From NCBI GenBank assembly GCA_017302715.1, contig JAFLCD010000001.1, positions 372,001-436,000 on the forward strand: a stretch of 64,000 bases of DNA, read 5' to 3'. This DNA is from Deltaproteobacteria bacterium. GTDB taxonomy: Bacteria > Bdellovibrionota > UBA2394. The notes under the pieces were generated by a model that saw only the letters and a program-made list of their open reading frames with translations, was not told the origin of the DNA and did not search any database. A program made the position numbers and the translations under genes. Shown here piece after piece: positions 1 to 64,000 of this stretch (position 1 is its first letter; each line of letters begins with the position of its first letter).

Positions 1-72
1 GCGATTGCAAGAAATGAAACTAAGAGAGCTAATAGAAATCAAAATAAAGAAAGAGCGATAAAAATTTCTCAT
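1..72 (-). CDS. Lipoprotein N-terminus (partial)
   Basis: An ATG at 72 on the minus strand opens 24 codons that run off the left edge. The product begins with Arg and Tyr/Arg residues, then a hydrophobic stretch ending in FISC followed by Asn-Arg. This is a lipoprotein signal peptide with Cys22 as the expected lipidated residue. An AAGG lies a few bases upstream of the ATG. The gene starts 9 nt after the stop of the MFS gene, so the two are probably cotranscribed. Nothing can be said about the mature protein, because only the first two residues after the Cys are in the window. Confidence 0.6.
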   Translation of the reverse strand, partial: MRNFYRSFFILISISSLSFISCNR

Positions 73-81
73 ACCTTAAGT

Positions 82-1338
82 TTAAGGTGAGGGTTTTCGA
101 GGGGCAATCCATTTGACGAAATCCCAGAGGAAAACAGGTGCTATGGCAGAGAGTAAAAGAAAAACGATAAGATGCGATACAGCTAAGATCGCAAAAATTT
201 GGGGAATACTGATTTTAAATTCGAGCAAAAGAATAAGAATAATTGACGCAGCGACCATAAACAATGCGTTCAAAATATTATTGGCAGCGATCGTCTGAGA
301 TCTTGTTTCGGCGGCCGACTTATTTTGCATCAACGTATAAAGTGGAACGATAAAAAATCCACTAAAAGTCGAAAGTAAAAGTAAATCGGCATAAATTCGA
401 TTGTCCATTTCGCCACCTGCAAGCCAAAGATCAAAAGTAAAAATCGAAATTCCAATGGCGCCTAGTCCAACGAGTCCTAAGTTGAGTTTATCTTTTGAAA
501 TCTTAGAACAAAGAACCGAGCCGATAGCAATTCCAACCGAAAAGAGGGCTAGAAAAGTTGTCACTGTCTGGGGGCCTTGATGCAAAACATCGCGAACGTA
601 ATTTGGAAAAAGAGAAAGCATGGCGGCTCCAAATAACCAAAACCAAGAAATTCCAAAAATACTTACGGTGATCATTCGATTGGCGAAGGCGAGTTTTAAA
701 ATCTTCATGGTTGGCGCAAATGGATTTCGCGAAATTTCCAAATGAGGCGAGGCGGGAGGTGCCGACGGAATAAATAGGCAGGCGATCCATCCAATGATGG
801 CTGTCAGAATAAGACCAACGCTTGCGATGAGAGGATGAATATCCACAAGTAATCCACCGGTAATGGTGCCAAGCAAGATGGCAAAAAAAGTAGAGCCCTC
901 GATCAAAGCGTTACCTGCAATGAGCTCGCCTTCCGTTTTTAAAAGCTGAGGTAGAATGCTGTATTTGATGGGGCCAAAAAAAGAGGAGTGAACGCCCATC
1001 AAAAAAAGTACAATCAACAAAAATTCAAACTGATGAAAATAAAATCCAACAGCGGCAAGCAACATAAAAATTATTTCTGCGAGTTTAATCCATCGAATGA
1101 TAAAAGTTTTTTCAAATTTATCGGCGAGTTGTCCCGCCGTCGCAGAAAATAAAAAAAACGGCAGGATAAAAATTCCCCCTGCGAATACGACCATCTGCGA
1201 CGAAGGCATTCCAAAAACCGATGCCGATTGAAACGCGATCAAAATCACCATGGCGCTTTTTAAAAAATTATCGTTGAAAGCGCCTAAAAACTGAGTGCAA
1301 AAATACGGAAAAAACTTTCGTTCAAAGAGAAGGCGCAC
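82..1338 (-). CDS. MFS transporter, LplT-like
   Basis: This is a 418-residue integral membrane protein with about twelve hydrophobic segments. The N-terminal motif FLGAFNDNFLKSA (about residues 17-29) is typical of the LplT branch of the major facilitator superfamily, including the MFS half of Aas. That branch flips lysophospholipids across the inner membrane in enterobacteria. No acyltransferase domain is fused to it, and none is adjacent. The start is GTG; no in-frame ATG lies close upstream. A lipoprotein gene follows directly. The family assignment is firm. The substrate is inferred from the motif only and could differ. Confidence 0.8.
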   Translation of the reverse strand: MRLLFERKFFPYFCTQFLGAFNDNFLKSAMVILIAFQSASVFGMPSSQMVVFAGGIFILPFFLFSATAGQLADKFEKTFIIRWIKLAEIIFMLLAAVGFYFHQFEFLLIVLFLMGVHSSFFGPIKYSILPQLLKTEGELIAGNALIEGSTFFAILLGTITGGLLVDIHPLIASVGLILTAIIGWIACLFIPSAPPASPHLEISRNPFAPTMKILKLAFANRMITVSIFGISWFWLFGAAMLSLFPNYVRDVLHQGPQTVTTFLALFSVGIAIGSVLCSKISKDKLNLGLVGLGAIGISIFTFDLWLAGGEMDNRIYADLLLLSTFSGFFIVPLYTLMQNKSAAETRSQTIAANNILNALFMVAASIILILLLEFKISIPQIFAILAVSHLIVFLLLSAIAPVFLWDFVKWIAPRKPSP

Positions 1339-1398
1339 AAGACATGCTAGCTAAATCGAATGGAACATCCAATTTTGATTTTAAGCAGAACGAGAGTT

Positions 1399-2316
1399 TC
1401 AGCGTCGCTTTAGAAATTCGTATCTTTCAAGGTTGGCTTTAGATCGATCTGCCCAGTCGGCGTACACATCATCCTCAAGTTTGCTTCTCGCTTCATCGAT
1501 GAGTTTATGAGCCGTAGCCCATACTCTCCCTCGATAGATCGCCTCTAGATTTGGAATGAGATAAAAAAGACTTTGTCCAACTTCTGGAGCATAGGAAAAG
1601 CTAATATCAGGTTTTTGGGGTCGATCATCCATGGGAGTGTGTAAATCTAAATGGTTTAGCGATTCAAATGAAACTGCTTCGATGGCTGTAAAATAGAGTC
1701 GTGCATCAGCTTCTGAAAGCAAATCTTTTTCTTTAGCTTTTCCACTTAATAGATTTTGAAGTTTTCTAAGCTGTGTATCGTTTAAAACTTTCCATTTATG
1801 TAAAGTGTCTAAGTCTTCTTTAAGACGCCAAATTTCATGATCGAGCGCTCGAGTACTATCTCGAAAAGTTTCGAGCATATCTAAAGTTGTTTTCCAGGTG
1901 CTAACATTTTCTTGATAATGCTTGCTACCTGCTCGATGTCTTATTCTTTCAATGAGGTCACACAAAAAATCTGGAGCCGTTGCTTTTCCTGCAGCTTTAT
2001 GTGGGAGTGAATTTGCAAGAATGAGCGCAGTTGTTGCTGCAATACTTGTCTTAGGTTTTGTAATTTTTTTTGCAAGTCGACTTATTGAGAGCGACACTCC
2101 TTCTGTCGTTGTAAAAATATCGCGAATGAGCGAGTGAAGTTTGTCATTATCAACTCCCTTTAGAGCTTTATCTAAATCTTCATAGGCAGATGGAAGTCCA
2201 TCGGCGATTTTTCCCGTGATAGATTTACAAATGAGCGGGATTCGTTCGCGCGCAAAACTGGGCGAAGGAGATGCAAAAATAAACGCTAAAAATAGGATTA
2301 CGCCCAATCGAAGCAT
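1399..2316 (-). CDS. Exported helical protein of unknown function
   Basis: The 305-residue product starts with a clear Sec signal peptide (hydrophobic core after MLRLG, cleavage expected near SFARE). The mature part is mostly predicted helix and charged, and ends in a Lys/Arg-rich tail. I do not recognise a family. The mature region begins close to a CKSITGK segment (Cys30), which resembles Cys segments in other exported proteins of this window. The gene is divergent from another exported protein at 2388. A -24/-12 promoter (2329-2344) sits 14 nt (from the -12 C) before its ATG, so sigma-54 control is likely. Confidence 0.6.
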   Translation of the reverse strand: MLRLGVILFLAFIFASPSPSFARERIPLICKSITGKIADGLPSAYEDLDKALKGVDNDKLHSLIRDIFTTTEGVSLSISRLAKKITKPKTSIAATTALILANSLPHKAAGKATAPDFLCDLIERIRHRAGSKHYQENVSTWKTTLDMLETFRDSTRALDHEIWRLKEDLDTLHKWKVLNDTQLRKLQNLLSGKAKEKDLLSEADARLYFTAIEAVSFESLNHLDLHTPMDDRPQKPDISFSYAPEVGQSLFYLIPNLEAIYRGRVWATAHKLIDEARSKLEDDVYADWADRSKANLERYEFLKRR

Positions 2317-2328
2317 AAGGCCTAGAAG

Positions 2329-2344
2329 TGCAAGATTTAGGCCA
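2329..2344 (-). promoter_or_regulatory. Putative sigma-54 promoter
   Basis: Read on the minus strand the sequence is TGGCCTAAATCTTGCA. It has the GG-N10-GC spacing of -24/-12 promoters and a perfect TTGCA. The AC of TGGCAC is changed to CT. The -12 C is at 2330 and the gene's ATG begins at 2316, so the predicted transcript would have a leader of only about two bases. Confidence 0.5.
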
Positions 2345-2359
2345 AAACTGGGGGGTTAA

Positions 2360-2375
2360 TGGCATAGGAATTGCA
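2360..2375 (+). promoter_or_regulatory. Putative sigma-54 promoter
   Basis: The sequence TGGCATAGGAATTGCA matches the -24/-12 consensus TGGCAC-N5-TTGCA with one mismatch and correct spacing. The -12 C at 2374 is 14 nt before the ATG at 2388, the same geometry as the divergent site at 2329-2344. The predicted transcript start is about 2386. Confidence 0.6.
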
Positions 2376-2387
2376 TATTTAGTAGGA

Positions 2388-3587
2388 ATGGGTGGCAGAA
2401 ATATCATTTGGATATTTATTTTTAGCTTTTTATACGTATTGAGTTTTTCTCAGCGTATTTCTGCCAAAGATATTCGTTCTACTTGTGTAAATATTTTAGA
2501 AAATATTCGGGCCGATGCAAAAACTTTAGGATTATCTGAAAATTTCGTCGACGCATGGGTCGTTCCAAATCAAAAAATGGTAACTGATCCTCTTCAATAT
2601 TTTAAATCAGTTGATCGATACGATTTTGTGTGGGCTCCCAAAGCCGTGGAATATTTACGCTGGTATGCAGAAAAACAATGGAAATATTATTCTTTCGTCA
2701 GTCGTTTCGGCGCCACCCAGAGAATAAAAGAAAATGCAAAAATTAGATTAGCTATCATTCAAGAAGTTGCATCAGTTTTGCCCTCTAAATCACATCCAAA
2801 TATGACTTATATTCAGCTAATGCATGGATTAAATATTTTAATGTTAGCGGGACATGTGGATCATCCTCATTACAGGGATGTTAATAATTCGAGATATCTT
2901 CTTAACTGGTCTCTAAATTCATTTCGATTAAGCCAAGAGTTTGCATGGGATTGGGGACAAAATTCCACAGGAGAGAATCGAGTTAAATTAGAAACACCTC
3001 TTTATAGATATTGGCCAGAGACTGAAAGCCTATCGATTCCTGAATTAAATCTTCGACGAGTTTTACCGCAATATTCATTAGGGCTCATAAAACAATGGGG
3101 TGTACGGGCAGATCGAGAATGGATGGGGCGAAAACTTTTTTTCTTTCATGATCTAGGGCATAGCGATTCAAGTTTGGGTTTAGATAGGGACTCTATAGGT
3201 GTTCCTACTCAAATAGATAGAGATCATGGTTTAAATTGGAGCGATCTTAATAAATTTTATTCTGCAATTCATCAGCGCATTCTAAACGAACAAACTCGCC
3301 AGCAGCGTTTAGAGCAAATTGAAAATCCAGATTTACGTTTTACTGTTGAAGCCGTTCATTTTTGGCAAGCACATGAAAACGGTGTCTTTTTAGATTCATC
3401 GCGCTCCTACAATATACCTTTTACGCCGCAAGCTATGCACAAACAGATAGTTTCAGATAGATCATCTATTGAAAGTGAAATTACTAAACGACTTAAGCCA
3501 AGTGATTTTGGCTCACGACGATTTCGTCCCTATGTAAATCCAGCCATTCAAATTCAGCTGGAATATTTAGAAAGTATTTTGCCTTAA
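2388..3587 (+). CDS. Exported protein of unknown function
   Basis: I chose the ATG at 2388 (399 residues) because it gives a compact signal peptide (MGGRNIIWIF and a hydrophobic core, cleavage near RISAKD) and lies just after a sigma-54-type promoter. An upstream in-frame start at 2328 would place 20 extra residues before it and would overlap that promoter. After the signal there is STCVNILEN (Cys33). The C-terminal half carries FFFHDLGHSD and a later EAVHFWQAHE segment, rich in His, Asp and Glu, which could form a metal site; this is only a guess. I recognise no family. The gene is divergent from another exported protein. Confidence 0.6.
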   Translation: MGGRNIIWIFIFSFLYVLSFSQRISAKDIRSTCVNILENIRADAKTLGLSENFVDAWVVPNQKMVTDPLQYFKSVDRYDFVWAPKAVEYLRWYAEKQWKYYSFVSRFGATQRIKENAKIRLAIIQEVASVLPSKSHPNMTYIQLMHGLNILMLAGHVDHPHYRDVNNSRYLLNWSLNSFRLSQEFAWDWGQNSTGENRVKLETPLYRYWPETESLSIPELNLRRVLPQYSLGLIKQWGVRADREWMGRKLFFFHDLGHSDSSLGLDRDSIGVPTQIDRDHGLNWSDLNKFYSAIHQRILNEQTRQQRLEQIENPDLRFTVEAVHFWQAHENGVFLDSSRSYNIPFTPQAMHKQIVSDRSSIESEITKRLKPSDFGSRRFRPYVNPAIQIQLEYLESILP

Positions 3588-3616
3588 TTAAAGCCTGTTT
3601 ACGCTTAAATCGGTAT

Positions 3617-3638
3617 ATGGTACACTTTTTTGTACCAT
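3617..3638. promoter_or_regulatory. Operator-like inverted repeat over a start codon
   Basis: ATGGTACA and TGTACCAT form a perfect 8-bp inverted repeat around a 6-nt T-rich spacer. The right arm contains the first two bases of the ATG at 3637 of the HTH gene. The site is well placed for autorepression by that HTH protein. As RNA, the same dyad would sequester the start codon. No strong Shine-Dalgarno sequence is visible. Confidence 0.55.
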
Positions 3639-4191
3639 GAGCCTAAACCTTAAAAATTCACCTCTTTCAGAACGAGCTTTGGCGGAGAAGCTTGGTATTT
3701 CTCGTACGACTCTTCGATCATGGAAAGATGGAAGTAAGAAAATGAATTTTTCTACTCTTGAAAAATTAACAGATGCAGAAGGAAAAAAACTTTTAATTCT
3801 TACTATTAATCCTAAGATCTCTCTTTCATCTGATGATTCTATTCCGGCTGTTTCGACTCGAGTTCATGAAGAAGGATTTGAGACTTGGAAAATTCATTTT
3901 TTTGATTATGTCGATGATCTTCGACGTTCAAAAGATTCCCGTCTCTTTTTATTGCCGCCAATTTCTCAGTTGGATCTGCGATTAAAAGCCATTTTGGCAT
4001 CTATGACTCTCTCGCTAGCTTACGAACTTTCAATGGAAGCTCCGGAATGGGCAGGGCAGGATTATTTTTTATCTGAGCCTTGGTTTCCTTCACAGTCTGA
4101 ATCTTTGAAAGCGAGCGCTTTGATTGAATCACCTTTAGCTTTTCGAAAAAATAATATATTTGTTTTATCGAATTTTCTCGAAAGGCGTTAA
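3637..4191 (+). CDS. HTH (XRE-like) protein, probable antitoxin/regulator
   Basis: The 184-residue protein begins with a short helix-turn-helix, ALAEKLGISRTTLRSWKDGS (about residues 15-34), typical of XRE-type DNA-binding domains. The remainder is a helical C-terminal part that I do not recognise. The gene is followed after 2 nt by a nucleotidyltransferase-like gene, and its start lies inside a perfect inverted repeat. Together these suggest an autoregulated two-gene module in which this protein is the DNA-binding partner. That module role is inferred from arrangement; an ordinary transcription factor remains possible. Confidence 0.65.
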   Translation: MSLNLKNSPLSERALAEKLGISRTTLRSWKDGSKKMNFSTLEKLTDAEGKKLLILTINPKISLSSDDSIPAVSTRVHEEGFETWKIHFFDYVDDLRRSKDSRLFLLPPISQLDLRLKAILASMTLSLAYELSMEAPEWAGQDYFLSEPWFPSQSESLKASALIESPLAFRKNNIFVLSNFLERR

Positions 4192-4193
4192 AA

Positions 4194-4694
4194 ATGAAAA
4201 CCCAAGAAATCAAATCGCTCTTAAAAGAATTGAATGAATGGCTCAAGCTTCATAAATTAAAAGGTGAAATTGGAATCGTAGGTGGGGCGGCAATGTGTCT
4301 AGCTTACAACGCTCGAGCTGCAACAAAAGATGTGGATGCTATTTTTGAGCCATCCTCTGAAATTCGAAAAGCCGTGAAGGAAATTGCCGAGCGAAGAAAT
4401 ATCGCTTCAGATTGGTTGAATGATGCAGCGAAGGGATATTTGCAGCCAGAATTTCCAAAGCAAAATCTTTTTGACTGGAGCCATTTAAGTATTTGGGTGC
4501 CAGCACCTAGCTATATGTTGGCGATGAAAACGATTAGTGCGAGATGGGATACTTCGGATCGAGATGATTTTCAATTTCTCATTAAGAAATTGAAAATCAA
4601 GTCCGCCGAAGAAGTTTTCGATATCGTTGAAAACTATTATCCCAAAAAGCGAATCCCTGCGAAGACCAAATTTTTCGTAGAAGAATTATTTTAA
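4194..4694 (+). CDS. Nucleotidyltransferase-fold protein (DUF6036/AbiEii-like)
   Basis: This 166-residue protein has the nucleotidyltransferase signature GIVGGAAMCLAYNARAATKD followed by VDAIF. That supplies the Gly-Gly turn and an Asp-x-Asp metal pair, as in DUF6036 and AbiEii/MNT-type proteins. The later segment SYMLAMKTISARWDTSDRDD matches the conserved Lys/Arg and Asp-Asp region of this group. It follows an HTH gene after 2 nt. In related pairs the nucleotidyltransferase is the toxin or effector and the HTH protein its control. The fold is well supported; toxicity and target are inference. Its stop overlaps that of the convergent topo VI gene by 4 nt. Confidence 0.7.
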   Translation: MKTQEIKSLLKELNEWLKLHKLKGEIGIVGGAAMCLAYNARAATKDVDAIFEPSSEIRKAVKEIAERRNIASDWLNDAAKGYLQPEFPKQNLFDWSHLSIWVPAPSYMLAMKTISARWDTSDRDDFQFLIKKLKIKSAEEVFDIVENYYPKKRIPAKTKFFVEELF

Positions 4695-5800
4695 GGCAAA
4701 AATTTATCGGCGTGTTTAATTTTTTGCGGCAGATATTCATCCATCACATAATTTAATCCGTGCTTTGCGAGCGCTTGTTGCTCAGCACGAACACCCATCT
4801 TCATCATCTGCTCAATCGCTTTGACCCAAGGCTTATGGTACTGAAAAAACGGATCGTTCTTAATCGCATCTTTGGCGCGCTTGATGTCCACGTCTTTAAG
4901 CGGATGCGTTGGCAATTTGTAATCGATAATATCTTGAGGCGTGATGCCCATGAAAGTCGCCTGAGGAACACAGAAAAATTCGTTGATATGCGCGGCGTTT
5001 CCCGAACCCACTTTGAGTGTTCGATAAATATTGGCGATTCCGTAGGGATCGCCGTCGACAAAAGTATAAACAGGAGTCTTCATCGAGTCGGCCATTCGGC
5101 GAACAAATCTTCGGGTGGCGCGAGTGGGAACTCCTCCCATCGAAATCAAAATGCAGTTCGCTTTGCGCCAGTAGTTATGCGCAACCAATCGCTGAAACAT
5201 ACCCGCGGTTTCGATGCATAAAATAAATTTAGCTTTCGTTTGAAATTCTAAATGCTCTACAGAAATGGGAATCGAATAGGCACCTGATCCAAATCCGGTG
5301 CAGTCAATCTTGAGCGGCTTTCCGGTATCGCGATCTTTATCGATGACCACGAGTTGACCTGCAACTTCGCCGCCCTTTTCTTCGGGCAAAAATCTAAGTT
5401 GCTCGCGATTTACGCACATCATGGCTTCGATATCATCCATGACGGTGTCGGATTCAGGCTGTTCATCGAAACGAGCAGGTCCCCAGTTTTTCGAAATATA
5501 ATACATCTCTCTTTTCGAAGCGTGATCGTCGGTGTCGATCAATTCTTTCGAAGCCGACATCATCTTCAAAGTTTGAGCAAAACCTTTGACAGTATTGTAG
5601 GTAAGCGTTCGCGTTTTATATTGGTTAGTGAGCGCGAGATATCCGGATTTTTTTTCGTACTTTACGTTGCTCAAAGCGCGAACCGGCATTCTGAGTTGGG
5701 GCTTCTGCCCTTTCAGAGCTTTGTCGTAAATTTCTCGCGCCGTATCGTTGATTCCCGTGAGAGCTTTATTGTCTGCTTTTGCGTCGGATTTTTTTGCCAT
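4691..5800 (-). CDS. top6A: DNA topoisomerase VI subunit A (Spo11-like)
   Basis: The 369-residue product is a type IIB topoisomerase DNA-cleaving subunit. The 5Y-CAP region has ASKREMYYISKNWG with a Tyr pair at 100-101, one of which is the nucleophile. The Toprim domain has the metal-binding Glu197 (CIETAGMFQRL) and Asp249/Asp251 in FVDGDPYGIA. The segment MGGVPTRATRRFVRRM is also family-typical. Length is normal for archaeal homologues. It lies 2 nt downstream of the B subunit, so an A2B2 enzyme that passes DNA duplexes is expected. Type IIB enzymes are mainly archaeal and plant; bacterial cases are scattered, which suggests old horizontal transfer. Confidence 0.93.
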   Translation of the reverse strand: MAKKSDAKADNKALTGINDTAREIYDKALKGQKPQLRMPVRALSNVKYEKKSGYLALTNQYKTRTLTYNTVKGFAQTLKMMSASKELIDTDDHASKREMYYISKNWGPARFDEQPESDTVMDDIEAMMCVNREQLRFLPEEKGGEVAGQLVVIDKDRDTGKPLKIDCTGFGSGAYSIPISVEHLEFQTKAKFILCIETAGMFQRLVAHNYWRKANCILISMGGVPTRATRRFVRRMADSMKTPVYTFVDGDPYGIANIYRTLKVGSGNAAHINEFFCVPQATFMGITPQDIIDYKLPTHPLKDVDIKRAKDAIKNDPFFQYHKPWVKAIEQMMKMGVRAEQQALAKHGLNYVMDEYLPQKIKHADKFLP

Positions 5801-5802
5801 CG

Positions 5803-7557
5803 TTAATTTCCTTCTAACTTTGCTTTTTCAAGAGTGTTTCGGAGTGTGCCCACTACTTTTTCTCTTTGAGGATCGCTGAGCTTCAGCATTTCTTGCAGAG
5901 CTTCTCCGATAAACGGAATATATGTGTCTATATAATTAGCTTTTCGTTCTGCCTCAGCCGCTCGTCTTGCTCGAGAAACGTGCAAACTTAATTGGCGAGC
6001 GCATTCAAGCACGGCCAATCGAATTTCTTGTTTGATTTCTGGGTAATCGGCAATGGCTTCTTTACTTTCAGAAGTAAAGGGAACCCAGACACTTGCCACA
6101 TGAATTAAAATCGCAATCGGACCTGTCGGAAGAGAATTTTTTGATTGGTTGAGTCCGTAATTTTTCCAATCCATTTTTGTGAGCACGCGATTCGTCGCAC
6201 AAGCGGTCGGTTGAAACTGCAGCGGCACTCGATTTGCAAATCGGTACACCGTCATCTGCTCATCACCTGGAAGTTCTCCGCCATAAGCAAGAGCGCATTC
6301 AACCACGAAGGGATTTCCACGATACACGCTCGGACTTCGAGTGGTCGCTGTATAAAAATCAGCTTTTGTTTGATGCTTAAGCGTATCTACGATTAAATCC
6401 TCACCAATCGGAACCACGCAGTCGGTAGGTGGACTCATGATCGAAACTTTTGGAATCGCCTCATGAATTTTATTGAGCTGTTCGTGTGTGGCTTTGCTCA
6501 TGGGCATATCTTTTACGCCGGCCTGTTTAAAAATTTCATCCGCTACTTTGTCAGAGACTCTCGAAAAATCAGTTGCCATGAATTTTTTCAAATTCTTAGC
6601 CGAAGTTTCCATCGCCATCTGGTGAAAACGTCCAAGCTCAACACCGTAAGGGTGGGGCTTGATTTCAGAAGGCAAATGAGGGAGCTCATTTATTTTTCTT
6701 GGATAATCAAATTTCTGTCCGTCAGGATCGACAAAGTGAAAAGTCGCATGGGGATTGCTCAGTGTATTTTGCAAAATAAATTCATCCACCGATTGCCGAC
6801 CGCGTTGATAGCGACCTTCTAAAGTAATTTCAACACTCGTTCCTGATTTAGATGAATGAGGCCAAGAAGTTTCTTTTTCAGTAAGAACTTCTGGTTTGTT
6901 TGTTTTAGTATCAATTTTTAATTCTACAAAAGTAGCTTTTGCTTCCTTTGGAATCTTCGAAATAATGCGCATGGGTTTTCCGGTCGTCATTTGTCCGTAC
7001 ATTCCCGCGGCAGAAATACCGATACCCTGCTGACCTCGAGACATTTTCATTCGGTGAAATTTAGAGCCATACAAAAGCTTTCCGAAAATTTTTCCGATCT
7101 GAGTGGCGACAATTCCCGGACCATTATCAATAATTGTCAGGTGAAATCTTTCGGTAGGAATAGGACCTTTTTTGGCGCCTTTCTTTTCAACTTTTTCTTC
7201 GCCACTGTCTTTTGCAGCAGCGTCCACCTCGGGCTCTTTAAGTTTTGGAGACAGACGATCAAGCTTCACAGTGATTTCAGGAAGAATTCCAGCTTCTTCA
7301 CAAGCATCTAAAGAATTATCGATAGCTTCTTTCACCGTGGTGAGCAGAGCCTTTTTTGGATTATCGAATCCTAATAAATGTCGATTTTTTGCAAAAAATT
7401 CAGAAACTGAAATTTCGCGTTGGCGTTTAGCCATGGACTCGGCGTTTTCGACAGGCGCTCGTTTTGGCGATTTGATATGTTGCTTACCTTTTGCCATGAC
7501 TTTTTCTTCAGCTTTCTCGGATTTTGCTGCTAAGGCAGCGGATTTTCTTTTTCCCAT
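5803..7557 (-). CDS. top6B: DNA topoisomerase VI subunit B (GHKL ATPase)
   Basis: The 584-residue ATPase subunit shows all GHKL motifs: EAIDNSLDAC (Glu77, Asn81), IDNGPGI (143-149) and RGQQGIGISAAGMYGQ (174-189). These are followed by the transducer region. Two features are unusual. About 40 basic residues precede the conserved MAKRQREISVSEFFAKN start, and a Lys/Glu-rich insert lies at about residues 105-132 between the first two motifs. The start at 7557 has only a weak AGG upstream; internal starts at residues 21 and 42 are possible. The gene pairs with top6A 2 nt downstream. ATP binding by this subunit would drive gate closure. Confidence 0.93.
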   Translation of the reverse strand: MGKRKSAALAAKSEKAEEKVMAKGKQHIKSPKRAPVENAESMAKRQREISVSEFFAKNRHLLGFDNPKKALLTTVKEAIDNSLDACEEAGILPEITVKLDRLSPKLKEPEVDAAAKDSGEEKVEKKGAKKGPIPTERFHLTIIDNGPGIVATQIGKIFGKLLYGSKFHRMKMSRGQQGIGISAAGMYGQMTTGKPMRIISKIPKEAKATFVELKIDTKTNKPEVLTEKETSWPHSSKSGTSVEITLEGRYQRGRQSVDEFILQNTLSNPHATFHFVDPDGQKFDYPRKINELPHLPSEIKPHPYGVELGRFHQMAMETSAKNLKKFMATDFSRVSDKVADEIFKQAGVKDMPMSKATHEQLNKIHEAIPKVSIMSPPTDCVVPIGEDLIVDTLKHQTKADFYTATTRSPSVYRGNPFVVECALAYGGELPGDEQMTVYRFANRVPLQFQPTACATNRVLTKMDWKNYGLNQSKNSLPTGPIAILIHVASVWVPFTSESKEAIADYPEIKQEIRLAVLECARQLSLHVSRARRAAEAERKANYIDTYIPFIGEALQEMLKLSDPQREKVVGTLRNTLEKAKLEGN

Positions 7558-7643
7558 TTGCCTAACATAATCGAGAACTTAGAGGTTTCGCAACGAGTTA
7601 TCCTTCTCTCGCTGCATCAAAACAGTCCTTGTGATCACTGCGC

Positions 7644-7649
7644 TATAAT
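7644..7649 (+). promoter_or_regulatory. -10 element TATAAT, near-leaderless promoter
   Basis: A perfect TATAAT lies 8 nt before the GTG at 7657. I see no good -35 at 16-18 nt. If used, transcription would start at about 7656, so the mRNA would have essentially no leader. The AAGGAG that follows abuts the GTG and is too close to act as a normal ribosome-binding site. Confidence 0.4.
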
Positions 7650-7656
7650 ATAAGGA

Positions 7657-8880
7657 GTGAGCTCCGTCTTCGAACACAAAGCATTCAAATGGGGAATCGT
7701 AGGTGGTTCTTTCATTTTGATTTTTGCGATTATTAGCGGATTTTTTTTCAACCGTCATCTCGATCGCGTTCGAATCGAACAACAAATAGCTCAAAAGCAA
7801 AAAGAAGAATGGAATTACCAAGAAAAATTTCGCAGCGCCATGTATCGGATTCGACAAAATCTAAAACTTGAGCATTTTTTAGCGGCTTATAAGAACTTGG
7901 ATACGCTTCCAGTTCCTAAAGAATCTGATCAACTCATGATGGATGAATATATTGAAGTCCTGAATCGAATAGGAAAAGGCCTTCTCGCCAACCATTTGCT
8001 TAAAGAAAGCGAAGAAGTTTTTAGAACCGTGAGAAATTACGACGGTCAAATCGATCAAGCGAGTGAATCTTTAAGTCGAATTGAATCCAAAAGAAATTTA
8101 GATAGTGCGCGTTTGCATTATTCTCAAGGTGCAAAACTTTTTGAGCAAAAGCGATATCGAGATGCCGCTGCTGAATTGCAGAAAGCGGATGTCGAATTGA
8201 ACTCGGTTCAGAGTTTAAATTTTGATGACATCAAAGAAGATAAAGAAAAAGTTGCAGCGATTTACCGAGAGGCAAGATTTTTTATTAATCTCGATGATGC
8301 CGAATTACCTCTTCGCGAGGCCGAACAATTTCTCAAATTAAAAGATTTTAAAAAAACACAGACGTCTCTGAGTAAAGCCAATCAAGCTGTCAGTCGAGCT
8401 GCCTTTATTCATCCTGACGCGGCAGAAGTTAAAAAACTTCGTCAGCGAATTTTAGATATCGATGCTGAGATGGGATATTTGCTTCCAAATGCTACGCCGA
8501 TTTTCAATGCATTCGTGAAAGAGATGGTTGGAAAAACTCCTCACTATTTTTACTTAATGGATTACGAATTTACACCAACCATGGATAAAGATCGCTTCAT
8601 TACTTTAGGAATAAAATTTCAGCGTGATCAAACGGATCCCTATTTTGTGATTCGATATAGAATTTATTTTCAAAACGGTCGTGATGTTTTCAATGGCCAT
8701 TTTATTATGCCCTCCACTTCAAAAATCGCCGAAGATGGAATCGAATCTATTACCTATAAGCAAGAAATTCCTGAATTCTTTTGGAACGTCGGTGTTCGTC
8801 AGATGGAGATCAAGATTTTCGACAGTCACGATGTCATGGTTTCTCAAGTCTCTCGGGCTTTTCGTCGCCGAAATTCCTAA
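7657..8880 (+). CDS. Membrane-anchored TPR/coiled-coil-like protein
   Basis: The 407-residue product has one membrane segment near the N-terminus (about residues 13-32) and then a basic stretch. A long helical region with repeated Ala/Leu/Tyr patterns follows, such as HYSQGAKLFEQKRYRDAAAE, resembling tetratricopeptide repeats. The C-terminal quarter looks like a beta-rich domain (KFQRDQTDPYFVIRYRIYF). It probably faces the periplasm and acts as a scaffold, but I cannot name a family. The start is GTG, directly after a TATAAT/AAGGAG stretch; no better in-frame start is available. The gene is divergent from top6BA. Confidence 0.6.
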   Translation: MSSVFEHKAFKWGIVGGSFILIFAIISGFFFNRHLDRVRIEQQIAQKQKEEWNYQEKFRSAMYRIRQNLKLEHFLAAYKNLDTLPVPKESDQLMMDEYIEVLNRIGKGLLANHLLKESEEVFRTVRNYDGQIDQASESLSRIESKRNLDSARLHYSQGAKLFEQKRYRDAAAELQKADVELNSVQSLNFDDIKEDKEKVAAIYREARFFINLDDAELPLREAEQFLKLKDFKKTQTSLSKANQAVSRAAFIHPDAAEVKKLRQRILDIDAEMGYLLPNATPIFNAFVKEMVGKTPHYFYLMDYEFTPTMDKDRFITLGIKFQRDQTDPYFVIRYRIYFQNGRDVFNGHFIMPSTSKIAEDGIESITYKQEIPEFFWNVGVRQMEIKIFDSHDVMVSQVSRAFRRRNS

Positions 8881-8929
8881 GCTAAAATAAGGATTGAGAT
8901 CTAACGCCTGCCTCAGTAGTTTTGGCCGC

Positions 8930-11251
8930 ATGTCGTTTCTTGAAAAGCACTCCACTGAACTTAATTCAAAGCAGCTCGAAGCCGTTCGCACCGTGGATGG
9001 GCCCGTTTTAGTTTTGGCAGGCGCGGGTTCAGGAAAAACGCGAGTGCTTACGTATCGAATTGCGCATTTGCTTTTTGATTACCGCGTTCCCATGCATTCC
9101 ATTCTGGCTATGACTTTTTCAAACAAAGCGGCTCGCGAAATGCATGATCGTGTAAAAGTTTTGCTTGGCGATCAATCGACGGCACGCCTTCCTTGGATTT
9201 CCACTTTTCACTCTGTTTGCGCTCGAATTTTACGCGCTCATGGTGGACGAATGGGATACGGATCAGATTTTGTTATTTACGATGAATCCGAACAACTTTC
9301 GATGATTAAAACTTGCATTGAAAAATTGGAGATGGGGGAGAGAGATTTAGATCCTCAGTCGATTCATTCTAAGATCGGCAATTGGAAAAACGACGGCAAA
9401 ACTGCGGATGAAGTTGCAGATTTAGCCGTCAGCAGTTTTGATGAAACTTGCGCCATTGTTTATAAAACTTACACTTCGCAAATGCTCGCGGCGCAGGCTG
9501 TCGACTTCGATGATTTGCTTTTATACGCCTACAAACTTTTTAAGGATAATCCAGATCTTAAGCTCATGTATCAAGAGCAGTGGAAATATATTTTGATCGA
9601 TGAGTTTCAAGATACAAACGAGATTCAATACAAACTTTTAAAAGAAATGATCAACCCCGATACTAATATTTGTGTGGTGGGAGACGATGACCAATCTATT
9701 TACGGATGGCGCGGAGCAAAGATCGAAAATATTTTGCAATTCGATCAGCAATTTAAAAAGGCCAAAGTAATTAAGCTTGAACAAAATTATCGTTCGACCG
9801 GAAATATTTTAAAAGCCGCTGCGTCGGTAATTTCTAAAAATCAAATGCGCCACGAAAAAACATTGTGGACAGAATCTGGTGAGGGCCAAAAAATTCGCAT
9901 GGCTACTTTAGGCGATGATCGTGATGAAGCTGCATTCGTGGTGGGTGAAGCGAAGCGTTTGATTAAAGCGGGGACTCGTGCCGATCAAGTTGCGATTTTT
10001 TATCGAGTGAATTCTCTTTCTCGCGGATTTGAAGAAGAGTGTTTGAAGCAGCGATTGCCTTATCGAATTATCGGCGGCTTTCGTTTTTATGAGCGAAAAG
10101 AAATTAAAGATATTTTAGCTTACTTAAAAATTTTACTGAATCCTGCAGACGTGATGGCGTTTCGTCGAACGATCAATACGCCTTTGCGCGGAATCGGAAA
10201 AACCAGCATCGAAAAAATAGAAGGTTTTGCCGCATCGTCTGGGCTTCCTATTTCGCAGTGGATTATTGCTCAGCAAGTAGCGCCTATCACCGGTAAGGGT
10301 CGCGAAGGTTTTAAGAATTACCGCTCTTTTTTAGAGTGGGGTCAGCAAGCGGTCGATTCGACAGGAAGCTTTGTAGATTTGATTGTCGAGATGTTGAGGC
10401 GAATTAAATATATAGAGTCGCTTGAAGCGGAACCTTCCGAAGAAAATACTGATCGACTCGAAAATATTCGTGAATTTATGTCCGCAGTTCAGGAGTTCGA
10501 AGAAAATTGGAATCCTCCAGAAGTAACTGGTGCTGCAGATGCAGCCGCACCAAGTTCTTCGAGCTCAGAAACTCGCCAGAAGTTAAGAGATTTCTTAGAG
10601 AGAGTTTCTCTCATTTCAGATGTGGATCAACTTGACGATGTTTCAGATCAAGTGACCTTTATGAGTTTTCATGCGGCTAAGGGACTTGAATTTCATGTTT
10701 GTTTTATGACGGCAATGGAAGAGGGACTATTTCCTTCGGCGCGCTCGCTCGATGATTATTCACGTACCGAAGAAGAGCGGCGACTTTGTTATGTGGGCGT
10801 CACCCGAGCGCGCGAAAAACTATATTTAACTCGAGCTTCTCGTCGACGAACTTTTGGATCGATTAATTTTAATATTCCCAGCCGCTTCTTAAAGGATATT
10901 CCACCTGAAGTTTTAGAAACAGTTGTAGACGAAAGTTTTGACGATGATTCTTATTCGTATGAATCGGCCTCACGATTTAATCGGCAAAAATCTTCTTTTG
11001 GTTATTCAAAGGCGAAGGCTCGTTCTGCACCGGCGCAACAAACTCAAGAATGGATGAGCGATTTTGATTTTGATCAGCGTGTGGAAGAAGAGCGTTTTAC
11101 TTATCAAAAAGGTGATCGCATTGCTCACCCCAGTTTTGGCGATGGAATTGTTCAGCGCGCTGAGCGAATGGGCGAGGATGAATGCTTGACGATTGTATTT
11201 GCCGGTCGAGGTGTCAAAAAAGTTTTAGCCAAGTTTGTGACGAAGCGATAG
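8930..11251 (+). CDS. pcrA: ATP-dependent DNA helicase PcrA/UvrD (SF1A)
   Basis: The 773-residue protein has all SF1A helicase motifs. They are the Q-motif region (LNSKQLEAVRTVDGP), Walker A GAGSGKT (31-37), Walker B ILIDEFQDT, QNYRSTGNIL, VTFMSFHAAKGLEF and ERRLCYVGVTRAREKLYL. The C-terminus (YQKGDRIAHPSFGDGIV) matches the Tudor-like tail of PcrA that binds RNA polymerase. It unwinds DNA 3'-5' in repair and replication-transcription conflicts. I start it at ATG 8930, where alignment with the family begins. An in-frame TTG at 8894 adds 12 residues and has AAGGA right against it. Confidence 0.93.
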   Translation: MSFLEKHSTELNSKQLEAVRTVDGPVLVLAGAGSGKTRVLTYRIAHLLFDYRVPMHSILAMTFSNKAAREMHDRVKVLLGDQSTARLPWISTFHSVCARILRAHGGRMGYGSDFVIYDESEQLSMIKTCIEKLEMGERDLDPQSIHSKIGNWKNDGKTADEVADLAVSSFDETCAIVYKTYTSQMLAAQAVDFDDLLLYAYKLFKDNPDLKLMYQEQWKYILIDEFQDTNEIQYKLLKEMINPDTNICVVGDDDQSIYGWRGAKIENILQFDQQFKKAKVIKLEQNYRSTGNILKAAASVISKNQMRHEKTLWTESGEGQKIRMATLGDDRDEAAFVVGEAKRLIKAGTRADQVAIFYRVNSLSRGFEEECLKQRLPYRIIGGFRFYERKEIKDILAYLKILLNPADVMAFRRTINTPLRGIGKTSIEKIEGFAASSGLPISQWIIAQQVAPITGKGREGFKNYRSFLEWGQQAVDSTGSFVDLIVEMLRRIKYIESLEAEPSEENTDRLENIREFMSAVQEFEENWNPPEVTGAADAAAPSSSSSETRQKLRDFLERVSLISDVDQLDDVSDQVTFMSFHAAKGLEFHVCFMTAMEEGLFPSARSLDDYSRTEEERRLCYVGVTRAREKLYLTRASRRRTFGSINFNIPSRFLKDIPPEVLETVVDESFDDDSYSYESASRFNRQKSSFGYSKAKARSAPAQQTQEWMSDFDFDQRVEEERFTYQKGDRIAHPSFGDGIVQRAERMGEDECLTIVFAGRGVKKVLAKFVTKR

Positions 11252-11291
11252 TGAGCCAAAGAATCACAAACAATGAAAAAAAAGTAAATCT

Positions 11292-11307
11292 TGGCATGAA
11301 AGTTGCA
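11292..11307 (+). promoter_or_regulatory. Putative sigma-54 promoter
   Basis: TGGCATGAAAGTTGCA matches the -24/-12 consensus with one mismatch and exact spacing. The predicted start at about 11318 leaves a 15-nt leader that carries GAGGAG before the ATG at 11333. Confidence 0.65.
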
Positions 11308-11332
11308 TGATAAACAGTTTTGAGGAGAATTT

Positions 11333-12115
11333 ATGGCAAATATTCTGGTTCGCTCATTTATAGTTTCCCTGGCGTTCGTATTAGTAAAAGTCGAGCAGGC
11401 TTCGTCTCAGAGTCCTATCCAGGTTTTTCTCGGCGATGCTCACATTGAAAAATTACTATTCGATGAGATCTCATATGAGATCAAACCGGGAGAATTTAAA
11501 TATGTGCGAGAGTTTAAGAGAAATAGCGATATCACTTTCATTGAAAGAAATGAAAAGCATTACTTACTTTTTGAGCAAAAATTTTCTAACGGCGAAGTCT
11601 CAGGATTCTCGTTGATCGATTTAGGAAAAGACGATCGTGCACTTACGGGCTTAACTTTTTATAAGAACGAGCGACAAAAAGCAGAAGCTAAGTATGCAGA
11701 AATAGAATTGAAAATGATGAAGTTTTCGAGAGAAAGACGATCACTCTATAATGCAAACAAATCGGACGAAGATCCTCAGGTTAAGCTAATCAATTCAAAG
11801 ATGGATGATCTTCAAAAAGAAAGTCATGAAGTGGCGGTTCCAACTCTAAATTATCGTGAAGACTTGAATGCTTTAGTCGTGCGTTCTGAGGGCAAAGAAG
11901 TTCCTTTAGTTTATGCATTTACAATCGCTCTGGATGTAAAAAAAGTTCCTGCCAAAGCTTTCAGGCGGTCGGTCACTCAAAAAGAAGATGAATTAATTTC
12001 TGCTGGAGAGCTTGATTTCACACTTCGCGAGGCACCTGCTGCTGTTCATGAAGAGGACATCGAAAAGAAAATCTTCGAGAATATCGACAAAAAGTCTGCT
12101 CCTGGCTGTCCTTAG
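11333..12115 (+). CDS. Exported protein of unknown function
   Basis: The 260-residue protein has a signal peptide (MANILVRSF, hydrophobic core, cleavage near ASSQSP). The mature part starts beta-rich, then has a charged helical stretch around residues 115-160, and ends in an acidic segment with a final Gly-Cys-Pro. No family is recognised. A strong GAGGAG lies upstream of the ATG and a sigma-54-type promoter 41 nt upstream. The convergent tsaC gene begins 46 nt after the stop; that gap has only a weak CTGA/TCAG hairpin followed by T-rich sequence. Confidence 0.6.
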   Translation: MANILVRSFIVSLAFVLVKVEQASSQSPIQVFLGDAHIEKLLFDEISYEIKPGEFKYVREFKRNSDITFIERNEKHYLLFEQKFSNGEVSGFSLIDLGKDDRALTGLTFYKNERQKAEAKYAEIELKMMKFSRERRSLYNANKSDEDPQVKLINSKMDDLQKESHEVAVPTLNYREDLNALVVRSEGKEVPLVYAFTIALDVKKVPAKAFRRSVTQKEDELISAGELDFTLREAPAAVHEEDIEKKIFENIDKKSAPGCP

Positions 12116-12161
12116 ATCTTTGCCTCAAGGACTGACTATTTCAGAATATAGGATTTTCTTT

Positions 12162-13091
12162 TTAATAAGTTTTCGAAGAGGCGCGGGTTAGTCGATCCCA
12201 AATGGGGAGCCAATCCGCCGATGAATGATTGGGTTTCTTTAAGACGATGAGAGCATCTAATTTTTTATTCGAAAGTTTTCGCATGGATTCATAGAGTTGA
12301 CGGGCTGCAATGGCAGGGGAGGTGTCCAGTTCTAATTCTTTCCAATTCTGATTTTGAATCTGAGACGAAATTGTTTCCGCAGAAACTTCACCTTCAAAAA
12401 TATAGAGAGGGATTTTAGGTTGATAGTGATGCTTTAAATGCCCAGGCGAAGCAGAACTTTCAGCATATGAAATTCTGGCATGAGGAGTGGCGTCCCTCAA
12501 CATTTTTTCTGAAATCATTCCCGGGCGTAAAATTAAAATTTTTGTATCTTCAATCGCAATCACGGTGGATTCAAGTCCCACTTCGCAAGTCCCACCGTTT
12601 AAAACAAAAACTTCTTCTTTAAATTCCGATTTTACATGCTCAGCAGAAGTAGGAGATGTTTTTCCAAATTTATTAGCGGAAGGGGCAGCAAGCGGCCCAA
12701 CTTGATCGATAAGCTCTAAAGCTACCGAATGTTTTGGCATGCGAATGCCGACGGTGTCTAGGCCTGAAGTGATCATCGAATTTAATTTTGTATTTTTCTT
12801 AAGCACCATCGTCAGTGGACCTGGCCAAAAGTTTTTCGCCAAAATTTCAGCAAGAGCCGGCCATTCACGAACGATATCTTCTTTTTGATGCAAATTTGAA
12901 ATATGCACGATGAGCGGATCAAAACTTGGGCGCTCTTTAACTTTAAAAATTTTTGAAATTCCTTCTTTCGAAAAAATAGAAGCCGCAAGTCCGTAGACTG
13001 TTTCAGTCGGAATGCCGACCACTCCATCCTTATTTAAAATATCAGCGGCGCGAGAAAGTTCTCGCGAAATTTTAGTTGAAGAAGATTTCAT
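12162..13091 (-). CDS. tsaC: L-threonylcarbamoyladenylate synthase (Sua5/TsaC)
   Basis: The 309-residue protein makes threonylcarbamoyl-AMP from threonine, bicarbonate and ATP, the first step of tRNA t6A37 synthesis. The YrdC domain shows PTETVYGLAAS, the KVKERPSFDPL substrate loop and SANKFGKTSPTSAEHV. A linker (SPGHLKHHYQPKIPLY) and an extra C-terminal domain make it the longer Sua5 type rather than short TsaC. It lies 4 nt downstream of the HD-GYP gene and is probably cotranscribed with it. Confidence 0.9.
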   Translation of the reverse strand: MKSSSTKISRELSRAADILNKDGVVGIPTETVYGLAASIFSKEGISKIFKVKERPSFDPLIVHISNLHQKEDIVREWPALAEILAKNFWPGPLTMVLKKNTKLNSMITSGLDTVGIRMPKHSVALELIDQVGPLAAPSANKFGKTSPTSAEHVKSEFKEEVFVLNGGTCEVGLESTVIAIEDTKILILRPGMISEKMLRDATPHARISYAESSASPGHLKHHYQPKIPLYIFEGEVSAETISSQIQNQNWKELELDTSPAIAARQLYESMRKLSNKKLDALIVLKKPNHSSADWLPIWDRLTRASSKTY

Positions 13092-13095
13092 AGGA

Positions 13096-13884
13096 TTAAA
13101 TAAACGCAGGTTCCGTAGGTGATTTATCTTTCTGAGGGTGAATGATTAGTCTTCCTGTTTCTTTTAACCAATCAATAAACGCTTGCACACAATTTTGATC
13201 GAGTTGCGTTCCTGCGGCCTTCACAAGTTCTTTAACTGCAACATCGGTCGGCATTCGTCTGCGATAAGGTCTATCGCTCGTCATCGCATCCCATGTGTCT
13301 GCTACTTGAATAATTCTCGCGCCTAGAGGAATTTCGTCGCCTTTAAGGCCAAGGGGATAGCCGCTTCCGTCTTGTCGCTCGTGGTGATGTTGGATAAGCG
13401 GAATATGTTCTTCCAAAAAAGAAAGAGAAGACAGGATGCCTGCCGCAAGATCAGGATGAGATTTCATCAGCGCAAATTCTTCTTCGCTTAAATTCGCAGG
13501 CTTTAGCAAAATGCGATCGTAAACTCCGATTTTTCCAATATCGTGAAGTAAACTTGCATCATGTAAAATTTCGAGCTCGTGATCCGAAAGCTTAAGTCGT
13601 TTGCCGATCGCCATCGAATATTTATTTACGCGCTCAGAATGTCCTTTGGTGTAAGAGTCGCGAGCTTCAAGTGCTTGAACAAGAGCTTCAATGCTGCCGA
13701 TGACATTTTTGTCGATCGTTCGAGAGGCGCGTTGAACTTCGTTGTAAAGTTGCTCGATGGTGTTGAGTTGAAACCCCTGCTTTTTGACCTGTTTTCGCAG
13801 GCGCTTTGAATAGATTCCAAACAAAATGAGGCTGAGAGCGAGACACCCGACAAAGCTGCTTAGAATCAGGGTTTCAGCGTGCAT
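13096..13884 (-). CDS. HD-GYP phosphodiesterase, membrane-anchored
   Basis: The 262-residue protein has one N-terminal membrane segment (about residues 6-24), a helical linker and an HD-GYP domain. The metal-binding motif is LLHDIGKIGVYD, and the GYP motif is present as QDGSGYPLGLKGDEIPL. VADTWDAMTSDRPYRRR also fits the family. Such enzymes hydrolyse cyclic di-GMP. No sensor domain precedes the catalytic part, so the input is unknown. The GGDEF protein at 50537 is a possible opposing enzyme in the same window. Confidence 0.88.
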   Translation of the reverse strand: MHAETLILSSFVGCLALSLILFGIYSKRLRKQVKKQGFQLNTIEQLYNEVQRASRTIDKNVIGSIEALVQALEARDSYTKGHSERVNKYSMAIGKRLKLSDHELEILHDASLLHDIGKIGVYDRILLKPANLSEEEFALMKSHPDLAAGILSSLSFLEEHIPLIQHHHERQDGSGYPLGLKGDEIPLGARIIQVADTWDAMTSDRPYRRRMPTDVAVKELVKAAGTQLDQNCVQAFIDWLKETGRLIIHPQKDKSPTEPAFI

Positions 13885-14009
13885 AGCACCTTAAAATAGC
13901 ACAAATTCGACATCTAGGCGATTTGCTCCGTCCCCCCTCTAAGGTCGCCATTTTACTGATTTTTTAGGTGGATTCGAAAACCAAAGGCTCTTAGTCTTCC
14001 CACTTTACC

Positions 14010-14849
14010 ATGATGAAGGATCAACAATATCAGACGGCCGCGTTCACACTTTCTGAGAAGAAGCATTCATACGGAAAAAATATTCATCTTTTAAACGCGC
14101 CTTTTCATGAAAAATTACTCTCGCGTTTTTGCACCGAAAAAGTCGTGCAACCTGAAGCCAATACATTGGTCAGATCGCTCACTGAATTCATGTTGAGCCA
14201 AGCGGTGAATTTGCTTTTTCCCCGCTCCAAGCAAGTCGTCAAAACGAGAATGTCTTCGATGCATAAAGAAGCTGAATTCGAAGCCGAACTTTTAGATGAA
14301 AGTACAAAAGTTATCGTTGTCGATTTGATGCGTGCGGGAATTTTACCTTCGCTCGTTTGTTACGAAGGTCTTCATGAATTTTTGCCTTACAAAAATCTTA
14401 GGCAAGATCATATTTTGCTCAACCGAAAAACCAATGAAAAAGAAGAAGTGGTGGGCATCAACTTAAGCGGACATAAAGTCGGCGGCCCTGTGGATGGAGC
14501 TTTTGTTTTGCTTGCGGATCCAATGGGAGCGACAGGCTCGACGATTTGCAATATCATTTCTTTTTACAACGATCATTTGACTAAAATAAATCCGAGTTAC
14601 AAGGGCAAGCCTCTTAAATATATCGCACTTCATTTCATTGTGACTCCTGAATATTTAAGCAAAGTAAAAACTTATTCTGATCAGCTTGAAGTCTTCGCGC
14701 TTCGATTGGATCGAGGTTTAAGCTCCGCCGAAATTTTAAAAGCGCCTCTCGGAGAAAAATGGAGTGAAGAAAAAGGCTTGAACGAAAAGCAATATATTGT
14801 TCCCGGTGCGGGCGGCATCGGAGAGATTCTGAATAATTCTTTTGTTTAA
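14010..14849 (+). CDS. upp: Uracil phosphoribosyltransferase-like
   Basis: The 279-residue protein has the PRPP-binding loop VLLADPMGATGSTICNI, an upstream VVDLMRAGILPS segment, and the C-terminal LRLDRGLSSAEIL and PGAGGIGEILNNSF. These correspond to uracil-binding and closing segments of UPRTase. It is about 70 residues longer than the Escherichia coli enzyme, mainly at the N-terminus and in a middle insert. It would convert uracil and PRPP to UMP. The gene lies 15 nt upstream of hpt, forming a nucleobase salvage pair. Substrate specificity is inferred. Confidence 0.8.
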   Translation: MMKDQQYQTAAFTLSEKKHSYGKNIHLLNAPFHEKLLSRFCTEKVVQPEANTLVRSLTEFMLSQAVNLLFPRSKQVVKTRMSSMHKEAEFEAELLDESTKVIVVDLMRAGILPSLVCYEGLHEFLPYKNLRQDHILLNRKTNEKEEVVGINLSGHKVGGPVDGAFVLLADPMGATGSTICNIISFYNDHLTKINPSYKGKPLKYIALHFIVTPEYLSKVKTYSDQLEVFALRLDRGLSSAEILKAPLGEKWSEEKGLNEKQYIVPGAGGIGEILNNSFV

Positions 14850-14864
14850 AATGCGGAGATTAAA

Positions 14865-15398
14865 ATGAGCGGATATAAAGTACTTATTTCGGAACAGCAA
14901 ATTCAAAAAAGAATTGCGGAATTAGGCGCCGAGATTTCTCAAAAATTAAAATCCAGTTCAGATAAGCCTCTGGTTGTGATTGGAGTTTTAAAAGGCAGTT
15001 TTATTTTTTTAGCGGACCTGGTCAGAAAAATTTCTACTCCGCTAGAAATTGATTTTGTCGAAGCTTCTTCTTACGGCGCAGGCACCACATCATCAGGCGA
15101 AGTAAAATTAACTCGCGATATTAAAATTCCTATTGCTGGCCGCGATGTGATTTTAGTTGAAGACATTGTCGACACCGGCCACACGATTTCATTTTTGACT
15201 CAACATTTGGCAGCACATAAGCCGAGATCTATTTCTGTAGCATCGCTTTTGTTCAAACCCGCGCGACAAATCAAAGAAGTGAAGATTGATTTTCTAGGAT
15301 TTACGATCGACGATTATTTCGTGATTGGTTACGGCCTCGATCTCAATAATAAATTTCGTGAGATCAAAGAAGTTGTGATTTACGAGCCTTCAAAATAA
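14865..15398 (+). CDS. hpt: Hypoxanthine phosphoribosyltransferase
   Basis: The 177-residue protein has the type I PRTase PRPP loop VILVEDIVDTGHTISFL and the LVVIGVLKGSFIFLADLVR segment typical of Hpt. The C-terminal FTIDDYFVIGYGLDLNNKFR is the purine-contacting region. Length is standard. It salvages hypoxanthine and/or guanine. It sits between upp and ridA on the same strand, consistent with nucleobase salvage from degraded nucleic acid. Confidence 0.93.
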   Translation: MSGYKVLISEQQIQKRIAELGAEISQKLKSSSDKPLVVIGVLKGSFIFLADLVRKISTPLEIDFVEASSYGAGTTSSGEVKLTRDIKIPIAGRDVILVEDIVDTGHTISFLTQHLAAHKPRSISVASLLFKPARQIKEVKIDFLGFTIDDYFVIGYGLDLNNKFREIKEVVIYEPSK

Positions 15399-15410
15399 AT
15401 GGAGAAAAAT

Positions 15411-15794
15411 ATGCAGGAGTTATCTGTGATAGCAACAAACGACGCCCCTCAAGCGATTGGTCCTTATTCCCAGGCCGTCCGAGCTGGAAATTTACTTTTT
15501 TGCTCGGGTCAGATTCCACTCGATCCAAAAACTCAAGCGCTTGTGACGGGTGATATTAAGACCCAGACGGAGAGAGTTTGTTTGAATCTTCAAGGTGTTT
15601 TGAAGGCTGCAGGTCTTGATTTTTCTCGAGTCGTCAAAACCACATGCTTTTTAAAAGATATGAATCAATTTACAGATTTTAATTCTGTTTATGAGAAGTT
15701 TTTTGGATCAGCTAAGCCCGCTCGCGCTACTGTCGAAGTGGCTCGGCTTCCAAAGGATGTATTGGTAGAGATTGAGCTTGTAGCAAGCTTTTAG
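15411..15794 (+). CDS. ridA: RidA family deaminase
   Basis: The 127-residue protein matches RidA/YjgF: SVIATNDAPQAIGPYSQAV at the start, LLFCSGQIPLDP, a central VVKTTCFLKDM and C-terminal RATVEVARLPKDVLVEIE with the conserved Arg. RidA hydrolyses reactive enamine/imine intermediates from PLP enzymes. The ribosome-binding site decides the start: GGAG at 15401-15404 is 6 nt from ATG 15411, whereas an in-frame ATG at 15399 directly abuts the hpt stop codon with no such site. Confidence 0.92.
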   Translation: MQELSVIATNDAPQAIGPYSQAVRAGNLLFCSGQIPLDPKTQALVTGDIKTQTERVCLNLQGVLKAAGLDFSRVVKTTCFLKDMNQFTDFNSVYEKFFGSAKPARATVEVARLPKDVLVEIELVASF

Positions 15795-15835
15795 TCTTTC
15801 TCGTCATTCTTAGACTTTTAAGTTAATCTTTTTGC

Positions 15836-16957
15836 GTGTCTATTTCTGGCCTGCTTTCAACCATGAACCTGCCCGAACTCCTTCAGTGGATTAAGTTCGG
15901 ACAAAAAACGGGCACACTTATTTTTGAAAGACGTTCGGTCGTCAAAAAAGTTTTCGTAGAAGACGGCCTCATTATTTCGGCGAGTTCTAATGATCCCAAA
16001 GAATATCTCGGCCAAATTCTCATCTGCTTCGGTTGGATTGATGAAGCCCAACTTAAAGAGGCGTTTGAGTTGCAAGCTTCGACTAAAAAGCTTTTAGGAA
16101 AAATTTTGTCGGAGACTTACGGAATTAAAGAAGAAAATATTCTTAAAGCCTTACGCATTAAAATCGAAGAAACGATTTACGATCTTTTCTTATGGGAAGA
16201 CGGAAGATTTATTTACGCCAACGAAAATATTTCGATTCCCAAGGAATCCTGTCTTGATACCGCCATTACGATTGATCAAGTGACCTTTGAAGGTGCTCGA
16301 CGTTCAGATGAATGGAAAGAATTTCGAAAATCTTTTCCTTCTGACAATGTGATTTTTAAATATAAAGGCGAAAAAAAATCCCTCGGAGATCTGGGTAGGG
16401 ATTTTATTATCCAAAAAATTTACGATTCGATAGATGGCGAAAAAACCATGCGAAGAATTATTTTAGAAACCCATGCGCCTGAGTACCGAGGTTTTGAAGC
16501 TTTCGCTAAATTATTTTGGGCGGATTTTGTCGAAGCGAGCAAAAAAGGTATTGTTCGCGAAGCTGCACCTTCAGCCAATGCGGGCTCGCTTTTGCAAAGA
16601 GCGATTGAGCATTACAAATCGAATGAGTTCGAAAAATCCTATTTGCTGGTTGAAGAATCTTTAAGAAGTAATCCGAGCGACGAAGAGGGGATGACGCTCA
16701 ACAATTTGGTAAAAGAATCTTATTTAAAATTACTTTATCAAAAGTGTCCCTCGGATGCGATTCCTGAACTCGCTATCGATATTTCTGAGTTGAGTGAGAA
16801 AGTTTTCTCTTCGCACGATGGATTTTTGGCTTCACGCGTGAATGGTCAATGGGATGTAAAAAGTTTAATGATGATTTCTCCGCTCGGTGAGCTAGAGTCA
16901 CTCAGAATTTTAAATCGATTGGCGGACGAAGGTGTCGTTCGCTTTAAAAGAACATAA
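15836..16957 (+). CDS. DUF4388 (PATAN-type) protein
   Basis: The 373-residue protein opens with a DUF4388 domain: SISGLLSTMNLPELLQWIKF, then GTLIFERR and VFVEDGLIISASSNDPKEYL. This domain is common in signalling proteins of myxobacteria and Bdellovibrionota. A second helical region (about 60-120) also resembles DUF4388 proteins. The C-terminal part has TPR-like helices (LQRAIEHYKSNEFEKSYLLV) and a final winged-helix-like segment. The start is GTG. The gene is 10 nt upstream of asnS. The role is presumably regulatory and is otherwise unknown. Confidence 0.75.
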   Translation: MSISGLLSTMNLPELLQWIKFGQKTGTLIFERRSVVKKVFVEDGLIISASSNDPKEYLGQILICFGWIDEAQLKEAFELQASTKKLLGKILSETYGIKEENILKALRIKIEETIYDLFLWEDGRFIYANENISIPKESCLDTAITIDQVTFEGARRSDEWKEFRKSFPSDNVIFKYKGEKKSLGDLGRDFIIQKIYDSIDGEKTMRRIILETHAPEYRGFEAFAKLFWADFVEASKKGIVREAAPSANAGSLLQRAIEHYKSNEFEKSYLLVEESLRSNPSDEEGMTLNNLVKESYLKLLYQKCPSDAIPELAIDISELSEKVFSSHDGFLASRVNGQWDVKSLMMISPLGELESLRILNRLADEGVVRFKRT

Positions 16958-16967
16958 AGGATGCCGA

Positions 16968-18305
16968 ATGAACCTCTTTCGAAACGCAACTGATTCAGGA
17001 AAAGAAAGTCCAGACAACGCTACCATCGATCAAATTTCTCATTTTGATCAAAAGACGGTGACGTTGAGAGGTTGGGTTTCGTCGATTCGTTCTTCGGGCA
17101 AAATTGCGTTTTTACAATTGAGAGATGGGACGGGAATTATCCAGTGCGTTGGATCAATTCAAGATATAGGCGAAGAGAAATTCGAAAAATTGAAATCGTC
17201 GACGTTAGAAACTGCTGTGCTCGTCTCGGGCGAAGTTAAAAAAGATACGCGCTCCAAAATCGGATTTGAAATAGGACTTAAAGATTTTGAAATTGTTTCA
17301 AGACCCTTAGAAGAATATCCCATCGGAAAAAAAGAACATGGTGTTGCATTTTTGATGGAGCAAAGACATCTTTGGCTTCGCTCCTCTAGACAAGTCGCGA
17401 TCTTAAGAATTCGTTCTGAAATTATTCGAGCCATTCGAGATTATTTCGACGGCAGAGGATTCTACTTAATGGACTCGCCGATTCTGACTCCGAATTCTTG
17501 CGAAGGCACATCCACTCTTTTTGAAACGCCGTATTTCGATGACAAAGCATATCTTACTCAGAGTGGTCAGCTCTACGGTGAAGCGAGTGCAATGGCGCTC
17601 GGAAAAATCTATGTTTTTGGTCCGACGTTTCGAGCAGAAAAATCTAAAACTCGCAGGCACCTTACAGAATTTTGGATGGTCGAGCCCGAAGTGGCTTTTA
17701 TGGATATCAACGGCGATATGGATTTGGCCGAAGACTTTATTGAATACATTGTGCAGCGAACGATCAAAAACAGAAGAGCAGAGCTCGAAATTTTAGAGAG
17801 AGATTTAACTCCGCTTGAGCGAGTGAAAAAACCATTCCCCAGAATTTTATATTCGGAAGCCGTCGATATTTTAAATAAAAATAATAAGCCCGCCAAATTT
17901 GGGGATGATTTTGGTGGTGATGAAGAGACTGTGATCTCTCAGCAATTCGACCGACCGGTAATGATTCATCATTACCCAAAAGCGATTAAAGCTTTCTATA
18001 TGAAAGAAAATGATAAAGATCCCACGCTGGTCAATTGCGTCGACGTGATCGCGCCTGAAGGTTACGGCGAAATCATCGGAGGTTCTCAACGCGAAGACGA
18101 TATGGAAAAAATCAAAGCTCGAATTAAGGAGCATGGTTTGTCAGAAGATGCTTTCAAATGGTATCTCGATCTGCGTCGTTTTGGTTCTGTTCCCCATGCG
18201 GGCTTTGGTCTTGGTCTTGAGCGCACCGTCGCTTGGATCACAGGCGTACCTCATGTGCGCGAAACCATTCCGTTTCCGCGATTGATGGAAAAGATTTTTC
18301 CTTAA
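16968..18305 (+). CDS. asnS: Asparaginyl-tRNA synthetase
   Basis: The 445-residue class II synthetase has an N-terminal OB-fold (VTLRGWVSSIRSSGKIAFLQ). The catalytic motifs follow: motif 2 FGPTFRAEKSKTRRHLTEFW then MVEPEVAFMD, and motif 3 GFGLGLERTVAWITGVPHVR with IPFPR. The HLTEFWMVEPE string favours AsnRS over AspRS. ATG 16968 is preceded by AAAGG at a good distance; an in-frame upstream start at 16932 lies inside the previous gene. It charges tRNA-Asn. Confidence 0.92.
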   Translation: MNLFRNATDSGKESPDNATIDQISHFDQKTVTLRGWVSSIRSSGKIAFLQLRDGTGIIQCVGSIQDIGEEKFEKLKSSTLETAVLVSGEVKKDTRSKIGFEIGLKDFEIVSRPLEEYPIGKKEHGVAFLMEQRHLWLRSSRQVAILRIRSEIIRAIRDYFDGRGFYLMDSPILTPNSCEGTSTLFETPYFDDKAYLTQSGQLYGEASAMALGKIYVFGPTFRAEKSKTRRHLTEFWMVEPEVAFMDINGDMDLAEDFIEYIVQRTIKNRRAELEILERDLTPLERVKKPFPRILYSEAVDILNKNNKPAKFGDDFGGDEETVISQQFDRPVMIHHYPKAIKAFYMKENDKDPTLVNCVDVIAPEGYGEIIGGSQREDDMEKIKARIKEHGLSEDAFKWYLDLRRFGSVPHAGFGLGLERTVAWITGVPHVRETIPFPRLMEKIFP

Positions 18306-18310
18306 TTATT

Positions 18311-18326
18311 TGGCATGAAAATTGCT
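18311..18326 (+). promoter_or_regulatory. Putative sigma-54 promoter
   Basis: TGGCATGAAAATTGCT has GG-N10-GC spacing and matches TGGCAC-N5-TTGC with one mismatch. It begins 6 nt after the asnS stop codon. The predicted start is about 18337, with a 40-nt leader carrying AAAGGGA before the ATG at 18377. Confidence 0.65.
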
Positions 18327-18376
18327 AGGTAAGTCGTATTGAGTTATTAAAGTCTTCAATAAGAAAGGGATCATCA

Positions 18377-19255
18377 ATGTCTAAATTTTTGCTTTTACCA
18401 GTAACTGTTATTGCTTTTAATTTTATGGCCTGCGGAGGTTCGGGTGGTGGGAATTCTGCTCTCTCTGTGAGAGATTTGCCAGCCGCTGCTTCTGGTGTGC
18501 TTGATGATACGATCGCTACAGAAATAAAAGGTCAGTTTGCAGCTCATTATACAGTTCAAGATGAAATGGCTATTTTTGAACATTTACCTAATAACGGCAA
18601 AAGTTTTTTAGATACGGCTTCAGATTGTAAAATTCAAATAACTCGAGGGGATCGAACCGATGCTGATCATGATGGAATTCCAACTGATCTTGCAGCCACC
18701 GCACTATGTTCTATTCCGAATGCTGGAATAGAATCAAATGGATCGATTGATATGCAAGATGCGAACGACGCCGATTGGACTTCGGGATTTACAATCAAAG
18801 CTAATTCGTTATTTACACTTACCGGTGCAAAAGATGATGAATTCAAATCGGACAGTATCAATTCTCTAGTGAGTGTCAAAAAAAATGCTGGTCTTTATCA
18901 AATGGATTATCGCTATGCCTCTCATCAAACAGCGGCGAATGGGAATTTATATGCTCAGCCTTATGCCATTTTCTTTCAGGCAAATATCAACGCCATTCAA
19001 AAATCAACAACCGATGATAAAGGTAAGGCTTTCGATACATTAAGGTTGGAAGGCAGCATTTCTGATTTAAAAGGCTTTTTTCAATATGAAACAAAGGCTA
19101 AGAGCACTTTGATTTTGACCGCTACTGCTACAAATTTAACTTATGAAAATGGTCATTATAAAACAGGTCAAATTATTTTGACGGATATATCGGGTAATCA
19201 ATTAATTATTGATGTCAGCAATAGCGGAGCAAAGGTCGAATTTGTTAAAAAATAA
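18377..19255 (+). CDS. Lipoprotein of unknown function
   Basis: The 292-residue protein has a lipoprotein signal: MSKFLLLPVTVIAFNFMACG, with Cys19 in the lipobox FMAC. A Gly/Ser-rich linker (GGSGGGNSA) follows. The segment TRGDRTDADHDGIPTD is an Asp-rich loop resembling calcium-binding thrombospondin type 3 repeats. The C-terminal half is predicted beta-rich (FRLEGS-like strands, TATATNLTYENG). The gene is driven by a sigma-54-type promoter and is followed 21 nt later by the exported methyltransferase gene. Function is unknown. Confidence 0.65.
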   Translation: MSKFLLLPVTVIAFNFMACGGSGGGNSALSVRDLPAAASGVLDDTIATEIKGQFAAHYTVQDEMAIFEHLPNNGKSFLDTASDCKIQITRGDRTDADHDGIPTDLAATALCSIPNAGIESNGSIDMQDANDADWTSGFTIKANSLFTLTGAKDDEFKSDSINSLVSVKKNAGLYQMDYRYASHQTAANGNLYAQPYAIFFQANINAIQKSTTDDKGKAFDTLRLEGSISDLKGFFQYETKAKSTLILTATATNLTYENGHYKTGQIILTDISGNQLIIDVSNSGAKVEFVKK

Positions 19256-19276
19256 TTTTAATTAAAAATCTAAATT

Positions 19277-20128
19277 ATGAAATTCAGCCGCCATCATCTT
19301 CAAAAAATTTTGAACTTAGTAGCGGCTTTTTTTCTTTTTTCATCCAGTATTTTCGCTACTCCCATTTCTATTCCGGCAGATCTCATGAAAAAAAATTGCA
19401 CGAATGTTTTAGATCTTGCTGGTCGAGTCTGGCGCCAGAAAATTGAAATCGCAAAAAAATCTATTCGGTTTAGAGGAGTTGATAGTGAAAATGTGGAGGC
19501 TGCTTATAGCGCGATGACGCCAAAAGAATTCGACCTTATCAATGGCGCTCAAGTTTGGGCCGAGAGAAGACTTATCCCTCAGGCCATGAACGGAAGAATT
19601 CCAGATGGTCCTGCGCTTATTTTGGATTTGGGTTCAGGCCCGGCAAGCTCTACAGAGATCATAAGTTTTTATTCGCGCCCCGATTGGCGAATTATTGGTT
19701 ACGACTTTGCGAAGCCACTTGTGGATCGCGCCAATAAACTTTCGGCGGAAGGTGCATTCAAAAATTTTAAAGGCGAAATCATTCGGCCTGAATTTGTTCA
19801 GCAAAGTATTACAGCGCCTCTTCGGTTTTCAAACCGTCATATTATTCCTCGCAACAGTGTAGATTTCGTAAATTCAAGTGGAGTCGTTGGACATCATTTA
19901 GATAAAGGCGGACTTGAGGTCTTTGCCAAAAGTCTTTGGTATGTTTTGAAAGAGGATGGTTACGCAGCCATAGATTCTGGTCCCGTAAATAAACCTGAAG
20001 ATATTATCATGGCGATGGAAAGCGCCGGATTTCGTTATATCGAATCCATGAATAGTTATTTTATAGATTTCAGACCTAAATTGATCTTTCAAAAAATTTC
20101 ATCTGCGACAATCTTGCCTCAAAACTAA
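19277..20128 (+). CDS. SAM-dependent methyltransferase-like protein with signal peptide
   Basis: The 283-residue protein begins with a signal peptide (MKFSRHHLQK, hydrophobic core, cleavage near FATPIS). It then carries a Rossmann methyltransferase core: motif I ALILDLGSGPASSTEI, a following acidic strand end WRIIGYDFA, and post-motif segments VDFVNSSGVVGHHLDKGG and YVLKEDGYAAIDSG. It lies downstream of a sigma-54-promoted lipoprotein gene. An exported SAM enzyme is odd, because the periplasm has no obvious SAM supply. It may act in another cell's cytoplasm, or the hydrophobic segment may be a membrane anchor. Confidence 0.65.
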   Translation: MKFSRHHLQKILNLVAAFFLFSSSIFATPISIPADLMKKNCTNVLDLAGRVWRQKIEIAKKSIRFRGVDSENVEAAYSAMTPKEFDLINGAQVWAERRLIPQAMNGRIPDGPALILDLGSGPASSTEIISFYSRPDWRIIGYDFAKPLVDRANKLSAEGAFKNFKGEIIRPEFVQQSITAPLRFSNRHIIPRNSVDFVNSSGVVGHHLDKGGLEVFAKSLWYVLKEDGYAAIDSGPVNKPEDIIMAMESAGFRYIESMNSYFIDFRPKLIFQKISSATILPQN

Positions 20129-20216
20129 GTTTAAAGCCCTTAAAATCGAATGCTTTCTTTCGCAAAAATCCTTGTCATTTTGAGACCTTAAGCTAGCTTG
20201 CGGTCTTTATCTGTCG

Positions 20217-20232
20217 TGGTACAGAGCTTGCA
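20217..20232 (+). promoter_or_regulatory. Putative sigma-54 promoter
   Basis: TGGTACAGAGCTTGCA has GG-N10-GC spacing and a perfect TTGCA, with one mismatch in the -24 box. The predicted start is about 20243, giving a 42-nt leader with a strong AGGAGG (20275-20280) before the ATG at 20285. A perfect palindrome AAGCTAGCTT lies at 20190-20199. Confidence 0.55.
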
Positions 20233-20284
20233 AGATGAAGCTCGTAAGGTTGTGGAGAGGAGGAAAAGATTTTTAGGAGGATTC

Positions 20285-23200
20285 ATGTCTGTTCGTTTTA
20301 TTGTTTTTTTTCTTTTATTAACTCCCGCACAAATTTTTGCTCAAAGCACTTCAGAAAATCTGGCCAACTATTCACATGACGTTCAGTTGTTGGAAGAGGC
20401 TTCTGATGTTTTTAAAACTTCAGGTTTATTTGATACTTCAGAATCAGCAGTCAATTTAGACTGGGCTCTTAAAAAGCTCAAAGCTTTGTCTGAACGTGCC
20501 AAAGCTCAGCGTCCGTCCAAATTGTTTGCAGAAATGATTCAGGCAAATGCGAAGCCTTTGGCAGAAATTGCGAAAAGTCCGCTCGATTTACAGACAAGTA
20601 TTTTTTTGCATTCCGCGAAAGCTGGAGTCGACGCAACCGAGGGACAAATTATTTTAGATAAACTTCTGACTGCTCGTTTGGATTTTGTTCATGAAAAGTA
20701 TAAGCATGACGGAAAGTGGGCGCCCTTAAGTTCAGCACTGTGGAATCATCTTCTTGCGGTCGAGCTTCCTGATCGATATATGGCTTTAGATTTGTCAGAG
20801 AGATTACAGGAAGGAGATTTTGCAGATTGGATTCGCGAAGATCGCAAATTACGTCAGCCTTGGAATCAAGGCCAAGTAGAATCTTCGCAGAAGAAAAGAT
20901 ATGCTTTGAAGGCCGGCATTTTAGATGCAGCTCTTTCTGCATATATCAGTCGATTATCTAAAACAGATCTTGAAAATTATTCTCTCTATAACGCGGGTAA
21001 AAAGAACTCTTCGCTTACTCAATTGTTGGGTATAGCGGCAGAGTCGGGTCACCTCGTTTCATCTTTAAATATAGAAGCAAGATTTGGAGGAGTTAAAGAA
21101 GCATTTCCTGAAAATTTACAAAACGCATTTGATCAGGCTATGAATCTTGCGAAGACAACTGAAGAATTTTTAGAAATTACAAAAGCTTCTCAAAATTATC
21201 TTGTATCGCCGAATACATTTCATAATGCGCTTGTAATCTATCGCGGCACTTTTTTAAAAACAAATCCAACTTATGATCAAATCAAAGAATTTGTGATTCC
21301 TTTTAATAATTCAAAAAAAGCATTTCCTAATGCTCATCCAACTGGAGATAAAGAAATTCGCGCAGTCGATCTTTTAGAAAAACGAATTGCACTTACGGCA
21401 GAGGCGGATCCCATTGTTAAAGAAATGGCAAAAGAGTTAATGCTTTATAATTTGATTGAGAATCTTAAAGAGCAAGATATTCAGTTGATAGATCGCATAA
21501 CTCGTCCTGTAAAATCAGGTGCTGACTTTATGGCTCAACTCAATGCGATTGTTGCGTTTCAAGATGAAGCTAGGGCTAAGTCCACAGAATTTGCGCAACA
21601 GAGAAATTATCATTTAAGTTCAAAAACAATTCAAAATATGGCGATGAAGTTTGTTTTGGCTTATTTAAATAAAATTCCTGAACTCGATTTAACTGATCAA
21701 GAGTTTCAGTCGATGATTAAAATGGCGGAGAGAGATGTTCATCGTGAATCTTCTTATTTGAGAGCTTGGAACAAAGCTGGAAGGGAATATCTTATTCGCG
21801 AAAGAGTAAGTAGAGAGTTTGCAAAAAATCCTCGAGTAACTGAGGTGGATCATAACTTAGGTGCACTTGGTTATGGCGCAGCCAATTCCTTAATCTCTTA
21901 TAATACGATCGCCCTCGATCAACTTTTTAGATTGCGTGCCATTGCCCAGGCTAAGGCTGCAAAAGCAAATCCTAGAAAAGATATTTTTAGCTATACCGAC
22001 TTCTCATTCTTAAAACCTTTTGTAGATTCAACTCTCGCTGCAGCTAAGGGAAAAGAAACAGTTCAAGAGCCGAGATTATTTATTCCTGAATTAACTCCAA
22101 AAGGTCCGCAAGCTGATGTAGCAGCCCATGTTTTAGAAGCACTTTCAAGGCCAGCAAAAAATTGGGATGAAAAAATTCAAAATTACGAAGCCGCAGCAAA
22201 AATTATTTCTGAACGAGTTCCTGGGCAATTAAATTCTGGTTTAGTGGCTCGAGTGATCGCAGCCGATATCGATCGTCTTCCTAAATCTGAGTTAACCGTA
22301 GATCAAGGAGTTAAACTTTTAAATATTTTAGGGGCTTTCGTTAAAGACATCGGTGACATCAAAAAAATGGTAACCGAAGGAGATCGAATTCAGTCACCTG
22401 CATCTCAATATGATTTAGAAAGAATTCAAAAACTTTATGGTGAAATTTATCGCATCACTCTAACTCGCGCTGTTCCAGAGACATATTGGACTCTTCCTAT
22501 TATTGAAAAAGTAGCGACTCCAGAAAATCTTCAAGCGGCGGCGACGGGCGCTATTTTTAAAGTTGCTCAGGATCGCGGTCTCCATTTTGGTGGAGTAGAT
22601 TATGAGCGTCTCAAAATGGCTGCGCCTTTTATTGTAGAAAACTCGAGAGAAAATATTTTGAAAGCGAATATCGCTTTGTTGAGACAGAGTGATCCAGAGC
22701 GTGCTGAAGCTCTTTCAATAATTCTGAACGGGGTCTCAAAGGGAGTTTCTGATCAATTCGCCTATGTCGAGGAACTTGTAAACCTAGCTGCAAACATCAG
22801 AAAAAAGTCAGCAAAGGAGATCATTTCTGAACTTACTCGCGCCGTTCAATTAATGAGAGAGTTGAACGCACCTTGGAAGGATCCTTATCGCGACAGACTT
22901 TCTCCAGATCGAACTCTGTATGTATCGTACGTTCAGGAATTCATGCGAACGAAATATACCACGGACCAAGCCTTAGAAGTAATGCAGCTTGGATTTAAGA
23001 TCGGCCCTCATCAAAGCAGCCGGCCATCTCCATTTTTAGAAGTGGTTTTAGAGCTATACAATCAGACTTTAGATTGGGCGACTTCTGCCAAAGAAATAAA
23101 TAAATTGATTTCTTTCAGTGAACATTTTGTACAAGGAAAGAGATTTAGCGCTCAAGTAGTGAGAGGAAACTTTAAAGCAGAGGGCCAAAGGTTTGCGGAA

Positions 23201-23722
23201 ATAATTTCTACGCATTTAGATAAAATTGTTCATGTTCCTAACCAAACGCCAGACGGTCTTATTTCTTTAGCAAAATCTTTAGCAAGTCTTCGAATACTTC
23301 CTCAGGCTCACTCTGATCTTTTTAGCTTTGCGGGAGATTTTTACGATTCGAAAGCTCAAGCTCTCATTGAATTTCACGAGTCCCTTCCTGGAGAAGAGAA
23401 ATATGAGGTTTTACCAAATAATATAGGCCATATTTCTATTTATCCCTCGCTACTTGTTTCTACAGGTATAAGTCTTAGGGCCGCAATTCGAGAGATTTTA
23501 ATCAGCCTTACCAAAGACGGCCTTCGAGTGGATGGTTTAGATTCTAACGATCTTCAGAAATTAAAAAATATTTTAGGCGACCGAATATCGATTGAAGTGA
23601 AAGCTGGAATCGAAGGTATGAAAGCGACTTATAATCCTACTCGAATTGAAAAAATAAGAGATGGCGTTGAAAGATTCAGTTTGAACTGTGCAAGAACTGT
23701 TCGTGTTTTGTTCTCACGCTAA
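20285..23722 (+). CDS. Large exported helical protein of unknown function
   Basis: AGGAGG 4 nt upstream and the immediate signal peptide (MSVRFIVFFLLLTPAQIFAQ) fix the start at 20285; a longer reading from 20198 is not credible. The 1145-residue product is the largest in the window. It is almost entirely predicted alpha-helix, with no membrane segment after the signal and no motif I recognise. The C-terminus is FSLNCARTVRVLFSR, with a Cys near the end. A sigma-54-type promoter precedes it. The size and composition suggest an extended helical solenoid on the cell surface or in the periplasm, but that is conjecture. Confidence 0.6.
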   Translation: MSVRFIVFFLLLTPAQIFAQSTSENLANYSHDVQLLEEASDVFKTSGLFDTSESAVNLDWALKKLKALSERAKAQRPSKLFAEMIQANAKPLAEIAKSPLDLQTSIFLHSAKAGVDATEGQIILDKLLTARLDFVHEKYKHDGKWAPLSSALWNHLLAVELPDRYMALDLSERLQEGDFADWIREDRKLRQPWNQGQVESSQKKRYALKAGILDAALSAYISRLSKTDLENYSLYNAGKKNSSLTQLLGIAAESGHLVSSLNIEARFGGVKEAFPENLQNAFDQAMNLAKTTEEFLEITKASQNYLVSPNTFHNALVIYRGTFLKTNPTYDQIKEFVIPFNNSKKAFPNAHPTGDKEIRAVDLLEKRIALTAEADPIVKEMAKELMLYNLIENLKEQDIQLIDRITRPVKSGADFMAQLNAIVAFQDEARAKSTEFAQQRNYHLSSKTIQNMAMKFVLAYLNKIPELDLTDQEFQSMIKMAERDVHRESSYLRAWNKAGREYLIRERVSREFAKNPRVTEVDHNLGALGYGAANSLISYNTIALDQLFRLRAIAQAKAAKANPRKDIFSYTDFSFLKPFVDSTLAAAKGKETVQEPRLFIPELTPKGPQADVAAHVLEALSRPAKNWDEKIQNYEAAAKIISERVPGQLNSGLVARVIAADIDRLPKSELTVDQGVKLLNILGAFVKDIGDIKKMVTEGDRIQSPASQYDLERIQKLYGEIYRITLTRAVPETYWTLPIIEKVATPENLQAAATGAIFKVAQDRGLHFGGVDYERLKMAAPFIVENSRENILKANIALLRQSDPERAEALSIILNGVSKGVSDQFAYVEELVNLAANIRKKSAKEIISELTRAVQLMRELNAPWKDPYRDRLSPDRTLYVSYVQEFMRTKYTTDQALEVMQLGFKIGPHQSSRPSPFLEVVLELYNQTLDWATSAKEINKLISFSEHFVQGKRFSAQVVRGNFKAEGQRFAEIISTHLDKIVHVPNQTPDGLISLAKSLASLRILPQAHSDLFSFAGDFYDSKAQALIEFHESLPGEEKYEVLPNNIGHISIYPSLLVSTGISLRAAIREILISLTKDGLRVDGLDSNDLQKLKNILGDRISIEVKAGIEGMKATYNPTRIEKIRDGVERFSLNCARTVRVLFSR

Positions 23723-23723
23723 T

Positions 23724-24260
23724 TTATAAACGAGCGCGGCCGTAAGTCATGAGTTCGCGCTCGTTGTTTAAGTAATTTTTAAAAATGAGCTGTAATTTTT
23801 TGAACCAAATTTGAGTGGGAATCGAAAGCCAATCGGCGAGTTCTTGAATCTCATTAAATTTTAAGTCGCTTAATTTTTTAGACGACGAGGGTCCAAAGTT
23901 TTTTTCGCGCGAGCGTTGAAAGTCTAACCACGAAATAAAATCAATTTCGTAATCGATGCTTGTTCCACCATCTCCAGCTCGAGAAGAGGCAAAAAGAATG
24001 GCGACTATTTCGTTTCGCATTCGCGCGGAAATTCTTAGTTGCGCATCTTGAATATCTGAAACATTTTTGAGTTTGCCGGATCGAAAATCTTTGTAGTGTC
24101 CAATTTCATGAGCTACCGAATCAATCGTCGCCAAGATCATATTTTGATTGGCATCAAAAATTCCATGAAAGGTTGTTTCGCCTGTGTGAGTTTGAAGCTC
24201 TTTTAAACTTTGAAAAAGTTTGATGAGCGGCGTATCCCCATTTCTTGGGATTTCAATCAT
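23724..24260 (-). CDS. Small zincin-like protein (HEIGH motif)
   Basis: The 178-residue protein contains SVAHEIGHYKDFRSGKL, with the HExxH zinc-binding motif of zincin metallopeptidases. No signal peptide is present, so it is probably cytoplasmic. The central segment (ARMRNEIVAILFASSRAG) has a Glu that could be the third ligand. The rest is Lys-rich and helical. I cannot place it in a named peptidase family; a distant ImmA/IrrE-type relative is possible. The stop lies 1 nt from the stop of the convergent large exported protein. Confidence 0.55.
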   Translation of the reverse strand: MIEIPRNGDTPLIKLFQSLKELQTHTGETTFHGIFDANQNMILATIDSVAHEIGHYKDFRSGKLKNVSDIQDAQLRISARMRNEIVAILFASSRAGDGGTSIDYEIDFISWLDFQRSREKNFGPSSSKKLSDLKFNEIQELADWLSIPTQIWFKKLQLIFKNYLNNERELMTYGRARL

Positions 24261-24316
24261 AGTTTTATTTTAGGATAGGCGGCGCTGAAAGTCTTTCCGC
24301 GGGGCCCAATCTCTAT

Positions 24317-24345
24317 TTGCCGTATTTCCATAATTATGCTATGAT
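24317..24345 (+). promoter_or_regulatory. Sigma-70-type promoter of the vapBC pair
   Basis: TTGCCG (24317-24322) and TATGAT (24340-24345) are separated by 17 nt. The predicted start is about 24352, only some 7 nt before the ATG at 24359, so the transcript would be nearly leaderless. The location of this promoter argues against the longer reading of the antitoxin from 24317. Confidence 0.6.
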
Positions 24346-24358
24346 TTTCCATACAAAT

Positions 24359-24592
24359 ATGAAAACAACGCTTATTATAGATAATAAACTAATGGCTAAA
24401 ATAAAGAGCGCTGCTGCTGAGCAGAGAACTACTCTTTCAAAAATGGTAGAGGCCTTACTTAGAAGAGGTATGGCTTTGGATATCAATGCTACAAAAAAAA
24501 AGATCGAACCACTTCCCAGTTTCAAATGTGGCCAAGCAAAAATAGATATTTCTAATCGAAATGCTCTTTACGATCTCTTAGATAAAAAATAG
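24359..24592 (+). CDS. VapB-type antitoxin (ribbon-helix-helix-like)
   Basis: The 77-residue protein begins MKTTLIIDNKLMAKIKSAAA and continues with TTLSKMVEALLRRGMA. This is a short beta strand followed by two helices, as in RHH antitoxins of the DUF6364 type. The C-terminal half is the likely toxin-binding tail. The PIN-domain toxin gene starts 8 nt downstream. The start at 24359 follows from the promoter position and from where the RHH domain begins. Confidence 0.75.
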   Translation: MKTTLIIDNKLMAKIKSAAAEQRTTLSKMVEALLRRGMALDINATKKKIEPLPSFKCGQAKIDISNRNALYDLLDKK

Positions 24593-24600
24593 AGAAGTTT

Positions 24601-25035
24601 ATGTTTGTTGTTGATACAAATTTTTTAATTGAAGCGGCCATTGAGGACTATCCAAATCATCAAGGAGTGAGAGAGCTTTTAGAAAAATGGAGGCGAGGGA
24701 ATGTCTCTTGGCATTGTACTTGGAGCATTTTTTACGAATTTTTAAGAGTAACAACGCATCGTCAAATTCTTCCAAAGCCATTAACGAGTGAGCAGGCTTG
24801 GAGTTTTCTCAATTTATTATTGGAATCTTCGGGCTTTTCAATGCTTGTGGAAACTCTGGAGCATGGAGGCCAGATTAAAGAGATGGCTTCATCTATGGGA
24901 GAATTAAAAGGTAATCTTTGGCATGACGCCCATATCGTGGCCTTGATGAGAGAAAATGGTATCCGAGAAATTTATACTTTTGATGTCGACTTTCATCGCT
25001 TCAAAGACATTCGTGTGATAAATCCATTTAAGTAA
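24601..25035 (+). CDS. VapC-type toxin, PIN-domain ribonuclease
   Basis: The 144-residue PIN protein has the four acidic positions expected for metal-dependent RNA cleavage: FVVDTNFLIEA (Asp5), YEFLRVT (Glu), LWHDAHIVALM (Asp) and YTFDVDFHRF (Asp). It follows a VapB-like antitoxin gene by 8 nt. VapC toxins cleave tRNA or rRNA; the target here is unknown. The downstream aminotransferase gene starts 2 nt after the stop, so the TA pair's promoter may also feed the aminotransferase-lspA-lgt genes. Confidence 0.85.
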   Translation: MFVVDTNFLIEAAIEDYPNHQGVRELLEKWRRGNVSWHCTWSIFYEFLRVTTHRQILPKPLTSEQAWSFLNLLLESSGFSMLVETLEHGGQIKEMASSMGELKGNLWHDAHIVALMRENGIREIYTFDVDFHRFKDIRVINPFK

Positions 25036-25037
25036 AT

Positions 25038-25898
25038 ATGCTTTTCTCTGATCTCCACGGAAAAATTTCTAAAGAGCCACCCCAAGTTTCTCTTTTAGAT
25101 CATGGGTTTTTATTCGGCGACTCACTTTATGAAGTGGTCCGCGTCTATGACCGAAAATTTTTTGGCTGGAAAGAGCATATGGAGAGGATGGTCGAAAGCG
25201 GCAAAGCTGTCGGTATTGATGTATCTGCCTTGCTTTCAACTTTAAAAGCTCGAGCGATTGAGCTTTTAAAAAATTTGAACGAGCCTTCGGCTGCCATTCG
25301 CATTTTCGTGACTCGCGGTGTGGGAAAATTACATATCGATCCTCGTTCTTGTGAAAAGCCTTCTATTTATATGGCGGCGTGGAAGTTCGATGTTCAGGCT
25401 CAGCCGAAGCATTTGCGTTTAGCCGTGACTAAAATACGTCGTAATTCTCGAGTCGCTTTGGATCCCGCAATCAAAAGTGGAAACTACCTCAATAATATTT
25501 TGGCTTTTAAAGAGGCGGTTGATTACGGATTTGATGACGCCATTTTATTAAATGTCGAAAATAAAATTACAGAGCTTACAACGATGAACTTAGGTTGGAT
25601 CAAAGACGGTAAAGTTTTTACATCCTCGACTGATACCGGAATTTTACATGGCATTACTCGAAAATTTTTGGTCGGATTGACGTCTGTCTCTCAGGGCGCC
25701 TATGGAGTTGACGCTTTGCAAAACGCGGATGAAGTTTTTGCGCTCTCTACTTTTAAAGAAGTTTTGCCTGTTACGGCGGTGAGATTTGAAAATGGTGAGA
25801 TTAAAGAATACAGATCGCATCCAAAAACGTTAGAATTGGGAGGAGTGTTTAAAAACTTTGTTCAAAAGTATTTAGAAAAAGAAAGCTCTCTATTTTAG
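25038..25898 (+). CDS. PLP class IV aminotransferase
   Basis: The 286-residue protein belongs to the IlvE/D-amino-acid transaminase/PabC group. It has LLDHGFLFGDSLYEVVRVYD near the N-terminus, the catalytic Lys in PAIKSGNYLNNILAFKEA, then ITELTTMNLGWIKDGKVFT and the phosphate-binding TGILHGITRKFL. The substrate cannot be set from the sequence; branched-chain amino acids, D-amino acids or aminodeoxychorismate are all possible. It is 2 nt downstream of vapC and 2 nt upstream of lspA. Confidence 0.82.
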   Translation: MLFSDLHGKISKEPPQVSLLDHGFLFGDSLYEVVRVYDRKFFGWKEHMERMVESGKAVGIDVSALLSTLKARAIELLKNLNEPSAAIRIFVTRGVGKLHIDPRSCEKPSIYMAAWKFDVQAQPKHLRLAVTKIRRNSRVALDPAIKSGNYLNNILAFKEAVDYGFDDAILLNVENKITELTTMNLGWIKDGKVFTSSTDTGILHGITRKFLVGLTSVSQGAYGVDALQNADEVFALSTFKEVLPVTAVRFENGEIKEYRSHPKTLELGGVFKNFVQKYLEKESSLF

Positions 25899-25900
25899 TT

Positions 25901-26419
25901 ATGAAATTTTCTCTTCGATCCGCTTTAGCGCCTCTACATATTTGGACGGTCGTCATTTCTGTTGTTTTGGATCAGTTTAGTAAATGGGCCGTCATTCAAT
26001 GGATTCCACTTGGAACTCATATTCCTTTGATGCCTTCTTTAAATTTAGCGCATATCAAAAATCGAGGGGCGGCTTTTGGAATGTTTCACGATATGCCCAA
26101 TCTATTTCGCGCCGGATTTTTTGGATTGGTGACGATTGGATGTTTTTATCTTTTGATTTATTGGCTCGGAACTATTCCCAAACAAGATCGTTGGCAGAGA
26201 TTTAGTTTATCCCTCATTCTTGGAGGAGCTATTGGAAACGTCATCGACCGCGTTCTCTTTGGACACGTCACTGACTTCGTCGATTTTTATATAGGAGAGT
26301 GGCACTTTGCGACTTTCAATATCGCCGACTCAGCCATTACGATCGGAGTCACATTGATGTTTATCAGTATGATTCCATGGCCCATAAAATTATTTAAATT
26401 TCGAACGAAAGCTAAATGA
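25901..26419 (+). CDS. lspA: Lipoprotein signal peptidase (signal peptidase II)
   Basis: The 172-residue protein has four membrane segments and the LspA motifs: VLDQFSKWAVIQWIP, HIKNRGAAFGMF, GGAIGNVIDRVLFGHVTDFV and the catalytic Asp in FATFNIADSAITIG. It cleaves signal peptides of diacylglyceryl-modified prolipoproteins in the inner membrane. It overlaps lgt by 4 nt, so the two consecutive steps of lipoprotein maturation are coexpressed. The window itself encodes several lipoprotein substrates. Confidence 0.95.
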   Translation: MKFSLRSALAPLHIWTVVISVVLDQFSKWAVIQWIPLGTHIPLMPSLNLAHIKNRGAAFGMFHDMPNLFRAGFFGLVTIGCFYLLIYWLGTIPKQDRWQRFSLSLILGGAIGNVIDRVLFGHVTDFVDFYIGEWHFATFNIADSAITIGVTLMFISMIPWPIKLFKFRTKAK

Positions 26420-27195
26420 TACCTTTTCTTTTTCCGCATTCGCCTTTTGAAACTCCCACTTATTATGCTCTTTATTTACTCGCTTTCTTAGGCGCTATTT
26501 TATTGGTCACCAAGCGAGCCGAAGCTTATGGAGCTTCACCTATTTTGGGGATCGATTTAGGAATGGTGTCTTTTCTTTCGGGAGTTTTAGGCGCGAGATT
26601 ATTTTTCGCATTTTTTTCAGCTCCTGATTATTTTTTAAGAAATCCCATTCGCATTTTGTATGTCTGGCAGGGAGGCTTTGTTCTCTATGGAGGACTTTTA
26701 TTTGGAATTTTAGGCTGCTATTTTTTTCTAAGATCTAAAAGCGCGAGCGTCGCTCACTGGGCAGATATTGCAGCTCCTTGTGTTTTGCTTGGCATCGGTA
26801 TCGGTAGAATGGGTTGTCTTTCGGCGGGCTGCTGTTACGGAAGTCAAACGGATTGGCTTTGGGGAATGGTGTTTACAGATCCGAGAGCTGCGGCACCACT
26901 TCATATTGCTCTTCATCCCACTCAATTATTAGAGGCTCTTTTTGGATTTATTTCGTGCGGAATTTTCGCGTGGATTTTTAGAAGTCCGCCAAGAGTAAAA
27001 GGCTCAGTTTTGCTTTGGGTGATGTTGGCTTATAGCTTGTTTAGATTCTTTATCGAATTTTTAAGAGGGGATGCGATTCGCGGTGTTTTCTTTGACGGAA
27101 GGATTTCATCTTCTCAAATTGTCGCCGTGATCGTTGCTTTAAGCACCTCGATTTGGCTGCTTTATCTTTTTAAAAATTCGAAGCGCGTTGCTTGA
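26416..27195 (+). CDS. lgt: Prolipoprotein diacylglyceryl transferase
   Basis: The 259-residue integral membrane enzyme transfers diacylglycerol to the lipobox Cys. The Lgt motifs are VWQGGFVLYGGLLFG, the signature GIGIGRMGCLSAGCCYG, HPTQLLEALFGF and RFFIEFLRGDAIRG. It begins inside the lspA stop region (4-nt overlap). The last 57 nt overlap the convergent tatD gene, an unusually long tail-to-tail overlap. Confidence 0.95.
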   Translation: MIPFLFPHSPFETPTYYALYLLAFLGAILLVTKRAEAYGASPILGIDLGMVSFLSGVLGARLFFAFFSAPDYFLRNPIRILYVWQGGFVLYGGLLFGILGCYFFLRSKSASVAHWADIAAPCVLLGIGIGRMGCLSAGCCYGSQTDWLWGMVFTDPRAAAPLHIALHPTQLLEALFGFISCGIFAWIFRSPPRVKGSVLLWVMLAYSLFRFFIEFLRGDAIRGVFFDGRISSSQIVAVIVALSTSIWLLYLFKNSKRVA

Positions 27196-27930
27196 TGTCT
27201 GATGAGTAAAATTATCCAAAGAAATTTTTCTAAGATCTGCTAAAAATTTTGCCGTATGAGAAACGAAACTGGATTCGTTGCGCTTACCTCTCATCGGAAT
27301 AGGAGCCAAATAGGGCGAATCTGTTTCAACGATGATATTCTCTAGTGGCAGAGATAGAAAAACTTTACGTAAATCTTCTGCTGTCTTAAAAGTGACAATT
27401 CCTGAAAATGAAATCAGAAAATTTTTTGAAGCTCCAAAGTCTGCGAGATCTTGGCTACCTGTAAAACAATGAAAAATAGCGGGGCCATCGTAAGATTTGA
27501 GGAGCTCTTTGGTGTCTGCTTCAGCATCTCGCGTGTGAATCATCAGGGGTAAATCATATTTTTTTGCGAGTACAATATGCCATTCAAAAACTTTCTTTTG
27601 AATTTCGGGAGCTGAATGTTCGTAGTAATAATCGAGTCCGCATTCCCCAACGCCTACGCATTTAGGATGCTGCATGAGACTTTCGATTTGTTTGAGAACT
27701 TCCGGATTCTGTCCGATGCTCTCTGCATCGTGGGGGTGAACGCCCGCGGTAAAATAGGCACGCTCATTTTCTTCGGCGAGCTTACATGCTTTTTCAAAAG
27801 CTTCATGAGAAGTTCCCGAACCAATATCGATAATAAAATCGCAGACATCAAAAGCTCGTTTAAGAACTTCTTCACGATCGGCATCAAACTCTTTTGAAGA
27901 AAGATGGGTATGAGCGTCGATAAGTTTCAT
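27139..27930 (-). CDS. tatD: TatD family metal-dependent DNase
   Basis: The 263-residue TIM-barrel hydrolase has the metal ligands of the TatD family: IDAHTHLSS (HxH), GVGECGLDYYYEHS (Glu), MIHTRDAEAD, IFHCFTGS and VETDSPYLAP (Asp). TatD enzymes act as DNases or on D-Tyr-tRNA; the exact substrate is not deducible. It is the last gene of a tmk-holB-tatD operon, a common arrangement. It overlaps holB by 4 nt, and its 3' end overlaps lgt. Confidence 0.92.
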   Translation of the reverse strand: MKLIDAHTHLSSKEFDADREEVLKRAFDVCDFIIDIGSGTSHEAFEKACKLAEENERAYFTAGVHPHDAESIGQNPEVLKQIESLMQHPKCVGVGECGLDYYYEHSAPEIQKKVFEWHIVLAKKYDLPLMIHTRDAEADTKELLKSYDGPAIFHCFTGSQDLADFGASKNFLISFSGIVTFKTAEDLRKVFLSLPLENIIVETDSPYLAPIPMRGKRNESSFVSHTAKFLADLRKISLDNFTHQTSSNALRIFKKIKQPNRGA

Positions 27931-28649
27931 GCGACTTCCGTAAAACTTTTAGCCCATAGTCGATCCCATACCAAACGAGAGTTGAGATTTCTATCGAGCT
28001 CACTGACGGCAATCTCCATTAAAGGAGCCACCTTGGACCAGTGGCCCGGATAGTTTTTTTGAGAAGCTAAAAGTAAAAGATTCTGAAATCCTCGTTTAGC
28101 CTTGCTTCGGTCTTTCAAAAAAGTTTCAAGATGTTTTTGAAGCGAAATTTCATCCTGAGAAGAAATTTGCTCGAAGATTTCATTTTCTTCGGTGGATAAA
28201 TCTGTTGCTAACTTTTCATTTGGTGGGAGCGAGTAGAGCAAGCATCGCGATCGAATCGTACTTAAAACAGCAAATCGAGAATTTGTGCCAAGTACAATGA
28301 CCCAATAAGACAGCGGCTCTTCTAAAGTTTTTAAGAGAGCATTTTGAATGGCAGTGCTGGCTTCTTGAAAATCGTTAATGGTTAAAACTCTTAAGCCGCC
28401 ATCAAAAGGTTTTTGGCGAAACTTATAAAGAATCTCGCGAAGTTCTTCCATTTTGATGTTTCCATCGACTGCAAAAAGATCGGGATGAAATCCCTTTTTG
28501 ATCTGCTTGCAAGCTCGGCATTCACCGCAACTTCTTTTTTCTTGGCAGAGCGAATAAAAACTTATTTTTGTCAGCCAGTCCGCCCGACCTTCGCCTTCAA
28601 GTATCAGAGGAGAGGGAATGCGCTTTTCGACTAAAAGTTTTTCAAGCAT
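27927..28649 (-). CDS. holB: DNA polymerase III subunit delta-prime
   Basis: The 240-residue protein resembles the AAA+ clamp-loader subunit. It has a zinc-ribbon-like Cys cluster (CQEKRSCGECRACKQI), the LLKTLEEP sensor-region motif, and SRFAVLSTIRSRC with the SRC motif. No functional Walker A is present, as expected for delta-prime. It is short for the family, with a reduced N-terminal part. It lies between tmk (8-nt overlap) and tatD. Confidence 0.85.
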   Translation of the reverse strand: MLEKLLVEKRIPSPLILEGEGRADWLTKISFYSLCQEKRSCGECRACKQIKKGFHPDLFAVDGNIKMEELREILYKFRQKPFDGGLRVLTINDFQEASTAIQNALLKTLEEPLSYWVIVLGTNSRFAVLSTIRSRCLLYSLPPNEKLATDLSTEENEIFEQISSQDEISLQKHLETFLKDRSKAKRGFQNLLLLASQKNYPGHWSKVAPLMEIAVSELDRNLNSRLVWDRLWAKSFTEVA

Positions 28650-29274
28650 GGCGTTTTAAAACTTTCTGAACATCTTTTAAAATCTGAGCGTGAATTTCTT
28701 GGCGATCTAAATTTGCGCTGTAGGCTCGAAATCGTCGATCGGCTTTAGCAAGTTTTCGAAATGCTTTTCTCACTTTTTCATGAAAGCTCATTCCGGCCTG
28801 ATCAAGGCGATCTTTCTTGGATTTTGTTTTAAGTCGAGACGCAAAATCTTTTGTCGTCGCATCGAGTAAAATAATAAAGTCAGCTTTTAAACCCTGAGTG
28901 GCAATTTGATTTGCGGCCCCGACCATTTTAAGAGGTAAGCCTCGAACAGCTCCTTGATAAACTAAACTGGATTCTGCAAATCGATCGCAGAGAATAATTT
29001 CACCTTTTTGAAGGCGGGGCTTTAAAACATTTTCGCAAAGCTCAGCACGACTCGCTTCTAAAACCATCAGTTCAGTTACAGGTGACATATTTTGAGTTTT
29101 AAAAAGTTTTCTCAGCACTTCGCCGGTCGGCGTTCCACCGGGTTCTCTCGTCACAAAAACTCGGTGGCCTTCGTTCTTGAGCGCCTTCGCGAGAAGCTTG
29201 ATTTGAGTGGTTTTTCCCACCCCGTCACCACCTTCAAAAGTGATGAAAAAGCCGCGTTTTCTTGCTTCTGCCAT
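28642..29274 (-). CDS. tmk: Thymidylate kinase
   Basis: The 210-residue kinase phosphorylates dTMP. It shows the P-loop FEGGDGVGKTTQ, the VTREPGGTPTGE motif with the catalytic Arg, ILCDRFAESSLVYQGA, and a lid region KSKKDRLDQ. I start at 29274 (MAEARKRGFFITFEGG), where homologues begin. A start at 29337 would add 21 hydrophobic residues that do not fit the family and would overlap the upstream protease gene. The AAGGA before this ATG has no spacer. Confidence 0.92.
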   Translation of the reverse strand: MAEARKRGFFITFEGGDGVGKTTQIKLLAKALKNEGHRVFVTREPGGTPTGEVLRKLFKTQNMSPVTELMVLEASRAELCENVLKPRLQKGEIILCDRFAESSLVYQGAVRGLPLKMVGAANQIATQGLKADFIILLDATTKDFASRLKTKSKKDRLDQAGMSFHEKVRKAFRKLAKADRRFRAYSANLDRQEIHAQILKDVQKVLKRHA

Positions 29275-29317
29275 TCCTTCTTTCGTACCGAAGGCGGCCA
29301 AAAAAATCCATGTGAAG

Positions 29318-30904
29318 CTATTTATTAAGAAAATCAACGAGGTCTTTTCGCTGCAAAGCTATCTTTTGAAGCTGCTGATCAATGGCGGCACTCGTTGAAG
29401 AATATTGAGGGTCTGACTTTTGTCTTTGAAGCAATGAAGTAATTTGATCGAGATAGCGAATCTGTACCGAAGCCTTTCGCTTGGAGAGCTGATTAAAAGT
29501 TTTCTGAAGTTCATCAAGCTGAGTTTGAATTCGATCTCTCAGCGACATATTGAAAGGCTCGGCTTCAGCGGATTGGGTAAGCTCCGCTGCTTTAGTTTTT
29601 AATCTTGCTTCTTCATCACCCATAGAAGCTTGCTCTCTCTCGAGAACTTCTTTGTATTCATCAGCTTCTTGTTGATAATTTGTGCGCGAATTTAAGGAGG
29701 GCGATCCTGCTTGTGCTGCGACTAACAATGGATCTTGTTGACCTTGAAAGCCAGAACAACTCGAAAGAATATCGCTCGCTACTCCTCCGGATGCACAAAC
29801 AAAATTAATCGGAAGCGCAAATGAGATGCCTTGTTCGTTCATCGAAGTTAAAGAGTTGATTCCGACAACTTCCATATTTTCTGTGATCATCGGGCCACCA
29901 GAATTTCCTTTATTGATGGCTGCATCGGTTTGAATAAAAGGAACTCCGTTAATATTTCTTCCGAGATAACTGACGATCCCGCGTGTCACGGTAAATGAAA
30001 GTCCACCAGGATTTCCAATCGCAACGACGGGTTGCCCGGGATAAAGTTCATTGGCATCACCAAGTTTGAGATAATCCAAATTATTTGCAGAAATTTTAAT
30101 AAGAGCTACGTCGAGAATTTTATTTTCTTTTATTTTTTTTGCTTCGAATTGTCGGCCATCGTGCAAAACGACAAAAGGCGTTTCCATATCCGAAGTGACA
30201 TGAGCATTCGTTAAAATGTATCCATTTTCGCTGATTAAAAATCCTGATCCGAGCCTTTGATTATCTCGAATAAAAACATTTGCACTTAAAACTTTTTCAA
30301 TTTCGCTTTTTCCAATTCCATTGGAAGGTTGCATTAATTTGGCATTCGAAGGACTTTTGGTTGATGAAATCGGATCAATGCCTTCAAAATTACTTAAGGC
30401 CTCAAAATCTTTTGCAGAAGCTTCTGTCTTCTTTTCTGAAGAATCAAAAATTTGAATTTTTTTAATCTGTGGGAAAAAATAAATTCCTAATGCAAAAATA
30501 CTTAATGTTAAAATTCCATAAAGCATTCCTGAATTTTTTGAACCAGAGGTAGCTACAGGCTCCATAAAAGTGGAAGGCATTCCGCCTTGCAACTTTTGCT
30601 CTAAGGCCTGCATTTTTATCTCATCGAGAATGAGTTTCGCTTCGGCTTGGTTGAGATCCCACGCAAGAGTGAACGGAATTTGATCAATCGTATTTTTTGC
30701 GTGAGAGTAACTCGAAAGGGAAATATGTTTTATTTTTGATTTGAAAAAATTTTTTGAAAGTTGATGCCAGCTTTTTATAAACTGATGTTTTTCTTTTTCA
30801 TCTAAGCTGGCCGAAAGAACGACAGAGTAAAGAACATTGCGATCGCAATGTTTGCAAATTCTTGCATCTAAGAGAATAGCTTCGCCGCAATATGGACACC
30901 CCAC
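29318..30904 (-). CDS. Trypsin-like serine protease with N-terminal zinc ribbon
   Basis: The 528-residue protein starts with a zinc ribbon (GCPYCGEAILLDARICKHCD), followed by about 100 cytoplasmic residues and one membrane segment near residues 125-145. A DegP/HtrA-type protease domain comes next: His in YILTNAHVTS, Asp in KILDVALIKI, Ser in NKGNSGGPMI. In place of a PDZ domain the C-terminus is a long coiled coil (about residues 415-528). The cytoplasmic ribbon and periplasmic protease suggest signalling or quality control across the inner membrane. The start is GTG, with TATAAA upstream. Confidence 0.85.
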   Translation of the reverse strand: MGCPYCGEAILLDARICKHCDRNVLYSVVLSASLDEKEKHQFIKSWHQLSKNFFKSKIKHISLSSYSHAKNTIDQIPFTLAWDLNQAEAKLILDEIKMQALEQKLQGGMPSTFMEPVATSGSKNSGMLYGILTLSIFALGIYFFPQIKKIQIFDSSEKKTEASAKDFEALSNFEGIDPISSTKSPSNAKLMQPSNGIGKSEIEKVLSANVFIRDNQRLGSGFLISENGYILTNAHVTSDMETPFVVLHDGRQFEAKKIKENKILDVALIKISANNLDYLKLGDANELYPGQPVVAIGNPGGLSFTVTRGIVSYLGRNINGVPFIQTDAAINKGNSGGPMITENMEVVGINSLTSMNEQGISFALPINFVCASGGVASDILSSCSGFQGQQDPLLVAAQAGSPSLNSRTNYQQEADEYKEVLEREQASMGDEEARLKTKAAELTQSAEAEPFNMSLRDRIQTQLDELQKTFNQLSKRKASVQIRYLDQITSLLQRQKSDPQYSSTSAAIDQQLQKIALQRKDLVDFLNK

Positions 30905-30960
30905 CCATCTATTTTATATGTGATCGAGGCGAAATGCTGGCTGCGCTCAACCTATTGAAA

Positions 30961-32382
30961 CTATTTACCTTTTCTTTCGAAGTAAACGTCTTGAACAATC
31001 GCGCTTCTATCTAAGGAGACAGCGATTGATTGGCTCTCATATCCTGGAGCTGAAAAAATCAAATCATAGGAACCGGGAGCCAACATTTTTTGATAGAAAC
31101 CATTTTTAGATTTTCTGGGTTTTTCACTTCTATATTTTACTTCGTTCAAATAGATGCTGCCTTCGACCGGTGCACCTGTACTTGCGTCGAGCATTCGACC
31201 ACGCACTTGAGAGCCAGTCATCAATCGATTCAAAAGAAATTGCCAGCCGGCTCGCTGACCCAGCACTGTTTTATTTCTCCATTCACCGAAGTCGGGTTGA
31301 AAGCCTTGTGCACTTGCATTTACTTCAATCACATACGCCATTGTATTGGCTTCGTTATACATCCAAGAAATATCTTCGCCATCGACAGGATAAATAATTT
31401 CCCAACCTGTGCCGTAAGCATAGGTACCTTTTCCGTCATCTGTTTTTAAAGTTTTAGCAAGCGCGGCTCCAATATCGGCCACGATAAAATTTTCAGGAGT
31501 AAATTGATTGGCACAACCATAGGGAGCGATCACAAGTTCACTGTAAGAATGATAAGAGACATTAATCGACGGATTATATTTTTTTACAAAATCCATCAGT
31601 GCTTGAGTCTCGGGTTCACTTGCAGCTTTGGCTCCTCGATAAGTTTGATCGGCGGGCACTCCGCTGCTGCCTTTGCACATTCCCCACTGAAAAGGATAAT
31701 TTCGATTGATGTCGACCCCATAAATTCTATCTTCGATGGCGCGTGCATTTTTTCTCCACCAAGAATCTTTTTGCCAAACAATATTATTTCCATCGGGATT
31801 CATTTGAGGAACAACCCAGATCGCAAGGCGATCGAGCCATGCTGTCACCCAAGGCGTATCTAAATTATCATAATTTTTTACAAGGTACGTGATGATGTCG
31901 GTAGTCACTTCAGTTGTCATCAGCTCGCGGGCGTGATGCATTCCATTAAAAAGAATGACGGGTTTTGAATCTAAATTTTCAGAAGTCGAGATACGTACAC
32001 CAAGAATGGGACGACCTTGGATCGAGGTTCCGATTTTCTCTACGTGCACTAAATTTGGATAATCGGCGGCAACTTGTTTTACTAAATTGAGAATTTTTTC
32101 TGGAGTGAGGTAGCGAGGATCGATTTTGGTTTGAGTATCTACAATTTCGACGGGATATCCCGAATTTTTAAGCAAATTAAAATATTCTTTGGATCCTATG
32201 ATATCGATACTTTTATTTTTTAAATCTTGCCCTGCGATATCCATATTAGGAGGAAGTGACTGCTTGTTGAGCAAAGTATTTTGAAAGTTCATTCGAATAC
32301 GAACTTTAGACGCCGCCTCTGCATTGAAATTGAGCAGCGCGCAGACCAATAAACCAAACAAAATTGAAATAACTGACTTCAT
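30961..32382 (-). CDS. M14 zinc carboxypeptidase, exported
   Basis: The 473-residue protein has a signal peptide (MKSVISILFGLLVCALLNFN, cleavage near AEAASK), a propeptide-like region and an M14 carboxypeptidase domain. The zinc ligands are His and Glu in FNGMHHARELMTTEV and His in NVSYHSYSELV. INRNYPFQWG and the catalytic Glu in MAYVIEVNAS fit carboxypeptidase T/A. The final 80 residues look like a carboxypeptidase regulatory-like beta domain (GRMLDASTGAPVEGSIYLNE). GGAGGGG-like GGAGGGGAAAA spacing upstream of the ATG gives a good ribosome-binding site. It likely digests peptides outside the cytoplasm. Confidence 0.92.
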   Translation of the reverse strand: MKSVISILFGLLVCALLNFNAEAASKVRIRMNFQNTLLNKQSLPPNMDIAGQDLKNKSIDIIGSKEYFNLLKNSGYPVEIVDTQTKIDPRYLTPEKILNLVKQVAADYPNLVHVEKIGTSIQGRPILGVRISTSENLDSKPVILFNGMHHARELMTTEVTTDIITYLVKNYDNLDTPWVTAWLDRLAIWVVPQMNPDGNNIVWQKDSWWRKNARAIEDRIYGVDINRNYPFQWGMCKGSSGVPADQTYRGAKAASEPETQALMDFVKKYNPSINVSYHSYSELVIAPYGCANQFTPENFIVADIGAALAKTLKTDDGKGTYAYGTGWEIIYPVDGEDISWMYNEANTMAYVIEVNASAQGFQPDFGEWRNKTVLGQRAGWQFLLNRLMTGSQVRGRMLDASTGAPVEGSIYLNEVKYRSEKPRKSKNGFYQKMLAPGSYDLIFSAPGYESQSIAVSLDRSAIVQDVYFERKGK

Positions 32383-32463
32383 TTTTCCCCTCCAAAACTT
32401 AGATACCTATTCTTTATCTCTATTTCAGAAAAAAAACGCACGAGTTTTTGAATGCATTGTGCC

Positions 32464-32499
32464 ATCCGGATTTCCGGATCAATCGTCGAATTTCCGGAC
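32464..32499. promoter_or_regulatory. Candidate enhancer: three TCCGGA palindromes
   Basis: TCCGGA occurs at 32465-32470, 32473-32478 and 32493-32498. The last two lie in ATTTCCGGA repeats exactly 20 bp apart, about two helical turns. Relative to the predicted sigma-54 start at about 32568, the sites centre near -100, -92 and -72. This is the usual range for binding sites of NtrC-type activators. Confidence 0.45.
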
Positions 32500-32541
32500 T
32501 TGGACTTTGCCAAAAACCACTTAAACATCGATCTGATGGCT

Positions 32542-32557
32542 TGGCATTTAAACTGCA
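32542..32557 (+). promoter_or_regulatory. Putative sigma-54 promoter of the FHA/Tad-like operon
   Basis: TGGCATTTAAACTGCA has GG-N10-GC spacing with one mismatch in each box. The -12 C at 32556 is 14 nt before the ATG at 32570, the same distance as at 2316 and 2388. The predicted leader is about two bases. Confidence 0.55.
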
Positions 32558-32569
32558 TTATAAGCCGTC

Positions 32570-33526
32570 ATGATTCAAAATTTATTAAAAGCTCTCGTTT
32601 TACTTTTATTAACTATGCCGCTTTGCGGCAATTCAGCCGAAGGAAGAAGTGAGGAAGAATCCCAGCAGATTTTAGAATCTGCTTATGTATGGATAGAGGG
32701 CATAGAAGGGATCGATTTAAGTGAAGATCAAAATGGAATTTCACTGAAGGGAACGATCTACCGAAAATCCGACTACGATCGCATCCAAAAACTCATAAAG
32801 AAATTTCCAGAAATTAAAAATAGAGCAGAAATCTCAAAAAAACTTTCTGCAAAGTTTCCAAGAGCCAATGTTCGATCCAGAGAATCAAAGATTGAGCCGA
32901 GCATTTATTTTGAAATGATTTTAGTCGAAGTAAGAAAGTCCGCACTTGATCGCGCGGGCCCGAGAATTTTAAGTCCGCTGGGAGCTACTTTGAATGCGGG
33001 GAGTTTTAAGGTTGATCCAGTAAAAGGGTTTCTCGATTTCTCTCTTCAAAATGGAGACGCAAAAGTTCACTCGAAACAAGTTTTGATTATTCAGAACGGA
33101 CAGAAGGGAGAATTCCATATTGGCGGAGAGTTTCCTGTGAAAACAGTAGGAACTCACTTCTCAAAAGTAGAATGGAAAGAATTTGGTTTTATCATCAAAT
33201 GTCTACCCAAACTTCAGGCACCTCCGTTTATTCATTTGAATATCGATTCTGAGATTTCGGACATCGACTCTGGAACATTTGTCGATGGGCTTCCCGTGAT
33301 TTCCAAAAAACATTTAAAGACTCAAGTTTTTGCAAAACTTGATGAGATGGTTGCAATTGGTGGAACGGTTCGCTCGGTAGAAGCAAAAATTCGAGATCAG
33401 ATTCCTGGGCTCAGTCTTATTCCCGGCTTAGGCAGACTTTTTGAAAGTGATGATTTTAAACGTCATCGTTCAGAAGCTTATATTTTTATTTCTCCAAAAA
33501 AATTAGAGCAAGGTTGGGTTCCATGA
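32570..33526 (+). CDS. Short secretin-family protein (CpaC/RcpA-like)
   Basis: The 318-residue protein has a signal peptide (cleavage near GNSAEG), then a small BON/N-domain-like segment (GISLKGTIYRKSDYDRIQKL). The secretin C-terminal domain follows, with NGQKGEFHIGGEFPV, VEWKEFGFIIKCLPKL, LKTQVFAKLDEMVAIGGTVR and PGLSLIPGLGRLFESDDFKR. It is much shorter than usual type II or Tad secretins, so the periplasmic N-domains are reduced. It is the first gene of a four-gene operon and overlaps the ATPase gene by 4 nt. It probably forms the outer-membrane pore of that system. Confidence 0.8.
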   Translation: MIQNLLKALVLLLLTMPLCGNSAEGRSEEESQQILESAYVWIEGIEGIDLSEDQNGISLKGTIYRKSDYDRIQKLIKKFPEIKNRAEISKKLSAKFPRANVRSRESKIEPSIYFEMILVEVRKSALDRAGPRILSPLGATLNAGSFKVDPVKGFLDFSLQNGDAKVHSKQVLIIQNGQKGEFHIGGEFPVKTVGTHFSKVEWKEFGFIIKCLPKLQAPPFIHLNIDSEISDIDSGTFVDGLPVISKKHLKTQVFAKLDEMVAIGGTVRSVEAKIRDQIPGLSLIPGLGRLFESDDFKRHRSEAYIFISPKKLEQGWVP

Positions 33527-34881
33527 AATCTTGGCTGAGTTTTCATTCAGAAGAGCAAACCAAACTAGTCTCTTTCTCTGAGCATATTACCGTCGGAAGT
33601 GCTGAAGCGAATATCATTCATTTGATGGGTAAAGGCGTTCGAGCGTTGCATGGACAATTTTTTACAAACGAAGGTCATCTTCTCTACAGGGATTTTGCTC
33701 AAAACTCGACCCAGTCTTTAGATGAAGCGAATGACCTAAAAGTTGGAGCTTGGTCCGTTCGCTCTTTTTCGCACGATCAATTGTGGTCCGAGTGGGGTGA
33801 AGGACTGATTACTTCATTTAAAAATATTCTGCGCGAATCGAAATCAGAAAATTTAGAAGAGAGTTTAAATCAACTCAAAGCCCTTTGGTTTTTGCGCGAT
33901 CCGATTCCGCAAGAAGTAGAAGAGAAATTAATTTCTCAATTCAATGAATTATCCATGCTCGGCCCGATTGAATATCTGCTAAATCAGCCCGATGTGACTG
34001 ATGTCTTAGTTACTCGGTATGACGAGATTTGGGTAGATGAAGCGGGGGAGCTTAAGCTCTCACCCTACAAATTTTCAAATCTTGAAACTTACAAAATTTA
34101 TTTAGAAAATCTCCTCGCTAAACTTCACAAGACCATTGATGAAAATATTCCTTATTTAGATTTTGTTTTACCTGATGGATCACGGGGGCATCTCATTAGC
34201 TCACCTATCACCGATGGGATTTCTTATCTTTCGATTCGAAAAATAAGAAAAGATTTTTTTAGTTTATCGAATTTATTCGAAAGAAAAATGTTCTCAGAAG
34301 AAATATATTCACTCCTAAAAAAATCTTTAGAACGAAGAGACAATATTTTAATTTCTGGATCAACGGGCTCCGGAAAAACCACTTTGATTAAAGCCCTTAT
34401 TCATGAGTGTCGTCAGCAAGAGCGCATTGTTGTTGCAGAAGATACGCCTGAGTTGCGACTGCCGCGTGCTAATACGGTGTTTTTAAATACACGCACGGAT
34501 TCAAAAACACATTTGCTTCCGATTTCTCTACGTGAATTGGTTCGGCAAAGTTTGCGAATGCGGCCCGATCGGATTGTGATCGGAGAGGTTCGTGGTGAGG
34601 AGGCTCTCGATCTTTTGCACGCAATGAATACCGGGCATCGAGGATGCATGGGAAGCCTGCATGCCAATTCAGCGCGAGATTCTCTTTTTCGTCTGCAGGG
34701 CCTGGCGCAGATGTGTTCTGCCAATCTTTCGGAGGCGGTTACTCGTGATCTCATTGCAAGAAATATTCATCTGATCATTCACTGCGGCCGTGATGAGAAA
34801 GGTAAAAGACAAATTGAGCATCTCGCTTATGTGCGAGGCTTGGACCAGAATCAAATCCTCTTAGAGGCGGTGTCTTCATGA
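33523..34881 (+). CDS. CpaF/TadA-type secretion ATPase with N-terminal FHA-like domain
   Basis: The 452-residue protein starts at ATG 33523, overlapping the previous stop as ATGA. Residues 1-80 resemble an FHA domain (SEHITVGSAEAN, VRALHGQFFTNEGHLLYRDF, QNST). The rest is a CpaF ATPase with NILISGSTGSGKTTLIKAL (Walker A), VVAEDTPELRLP, RMRPDRIVIGEVRGEEALDL (Walker B region) and GCMGSLHANSARDSL. CpaF proteins power assembly of Tad pili or related secretion. FHA domains bind phosphothreonine, so assembly may be phospho-regulated. An FHA fused to CpaF is uncommon. Confidence 0.88.
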   Translation: MKSWLSFHSEEQTKLVSFSEHITVGSAEANIIHLMGKGVRALHGQFFTNEGHLLYRDFAQNSTQSLDEANDLKVGAWSVRSFSHDQLWSEWGEGLITSFKNILRESKSENLEESLNQLKALWFLRDPIPQEVEEKLISQFNELSMLGPIEYLLNQPDVTDVLVTRYDEIWVDEAGELKLSPYKFSNLETYKIYLENLLAKLHKTIDENIPYLDFVLPDGSRGHLISSPITDGISYLSIRKIRKDFFSLSNLFERKMFSEEIYSLLKKSLERRDNILISGSTGSGKTTLIKALIHECRQQERIVVAEDTPELRLPRANTVFLNTRTDSKTHLLPISLRELVRQSLRMRPDRIVIGEVRGEEALDLLHAMNTGHRGCMGSLHANSARDSLFRLQGLAQMCSANLSEAVTRDLIARNIHLIIHCGRDEKGKRQIEHLAYVRGLDQNQILLEAVSS

Positions 34882-35858
34882 AATCTCCTCTTAAGACCTC
34901 CGATCTTGTGCGCACAGCTGGTTCACTTGAGTTGGGACTTCGAGCGGGTCGAGATTGGATCTCGATTTTAAAATGGATTTCGATGAATGATCCCAAAGAA
35001 GATGTACGAGTTTATTTTCGATTTCTTTGTCACAAGCTAAAATTCGAAGCAATTGAAAATGTTTTGAGATCAGAGAAAGAACTCTCTCGAGATTTAACGT
35101 GGATATTGTTTATTGAAATTCTTTTGCAGGCCCATAGAGGCTCTCAGCATCTTTCACAACTCTTTCAAACTTTTTCAAAAACCTCGTATTCGATACAACA
35201 GTTGAAACAAAAAGAAATCAGTCTTTTATTCGTCCCACGATTTCAGACTTGGGCGGCACTTTTGCTAACTGTAGCGTTTACGATTGCGCTTCCTATGCTT
35301 GCTCCAGAGTATTTTCCAACTTTCATTACTTTAAAGCGTTATGATTTGTTTGCCGCTGGATTTGGTTATCTCGGTTTAGGCTTTTGCCTTTTGCAATGGA
35401 TGTGTATTCGCCCCAGGCGACATCTTCGCCCCATGCTTAATCTCACTTTCTTTTTTTATTTTCTATCTCTCTTCATTGAATCGGGTCTCGATTTTTCAAG
35501 TGCTTGGTACCGAGCGGTAGGCACTGTCGATTTTGATCATAGAATTCGATCGTTGCTTCAAAAGTCAGGCCTTAATGTCGAGACTTCAGAAGATTTTTTA
35601 AAAAATCTTCAGTCTCAACTTCAAGCGCCATGGCCCGAAATTTTAAATGGATTGCTTTGGGCTAAAACATCGGGGGTTGGACTTTCAAATTATCTCAAAT
35701 CTATTTCAGAGAAAGAAGGGGAGCGATTGACGGCACTTTGGGAGGATGAAATTCGAAAATTGACGATGACGAGTTTAATTCCGCTTGGGCTTGTGATTTT
35801 TCCGGCGACTTTATTTCTTTTGGTGGGCCCGCAGATGCTTCAACTGGTGGCTCTATGA
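34878..35858 (+). CDS. TadB/TadC-like inner-membrane platform protein
   Basis: The 326-residue protein has a cytoplasmic N-terminal part, two adjacent membrane segments (about residues 125-180), a second cytoplasmic helical region and a C-terminal membrane segment (FPATLFLLVGPQMLQLV). This matches the GspF/TadB/TadC topology. Sequence conservation is low, but position directly after a CpaF ATPase (4-nt overlap) supports the call. Tad systems usually have both TadB and TadC. Here only one is present. Confidence 0.7.
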   Translation: MKSPLKTSDLVRTAGSLELGLRAGRDWISILKWISMNDPKEDVRVYFRFLCHKLKFEAIENVLRSEKELSRDLTWILFIEILLQAHRGSQHLSQLFQTFSKTSYSIQQLKQKEISLLFVPRFQTWAALLLTVAFTIALPMLAPEYFPTFITLKRYDLFAAGFGYLGLGFCLLQWMCIRPRRHLRPMLNLTFFFYFLSLFIESGLDFSSAWYRAVGTVDFDHRIRSLLQKSGLNVETSEDFLKNLQSQLQAPWPEILNGLLWAKTSGVGLSNYLKSISEKEGERLTALWEDEIRKLTMTSLIPLGLVIFPATLFLLVGPQMLQLVAL

Positions 35859-36796
35859 AAAACTTTTTAAAAAATCTCAAAATAAATATTTATAGTTTAA
35901 GAATTTGGAATCCAGACGCGGTCGGTATCAAAAGAAAATTTTTTCTAAAAGATGAAGTGGTTTTTGGTTCTGATAAAAAATCCGATGTTGTTCTTAAAGA
36001 TCTTGAAGGGCTGCATGCTCGATTTAACTTCTCTACAAATGAAATCTATTTTTTAAGTTCAGGTAAAACGCAAAGTATTGAGGCGGGAAGTCTTTTTCAA
36101 ATAGGTCGCTGTATTTTTCAGTGCACAGAGATTCGACTTTTCTCTAAACAGATGCAGATAACTATGGCAGCCGCTCTTTTTGGAATTTTTTTGCTATGGA
36201 GTGCCAGTTTATTAAGCGAGCATTCAAAGCCGGCTTGCTCAAGCTTTGCGATGAAGATTGCAGACGGGCTTTGGAATACGACCAGCGCCGATCTTAACGA
36301 AAAATATATTCTCTCAGATCTTCAAGAGTTTAGGAAAAGCTTTTCAAGTGCTCTGAAAGAGAAAAATTGGATTAAAGCGAGAGGTGAGTTGAATTCCATT
36401 CAGCAGGCGATTGCCTCAGCGAGACTGCCTGAAGCCTGTCGAGTTTTTTCGGCTTATTCAAATTTAGAGGCTAGACTTTCGGAGCACCTCATTGGAGAGC
36501 ATCTTCAGAATCGAGAACCTATACTCGCGGCACGAGAATTAGAAAAATTTGCGAATTCTGCATTAGTCCAAAACTTTTCAAAAATGAAAATCGAGCGTTG
36601 GAAAAAAAAGATCAGGCAGGCCGCAGGAAAACTTTATCTCGAAGGCTATGAAATTGAAGAAGAGGATTTAGAAAAGGCCAATGAACTCTATGAAAAAGCT
36701 CAGGCTACCTGCCTTGCTCTTCACCTGCCATCGGAGTGCTATCGAGGGATTCGAAAAAGTGACCCCGCTACTTCTGCGGCAAAAGAGGCGGAGTAA
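35855..36796 (+). CDS. FHA-domain membrane protein
   Basis: The 313-residue protein has an N-terminal FHA-like domain (VVFGSDKKSDVVLKDLEGLH, then ARFNFSTNEIYFLSS) in residues 25-95. One membrane segment follows (about 105-125), then a helical periplasmic region with TPR-like character ending in YEKAQATCLALHLPSECYRG. It overlaps the platform gene by 4 nt and closes the operon. With the FHA-like CpaF it gives the cluster two FHA modules. A scaffold that couples a phospho-signal to the envelope machine is plausible, but inferred. Confidence 0.65.
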   Translation: MKNFLKNLKINIYSLRIWNPDAVGIKRKFFLKDEVVFGSDKKSDVVLKDLEGLHARFNFSTNEIYFLSSGKTQSIEAGSLFQIGRCIFQCTEIRLFSKQMQITMAAALFGIFLLWSASLLSEHSKPACSSFAMKIADGLWNTTSADLNEKYILSDLQEFRKSFSSALKEKNWIKARGELNSIQQAIASARLPEACRVFSAYSNLEARLSEHLIGEHLQNREPILAARELEKFANSALVQNFSKMKIERWKKKIRQAAGKLYLEGYEIEEEDLEKANELYEKAQATCLALHLPSECYRGIRKSDPATSAAKEAE

Positions 36797-36870
36797 TGAG
36801 CAATTTTATCAACAATATATTCAATTCAAATGTTGCATATGTCTCAAAAGACTCAGGCACATTCGCACTC

Positions 36871-36898
36871 TTGAATATATGCATAATATATGTATAAT
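36871..36898 (+). promoter_or_regulatory. Promoter with tandem operator repeat
   Basis: TTGAAT (36871-36876) and TATAAT (36893-36898) are 16 nt apart. Between and across them lie two 11-bp tandem copies, ATATATGCATA (36875-36885) and ATATATGTATA (36886-36896). They differ at one base and repeat once per helical turn. RHH regulators typically bind such tandem sites. The predicted start at about 36905 leaves a roughly 3-nt leader before ATG 36908. Confidence 0.6.
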
Positions 36899-36907
36899 TA
36901 ATATGGG

Positions 36908-37162
36908 ATGAGCTCCAAGAATAGAAATACCAAAAAGAAGGTAGAACTTCCTGAGAATGAATTTGATCCAAAGAATGTAAAAGAGCGAATTACCATTTTT
37001 ATTGATCAGGATATTCTGGATTTTTTTAAAGCAAGAGCAAAAAAAATTGGATCTAAATACCAAACGCTCATTAATCAGGCGTTAAAAGAATGGCAACGAA
37101 AGTCGTCCTTGGAAAAGCGAATCGAAGCTCTTGAAAAACAAGTGAAGAGAATTGCGTCTTAA
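36908..37162 (+). CDS. Orphan ribbon-helix-helix regulator (BrnA/CopG-like)
   Basis: The 84-residue protein has a basic N-terminal tail and the segment [20 protein letters not shown] followed by [14 protein letters not shown]. This matches BrnA/DUF4415 and CopG RHH domains: beta strand, helix, turn, helix. A C-terminal coiled-coil tail follows. No toxin gene is adjacent: 111 nt lie upstream, and the convergent ruvB gene overlaps its stop by 4 nt. Tandem repeats in its promoter suggest autoregulation. It may be a stand-alone regulator or an orphaned antitoxin. Confidence 0.7.
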
Positions 37163-38241
37163 CTCTCTTTAATTGTTTCTGCTGACGTCGCTCCAGTTGA
37201 AAATAGTCCGCCTTGAAATTCGCCTAAACGTTTTTTCTGAAGGTGAGAGTAGGCGGCATCTGTGGCGACTCGTCCTCGAGGAGTTCGAGCGATGAAGCCG
37301 GCCTGAAGCAAATAAGGCTCGTAAATATCTTCTAAAGTGTCGCGCTCTTCCTGCAAACTTGCAGCTAAGGTTTCAATACCGACGGGACCGCCATTAAACT
37401 GATCGATGATCAAATTTAAAAATTTTCTATCCATGGGATCACAGCCAAGTGCATCCACTTCAAGTTGGTCGAGTCCGTATTGAGCGATTTTTTGCTCAAT
37501 AGATTTTTTACCGGCGGTTTCTGAAAAATCTCGAACTCGTTTAAGTAGCCGATTCGCAACTCGAGGAGTCTTTCGAGCTCGCTTCGCAATTTCTTGAGCG
37601 GCTCCATCTTCGATTTCAATTTCAAGAATTTTAGCGGAGCGGCGAACGATAGTTGAAAGTTCTTCGTTCGAGTAAAAATCTAAATAAAGAGGAATTCCAA
37701 ATCGCGAACGAAGAGGAGATGAGAGTAAGCCACTTCGAGTAGTAGCTCCAACCAAAGTGAATGGTGGTAAATCGATTCGTAAGCTTCTTGCCGAAGGACC
37801 TTCGCCAATCATCAAATCAAGTTTGAAATCTTCCATCGCAGGATACAAAATTTCTTCTATGGTTCGAGGCAGACGATGAATTTCATCGATAAATAAAACA
37901 TCGAAAGGCTCTAAGTGAGTGAGCACGGCGGCTAAATCGCCAGCTTTCTCAATCGATGGACCTGTGGTCACTCGAACCTTGGTGCCGAGTTCATTTGCGA
38001 TGATATGAGAGAGTGTTGTTTTTCCGAGTCCGGGAGGGCCGGCGAGCAAAACGTGATCTAATGCCTCTTTGCGATTTTTTGCAGCAGTAATAAAGACGCC
38101 TAAATTTGTTTTTACTTTTTCTTGGCCAACAAAATCTGCAAGCGTCTGCGGTCTAAGAGAATTAAACTCTTCTCCATCCGACTGAGGAGAAACTACTCTA
38201 TCGCTATCTAAATTTTCGGCGTCTTTCGTTTCAATAATCAT
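37159..38241 (-). CDS. ruvB: Holliday junction branch migration ATPase RuvB
   Basis: The 360-residue AAA+ motor has [15 protein letters not shown], Walker [14 protein letters not shown], Walker [14 protein letters not shown], sensor 1 [20 protein letters not shown] and a C-terminal winged helix ([16 protein letters not shown]). It drives branch migration with RuvA. The start at 38241 follows GGGAG with five A spacers. A TTG at 38262 would add seven residues inside the ruvA stop region and lacks such a site. It is the last gene of ruvCAB. Confidence 0.96.
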
Positions 38242-38258
38242 TTTTTCTCCCGTATTAA

Positions 38259-38876
38259 TCAACTGGGGCGTGCTTGAGTCAATTCTCGTAAAGTTGATTT
38301 CACTAAATGTTCTAAACTTAAATTTTCAAAATCATTTTCTTTGGAGCGTAAATTTTTTACGGCTCGCTGAACTTCGGGGCGCTGATAGCCTAAATTAGTA
38401 AGCACGCTTTCAAGTTCAGACTCTTTCGATTTTGCAAAAACTTTTCCAGAAATTTCAGGAGTCGCAAGCGAAGCTTGCATTTGAGGCAAGCGATCCGAAA
38501 GCTCGACGCTCAATCTTTCGGCAGTTTTCTTGCCGATTCCAGGAATTTTTTGCAGACGAGTCGTATCTTTAGAAGCAAGCGCATGCATGAGTTCGTCGTA
38601 AGAAATTCCGGATAAGATTGAAATAGCCAATTTGGGCCCAACCCCACTCACTCGTAAAAGTTCACGGAATAAAGAACGTTCATCGACGGAGTAAAATCCA
38701 AATAATTGAAAAGCGTCTTCGCGAATATTGCTGTGAATAAACAGCGAAATCATTTCGCCATTCATTTTTTCGGCTGTAAATGGAGTATGAAAAACTTCAT
38801 AGCCTACGCCATTACAGTCGATGACCGATTGAGTCGGTGTCTTAAAGAGAAGTTTGCCAGAAAGATGAGCGATCAT
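38259..38876 (-). CDS. ruvA: Holliday junction binding protein RuvA
   Basis: The 205-residue protein has the N-terminal OB fold ([29 protein letters not shown]). The helix-hairpin-helix region follows ([18 protein letters not shown] and [19 protein letters not shown]), then a C-terminal domain ending in [11 protein letters not shown] that contacts RuvB. It binds four-way junctions as a tetramer. Its 5' end overlaps ruvC by 35 nt; ruvB starts 17 nt after its stop. Confidence 0.95.
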
Positions 38877-39399
38877 TTTTTTGTTTTACTGCCTTCGAAG
38901 GTTTTGGTTCCCCAGTTTTAACTTTCGTTTCAGTTTGAGCGTGCGCGAAGGCGATGGCAAGCGCATCTGAGGCGTCTTCACTCGGAAATTCATAATTTTT
39001 TGGAAGTTTTAAGTAAAATCTTAAAAGTCGAGCAAGTTGATCTTTTTTGGCGCGCCCACTTCCGCCCACGACCGACTTAATATGCGCCGGAGTATATTCA
39101 AAAATTTCTAAGCTATGCTCAGCAGCTCTTCGTAAAATCACTCCGCGAGCATGACCTAATTTCAGAGCGCTCTGCGCATTTTTTGCAAAAAATAAACTTT
39201 CAATCGCGAGCTGCTCGGGCTTTGTTTTGCCAATGATTAATTTTAAATCTTGATCGAGTTGAACGAGTCGTTGAGCTAAGGGTTTATCGTCATCGAGCAA
39301 AATAGTTCCGCACGAAATCAACTCAATCGAATTTTTTTGAATAGAAATAGTCGCAAAACCTGTTCGAATCGAGCCTGGATCAATCCCCAAAATACGCAT
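38842..39399 (-). CDS. ruvC: Holliday junction resolvase RuvC
   Basis: The 185-residue RNase H-fold nuclease begins MRILGIDPGSIRTGFA with catalytic Asp7. The second acidic residue is the Glu in QLAIESLFFAKNAQSALKLG, and the last acidic pair is in PSEDASDALAIAFAHA. The C-terminus has a Lys-rich extension of about 25 residues beyond the usual end, which is encoded over the start of ruvA. It resolves Holliday junctions after RuvAB migration. It is the first gene of the operon and is divergent from the exported protein at 39557. Confidence 0.95.
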   Translation of the reverse strand: MRILGIDPGSIRTGFATISIQKNSIELISCGTILLDDDKPLAQRLVQLDQDLKLIIGKTKPEQLAIESLFFAKNAQSALKLGHARGVILRRAAEHSLEIFEYTPAHIKSVVGGSGRAKKDQLARLLRFYLKLPKNYEFPSEDASDALAIAFAHAQTETKVKTGEPKPSKAVKQKNDRSSFWQTSL

Positions 39400-39523
39400 T
39401 TAACTCAAAGTTTAAAGACCCGGTCGAGCACTGTAAACGAAAGAGCTTATGAACTTTTTGCGATCGATGGACTTTAAAAGGTAATTAAATGATTTATTTC
39501 AAGACTTTAGACCATCTCTCTTA

Positions 39524-39539
39524 AGGCACAAATATTGCA
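39524..39539 (+). promoter_or_regulatory. Putative sigma-54 promoter
   Basis: AGGCACAAATATTGCA matches TGGCAC-N5-TTGCA at every conserved base except the first T. GG-N10-GC spacing is exact. It is one of the two best matches in the window. The predicted start is about 39550, so the leader before ATG 39557 is only about 7 nt (GAGGCGT). Confidence 0.7.
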
Positions 39540-39556
39540 AAAAAGAGGGGAGGCGT

Positions 39557-40567
39557 ATGAAACCAATCAAATTCATTTTACTTGGCGTTTGTCTGGTTTT
39601 GATTTCGAGCTCTATTTTTTCAGAGCCGAATATTCAAAAAAATGAAGCCACTTCTTCCTGCGATAAGACATTGCGACTTGTAACAGCCTTTATGCTGCCT
39701 GTGGCTGGATTGCCAGTTGCGGCAGGTTTAGCGAAAAAAGGAAGGATGCAGGACGCGCGACATTTTTTTCTTGCATCTACTCTTGGAATCGCTGCTGCCA
39801 TAAATTTTAATTATAACTTTGTAGCGTCAACGATGGATTCCAATCGAAATTCTTTTGCTTGGCAACTTTGGCAGCAGTCGCAACCTAAGGGGCCTGTACT
39901 TATGATCATAGGCCCTGGTCCCTCCGCCTCTATGACCGAAAAAAGTTTTCGAGCTGAACTCCAGAGAAAAAATCCAAAGGATGCAGTCGATATTACAAAA
40001 ATTTATATTCATGCTTCTGGTGATTTAGAAAATCGAGCGCGAGATTTTGGTGATAAAAAATTCAAAACCGTAGTTCTAATCGGGCATCATTTAGTAGGTG
40101 ACCCCAATTTTATACGATTAGAAGACAATAATGGAGAGCAGAATTCAGGACTCTCCGAACGTAATTTCAAAAGTCTTCTCCCTTATCTAGATAAAGATTT
40201 AGAAATTATTTGTCATAGCTGCCAATCTTTAAGTTCAAAGGTAGAAGAGAAAAATTGGAATAATTTTGCAAAACTGCATCGTTCCATAAATGCTGGGGGG
40301 CAAATTTATGTAACAGCTCCTACTAAGGTATTAAGACATCACGACCAAGCTCAACTGCCATTTCAGCAGAGCTTTACTCATCTACCTCTTGATGCATTTG
40401 TGTTAAATCCCCTGCTGTCATTGACACTGCCTATAATTCAAAAGGCAAATGACAGAGTCTTCGAAACCTGGCCCCAATATCAAAAGTATCCAGACGCTTG
40501 GAATTCAAACGGCCCGCCCATTCGTCGAATTAGATTTCCTGTTGAAGAATCTTTTACATCTCATTGA
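39557..40567 (+). CDS. Exported protein with a caspase-like His/Cys pair
   Basis: The 336-residue protein has a signal peptide (cleavage near IFSEPN), a Cys at 35 (SSCDKTLRLV), and possible membrane-associated segments between residues 40 and 85. The central part has strand-helix alternation with VVLIGHHLVGD and, about 50 residues on, LEIICHSCQSL. A hydrophobic strand ending in Gly-His and a later strand ending in Cys is the layout of clan CD (caspase-fold) peptidases, including C80-like proteins. I cannot confirm the family. A sigma-54-type promoter precedes it. Confidence 0.5.
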   Translation: MKPIKFILLGVCLVLISSSIFSEPNIQKNEATSSCDKTLRLVTAFMLPVAGLPVAAGLAKKGRMQDARHFFLASTLGIAAAINFNYNFVASTMDSNRNSFAWQLWQQSQPKGPVLMIIGPGPSASMTEKSFRAELQRKNPKDAVDITKIYIHASGDLENRARDFGDKKFKTVVLIGHHLVGDPNFIRLEDNNGEQNSGLSERNFKSLLPYLDKDLEIICHSCQSLSSKVEEKNWNNFAKLHRSINAGGQIYVTAPTKVLRHHDQAQLPFQQSFTHLPLDAFVLNPLLSLTLPIIQKANDRVFETWPQYQKYPDAWNSNGPPIRRIRFPVEESFTSH

Positions 40568-40647
40568 CCAGTGAAAAGAGTGATTTACTTTCGGCCGGCG
40601 CTTGCATTTACTGAGCGTATTAAAACAAACAGAAGAAGGAGTAAGTC

Positions 40648-41139
40648 TTGAGAATTTTTAGCCTTAGTTTGATTGCTGCCGGTCTTTTATTCACCTTCGC
40701 AGCTTGTAAAAAGAAGGGCCCAGAAACTGCAACCACTGAAAGTCAATCCAAGGAGTCCGCTGTGAAATCATCCGATGAACCTCTACATATTCGCGTTCAA
40801 CATATTTTGATTGGATTTCAAGGAACGCTTCCAGGCAAAAATGTTTCTAGAAGCGAGGATGAAGCAAAAAAATTAGCCGAGAAAATTTTTGCTCAAGCCA
40901 AAGATCCTAAGACAAATTTTGATGCGCTTGTGAAAGAAAATACAGATGATCGTGCTCCTGGAATTTATGGAATGTCGAATTTAGGCGTGCAACCTCAAGG
41001 TGATGAATTTCCACGAAATCAGATGGTTCCTGCTTTTGGCGATGTGGGTTTCAAGCTGCAAAAAGGAGAGGTCGGCTTAGCGAATTACGATAAAGCGACA
41101 TCGCCTTTTGGTTATCACATCATTAAGCGAGTGGAATAG
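40648..41139 (+). CDS. Parvulin-type peptidyl-prolyl isomerase lipoprotein
   Basis: The 163-residue protein has a lipoprotein signal (LIAAGLLFTFAAC, Cys20) and a short linker. The parvulin domain follows: IRVQHILIGFQGTLPG, FDALVKENTDDRAPG, GMSNLGVQPQGDEFP, MVPAFGDVGFKLQKGEVGL and SPFGYHIIKRVE. It should assist folding of exported proteins from an envelope-anchored position. The start is TTG, supported by AGAAGGAG six nt upstream. Confidence 0.88.
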   Translation: MRIFSLSLIAAGLLFTFAACKKKGPETATTESQSKESAVKSSDEPLHIRVQHILIGFQGTLPGKNVSRSEDEAKKLAEKIFAQAKDPKTNFDALVKENTDDRAPGIYGMSNLGVQPQGDEFPRNQMVPAFGDVGFKLQKGEVGLANYDKATSPFGYHIIKRVE

Positions 41140-41146
41140 TTTTAAG

Positions 41147-41165
41147 GGGTCGGATCGACCCGACC
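41147..41165. other. Overlapping hairpins between ppi and liv genes
   Basis: Two mutually exclusive stems can form: GGGTC with GACCC (41147-41161) and GGTCGG with CCGACC (41148-41165). No T-run follows, so this is not a standard terminator. It lies 8 nt after the parvulin stop and 23 nt before the liv operon. It may be an attenuator or RNA-stability element, or chance. Confidence 0.3.
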
Positions 41166-41188
41166 GCTAGACTGAAGAGGGAGAAAAA

Positions 41189-42322
41189 ATGAAAAGATTT
41201 AATTCGAGTTTAGCTTTTTTGTTTTTAGCTTTGGCCGCTGTTGGCTGTAAGCAAAAAAATCAAAATGTGATTCGCGTCGGTGAATTTGGATCGATGACAG
41301 GAACCGAAGCCACGTTTGGAATTTCAACTCACCGCGGAATTAAAATGGTGATTGATGACGTCAATAAAGCGGGCGGCATCAACGGCAAACAACTGGAACT
41401 TATTTCTTATGATGAAGGTGGTAAACCTGAGGAAGCTGTCACAGTGGTAACCAAGCTCATCGCTCAAGATAAAGTAGATATTATTTTAGGTGAGGTTGCG
41501 AGCTCCAGATCTTTGGCGGCCGCTCCGATCGCGCAGCGAAATAAAGTTCCTATGATTTCTCCTTCTTCGACCAATCCAAAAGTCACCGAGGGTAGAGATT
41601 ATGTTTTTAGAGTTTGTTTTACAGATCCTTTTCAGGGAAAAGTTCTCGCAAGATTTGCTCGTGAAGATTTGAAAGCCAAAAGAGCTGCTCTATTAATAGA
41701 CAAAAAATCAGATTACTCGGTGGGTTTGGCAGATTTCTTCAGAAAAACTTTTGAAAGTTTAGGCGGAGAAATTGTTATCGAGCAAAATTATGCCGGTGGC
41801 GATATGGATTTTAAGGGGCAACTGACTTCGATCAAAAGTAAAAACGTCGATGTGATTTTGCACTCTGGCTATTACACTGAAGTAGCATTGACGATGAAGC
41901 AGGCAAAAGATCTTGGAATCAAAACTGTTTTCATAGGTGGAGATGGTTGGGATTCACCTAAACTTTCTGAAATCGGCGGCAAGGCGATCGACGGACATTA
42001 TTTTTCGAATCACTATAGCGTCGACGATCAAGATCCTCGCGTTCAAGATTTCATCAAGCGTTACAAAGCACTCTATAAAGAAGTTCCCGATGGATTAGCG
42101 GCGATGGGATACGACGCGGCTTTAGTGATGGTCGATGCACTTAAGCGAACCAATGGTCAGGTTGGCCCCGTATTTCGCGATGCACTTGCTGCAACGAAAA
42201 ATTTTCCTGGAGTAACAGGTGTGATTACAATCGATGAAAACCGAAATGCTTCGAAGCCAGCTGTGATATTGAAAGTTCAAGGCGACGGATCTTATAAATT
42301 TGTTAAGCGCGTGAACCCTTAG
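41189..42322 (+). CDS. livK: Branched-chain amino acid ABC transporter, binding lipoprotein
   Basis: The 377-residue protein is a type I periplasmic binding protein of the LivJ/LivK family with a lipoprotein signal (LFLALAAVGC, Cys20). Typical segments are VGEFGSMTGTEATFGISTHR, DVNKAGGINGKQLELISYDE, PMISPSSTNPKVTEG and LAAMGYDAALVMVDALKRT. It would capture leucine, isoleucine, valine or related amino acids and deliver them to LivHM. It is the first gene of a complete livKHMGF operon with a GAGGGAG site upstream. Confidence 0.92.
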   Translation: MKRFNSSLAFLFLALAAVGCKQKNQNVIRVGEFGSMTGTEATFGISTHRGIKMVIDDVNKAGGINGKQLELISYDEGGKPEEAVTVVTKLIAQDKVDIILGEVASSRSLAAAPIAQRNKVPMISPSSTNPKVTEGRDYVFRVCFTDPFQGKVLARFAREDLKAKRAALLIDKKSDYSVGLADFFRKTFESLGGEIVIEQNYAGGDMDFKGQLTSIKSKNVDVILHSGYYTEVALTMKQAKDLGIKTVFIGGDGWDSPKLSEIGGKAIDGHYFSNHYSVDDQDPRVQDFIKRYKALYKEVPDGLAAMGYDAALVMVDALKRTNGQVGPVFRDALAATKNFPGVTGVITIDENRNASKPAVILKVQGDGSYKFVKRVNP

Positions 42323-42347
42323 AAGCTTAGAAGTTCGGGAGGGAAAT

Positions 42348-43256
42348 TTGGCTCAGTTTTTACAACATCTCGTTAATGGACTTTCTTTAGGCAGCATCTA
42401 TGCGCTTATCGCGGTCGGTTATTCGATGGTCTACGGAATTTTGCAACTCATCAACTTCGCTCACGGTGAGGTGGTGATGCTTGGAGCGGTTTTTGGTTTT
42501 TGGTTGGCTCCAAAATTTATGTATCCTGTAGAGCCATCACTGGGATTATTTTTTGCTGTCTTAGGCGCATCAATGTTTCTTTGCGGTTTGCTTGGATTTT
42601 TTATCGAACGATTGGCTTATCGCCCGCTTCGAAAATCTCCGCGCATTAACTGTTTGATCACGGCGATTGGTGTTTCTCTTTTTCTGCAATATTTTACTCA
42701 ATTAGAATTTATTTTTGGTGCGATTCCGCAGACGTATCCAGAAATGATTTCTCAGGCGACGGTTTTCTCTTTTGCAGGCGTGGATATTTCAAATTTGCAG
42801 CTCATCGTTGTAGGACTTTCGTTTTCTTTGATGATCATTTTGCAGTTTGTCGTTTACAAAACAAAACTTGGATTAGGAATGCGAGCTGTTTCTGAAAATA
42901 CCGAAGTTGCTGCGTTGCTTGGAGTGCCGGTAAATAAAGTTATCTCTTTTACTTTTATTTTAGGAAGTATGCTCGCCGCTGCTGCAGGAACTTTTGTCGC
43001 AACCATGTATCCAAAAGTGGATGCGATGATGGGCACGATGCTTGGAATGAAGGCATTTGTTGCAGCTGTTCTCGGGGGAATCGGAAATTTGCCGGGAGCT
43101 GTGATCGGCGGACTGGTGATGGGGCTCGCTGAAGAATTTACAGTAGGATATCTTTCAAGTTCCTTTCGCGATGCGATCGCCTTTGCGATTTTAATTTTAG
43201 TTTTGTTGTTTAGACCCGCTGGAATTTTAGGGAAAACGAAAATCGAGAAAGTTTGA
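42348..43256 (+). CDS. livH: Branched-chain amino acid ABC permease LivH
   Basis: The 302-residue permease has about eight membrane segments and begins with QHLVNGLSLGSIYALIAVGY and MVYGILQLINFAHGEVVM, standard for LivH. RAVSENTEVAALLGVPVNKV is the cytoplasmic coupling loop. The start is TTG, with a strong GGGAGGGAA upstream. The livM gene starts in the stop codon of this gene. Confidence 0.94.
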   Translation: MAQFLQHLVNGLSLGSIYALIAVGYSMVYGILQLINFAHGEVVMLGAVFGFWLAPKFMYPVEPSLGLFFAVLGASMFLCGLLGFFIERLAYRPLRKSPRINCLITAIGVSLFLQYFTQLEFIFGAIPQTYPEMISQATVFSFAGVDISNLQLIVVGLSFSLMIILQFVVYKTKLGLGMRAVSENTEVAALLGVPVNKVISFTFILGSMLAAAAGTFVATMYPKVDAMMGTMLGMKAFVAAVLGGIGNLPGAVIGGLVMGLAEEFTVGYLSSSFRDAIAFAILILVLLFRPAGILGKTKIEKV

Positions 43257-44248
43257 TGCGACAGATTAAACATCTTTTTATTTTTTCTGCACTTGTCTTA
43301 TTGATGGGCTTTAGCTTTTCAAACTTTTTGGGAATTTATCACCAAACTATTTTAGCTCTTTGTGGGATTAATATTATTTTAGCGGTGAGTTTAAACTTAG
43401 TGAATGGATTTACAGGACAGTTCTCACTCGGCCATGCGGGTTTTATGGCTGTTGGAGCTTATGTTTCGGCTGCATTGACGACCTTATGGCTGCCGACGTT
43501 GACGAATCCTTTTTTAATGACCGAGATTGGTGTTAATCTTTTCTTTTTATTTGCACTTCTTGCCGGTGGAATAGCCGCGGGACTCACCGGATTTTTAGTA
43601 GGAGTTCCTTCGCTTCGATTAAAGGGAGATTATTTAGCCGTCGTTACTTTGGGATTTGGTGAAATCATCCGCATTTTTATTTTGAATATCGAGCCCATAG
43701 GAGGGGCTCGCGGTCTTATCGGAATTCCTCAGCTCTCTAATCTGTATTGGATTTTTGGATTCGTTCTTTTGATTTGTATTTGGATTCATCGAATCGTTTC
43801 AAGTATTCCAGGAAAACAATTTATGGCTGTTCGTGACGATGAAACAGCGACTTCAGCCATGGGACTTTCAACGACTCGAATTAAAGTTCGTTCGTTTGTT
43901 TATGCATCCTTTTTTGCAGGAATCGCGGGTGGGCTTTTTGCTCACTATATCGCGTATCTCAATCCGGCGACTTTCAATTTCAACTATAGTTTTCAAATTG
44001 TCGCGATGGTGGTGCTTGGAGGAATGGGAAGTTTAACCGGATCTGTAGCTGCTGCCATTTTGTTGACGGGTTTACTCGAGGCACTTCGCCCGCTTCAAGA
44101 TCTTACGGGAGTTGATCTTCGTATGGTTATTTATGCTCTGACTTTGATTGTTTTGATGCTTACTCGACCTGAAGGAATGTTTGGTCGACATGAAATTTGG
44201 GAATTTTTTAAGAAGTTTAAAAAATCTCCTCAAGGATTTGTGCGATGA
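43256..44248 (+). CDS. livM: Branched-chain amino acid ABC permease LivM
   Basis: The 330-residue permease has NLVNGFTGQFSLGHAGFMAV, GVPSLRLKGDYLAVVTLGFG and MAVRDDETATSAMGLSTTRI, all typical LivM segments. I use ATG 43256, which shares its A with the livH stop (TGATG), rather than the in-frame TTG one codon before. It forms the translocation pathway with LivH. The reading frame is intact and of normal length. Confidence 0.94.
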   Translation: MRQIKHLFIFSALVLLMGFSFSNFLGIYHQTILALCGINIILAVSLNLVNGFTGQFSLGHAGFMAVGAYVSAALTTLWLPTLTNPFLMTEIGVNLFFLFALLAGGIAAGLTGFLVGVPSLRLKGDYLAVVTLGFGEIIRIFILNIEPIGGARGLIGIPQLSNLYWIFGFVLLICIWIHRIVSSIPGKQFMAVRDDETATSAMGLSTTRIKVRSFVYASFFAGIAGGLFAHYIAYLNPATFNFNYSFQIVAMVVLGGMGSLTGSVAAAILLTGLLEALRPLQDLTGVDLRMVIYALTLIVLMLTRPEGMFGRHEIWEFFKKFKKSPQGFVR

Positions 44249-45048
44249 AAGCTCTTGAAATTAAAAACTTAGGCATTCAATTCGGCGGACTTAAAGCCGT
44301 TCAAAATGTTTCACTTCATGTGAATGAGTATGAACTTGTTGGACTTATCGGACCCAATGGCGCAGGAAAGACCACGCTTTTTAATTTAATAACGGGAATT
44401 TACAAACCCACGACGGGTTCTGTTGAGATGGATGGAAAAAATATCGCAGGCCTAAGTTCGTTTGAAATTACAAATGAATGTTTTGGTGCAAGAACGTTTC
44501 AAAATATTCGACTGTTTAAAGACTTAAGTGTTTTAGAAAACGTCTTGGTCTCTTCGCATAAAAAAATAGATTACAATCTTTGGTCTGTTTTATTTGATAC
44601 TCAACATTATCGAAATTCTGAGAAAAAAATTCGTGAAGAGGCGATGGAGCTTTTGAAAATCTTTTCTTTAGATTCAAAAGCCGATGAAATTGCAAAAAAT
44701 TTACCGTACGGAGATCAACGAAAACTTGAAATCGTTCGAGCGATGAGTACAAAGCCTAAAATTTTATTTTTAGATGAACCGGCTGCAGGGATGAATGAGC
44801 ATGAGACTTTGCAGCTTTTAAACTTAGTCAGATTCGTTCGTGAAAAATATAAAATTGGAATTTTAGTGATTGAGCACGATATGAAATTTATCATGGGCCT
44901 TTGCGAAAGAATTTATGTGCTCGATCATGGGCAATTGATCGCCGAGGGTCGACCCGAAGAAATTCGAAGCAATAAGGATGTGATCAAGGCTTACTTAGGA
45001 GAAGAAGAAACCAATACTGCCGTGAGGTCGAATCTCCATGGTCGATAA
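44245..45048 (+). CDS. livG: Branched-chain amino acid ABC ATPase LivG
   Basis: The 267-residue ATPase has Walker A LIGPNGAGKTTLFNLI and ECFGARTFQNIRLFKDLSV, a LivG-type Q-loop segment. The signature is the degenerate NLPYGDQRKLEIVRAM found in LivG, and Walker B is PKILFLDEPAAGMNEHE. The switch His is in LVIEHDMKFIM. It overlaps livM by 4 nt and livF by 11 nt. Confidence 0.95.
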   Translation: MKALEIKNLGIQFGGLKAVQNVSLHVNEYELVGLIGPNGAGKTTLFNLITGIYKPTTGSVEMDGKNIAGLSSFEITNECFGARTFQNIRLFKDLSVLENVLVSSHKKIDYNLWSVLFDTQHYRNSEKKIREEAMELLKIFSLDSKADEIAKNLPYGDQRKLEIVRAMSTKPKILFLDEPAAGMNEHETLQLLNLVRFVREKYKIGILVIEHDMKFIMGLCERIYVLDHGQLIAEGRPEEIRSNKDVIKAYLGEEETNTAVRSNLHGR

Positions 45049-45754
45049 ATCTAAAGCTCTTTTAGAAGTTCAAAATATCAAAGTTTCTTACGGAGCCGTT
45101 CAAGCGCTTAAAGGCGTAACTTTGGGAGTGAAGGAAGGCGAGATTGTTACTTTGCTAGGAGCCAATGGTGCGGGCAAATCCACTTTGCTCAAAGCTATTA
45201 TGCAGATGGTTCCACTTCAAGAGGGAGACGTTCTCTATTTAAAAGAAAGTCTTACTCGCACCAAAACAAATCAGATCGTTAAAAAAGGGATCGCTCTTGT
45301 TCCCGAAGGCCGAGGAATTTTGGCTTCGATGACTGTGCTTGAAAATTTAGAGCTCGGCGCTTTTCATCGCAGTGATTGGAGATCTGAGCTCGATCATATT
45401 TTTGAACTTTTTCCGATTTTAAAAGAGAGAATTAAACAGAGCGCTGGAACTTTATCTGGCGGAGAGCAGCAGATGCTTGCGATTGGGCGCGCACTTTTGT
45501 CAAAGCCTAGACTTCTTCTCTTAGATGAGCCTTCCCTTGGGCTGGCTCCCAAAATTATTCAAAATATTTTTCAACTTATTCAAAGAATTCGTAATGAGGG
45601 CATTAGTATTTTATTGATCGAACAAAATGCCCATATGGCCTTAAAAGTGGCCGATCGCTGTTACTGTTTAGAAACAGGCCAAGTTGTTATTAGTGGATCC
45701 GCAGATGAGCTTGCACATTCTGAAGAATTGAAGAAAGCTTACCTCGGCGGCTAA
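45038..45754 (+). CDS. livF: Branched-chain amino acid ABC ATPase LivF
   Basis: The 238-residue ATPase has KVSYGAVQALKGVTLGVKEG, Walker A LLGANGAGKSTLLKAI, signature TLSGGEQQMLAIGRALLSKP and Walker B LLLLDEPSLGLAPK, typical of LivF. It completes the LIV importer with LivG. Import of branched-chain amino acids fits the amino-acid catabolic genes that follow. Confidence 0.95.
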   Translation: MVDKSKALLEVQNIKVSYGAVQALKGVTLGVKEGEIVTLLGANGAGKSTLLKAIMQMVPLQEGDVLYLKESLTRTKTNQIVKKGIALVPEGRGILASMTVLENLELGAFHRSDWRSELDHIFELFPILKERIKQSAGTLSGGEQQMLAIGRALLSKPRLLLLDEPSLGLAPKIIQNIFQLIQRIRNEGISILLIEQNAHMALKVADRCYCLETGQVVISGSADELAHSEELKKAYLGG

Positions 45755-45793
45755 GGGTTTGCTGCCATTTTAAAAATTTAGGGGAGCGAGACT

Positions 45794-46777
45794 TTGTTAT
45801 TCAGTTTAGCGATTAGTTTTTTTCTCACTGGAAGTTGTCCTGGAACGGCAAAAAATTTGCTCAAGATGTCGCAGATTCAAGAGAATTCAGCGCAGAGAAT
45901 TTCTCAGGCCGAATTGATGAAGTTCGTTCGAATACCTACTTTCATCGATGGAATCGTAGCGACTCTTTATGAATCCTCAGATTTGCGTATCTACGCGATC
46001 ACTAATTTAGAAAAAACGGGCTTTGATGAAATTCATATTTGGGGATTCGGAAGATTTCCCATTCCTCTCGCAGTGATTGAAGCCGGTGGACATGTCGAAT
46101 TGATGGCGAGTATCGCTCAAGTATCTACGGCTTTGAAAATTTTTCCTGCGTTCAAAAAACTTTTTATAGAGAAAGGAATTTTACCAGCTTTACAGACAGC
46201 GCAGGAAAAATACCATGAAGCAGAATCTGTCTATATTAGAATGGATGAAGATTTACGTTCTGGGAAGCTCGCGCGATCTTGGGATGATGTTTACAAGGAA
46301 CTGTATCAATCTCGATTAAAAGACGAATTAAAATACGAAGCTTTGCATGCCAAGAAAACAAGTCGCGACTACGTAATTAATCGATTGGCAACAGCCCCCA
46401 ATCCTCCCGGAGCTGAGAAGCGAACTATTGAATTTGCAGGATGGCTGAAGGCCGAGAATGCTCCTGAGCTGACGATGGAGAAGGTTCGTGTAGAGGGTGG
46501 ATATGGCTTAAAGATTTATCTGCATTCTCGACATCAAAGTGAATTCGACCTGAGTTTTTTGACTATTGATAAGCGGATGATCTTAGAAAATCGATTTGAA
46601 TTAAGTTGGTTGAAGTTAAGCACTCTCAAAGTGATTGAATTAGTTGATCCGAGTCGGTCTGAAGGTGGTGCCATTTTGGTTTTTAATGGTTCGGTCAAAA
46701 TACCGAGAGGTTTGAGCTATTACCTTTTAAATCCAAAAACAGGTCTTCGTATTTCGAATAAAGTGATTTCGTCCTAG
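45794..46777 (+). CDS. Protein of unknown function downstream of liv operon
   Basis: The 327-residue product starts at a TTG with GGAG seven nt upstream. The first 18 residues are hydrophobic and end in GSCPG. They lack basic residues, and the -3 position is Thr, so it is an imperfect lipoprotein or secretion signal. The rest is mixed helix and strand with charged helices in residues 125-200. No family is recognised. It lies between livF (39-nt gap) and korA (40-nt gap) and could be cotranscribed with either. Confidence 0.5.
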   Translation: MLFSLAISFFLTGSCPGTAKNLLKMSQIQENSAQRISQAELMKFVRIPTFIDGIVATLYESSDLRIYAITNLEKTGFDEIHIWGFGRFPIPLAVIEAGGHVELMASIAQVSTALKIFPAFKKLFIEKGILPALQTAQEKYHEAESVYIRMDEDLRSGKLARSWDDVYKELYQSRLKDELKYEALHAKKTSRDYVINRLATAPNPPGAEKRTIEFAGWLKAENAPELTMEKVRVEGGYGLKIYLHSRHQSEFDLSFLTIDKRMILENRFELSWLKLSTLKVIELVDPSRSEGGAILVFNGSVKIPRGLSYYLLNPKTGLRISNKVISS

Positions 46778-46817
46778 ATCTTGCCAATACGCCTAGGGGC
46801 ATGCGAAAACTGTCTCG

Positions 46818-48650
46818 ATGACATCCCCACAAAAGGTGAATGATTTTAGTATTCATGTTGCGACCGTGAACGGATCCGGTTCGCAATCTTCAAATAATGT
46901 TTTAATGCGCGCGATTTTTCGAATGGGAATTCCGGTGAACGGAAAAAATCTTTTTCCATCGAATATTCAGGGCCTTCCAACGTGGTTTACGATTCGCGTA
47001 AACAAGGATGGATGGACCGCGCGAAAAGTAGACACCGAAATTTTAGTCTGCATGAACGATCTGACTTATGTGGATGACGTTAAACAATTAAAAGCGGGTA
47101 GCGTTGTGATTCATCACGATCATATGAATGTGGCGGCGCTTCGAAAAGATGTAACATCGCTCGCCGTTCCATTTTCAAAAATCATCGCTGAGGCTTGTGC
47201 AGATCCACGCTTAAGAAAATTAGCTGTGAATATGGTTTATGTGGGTGTGGTGGCTGAGTTAGTTGGCATCACGGAAGAAGCTATTGAACTTGCGATGGCT
47301 CAACAATTTAAATCGAAGCAAAAAGTTTTGGATCTCAATCGCGCGGCGATCACGGCAGGAAGAAATCATGTCAAAGCAACATGGCCTGAACTTTTGGATG
47401 GAAAATTTTCTTATCAAGTTCAGGCGATGCAAAAGACTCAAGGAAAAATTCTGATCGAAGGCAATGCGGCTTGTGCGCTCGGAAGTGTTTTCGCAGGTTG
47501 TAGTTTTGTCAGTTGGTATCCGATCACGCCATCTACGAGCGTGATCGATTTTTTTAATGAGTATTCTGAAAAATATAAAATTGATCCTGAGACGAAGCTT
47601 AAAAATTTCGCTGTTGTTCAAGCTGAAGATGAAATGGCCGCGATCGGCATGGTGCTTGGAGCTTCGTGGATGGGCGCACGTTCAATGACGGCGACTTCAG
47701 GTCCGGGGATCTCACTGATGGCGGAGTTTACAGGCTTTGGATATTTTGCAGAAGTTCCTGCTGTGATTTTTGATATTCAAAGAATTGGTCCCTCGACCGG
47801 ACTTCCTACGCGCACAAGCCAAGGCGATGTTTTATTTGCCGCTCACTTAAGTCACGGCGACACCAAAAATATCTGTCTGTACCCCGGAAATGTTGAAGAA
47901 TGTTATACGTTAGCGGCTCAGGCTTTTGATTTGGCCGAAAGATTTCAAACTCCCGTTTTTGTTTTGTCGGATCTCGATTTAGGAATGAACTTTCATATGT
48001 CGGATCCTTTTCCTTATTTAGATCAGCCTCTCGATCGCGGAAAAGTTTTGACTGAGAAAGATCAGGACCAACTCGCGAAATTTGCGCGTTATGGAGATAC
48101 CGATGGAGATGCCGTTCCTTATCGGACTTTGCCAGGTCTCAAAGATCCTCGAGGAGTCTTCTTCACCCGAGGTTCAGGCCATAACGCCAAAGCCGCTTAC
48201 ACTGAAAGCGGAGCAGAATATGTAACGGCGATGGATCGCTTAAATAAAAAATGGGAAACGGCAAAAAAATATGTTCCAGCTCCTATAGTCTTGGGCTCCG
48301 GAAAAAACAAAATCGGAGTGATTGCTTATGGATCGTCTCACGATGCCATGCTTGAAAGTGTTCATCAGCTCAAAACTGAAAACGGAATGGATATAGATTA
48401 TTTAAGAATTCGTGCATTTCCTTTTGCAGCGAGTGTTAAAGATTTTATCGCTTCGCATGAAAAAGTTTTTGTGGTCGATCAAAATCGAGACGCTCAAATG
48501 CTTTCGCTTCTGCGAATTGAAAAAGATTTAGCTGCTCACGCAATGAAGTTTGAAAGTATTTTGCATTACGATGGTTATTCTCTCGACGCAAGATTTGTCA
48601 GTGATGCCATTCTTTCGTCGTTCAATCAAAAAGAAAGAAAGGTGAGCTGA
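46818..48650 (+). CDS. korA: 2-oxoacid:ferredoxin oxidoreductase, fused gamma-alpha subunit
   Basis: The 610-residue protein joins an N-terminal gamma domain (VATVNGSGSQSSNNVLMRAI, about residues 1-190) to the alpha subunit (EGNAACALGSVFAGCSFVSW, YPITPSTSVID, VVQAEDEMAAIGMVLGASWM, SGPGISLMAEFTGFG). This is the KorA form found in many bacteria. With KorB it oxidises 2-oxoglutarate or related 2-oxoacids to the acyl-CoA and reduces ferredoxin. It overlaps korB by 1 nt. The closest upstream genes import branched-chain amino acids, so branched 2-oxoacids are possible substrates. Confidence 0.9.
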   Translation: MTSPQKVNDFSIHVATVNGSGSQSSNNVLMRAIFRMGIPVNGKNLFPSNIQGLPTWFTIRVNKDGWTARKVDTEILVCMNDLTYVDDVKQLKAGSVVIHHDHMNVAALRKDVTSLAVPFSKIIAEACADPRLRKLAVNMVYVGVVAELVGITEEAIELAMAQQFKSKQKVLDLNRAAITAGRNHVKATWPELLDGKFSYQVQAMQKTQGKILIEGNAACALGSVFAGCSFVSWYPITPSTSVIDFFNEYSEKYKIDPETKLKNFAVVQAEDEMAAIGMVLGASWMGARSMTATSGPGISLMAEFTGFGYFAEVPAVIFDIQRIGPSTGLPTRTSQGDVLFAAHLSHGDTKNICLYPGNVEECYTLAAQAFDLAERFQTPVFVLSDLDLGMNFHMSDPFPYLDQPLDRGKVLTEKDQDQLAKFARYGDTDGDAVPYRTLPGLKDPRGVFFTRGSGHNAKAAYTESGAEYVTAMDRLNKKWETAKKYVPAPIVLGSGKNKIGVIAYGSSHDAMLESVHQLKTENGMDIDYLRIRAFPFAASVKDFIASHEKVFVVDQNRDAQMLSLLRIEKDLAAHAMKFESILHYDGYSLDARFVSDAILSSFNQKERKVS

Positions 48651-49699
48651 TGTCGACACCCGAAGTACGTGCGAATCCAATGCTCACTCCGAACAAAGTT
48701 GGAATCACCAAAAAAGAATACGGCGGATCGGCGTCCACGTTGTGCACAGGTTGCGGACACGATTCGGTGACTTTGCATATCATCTCGGCTTTTTATGATT
48801 TAAATATTCCGCCACACAAAGTGGCGAAGCTCAGCGGCATCGGCTGCTCGAGTAAAACTCCCGCTTATTTTTTAAGCAGCGCTCATGGATTTAACGCCGT
48901 TCACGGAAGAATGCCTTCTGTTGCTACGGGAGCCGCCATGGCCAATCGCTCCATGGTGAATATTGCGATCAGTGGAGATGGCGACACAGCCAGTATTGGG
49001 ATGGGACAATTCGTACACATCATTCGCAGAAATATTCCGCTTCTCTATATTATAGAGAACAACGGTGTCTACGGTCTGACGAAAGGGCAGTTTTCGGCGA
49101 CTTCAGACAAGGGTGCGATTCAGAAGAAAGGCGACACCAATACTCTTCAAGGAATTGATTTGTGTTTGCTGGCACTCGAGCTTGGATGTAATTACGTCGG
49201 CCGAAGTTTTTCAGGCGATGCAAAACAAATGGTGCCGATGATCAAAGGCGGACTTTCGCATCGAGGAACCGCGGTCATGGATGTGATCAGCCCATGCATT
49301 ACGTTTAACAATCACGAAGGTTCTACGAAATCTTATAAGTTCGTCAAAGATAACGATCAGGCGATTCATGAAATTGGATTTGTTCCGTCTTACACTCCGA
49401 TTGATGTCGATTACGATCATGGAACTACGAAAGTGGTTGAGCTTCCGGACGGCGCCCACCTCACTTTGAAAAAAATCGATCGAGATTATGATCCGACAGA
49501 TAAAAATGCAGCCTTTGATTTGCTTCACAAAGCTCAAAGCTCAGGAGCTTTGCTCACCGGATTATTTTATGTGAATCCAGATACGGTTTCTTATCAGGAA
49601 GTTCTAAAAATAGCCGAAACTCCTCTCGTCGAGCTTTCGATCGAGAAACTTCGTCCGCCTAAATCAGCTCTCGATGAAGTGATGGAAAGTTTGAAGTAA
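48650..49699 (+). CDS. korB: 2-oxoacid:ferredoxin oxidoreductase beta subunit
   Basis: The 349-residue TPP-binding subunit has STLCTGCGHDSVTLHI and KLSGIGCSSKTPAYF (Cys residues near the cofactors) and the TPP motif SGDGDTASIGMGQFVHIIRR. The segment NNGVYGLTKGQFSATSDKG is also standard for KorB. No ferredoxin-type delta subunit gene is adjacent, so a free ferredoxin must be the acceptor. It follows korA with a TGATG junction. Confidence 0.93.
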   Translation: MSTPEVRANPMLTPNKVGITKKEYGGSASTLCTGCGHDSVTLHIISAFYDLNIPPHKVAKLSGIGCSSKTPAYFLSSAHGFNAVHGRMPSVATGAAMANRSMVNIAISGDGDTASIGMGQFVHIIRRNIPLLYIIENNGVYGLTKGQFSATSDKGAIQKKGDTNTLQGIDLCLLALELGCNYVGRSFSGDAKQMVPMIKGGLSHRGTAVMDVISPCITFNNHEGSTKSYKFVKDNDQAIHEIGFVPSYTPIDVDYDHGTTKVVELPDGAHLTLKKIDRDYDPTDKNAAFDLLHKAQSSGALLTGLFYVNPDTVSYQEVLKIAETPLVELSIEKLRPPKSALDEVMESLK

Positions 49700-49700
49700 G

Positions 49701-50540
49701 TTGACCGCGGGTCAACGTCATATGTTGATCGCCACATTTGCGTTTTCGTTCATGGCGTTGCTCGTCAAAACCTTGGATCGAATTCCTACTATCCAAGTGG
49801 CATTTGGACGTTCACTTTTTTCGCTGATGGTGTGCTTGTTTTTGATTCGTCGAAAGCGAGTTCATGCTTTTGGAAAAAATCATAAACTGCTTATTACTCG
49901 CGGCTTACTCGGAACTGGTGGCTTAGTTTGTTATTTTTACGCCCTTCAACATATTCCGCTCGCTTCTGCTATTACGATTCAAAATCTCTCTCCGATGATT
50001 ACGATTTTATTTGCAGGGATTTTTTTTGGAGATACCAAAGCTACTTGGACGCAGTGGATTTTTTTCATCTGCGCTTTTATCGGCGTATTTATCGTCAAAG
50101 GTTTTGATTCGAGAATCTCGCCCTTTGATCTGAGCGTTTCTCTCTTTGGAGTTCTCTGCGCGAGTTTTGCGTACAATTCGGTAAGAAAATTAAATAAAAC
50201 AGATTCTCCGCTTATTGTGGTTTTTTATTTTTCTTGGATCTCTGCTTTGGTTTTGGCACCCATCTCGGCCTTTCAATGGGTTTGGCCCAATCTCAATGAA
50301 TGGCTGCTTTTAATTTTGTTAGGAATTATCGTTCAGTTTTCGCAGATGAATTTAACCAAAGCTTATCAGCTCGAAAAGCCTTCGCGCGTCAGTTATCTCG
50401 ATCACTTAAGTATTTTGTATGGGCTAGTCGGCGGTTATTTTATTTTTGGCGAAGTGATTCCCACTCAGGCTTTTTTAGGAATCATTCTGATTATTTTAAG
50501 CGTGATCGCTGCCACCATGATTGGCAAACGGCCGATTTAG
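49701..50540 (+). CDS. DMT-superfamily (EamA) transporter
   Basis: The 279-residue protein has ten hydrophobic segments in two EamA repeats, including ALQHIPLASAITIQNLSPMI in the first half and LDHLSILYGLVGGYFIFGEV in the second. The substrate is unknown. The annotated start is a TTG 2 nt after the korB stop; an ATG seven codons later (49722) is equally possible. Its stop overlaps that of the convergent GGDEF gene by 4 nt (TTAG). Confidence 0.85.
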   Translation: MTAGQRHMLIATFAFSFMALLVKTLDRIPTIQVAFGRSLFSLMVCLFLIRRKRVHAFGKNHKLLITRGLLGTGGLVCYFYALQHIPLASAITIQNLSPMITILFAGIFFGDTKATWTQWIFFICAFIGVFIVKGFDSRISPFDLSVSLFGVLCASFAYNSVRKLNKTDSPLIVVFYFSWISALVLAPISAFQWVWPNLNEWLLLILLGIIVQFSQMNLTKAYQLEKPSRVSYLDHLSILYGLVGGYFIFGEVIPTQAFLGIILIILSVIAATMIGKRPI

Positions 50541-52102
50541 TTTAAAACTTCTAGCTCTAAATTCTTCGCTGGCTGGGCTATCCAGCGGTTTTTGCCGGCA
50601 TTTTTGGCCGCATAGAGAGCGGCGTCGGCGCGCTCGATCCATTCGCGGCCGGTGTCGTTGAGTTCGAGCTGAGCGACGCCAACTGAGATCGTAAGATTAT
50701 TCATCGTAGAAGAAGTCTTCTTCAACGCCTCAAGCATATTATTCGTGATGCGACTTGCAAGTGTCATATCCGTTTGAGGAAGCAAAATCAAAAATTCGTC
50801 TCCGCCGTAGCGAATGATTTTGTCGGATTTTCTAAAAAATCCTCTTAAGAAAGTAGAAAATTGCTGAAGCAATTGATCGCCAGCGAGATGGCCTTGAGTG
50901 TCGTTGATGAGTTTGAAATTATCGAGATCAACCAATAACATCGAGCAACCTTCGTAGGCCGTCCATTTTAAATTGCGAGCTTCTAAAAAATGCGAGAGAT
51001 AAAATTTATTCAAACACTTGGTCAGCGGATCGGTGATAACTTGCTTTTGTAATTGTTCATTTTCGGCTTTGAGCTGAGATTGAAAATGCTGAAGCTCTTG
51101 CTCGCGGATCACATCTTGGCTGATATCTTGAAATACGACAATGACGCCCGTGACTTTTCCGGAGTTTATCATCGGCGAACATGAATAACTTAAATATTTG
51201 ATTCGATGATTGCGTAAAATGAGTTTCGCTTTAGATCGAAAACTTTGTTTTTCTTTAATACCTTCTTTTAAAATTGTTTTCCCCGAATCAAGTTCGATGA
51301 ACTGAAAATTTTGATTAGAATTATCGAAGATAAAAACATTTCTCAGTGCACTTTCTTTTTGTTCAAAGCAAAGGGCTCCGCCTTCATTTACTTTTTGAAT
51401 ATGACCACGCTCATCTAAAATGAAAATTCCATCGGTGGATTCTTTGAATAAGGTGAAATAAGAATCTTGAGCCACTTTTAAAGATCTTCGCGATCGCGCA
51501 ACACTTCCTAAATAAATAATTCCGCCCAAGGTGATTAGGCCTACTGCGAGCAAGATGTAATGAAGCGCGTATCCAAAAAGTCTAAAAATAAAAGGAGATG
51601 AATCGGATTCAAGAGTGACGAGGGCAAAGGTTTCGCCTTGAGCTGAAGTTAAAGGCGCAAAACTCGATATCCAGAAATTTTTGTCTTTGAAATAGAGTGA
51701 AGTGGTAGAGAGTTTTTCAAGAAGTTGAGGTCTTGGCCCATCATAAAGCATGGCCTTTTTGAAAGGAGCTTTTGTACTTGCGGCGATCACGGGTGGGTTC
51801 GACTTCAAATCGACGATCGAAAGGCTTCCGTTTAGGCGCAGATCAGACTGCAAGCGAAACAAAAGGTCTTGTAGTTGACTATCATTTGAACTTTGAGAAT
51901 CCTTAGTTTCGACGACGTTTTGAACGATTGTCGAAGGAAGAAGTCTCGAGCTCGTGTAAACAGAGCGCTCCAAAAGTAGGCGTTGCTCGGCGATAAGAGA
52001 CGAAAGATCGTGATAAAGCAAATAGAGGCCCAAACTTAAAAGAAGAACGACAAAACATGCTCCCCAGATCTGAAGTACATGCCTCTCTAAATTCGCAAAC
52101 AT
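50537..52102 (-). CDS. Membrane sensor diguanylate cyclase (GGDEF)
   Basis: The 521-residue protein has two membrane segments (about residues 10-32 and 175-200) enclosing a periplasmic sensor domain. A PAS domain (TDGIFILDERGHIQKVNEGG) follows, and then a GGDEF domain with intact active site RYGGDEFLILLPQTD. It should make cyclic di-GMP in response to an external signal. GAGGG five nt upstream supports ATG 52102 over an in-frame ATG at 52117. Its 5' end overlaps the divergent proline dehydrogenase gene by 46 nt. Confidence 0.88.
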   Translation of the reverse strand: MFANLERHVLQIWGACFVVLLLSLGLYLLYHDLSSLIAEQRLLLERSVYTSSRLLPSTIVQNVVETKDSQSSNDSQLQDLLFRLQSDLRLNGSLSIVDLKSNPPVIAASTKAPFKKAMLYDGPRPQLLEKLSTTSLYFKDKNFWISSFAPLTSAQGETFALVTLESDSSPFIFRLFGYALHYILLAVGLITLGGIIYLGSVARSRRSLKVAQDSYFTLFKESTDGIFILDERGHIQKVNEGGALCFEQKESALRNVFIFDNSNQNFQFIELDSGKTILKEGIKEKQSFRSKAKLILRNHRIKYLSYSCSPMINSGKVTGVIVVFQDISQDVIREQELQHFQSQLKAENEQLQKQVITDPLTKCLNKFYLSHFLEARNLKWTAYEGCSMLLVDLDNFKLINDTQGHLAGDQLLQQFSTFLRGFFRKSDKIIRYGGDEFLILLPQTDMTLASRITNNMLEALKKTSSTMNNLTISVGVAQLELNDTGREWIERADAALYAAKNAGKNRWIAQPAKNLELEVLN

Positions 52103-53457
52103 TCGTTCCCTCACCATCTAAAATTGAAACACGTACCCAGGAGATCGGCCAGCAGATTTTTTCGGGCAGCTCGATGAGTATTTTTGCGAAAAACTACTGG
52201 TACACCAAGATGATGGAACTTGCGACTTCGGACGCACGAGTGAAAACGCAACTTTTTCACTTTGTCGACGTGCTTCCTGTTTTACAAACGGTGGAACAAA
52301 AGCGAGATCATCTCATCGAATATCTCTCTGCACCTTATGGGCAGAAATCTTGGCCGATGGTTTTAAAATTGATTTCAAGTTTAGTAAGAGTTCCGCTGCT
52401 TGATCGAGCGATGGTGGGCATCGCTGATTTTCAGGTAAAGCAGATGGCAAAAAATTTTATTGTTGGAAATTCTTTAGAAGAAGCCTTGCCTAAACTTTTG
52501 AATGCGCGCTCAAAAAAAATTGCTTTCACTTTGGATATTTTGGGTGAAGGTGTTTTTTCGGATTACGAAGCTCAATTTTATTTTGATAAATATAAAACCT
52601 TAATTGAGGGTTTAGGCGAAGCTTCTAAATCTTGGAAAAAAATCTCACCTATCGATGAATCTTCTTTGGGAGACATCCCACCCGTCAATATTTCCATTAA
52701 AATTTCGGCTCTCGATTGCCGAATGGATTCAATGTCGTTTGAAGCTTCATTGAAACGATTGATTGCAAGGTTAGAGCCCATCATGGAACTTGCGATGAAA
52801 AAAAATGTTTTCATCAATTTTGATATGGAGCAATTCGCGCTCAAAGATTTAACGCGTGAATTGTTTAAGCAACTTTTGCTGATGCCTAAATTCAAAAATT
52901 ACAGATTCTTTGGAATCGTTTGTCAGGCTTATCTTAAGTCTTCTCTCTCTGATATTTATGAGTGGATCGAAATCGCTAAACAGCGCGGCACTCCCTTTTC
53001 GATTCGTTTAGTGAAAGGTGCGTATTGGGATTACGAAACGATCGTCGCTAATCAGAATGGATGGGAATCCCCGGTCTTCGCAAAAAAAGTAGAGTCGGAT
53101 GCAAACTACGAAGCTTGCGCAAAAGTTTTGCTCGATGCGTTTCCGGCGATTGAGCTTGCACTTGGATCTCATAATATTCGCTCGATTTCTTATGCGCTCG
53201 CTTATGCCGAAGAAATTCAGCTGCCTGAGAATTCTTTAGAAGTGCAAATGCTTTACGGAATGGCCGATCCATTTAAGGAATCTTTGGTAAAGCGAGGCGT
53301 TCGCATTCGTGAGTATGCACCAGTCGGAGAAATGTTGCCTGGGCTTTCTTATCTTGTGCGTCGATTGCTAGAAAATTCAGCGAACGATTCATTTTTGAAA
53401 CAAAGTTTTTTAGACAATACAGGAATTCACCATCTTTTAAGGAGCCCTAAATCATGA
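52057..53457 (+). CDS. Proline dehydrogenase
   Basis: The 466-residue FAD enzyme matches the PutA proline dehydrogenase domain. It has NISIKISALDCRMD, the RLVKGAYWDYE motif with the FAD-contacting Arg and Lys, LALGSHNIRSI, and the C-terminal YGMADPFKESLVKRGVRIRE followed by PVGEMLPGLSYLVRRLLEN. It oxidises proline to pyrroline-5-carboxylate. The ATG at 52057 lies within the divergent GGDEF coding region; the only other in-frame ATG (52174) would remove 39 residues. It overlaps the P5C dehydrogenase gene by 4 nt, forming a split PutA. Confidence 0.9.
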   Translation: MLPRSEVHASLNSQTFVPSPSKIETRTQEIGQQIFSGSSMSIFAKNYWYTKMMELATSDARVKTQLFHFVDVLPVLQTVEQKRDHLIEYLSAPYGQKSWPMVLKLISSLVRVPLLDRAMVGIADFQVKQMAKNFIVGNSLEEALPKLLNARSKKIAFTLDILGEGVFSDYEAQFYFDKYKTLIEGLGEASKSWKKISPIDESSLGDIPPVNISIKISALDCRMDSMSFEASLKRLIARLEPIMELAMKKNVFINFDMEQFALKDLTRELFKQLLLMPKFKNYRFFGIVCQAYLKSSLSDIYEWIEIAKQRGTPFSIRLVKGAYWDYETIVANQNGWESPVFAKKVESDANYEACAKVLLDAFPAIELALGSHNIRSISYALAYAEEIQLPENSLEVQMLYGMADPFKESLVKRGVRIREYAPVGEMLPGLSYLVRRLLENSANDSFLKQSFLDNTGIHHLLRSPKS

Positions 53458-55076
53458 GCCTAAAAATGAAAGCAAAAATTTCTGAGGAACAAATGATGAT
53501 GAGCGAATTTAAAAATGAACCACTCGCAAATTTTACTCTCGAGGTTGAGAGAAAAAAAATGATGGATGCTTTGGCTAAAGTAAAATCTGAATTTGGTCGC
53601 ACTTATGGCCTTCATACAGCAGATCAAGTGAGTTCAGCTTCGAATGTGATCACGAGTCGTAATCCTGCATTTCCTGATCAGATTATAGGCTCGACTATTT
53701 CGGCCACAAAAGAAGACGCCGATCGCGCTCTTAAAATAGTGACAGAAGGTTCAAAGACTTGGAAAAAAACTCCTGCATCAGAAAGAATTTCGCTCTTAGA
53801 AAAATTGGCCGATTGGATGGTCTCTCATAAATATGAACTCTCAGCGTGGATGGTCTATGAAGTTGGAAAATCTTGGAAAGAAGCTGATGCCGATACTTGC
53901 GAAGGCATCGATTTTTGTCGCTATTACGCTCGCGAAATGAATCGACTTGCAGAACCTAGAATGACTCAAATGGTTTTGGGAGAGAACGATACTCTCGCTT
54001 ATTTTCCTAAAGGAGTTTCAGTGGTGATCGCCCCTTGGAATTTTCCATTTGCGATTTTGGCAGGAATGGCAGTCGCCTCTTTGGTGACAGGAAATACCGT
54101 GATTATCAAACCAGCCGAGCAGTCTGTCGTGATCGGTGCGAAATTGGCTCAAGGTTTGAAGGCTGTTGGATTTCCTCAGGATGCATTTTTCTTTTTACCG
54201 GGTGTCGGAGAAGAAATCGGTCCGATGATTGTCAACGATCCAAGAGTAGATATCATCGCATTCACAGGTTCAGCCGACGTGGGATTATCGATCATCGAAT
54301 CAGCTGCAAGAAAACCAAAAGCGGGTCAGCGCGGAGTCAAAAAAGTGATCGCCGAGATGGGCGGAAAAAATGCGCTCATCATCGACGAGGATGCGGATCA
54401 AGATGAAGCGATTTTAGGTGCGACTCATTCGGCTTTTGGTTTTCAAGGACAAAAATGTTCTGCGCTTAGCAGACTTTTAGTTCATGAAAAAATTTATGAT
54501 GCTTTTGTAAAACGTTTTGTCGAAGCGGCTTCAGGTTTAAAAATGGGAGATCCTGCGAATCCGGAATTTCAAATGGGACCCGTGATTGACGAAGAAGCGC
54601 AGAAAAGAATTTTAAAAACGATTCAAGATGCGAAAACTCGAATGAAAGTTTTATTTGAATCAAAAACTCCTGCGGGAAATGGCTACTTTGTTCCTCAGAC
54701 TATTTTTGAATGCACCGATGCTCATGAAAAATGGTTTCAGAATGAAATCTTTGGTCCTGTTATTTTAGTGAAGAAGTTTTCTACCCTTGAAGAGGGTATT
54801 GAGCTCGTCAATTCTGTTCCTTACGCTTTGACTGGAGGAATTTATTCTCGCTCTCCAAGTCATATCGAAAAAGCGAAGGCTGAGATGGAAGTCGGAAACC
54901 TCTATATTAATAGAGCGATTACAGGAGCCACGGTTCAGCGACATCCATTCGGCGGATTTAAACTTTCGGGAATCGGAAGCAAAGCAGGTGGGCCCGATTA
55001 TTTGCTGCAATTTTTAGAAGCGCGAACAGTTTCTGAGAATGTGGTGAGACGGGGATTTGCGGGCGAGAAAGCGTAA
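53454..55076 (+). CDS. Delta-1-pyrroline-5-carboxylate dehydrogenase
   Basis: The 540-residue aldehyde dehydrogenase has VVIAPWNFPFAILAGMAVAS, IAFTGSADVGLSI, the catalytic Glu in VIAEMGGKNALIIDED and the nucleophile Cys in GFQGQKCSALSRLLVHE. The C-terminal RHPFGGFKLSGIGSKAGGPD is typical of P5CDH. AAGGAG lies 8 nt upstream of its ATG. It converts the product of the preceding gene to glutamate, which could feed KorAB after deamination. Its stop abuts the convergent murF stop. Confidence 0.93.
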   Translation: MSLKMKAKISEEQMMMSEFKNEPLANFTLEVERKKMMDALAKVKSEFGRTYGLHTADQVSSASNVITSRNPAFPDQIIGSTISATKEDADRALKIVTEGSKTWKKTPASERISLLEKLADWMVSHKYELSAWMVYEVGKSWKEADADTCEGIDFCRYYAREMNRLAEPRMTQMVLGENDTLAYFPKGVSVVIAPWNFPFAILAGMAVASLVTGNTVIIKPAEQSVVIGAKLAQGLKAVGFPQDAFFFLPGVGEEIGPMIVNDPRVDIIAFTGSADVGLSIIESAARKPKAGQRGVKKVIAEMGGKNALIIDEDADQDEAILGATHSAFGFQGQKCSALSRLLVHEKIYDAFVKRFVEAASGLKMGDPANPEFQMGPVIDEEAQKRILKTIQDAKTRMKVLFESKTPAGNGYFVPQTIFECTDAHEKWFQNEIFGPVILVKKFSTLEEGIELVNSVPYALTGGIYSRSPSHIEKAKAEMEVGNLYINRAITGATVQRHPFGGFKLSGIGSKAGGPDYLLQFLEARTVSENVVRRGFAGEKA

Positions 55077-56435
55077 TTAAGAAAAGATTTTGGGAATAAG
55101 TCTTTCGAGACTCATTCCGCGAGATCCTTTAAGAAAAAGAGTTTCGCCGCTTTTCAGATCTTTTTTTAATTCACTCGCGAGTTCATTGATCGACTCATAG
55201 GTTCGAATATTTTGAGTGGGTATTTTCATCTCCGAAAAAGCTTTTGCGAATTGATTTCCAAATAAATAAATTTGATCAAATCCAAGTACGCTCGCGCGAT
55301 TGAGAATCCGGCGATGTGCTTCATCGGTGGCATCTCCTAAATCAAGCATATCCCCAAGCACTACTCGCTGGTGGCATCCATCCGATAATTCTAAAAAGGC
55401 TTGAAGAGCTTTTTCCATCGAATCCGGGTTGGCATTGTAAGCATCGTCATAAACTTGGATATCGTTTTTAAATTTCAGCCACTGAGATCGATGAGGTTCG
55501 CCTTGAAAATCTTTTGTCGCGAGAGAAAGTTTTTTCAAATCATTCAAATTTAAATTTGGAATTAAAATTTTTATCCCCGCGATAGCCGCTAAAAGATTTT
55601 GCGCATTATGTTTTCCGGGCAGAGGATTGTGCCACTCTAAGCCGAACGCATGCAAAGTTTGAGGGGGAATAAATTTTCCTTCGATCTGAGCTGGAGCTTC
55701 AAGTGCATACGTTAATGTTTTAGAAGTAGGCTCTGCTTTTGTAATCCATTCTGAATCTATGTTCATTGCAAAGGAGGCATTTTTAGATCTCAGATAATCC
55801 AAAAGTTTAAGCTCCTCTTTAGCGATGATCTCGATCGACTTCAAACGGTTGAGATGTTCTTCGGCAACGGTGGTGATAAGCCCGTGTGTGGGTTGAACAA
55901 CTTCTAAGTGCTGATCCATCCAACCTGGCTCATCGATACCAATTTCAATCACCGCCATTTTTTCGGAACGAATTTGCAAAAGACTAAGTGCGATTCCTAA
56001 AATGGAGTTATTGGATTTATCGGTTTTAAAAATTTCCTTGGGTGAATAAAGATGTCGAAGTAAGTAAGCGAGCCATTCTTTAGTGGTAGTTTTACCGTTG
56101 CTCCCTGCCACGGCAAAAATGGGAATTTGCAGTTGAGCCCGATAAGCTTTAGCAATCTGACGAAGAGCCTCGGTTGTATGGGACACTTCAAAAATTTGGA
56201 ATTGGGAGGGGAGTTTGGCCCGATCTAAAAATTCCTTTTTTGAGACAATCGCTCCAGTGGCCCCTAATTCTGCAGCTTTGAAAACAAATTCATGCCCATC
56301 GAATTTTTCACCGGAAATAGCGGCAAAAAGATCTCCTTTTTTACAGGTACGAGAATCGGTCCAGATTCGAGAAAACTCCCCAACTTTCGTCGATGAAATT
56401 CTAAGACTAGAGGCTATGAAATCTGCTTTAAACAT
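55077..56435 (-). CDS. murF: UDP-MurNAc-tripeptide--D-Ala-D-Ala ligase
   Basis: The 452-residue Mur ligase has the N-terminal uridine-binding domain (FSRIWTDSRTCKKGDLFAAI) and the ATP loop FAVAGSNGKTTTKEWLA. The central domain includes IEIGIDEPGWMDQH, and the C-terminal domain DDAYNANPDSMEKALQAF and GDMLDLGDATDEAH. It adds D-Ala-D-Ala in cytoplasmic peptidoglycan precursor synthesis. It stands alone rather than in a dcw cluster. Confidence 0.95.
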   Translation of the reverse strand: MFKADFIASSLRISSTKVGEFSRIWTDSRTCKKGDLFAAISGEKFDGHEFVFKAAELGATGAIVSKKEFLDRAKLPSQFQIFEVSHTTEALRQIAKAYRAQLQIPIFAVAGSNGKTTTKEWLAYLLRHLYSPKEIFKTDKSNNSILGIALSLLQIRSEKMAVIEIGIDEPGWMDQHLEVVQPTHGLITTVAEEHLNRLKSIEIIAKEELKLLDYLRSKNASFAMNIDSEWITKAEPTSKTLTYALEAPAQIEGKFIPPQTLHAFGLEWHNPLPGKHNAQNLLAAIAGIKILIPNLNLNDLKKLSLATKDFQGEPHRSQWLKFKNDIQVYDDAYNANPDSMEKALQAFLELSDGCHQRVVLGDMLDLGDATDEAHRRILNRASVLGFDQIYLFGNQFAKAFSEMKIPTQNIRTYESINELASELKKDLKSGETLFLKGSRGMSLERLIPKIFS

Positions 56436-56490
56436 TGAATCCCCAACGCATTGACACCCTCAGTTTAATGCAATACCAGGATTTGAATCT

Positions 56491-57630
56491 ATGAAATTGA
56501 AGGTTTTCACAGCCTTAAGTTTTTTGTTCCTTCACTCGATGGCGGTTTTTTCTCAGGCCTCTGATGGAAATCGAGACATTGGCACTTTAGGTGATCAGAT
56601 TAAAAATATCTCAGATAGGGGTGGTCCCGATCACTTGGCAAAATTTTTACGCGAATCTATTGCTCCCGTTAAAAATCTCGAGGTTCTGAGGGCCGAAGTA
56701 AATCGCATTACCAACGGTAAAACATTGTTGATTCCTGCGGATTATTCTTTGGAGCGACTCAACGAGACGAACAAGCGACTTCGAGATGTCGGAATTGATT
56801 TCATACAATTTTTTAAAAATGAAAAGTTGTCTCAACCCACTTTGTCTAAAGAATTTATGGTTTGGATGACGGCGCGAGCGTTGACCATTCCTATTGTTAG
56901 TTTTCTAAGTGTTTATTTTATCGCTCTTCATGAAACTTCAGTAACTCAACGTCTTTTATTGGAAGCAGGCAAAGAAGCTCGTGATCGCGGGGATTTGATG
57001 TCTCCTTATATGGTGGCTGGCGGAGTTATTTTTTTGAGCATGATGTTTGGTGAAGTGGCGCAAATTCTAAATAAGCCGTGGATGCGTAAAGATACAAATA
57101 TAAACAAGCTGGATATTTTTTATTCAGCTGGTCACTATTTATCGATTCCGCTCGCGCAGGTTGCGGGAATTTTAGCGGCGACGAGGCCATTAAATTCAGC
57201 GTGGCAGTCTGTTTATTTTCCAGATTCAGCGACGTCCGTGATTATGACTCATCTTTTTATGCAGTTTTTTACTTATGGGCTTACCCAATCCATTTTAAAT
57301 AAAAAAATGTTTCGAGGAGAAATTTCGCCCATTAATTTGTATGCACTCGATAGCTTTCTACTCACTTATATTCAGATCTCCTCGATTTTTTTGCTAGCCT
57401 CTCGAACGCCTGAAATATCGTACGCAATGGCTGCGACTTTTTTTGTAACGGTGACGGCGCCTCTTTTGTTAAAGCAAAAAATGGGAAATACTATTTTAGA
57501 TAGAGAAACTTCGCTTTTATTAGATCCAAAAAAACGATCTTCTTTGTCGGGTGCTAAACGAATTTGTGCACGAATTGTTGGAAAGATTTCTGGTCTTTAT
57601 ACATTGCCGATTTCTTGGGCTCATAATTAA
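56491..57630 (+). CDS. Membrane protein of unknown function with signal peptide
   Basis: The 379-residue protein has a signal peptide (MKLKVFTALSFLFLHSMAVF, cleavage near SQASDG) and about 110 soluble residues. Six or seven membrane segments follow between residues 125 and 340, with a short tail containing CARIVGKISGL. No family is recognised. TTGACA occurs 40 nt upstream, but the paired -10 is weak. The stop overlaps that of the convergent membrane-protein gene by 4 nt (TTAA). Confidence 0.6.
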   Translation: MKLKVFTALSFLFLHSMAVFSQASDGNRDIGTLGDQIKNISDRGGPDHLAKFLRESIAPVKNLEVLRAEVNRITNGKTLLIPADYSLERLNETNKRLRDVGIDFIQFFKNEKLSQPTLSKEFMVWMTARALTIPIVSFLSVYFIALHETSVTQRLLLEAGKEARDRGDLMSPYMVAGGVIFLSMMFGEVAQILNKPWMRKDTNINKLDIFYSAGHYLSIPLAQVAGILAATRPLNSAWQSVYFPDSATSVIMTHLFMQFFTYGLTQSILNKKMFRGEISPINLYALDSFLLTYIQISSIFLLASRTPEISYAMAATFFVTVTAPLLLKQKMGNTILDRETSLLLDPKKRSSLSGAKRICARIVGKISGLYTLPISWAHN

Positions 57631-59045
57631 TTTTCTTTGATTACAATTTTAATAAGATCTTCTGTCGTTTTAAATGGAACGGCAGTGAGATGAATAATCG
57701 CTGGGATATCTAAAGTAGGTGTTTTAACAGCTTTGCCTTCGTAAGATATCATTCGAGAAATCACAGAGCGATTGGCTTGATCGGGTGGCTGTTTGTCAGC
57801 AATCCATTTTTGCCAAAATCGATTGAGATAATTTTTATCTACAATGACTTCGCTCAGTTTCTGTTCATGCATGAAATCTAAAAATTTCTGCTCAGAATTT
57901 TCGAGTATCATATCGGGGCTTTCGACAAATTCTGAAGGAAAAAACATCGAAAGAAAATGACGGCCTTCGCCGATGATGAGGTAGCCAGGTGCAGGAGTTG
58001 CAGAAATTTCTCGAGCAATAGAGACCCAGGCTGGGAAAAAATTTCGTTTAGGATGATCTGAACGCACTTGAATAAAAATCCAAACGCCAGCTACAAGTAC
58101 CCAGCAAATTTGAAATGCCTTTTTTGCTGTTTGAAAGCCCTTACTTTCAGAAGCGTTCTTAGGAATAGGAATTTGTGAAAGAAGAGCAATAAGACACCAG
58201 GCAATCGCAAAATAAATCGAAGTCTTTAGAGATGAAGAAAATAAAATTCCATGCCCAAAAATAACGAGACTGAGCCAGCGAGAGGTTTCCCAAGGTCGAA
58301 GCCATGAGAGTAAAAAACTTAATATAGAAAGAATCCAGGCGAGCCACCATTTTTGATCAATAGATTCGAGAAGATCGTTCTGAAAAGAATATCGATAGGT
58401 CGTCAGTAAAATAAAAAACGCAAGACAGAGAATTCCGATTCCTGAAGCGAGGGAGGTCTTAAAATGAGATCGCATTCGCCGCGGAAATTTTCCTAAGTCG
58501 GCTAAAAAGAAACTGAGAAGATGGCCAAGCAGCAGGCTGAAAGTCGTCCAAAAGATAGCGAAAATATATTTTTGAGTAATTAAACTGATGATGAGCAAAA
58601 AAGAGGCGAGGGCCCATAGCTGAACGGCAGAATTCTTATTGAAAAGCGGAATAATCAATAAAGAGATAAAGCAAAACTCTAGAAGACCTTCAGGAATTCT
58701 TCCGGGTGCACCTAAAGCATAGAAAAAAATCGCAATATTTAGAGCCCAAAAAGAAGCAAGTGGCAGATCGCTTAAGCCATTTTTTAAAATTTCATACCAA
58801 AGAAACAGCGTGAGCGGTCCTAGGATACAGATTCCAATCAAAATGGGCTGAATTAAAAAATGAGGAAGCGTGAATCGATGGTTTCCGATGGCTTCAAAGA
58901 AAATTCTAAATGAATCGTCGGATAGAGGGAGCAGGAGAGTGTGAGGTGAGAGACTCCAGAGATAACGTGATGCTAAAAGCCAGGGCAAAAGAAGAATAAG
59001 CGCGGCTAAAATCCATCGAGTCTGAAATGGAAACGCAATCTTCAA
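57627..59045 (-). CDS. Polytopic membrane protein, unknown (GT-C-like layout)
   Basis: The 472-residue protein has around eleven membrane segments in the first 330 residues and a soluble C-terminal domain of about 130 residues that probably faces outwards. A large N-terminal loop (SPHTLLLPLSDDSFRIFFEA) with acidic residues and a soluble tail is reminiscent of GT-C glycosyltransferases. I see no diagnostic motif, so the function stays open. It is divergent from the pil genes. Confidence 0.5.
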   Translation of the reverse strand: MKIAFPFQTRWILAALILLLPWLLASRYLWSLSPHTLLLPLSDDSFRIFFEAIGNHRFTLPHFLIQPILIGICILGPLTLFLWYEILKNGLSDLPLASFWALNIAIFFYALGAPGRIPEGLLEFCFISLLIIPLFNKNSAVQLWALASFLLIISLITQKYIFAIFWTTFSLLLGHLLSFFLADLGKFPRRMRSHFKTSLASGIGILCLAFFILLTTYRYSFQNDLLESIDQKWWLAWILSILSFLLSWLRPWETSRWLSLVIFGHGILFSSSLKTSIYFAIAWCLIALLSQIPIPKNASESKGFQTAKKAFQICWVLVAGVWIFIQVRSDHPKRNFFPAWVSIAREISATPAPGYLIIGEGRHFLSMFFPSEFVESPDMILENSEQKFLDFMHEQKLSEVIVDKNYLNRFWQKWIADKQPPDQANRSVISRMISYEGKAVKTPTLDIPAIIHLTAVPFKTTEDLIKIVIKEN

Positions 59046-59130
59046 AATTTATCTCACCCCTCTTCTTTAATTAAACGTGGCTTCGAGCTTGAAAGCTAGC
59101 TTTGGTTTTAGATACCCTTAAGGGGTGGAT

Positions 59131-60087
59131 GTGATTGAGGTTAAAAATCTTTCGAAGGATTATCGGCAACATTTTTGGACTCCGGTCCGAAGAGTTTTGG
59201 ATTCTGTTTCTTTTTCGGTAACGCAAGGTGAAGTTTTTGGTTTTCTTGGGCCTAATGGATCTGGAAAAAGCACAACGATAAAAATTTTATTTGAAATTGT
59301 TTTTGCTACCGAAGGTGAAGCTTATCTTTTTGGAAAACCCCTCGGCGATAAATCGAGTAAGGCTCGCATTGGATTTTTACCTGAGAACCCTTATTTTTAT
59401 GATTATCTAACATCGCGACAGTTTTTGATGTTTCATGGGCAACTCTTAGGGCTTGATCGTGCGACTTTAGAAAAACGTATTCCAGAAGTTTTAGATTTAG
59501 TTGGAATGCGCGGAACAGATTCACTTTATTTAAGAAATTTTTCTAAAGGCATGCTTCAGCGTATTGGATTGGCCCAAGCAATTGTGCATGATCCTGATCT
59601 TGTGATTTTAGATGAGCCGATGACAGGGCTGGATCCCGTTGGTCGAAAAGAAGTTCGAGATTTGATGGTTCATCTTCAAGATCAAGGTAAGACGGTTTTC
59701 TTTTCGACTCATATCTTGAGTGATGTCGAAACTGTTTGTGATCGAGTTGCGATTTTGAATAAAGGAAAGCTTCTAAAAATTGGAAGTTTGGATGAGCTGA
59801 TCTCGGTCGATACTAAATACGTCGATATGGTTTGGGGCTCATCGAATGCTAAGCTTCAAAAATATTTTAAAACTTTAGATGCTAAACTTTCGATCTCGGC
59901 GGATTCGCTTTATCTTAAGTTGGCTCCGCATGCTGATGAAAGCGCTAAACGTTTTGAATCCCGTGTAAGCGAGGTTGTTCAGAAGGGACTATCGGAGGGC
60001 GGAACACTTCATTCTTTAAGTCCAAAAAAAGAAACTCTTGAAGATGTATTCGTCAAACAAGTTGGCAATTTAGAAAGTCGAGTTTGA
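59131..60087 (+). CDS. pilH: ABC transporter ATPase, PilH-like
   Basis: The 318-residue ATPase has Walker A FLGPNGSGKSTTIKIL, a signature region YLRNFSKGMLQRIGLAQAIV, Walker B LVILDEPMTGLDPVGR and the switch His in VFFSTHILSDVETV. The C-terminal domain is typical of ABC-2 ATPases. AAGGGG (59120-59125) is five nt from GTG 59131, which decides that start over an in-frame GTG at 59125. In Myxococcus, pilH and pilI encode an ABC pair next to pilD and are needed for type IV pili; the same order occurs here. Confidence 0.85.
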   Translation: MIEVKNLSKDYRQHFWTPVRRVLDSVSFSVTQGEVFGFLGPNGSGKSTTIKILFEIVFATEGEAYLFGKPLGDKSSKARIGFLPENPYFYDYLTSRQFLMFHGQLLGLDRATLEKRIPEVLDLVGMRGTDSLYLRNFSKGMLQRIGLAQAIVHDPDLVILDEPMTGLDPVGRKEVRDLMVHLQDQGKTVFFSTHILSDVETVCDRVAILNKGKLLKIGSLDELISVDTKYVDMVWGSSNAKLQKYFKTLDAKLSISADSLYLKLAPHADESAKRFESRVSEVVQKGLSEGGTLHSLSPKKETLEDVFVKQVGNLESRV

Positions 60088-60089
60088 TC

Positions 60090-60854
60090 ATGCGACATTA
60101 TTTTATTATTGCGGCGAATACTTATTCAGAAGCACGACATAATAAAGTTTTGCATATCGCTGGTGGTTTTGCGGCAGCCCTTATTTTGTTTTCCCTTTTT
60201 ATGGGAGAGGTCAGCCTCTATCAAAATGAAAAAGTTGTTAAAGATGTTGGGCTTGCGTGTATTTCTATTTTCGGTGTTTTTGTTGCTATCTATTTAGGAG
60301 TAAACACTCTCTTCAAGGAACTTGAGCGAAGAACCATTTATTCTGTGGTCTCAAAACCTGTCGATCGCCATGAAGTTTTGCTCGGCAAATATCTGGGTAT
60401 GATCATGGTATTGATTTCTGTTGTCTTCATGATGACGGTTTATCTCTATTTAGTGACGGCGTTTATTGAATCCAAAGTGGATTGGGCTCTTTTGCCTGCG
60501 ATCGGTTTGATCATCGTTGAATTAGCAGTGGTCGCTGCGATGGCGGTTTTCTTTGCAAGTTTCTCAACTCCGTTTCTGAGTGGATTCTTTTGTCTGGGTC
60601 TTTTTTTAATTGGAAGAATTACTCATGACCTTGGTGCTTTTGGCGAGAGAAGTAAGAATCCTCTTTTTAAAATTTTCGCGACCTGGATTCAAAAAATTTA
60701 TGATCTTGAAGCATTTGATTTGCGAACTCATGTTGTTCACAAACTGCCTGTTTATGCCGAGGATTTTTGGTTGCCCGCCGCCTATGGACTTTTTCTGATT
60801 GGCATTTTATTAACGCTTTCGATTCTTACTTTTAGACGTCGAGATTTTAAATGA
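60090..60854 (+). CDS. pilI: ABC-2 permease, PilI-like
   Basis: The 254-residue protein has six membrane segments and begins MRHYFIIAANTYSEARHNKV, typical of ABC-2 permease subunits. It contains the ELERRTIYSVVSKPVDRHEV motif seen in Nos/PilI-like permeases. I start at ATG 60090, 2 nt after the pilH stop; an in-frame TTG at 60084 overlaps that gene. It presumably pairs with PilH. The exported substrate, if any, is unknown. Confidence 0.82.
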   Translation: MRHYFIIAANTYSEARHNKVLHIAGGFAAALILFSLFMGEVSLYQNEKVVKDVGLACISIFGVFVAIYLGVNTLFKELERRTIYSVVSKPVDRHEVLLGKYLGMIMVLISVVFMMTVYLYLVTAFIESKVDWALLPAIGLIIVELAVVAAMAVFFASFSTPFLSGFFCLGLFLIGRITHDLGAFGERSKNPLFKIFATWIQKIYDLEAFDLRTHVVHKLPVYAEDFWLPAAYGLFLIGILLTLSILTFRRRDFK

Positions 60855-61648
60855 GTTTTGAATTTTTTGATTTTTCGACTCTGCCTTCAAGTTTTCAGTA
60901 CATCTTTATTTTTTGTGTGGGTCTTTGCGTAGGAAGTTTTCTCAATGTCGTCATTGTTCGACTTCCACGTGGTCGATCTATTGTTTCTCCGAGTTCTCGA
61001 TGCGGATTTTGTAAAACAGCTTTGAAAGCTTGGATGAATATTCCCGTCTTTAGTTTTATGGCGTCAGGAGGACAGTGCTCTCACTGTGGCTATGCCTATT
61101 CGTTTCGCTACACCATGGTTGAACTTCTCACGGCTGTTTTGTTTTTATCTATTTATTCGGCCTATGGCTGGTCGGTGGAGTGTTTGATTTTTTCTCTCTT
61201 TGCTGCGGCCTTAGTCGTGATGTCTTTTATCGATTTAGAATTCAGAATTATTCCCGATACGATTAGCTTAGGTGGTTGGGCTGTCGCTCTCGGTTTGAGT
61301 TTGATTCAAATTCCTCATTACCCCATAGATTTTTTGCCAAGCCTTTTAGGTTCGCTCACCGGCTTTGTTGGATTTTGGGGTTTGAGTCGCCTCTATTATC
61401 TAGTGAATTTGGAAGAAGGTTTAGGCGGAGGTGATGTGAAGTTGATGGGATTTATCGGCGCTGTCATTGGAATTCAAGGAGTGATCACCACTATTTTAGT
61501 AGGATCACTTTTAGGATCGCTGGTTGGAATTTTGTTTATGGTTTTCTTTAAAAAGACCAAGCGCTTCCCCATTCCCTTTGGACCTTTCTTAGCGGTAGGT
61601 GCTTTGGTCGCTGTCTTTCAACTGGATAGAATTTTTTGGGGACAATAG
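60851..61648 (+). CDS. pilD: Prepilin peptidase (A24 family)
   Basis: The 265-residue integral membrane aspartyl protease has the N-terminal methylase region GSFLNVVIVRLPRGRSIV, a CxxC-type zinc pair (CGFCKTAL and CSHCGYAY), and the catalytic Asp residues in SFIDLEFRIIPDTISL and LGGGDVKLMGFIGA. It cleaves and N-methylates prepilins. It is the only prepilin peptidase in the window. It overlaps pilI by 4 nt and shares its stop region with pilS. Confidence 0.94.
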   Translation: MSFEFFDFSTLPSSFQYIFIFCVGLCVGSFLNVVIVRLPRGRSIVSPSSRCGFCKTALKAWMNIPVFSFMASGGQCSHCGYAYSFRYTMVELLTAVLFLSIYSAYGWSVECLIFSLFAAALVVMSFIDLEFRIIPDTISLGGWAVALGLSLIQIPHYPIDFLPSLLGSLTGFVGFWGLSRLYYLVNLEEGLGGGDVKLMGFIGAVIGIQGVITTILVGSLLGSLVGILFMVFFKKTKRFPIPFGPFLAVGALVAVFQLDRIFWGQ

Positions 61649-62874
61649 TGAATCAACATCGCTCGATTCGATTTGATTTTTTACTTTCGATGGGAGTTCT
61701 CACTTTTCTTGCACTCGTGATCAGTGGAGCGATGCTTTATTTTTTATTTGGCTTTGATCGATCGGCAACTGAAATCACCCCCTTTCAATATAGACTTTTC
61801 TTGATCGCTCTCATTATGGAGGGCTGCTTAATTTTGAGCGGCTCTGTTTTTTTATGTCGCCGCATTTTTTTAAATCCTCTTAAAAATTTAAGCGATGTGT
61901 CTCAAGCCTTCCTCGATGAAAACTGGTCGGCTCGCTGTACGGTTGAAAGACTCGATGAGCTTGGACAAGTTTCTCAAGCACTCAATGAAATGGCGAAAAA
62001 AATTCAGGATCGTGAAAAAAAATTAGTTCTGACGATCGAATCACTCAAAAAAGCGAATGAAGAAATTGAACTCGCTCAGAACGAACAACTTCAAATTGAA
62101 AAACTCGCATCGATCGGGCGTTTAGCGGCGGGTGTGGCGCATGAAGTGGGGAATCCTCTAGGTGCAGTTTCTGGCTACGTTGATATTCTTCGACGCTCGC
62201 TAGCAAAAATTCCAAATATTTCTAAAGAAGATGTAGAACTCTGCGATCGAATTGAAAATGAAACGAATCGAATTAGTAGAATCATTCGCGCTCTTCTTCA
62301 GCAAGCCCGTCCAGCCAAAGATAGAATTCGCGGAGTGAAAGTAAAACCTGTTTTAGTTCGTAGTCTTCAGTTAGCTCAAGTGCCTTCGTCGATCGATGTC
62401 AGTTTTGATTTTGAAACTGAAGATGCCGAAGTTTTGGCTGAAGAGGATCAACTCGTTCAAGTTTTTCTCAATTTGATCATCAATGCTCGTCAAGCCATGG
62501 AAACAAAAAAAGAAGTAGGACGTCTTAAGTTGAGATGTGTCCAAAGACGTTTGCCTGTTTATAAAGGACCGGGAAATGCAGAGCCTCCTGATTTTGATAC
62601 GTCTGTGGTGCGCGCGCTGAAGCCCGAAATTTATTGGGTAGTTAGTGTTGAGGATAATGGCAGCGGAATTTCTGAAGAAGATCAGAAAAAACTTTTCGAG
62701 CCCTTCTTTTCAACGAAGGCTCCTGGAAAAGGAACGGGTTTAGGTTTGTACGTAACAAAAAGTATTATCGAAAGTTTTCGAGGCGCTATCGTCGTTCGTT
62801 CGGCTGTCGGTTATGGAACTTCTTTCTCAGTCTTCTTGCCCCAAAACTCTGACTATCTTGCGATAGCGACTTAA
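61648..62874 (+). CDS. pilS: Sensor histidine kinase, NtrB/PilS type
   Basis: The 408-residue kinase has two membrane segments (about 11-35 and 49-70) with almost no periplasmic loop and a HAMP domain. The phosphoacceptor is His165 in GRLAAGVAHEVGNPLGAVSG. ATPase motifs are NLIINARQAM (N box), VSVEDNGSGISEEDQ (G1) and APGKGTGLGLYVTKSI (G2). The GTG start at 61648 overlaps the pilD stop codon; an upstream TTG at 61636 is less likely. It should phosphorylate the response regulator encoded 390 nt downstream. Confidence 0.88.
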   Translation: MNQHRSIRFDFLLSMGVLTFLALVISGAMLYFLFGFDRSATEITPFQYRLFLIALIMEGCLILSGSVFLCRRIFLNPLKNLSDVSQAFLDENWSARCTVERLDELGQVSQALNEMAKKIQDREKKLVLTIESLKKANEEIELAQNEQLQIEKLASIGRLAAGVAHEVGNPLGAVSGYVDILRRSLAKIPNISKEDVELCDRIENETNRISRIIRALLQQARPAKDRIRGVKVKPVLVRSLQLAQVPSSIDVSFDFETEDAEVLAEEDQLVQVFLNLIINARQAMETKKEVGRLKLRCVQRRLPVYKGPGNAEPPDFDTSVVRALKPEIYWVVSVEDNGSGISEEDQKKLFEPFFSTKAPGKGTGLGLYVTKSIIESFRGAIVVRSAVGYGTSFSVFLPQNSDYLAIAT

Positions 62875-62876
62875 TG

Positions 62877-63103
62877 GGGGTCGGGTTAAAAAGGTGCCAG
62901 GTCAGCTTCATCATTATTGAGTCTTAAAAATCGTCGTAAAAACCTTTTATTCGCTGCAGTCGGTAGGAATACGAGGGCTCTCCCTGAGAGGGGACCTCCT
63001 CATATTCCTAACGGCGGCGCAAACGAAAATTCTTAAAACGATTTTTAAGACTCAATAATGGCTATCTGACTAAGCTGACCTGGCACCTTTTTAACCCGAC
63101 CCC
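62877..63103. repeat. 227-bp imperfect palindrome with perfect 32-bp ends
   Basis: The 392-nt gap between pilS and pilR is filled mostly by this element. The outermost 32 bp (62877-62908) are a perfect inverted copy of 63072-63103. A second perfect arm of 23 bp pairs 62912-62934 with 63038-63060. The centre is also near-palindromic, with TAGGAAT and ATTCCTA arms and an inner CTCTC/GAGAG stem at 62978-62990. It starts 2 nt after the pilS stop and codes for nothing evident. The ends contain GGTGCCAGG, as in REP/RAYT-type or MITE elements. No target duplication is obvious. Confidence 0.85.
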
Positions 63104-63173
63104 ACATAAACTATTAAATTATCTGAGGTTTCTTCCACCCCTATCGTTGCGCAAAGCGTTAATATAAACTAAA

Positions 63174-63214
63174 TGCAGGGCTATTTTATTCACAGTAAAA
63201 ATTACAGCCCTGCA
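63174..63214 (+). promoter_or_regulatory. Inverted repeat upstream of pilR
   Basis: TGCAGGGCT (63174-63182) and AGCCCTGCA (63206-63214) form a perfect 9-bp inverted repeat, with an inner ATTTT/AAAAT pairing. A further TGCAGG half-site follows at 63222. It lies 53 nt before the pilR ATG. It could be a protein-binding dyad for the activator or an RNA hairpin in the leader. I see no clear promoter in 63104-63266. Confidence 0.45.
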
Positions 63215-63266
63215 AAGAGTGTGCAGGTTTTAAGAAAAGTATCGGTCATAAAGAGGGGAGAATCGA

Positions 63267-64000
63267 ATGTCGCTTGTCACTGTTTCCCAAGAAAAGAAAA
63301 AAGTTCTTATCGTCGACGATGAAAGCGGAATGAGACATATGCTTTCGGTTTTGCTTGAACGCGAAGGCTATCATATTGATTCAGCTCAAGATGGAAAAGA
63401 AGGTTTAGAAAAAATCAAACTCAATACTTACGATCTTGTTCTCTGCGATATTCGTATGCCGGAGATGGATGGTCTTACTTTCTTAGAGTCTACTAAAAAT
63501 CTCAATCGATCGATTCCTGTCATTATGATGTCTGCTTTTGGAAATGTAGACACCGCTATCGAAGCCATGAAAAAAGGTGCTTACGATTACGTCAGTAAGC
63601 CATTCAAAGCCGATGAAATTCTTTTGCGCTTGCAGCGATTAACCGCCCAAGAAAATTTAATGTTTGAGAATCAATCTCTTAAAAGAGTTCTTCATCAAGA
63701 AACTTCTTTTAGCAATATCATCGCTCGTTCTCCGCGAATGTTAGAAATTTTTGATACGATTCGAAAAATCGCAGATTACAAAACGACCGTTCTTATTTCT
63801 GGAGAGAGCGGATCGGGTAAAGAACTTATCGCGCGCGCGATTCATTTTAATTCTCCACGTGCGAACAAACCTTTCATTGCGATCAATTGTAGTGCGATTC
63901 CGGAAAACCTCCTTGAGAGCGAACTCTTTGGTTATATGAAGGGTTCGTTTACAGGTGCGAATAAAGATAAAAAAGGATTGTTTGAAGAAGCTCATGGCGG
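63267..64000 (+). CDS. pilR: Sigma-54-dependent response regulator, NtrC/PilR type (partial)
   Basis: The open frame from ATG 63267, with GAGGGGAG upstream, runs off the right edge after 244 codons. The receiver domain has Asp17/Asp18, the phosphorylation site Asp61 in [13 protein letters not shown] and Lys111 in VSKPFKADE. The AAA+ domain has Walker [17 protein letters not shown] and the sigma-54 contact loop GSFTGA, a Ser variant of GAFTGA. It should activate -24/-12 promoters after phosphorylation by the upstream kinase. The rest of the AAA+ domain and the DNA-binding domain lie outside the window. The PilR name rests on neighbours. Confidence 0.9.

Follow-up and report, generated by a model that had tools for sequence, protein, structure and literature searches.

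A four-gene secretin-CpaF operon with a sigma-54 type promoter in Bdellovibrionota, a possible second Tad-derived envelope machine

What might a bacterium build with a secretin, a CpaF ATPase, an inner-membrane platform and one further membrane protein, when no pilin is encoded beside them? This question is raised by four open reading frames (ORFs) at positions 32570-36796 on the forward strand of the window, a 64,000-nucleotide stretch of DNA (C1:372001-436000) from a 2.39-Mb genome that is 96% complete and consists of 19 contigs. In order, they encode a secretin, a CpaF ATPase, a platform and a protein composed of an FHA-like domain, a transmembrane (TM) helix and a helical part. The initial annotation described four genes joined by 4-nt overlaps, and these overlaps are present once the start of the second gene is corrected from TTG 33514 to ATG 33523, which gives three ATGA-type junctions (33523-33526, 34878-34881 and 35855-35858).

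The first gene (32570-33526, forward strand) encodes a secretin of 318 aa (PF00263, 8e-30), as short as had been claimed, with a signal peptide, a short BON-like stretch and the secretin domain. In an alignment with 15 relatives, it lacks the N-terminal pilus domain found in the main CpaC of the genome and in most related secretin-CpaF pairs, and it aligns with this same-genome CpaC across the secretin domain, which places it with CpaC/RcpA-type secretins. The second gene (33523-34881, forward strand) encodes a CpaF/TadA-type ATPase of 452 aa with an N-terminal FHA-like domain, matching PF00437 at 4.5e-42 and TIGR03819 at 2.6e-80, the latter below the model's own cut-off. Its P-loop, Walker B motif and His box are intact, the catalytic columns are invariant in five orthologs, and the nearest solved structures are those of CpaF. 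A single-sequence AlphaFold2 model of this protein (mean pLDDT 35) is too poor to test the fold.

The N-terminal domains of genes 2 and 4 are recognized as FHA-like by profile-profile comparison (hhalign) against 55 FHA domains, with 86% (E 4.7e-6) for gene 2 and 91% (E 1.1e-6) for gene 4, and with reversed-sequence controls at 0.3% and 1.8%; Pfam calls no FHA domain in either. The fused ATPase and the FHA-TM-helical layout of gene 4 described earlier hold as to fold family, but the proposed phospho-regulation through these modules is not supported, as the Arg (in GR), Ser (in S-x-x-H) and Asn (in NG) that contact phosphothreonine are not kept in either gene (five orthologs each). In 5/5 family CpaFs, GS stands in place of GR, and the residues at the Ser and Asn positions are variable; judged from these alignments, both domains have lost their phosphothreonine-binding residues. 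In contrast, the FHA-CpaFs of families f4, f5 and f10 look canonical. A search for co-occurring kinases finds eight Ser/Thr kinases in the source genome, together with 14 FHA domains, all above cut-off; phospho-signalling exists in this genome, and nothing ties it to the operon.

The third gene (34878-35858, forward strand) encodes an inner-membrane platform of 326 aa with, according to profile comparisons, two T2SSF-like halves. Its own T2SSF score of 23.1 bits lies below the Pfam cut-off of 25.2, two orthologs exceed the cut-off, each in two stretches (38.8 and 34.3 bits), and in one ortholog T2SSF is matched by both halves, although only one of them exceeds the cut-off. In profile alignments, the N-terminal half resembles TadB (90%) and the C-terminal half TadC (97%). 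The single GspF/TadB-type gene of the initial annotation is thereby upheld, but to speak of one platform is misleading, given the two halves; the arrangement of both in a single gene is, by these alignments, the GspF layout. Family members match the platform profile at more than 450 bits, and elsewhere in the phylum no score exceeds 62 bits. Gene 4 (35855-36796, forward strand, 313 aa) encodes a cytoplasmic domain that is FHA-like by profile comparison, a single TM helix and a helical tail, which is presumably periplasmic and contains four cysteines invariant in five orthologs. Its profile matches 5/291 phylum genomes, exactly the five of the source family, and none of the 286 others. PF16697 matches it weakly (0.055), a PDB sequence search gave no significant match, the helical tail matched nothing in any search made, and a single-sequence AlphaFold2 model (mean pLDDT 50) is unusable for a fold test. 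A relationship between the tail and the FHA-TM proteins encoded in the main Tad cluster was considered and rejected (<1% in hhalign), the FHA part alone matching.

The operon order is identical in the five family genomes (the source genome and G001-G004), always next to ruvCAB. The second flank (degP-like, tmk) matches in three of the four others, the contig of G004 stopping early. Because the gene set, order and flanks are kept in 5/5 family genomes, the arrangement is beyond chance. Across these five genomes, the operon includes neither a pilin gene nor CpaB, TadZ or a second platform gene, and none of Flp, CpaB/RcpC, TadZ/CpaE, TadE/TadG or a peptidase was found at the locus. The missing TadZ and second platform gene are as first reported; the missing pilin and prepilin peptidase are true of the operon but not of the genome, which has two Flp-like genes, an orphan Flp-type gene and one prepilin peptidase, nor, for the peptidase, of the window. 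A secreted M14 carboxypeptidase (30961-32382) is encoded divergently from the operon. G001 and G002 also have it at this site; it is missing from the operon locus in G003.

A search for pilin-like genes elsewhere leads to a full Tad/Kil-like cluster that is divided between the ends of two contigs (C1:1-17064 and C15:1-2272) and comprises CpaE, CpaC (505 aa), CpaB, TadE/TadG-like genes, two Flp-like genes, three FHA membrane proteins, DUF192, TadC, CpaF and TadB. CpaE and CpaF are fused in relatives, and the contig break therefore probably splits the CpaE-CpaF gene. The genome further contains a complete type II secretion system (T2SS) at C7, a type IVa pilus set at C13 and C1:438-443 kb, and two stand-alone CpaF genes at C5:9120-10268 and C1:67 kb. 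The last of these (L094:9029-10306) is an FHA-like/CpaF fusion on a very long branch, with no secretin nearby. The sole prepilin peptidase detected in the genome (PF06750 and PF01478; 60851-61648, C1:433196, forward strand) lies outside the operon, 24 kb downstream, and would have to process any pilin that the operon machine uses. Within the 64-kb window, no Flp-type gene was found by motif. The orphan Flp-type prepilin (C3:17143-17391), with the motif NKG/QTMMEY... and a Pfam Flp match below cut-off, overlaps a gene for a protein of 70 aa in which a similar motif occurs; this two-gene locus (G000 C3:16938-17391, equal to L203:3939-4392, reverse strand) adjoins a Ser/Thr kinase gene. A sigma-54-like site, expected by chance at ~3%, is located 89 nt upstream of the orphan gene. 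A weak Flp match at C14 was rejected, being internal to a 1203-aa gene.

The operon is preceded by a sigma-54 type -24/-12 promoter, TGGCATTTAAACTGCA, at 32542-32557 on the forward strand, 12 nt before the secretin ATG. When sites located 12-14 nt from a start codon and scoring at least 9/11 are counted, one is found 12-14 nt before an in-frame ATG in 5/5 family orthologs (in three after shifting the annotated start), with the -24 GG and -12 GC elements at a conserved position in upstream stretches that otherwise look unlike one another. Such sites precede 12 of 29 secretin-CpaF pairs (four of them perfect) versus 16 of 1096 other ORFs, an enrichment whose Fisher p of 1.6e-13 is a guide only, as the orthologs are not independent; none was found for pairs of the f6/f11/f14 type. 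Sigma-54 control of the operon, already part of the initial annotation, is well supported by these footprints, and the transcript is predicted to start ~2-4 nt before the ATG and to be leaderless or nearly so. Regulatory genes accompany other pairs as well: the f4 pair operon encodes an FHA/sigma-54 activator fusion (PF00158 6.7e-71, PF00498 4e-17), a sigma-54 activator gene lies near f8/f12 pairs, and a receiver-histidine kinase adjoins f4/f6/f13/f14 pairs.

Outside the source family, a secretin of ~350-490 aa is followed directly by a CpaF of ~320-505 aa in many families. At least 54 of the 291 phylum genomes, from at least 13 families, contain such an adjacent pair, a count obtained as the intersection of the secretin and CpaF match lists, the true number being higher. 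In a CpaF tree of 57 rows, 21 pair CpaFs, including that of the operon, form one clade (99/91), within which the source-family clade (f1, 100/97) has the f6/f11/f14/f18/f26/f27 pairs as its sister group (95/92); the main-cluster CpaE-CpaF fusions and the stand-alone CpaFs fall apart from it. The deeper joins are uncertain because the branches are long, and a single clade for all 30 pairs is neither shown nor rejected (p-AU 0.38). By sequence comparison, the operon is the local form of a phylum-wide pore-plus-motor gene pair, which is intact in most genomes and, in many lineages, probably under another sigma factor; no description of a second secretin-CpaF pair was found in the literature searched. 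That the locus might be a fragment of a full Tad cluster was rejected on the order kept in 5/5 family genomes, the CpaF phylogeny and the separate full cluster, in agreement with the reduced, self-contained set first proposed. Most pairs inspected in other families consist of secretin and CpaF with no platform nearby, and no pilin was found in the several kb inspected around these loci. Near f8/f12 pairs there is a weakly T2SSF-like gene, often on the opposite strand, and directly upstream of f3 pairs a secreted trypsin-like gene. In seven f6 genus-g10 genomes (G009, G088, G106, G161, G202, G230 and G258), the pair secretin has in-frame stops, as though the system were being lost there.

Judged by published description, the Kil system of Myxococcus xanthus (PMC8460266, PMC12075869) appears to be the closest match. 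Both have a short secretin without the N-terminal domain (318 aa in the operon), FHA-domain partners, secretin and CpaF genes apart from pilin genes, and a predatory deltaproteobacterial setting. The CpaF of Kil has an N-terminal FHA domain, and that of the operon has an N-terminus that is FHA-like by profile comparison (86%, E 4.7e-6) but has lost the binding residues. In contrast to Kil, the FHA domains of the operon are without phosphothreonine-binding residues, and the operon has no CpaB homolog, KilG/KilH pair, second platform gene or pilin. With Tad systems, the operon shares the CpaF/TadA-type ATPase, the CpaC-type secretin and the TadB/TadC-like platform halves, but the locus lacks Flp, CpaB/RcpC, TadZ/CpaE, TadE/TadG and a peptidase, one two-half gene replaces TadB plus TadC, an FHA-like/TM protein is added, and the full Tad cluster of the source genome is separate. 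A secretin, an ATPase, a single GspF-like two-domain platform and an inner-membrane tether recall the T2SS, whereas the ATPase is of the CpaF/TadA type and not GspE, GspC/L/M and the pseudopilins GspG-K are missing from the locus, and the genome holds its T2SS elsewhere (C7). Gene 4 resembles SctD/YscD, the type III secretion inner ring, in its FHA-like cytoplasmic domain, TM helix and periplasmic domain, to which the weak PF16697 match can be added, but its periplasmic part is predicted to be helical, with four cysteines and no ring-building alpha/beta domains, and no other type III part lies near the operon.

Our preferred reading, to which we give an even chance, is that the operon encodes a second Tad-derived, sigma-54-controlled envelope machine that uses unlinked pilins. 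The secretin would form the outer-membrane pore and a CpaF hexamer would drive the single GspF-like platform, while the FHA-like/TM/helical protein would tie motor and platform together in the inner membrane, through its FHA-like fold and not through phosphothreonine binding. From pilins whose genes lie elsewhere, such a machine could build a short filament or a pseudopilus; the orphan Flp-type gene (C3:17143-17391) and its small neighbour are candidates, which the single prepilin peptidase would mature. What the sequences show is the gene content, conservation, phylogeny, promoter footprint and the existence of unlinked pilins and a peptidase; we infer the assembly and activity of this machine and the identity of its pilin. 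In favour of a second machine are the gene set, order and site kept in 5/5 family genomes, the invariant catalytic residues, the distinct CpaF clade, the 54 or more genomes with an adjacent pair, the platform of its own, the constant promoter spacing, the sigma-54 activators encoded with the f4 pair and near f8/f12 pairs, and the unlinked Flp-type gene and prepilin peptidase. Against it are the lack of a pilin in the operon and around the pair loci inspected in other families, the many pairs with no platform nearby, and the link between orphan Flp and operon, which consists only of co-occurrence and the sigma-54-like site at -89. As for cargo or function, prey or surface contact is a guess by analogy with the biology of the phylum. 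The operon is also among the smallest complete-looking core sets of type IV filament machines, and helps to ask which parts are needed.

Bdellovibrio-type predators need Tad pilins for prey invasion (PMC5430801). FliA controls the TAD operon of B. bacteriovorus (bd0109-0119), and extra flp genes lie elsewhere, among them flp4, which is expressed, needed for predation and not FliA-controlled; some flp genes outside the TAD operon are without a known machine of their own (PMC5430801). The pair, which Bdellovibrio-type f6 genomes appear to carry, is a concrete candidate for it. Tentatively, and at less than an even chance, the preferred reading may be extended to the phylum: secretin-CpaF pairs would be a second type IV filament machine of ancient origin in Bdellovibrionota, controlled by sigma-54 in many lineages, apart from the FliA-controlled Tad pilus and serving orphan Flp pilins. 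In the source family, the GspF-like platform with its two halves and an FHA-like tether peculiar to that family would have made it a complete minimal machine.

The many pairs with no platform nearby suggest, however, that they and the main Tad system may have components in common. The main rival, which we consider unlikely on balance, makes the pair an alternative exit pore and motor, swapped under other conditions into the main Tad/Kil pilus with its Flp, CpaB, TadZ and platforms, and controlled by sigma-54 instead of FliA. As most inspected pairs elsewhere are secretin and CpaF only, they must borrow parts; the Kil system of M. xanthus is likewise divided over two clusters, one for the secretin and FHA-CpaF and one for the platforms and pilins (PMC8460266), and the Bdellovibrio TAD operon is under FliA (PMC5430801). 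Yet the source-family pair is accompanied by a platform of its own and a family-specific membrane protein, whether gained or retained, its CpaF clade is long-branched and distinct, and the main cluster of the source genome already owns a secretin and a CpaF.

The divergent M14 carboxypeptidase, present in 3/5 family genomes, and the trypsin-like gene upstream of f3 pairs would fit a filament-free, regulated secretion channel for envelope- or prey-directed hydrolases, the M14 enzyme being one example. This we regard as improbable: to our knowledge, all known secretin/CpaF-type machines require pilin-like proteins, the carboxypeptidase is not a fixed partner because it is absent from the G003 locus, and a complete T2SS is available in the genome for such enzymes. 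Decay of a Tad-cluster remnant, to which the small number of genes, their rapid evolution, the degenerate state of the FHA domains and the in-frame stops of the seven g10 genomes might point, is very improbable and largely refuted: all four genes are intact in 5/5 family genomes, and both the catalytic residues and the spacing of the promoter are conserved.

Three minor observations concern regulation. Sigma-54-like sites are commoner in the window than in shuffled sequence (15 vs 7.4 at a score of at least 9, and 6 vs 1.4 at a score of at least 10). In G007 (L150:6698-10539), a secretin, an FHA-CpaF and an FHA/sigma-54-activator fusion lie in one operon after a perfect sigma-54 promoter, and with its own activator a feedback loop is possible. 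In two family genomes, G003 and G004, the operon has a fifth gene in the same orientation, which encodes a TPR-PilZ protein (L097:6371-7375 and L098:6501-7454) and suggests a c-di-GMP input.
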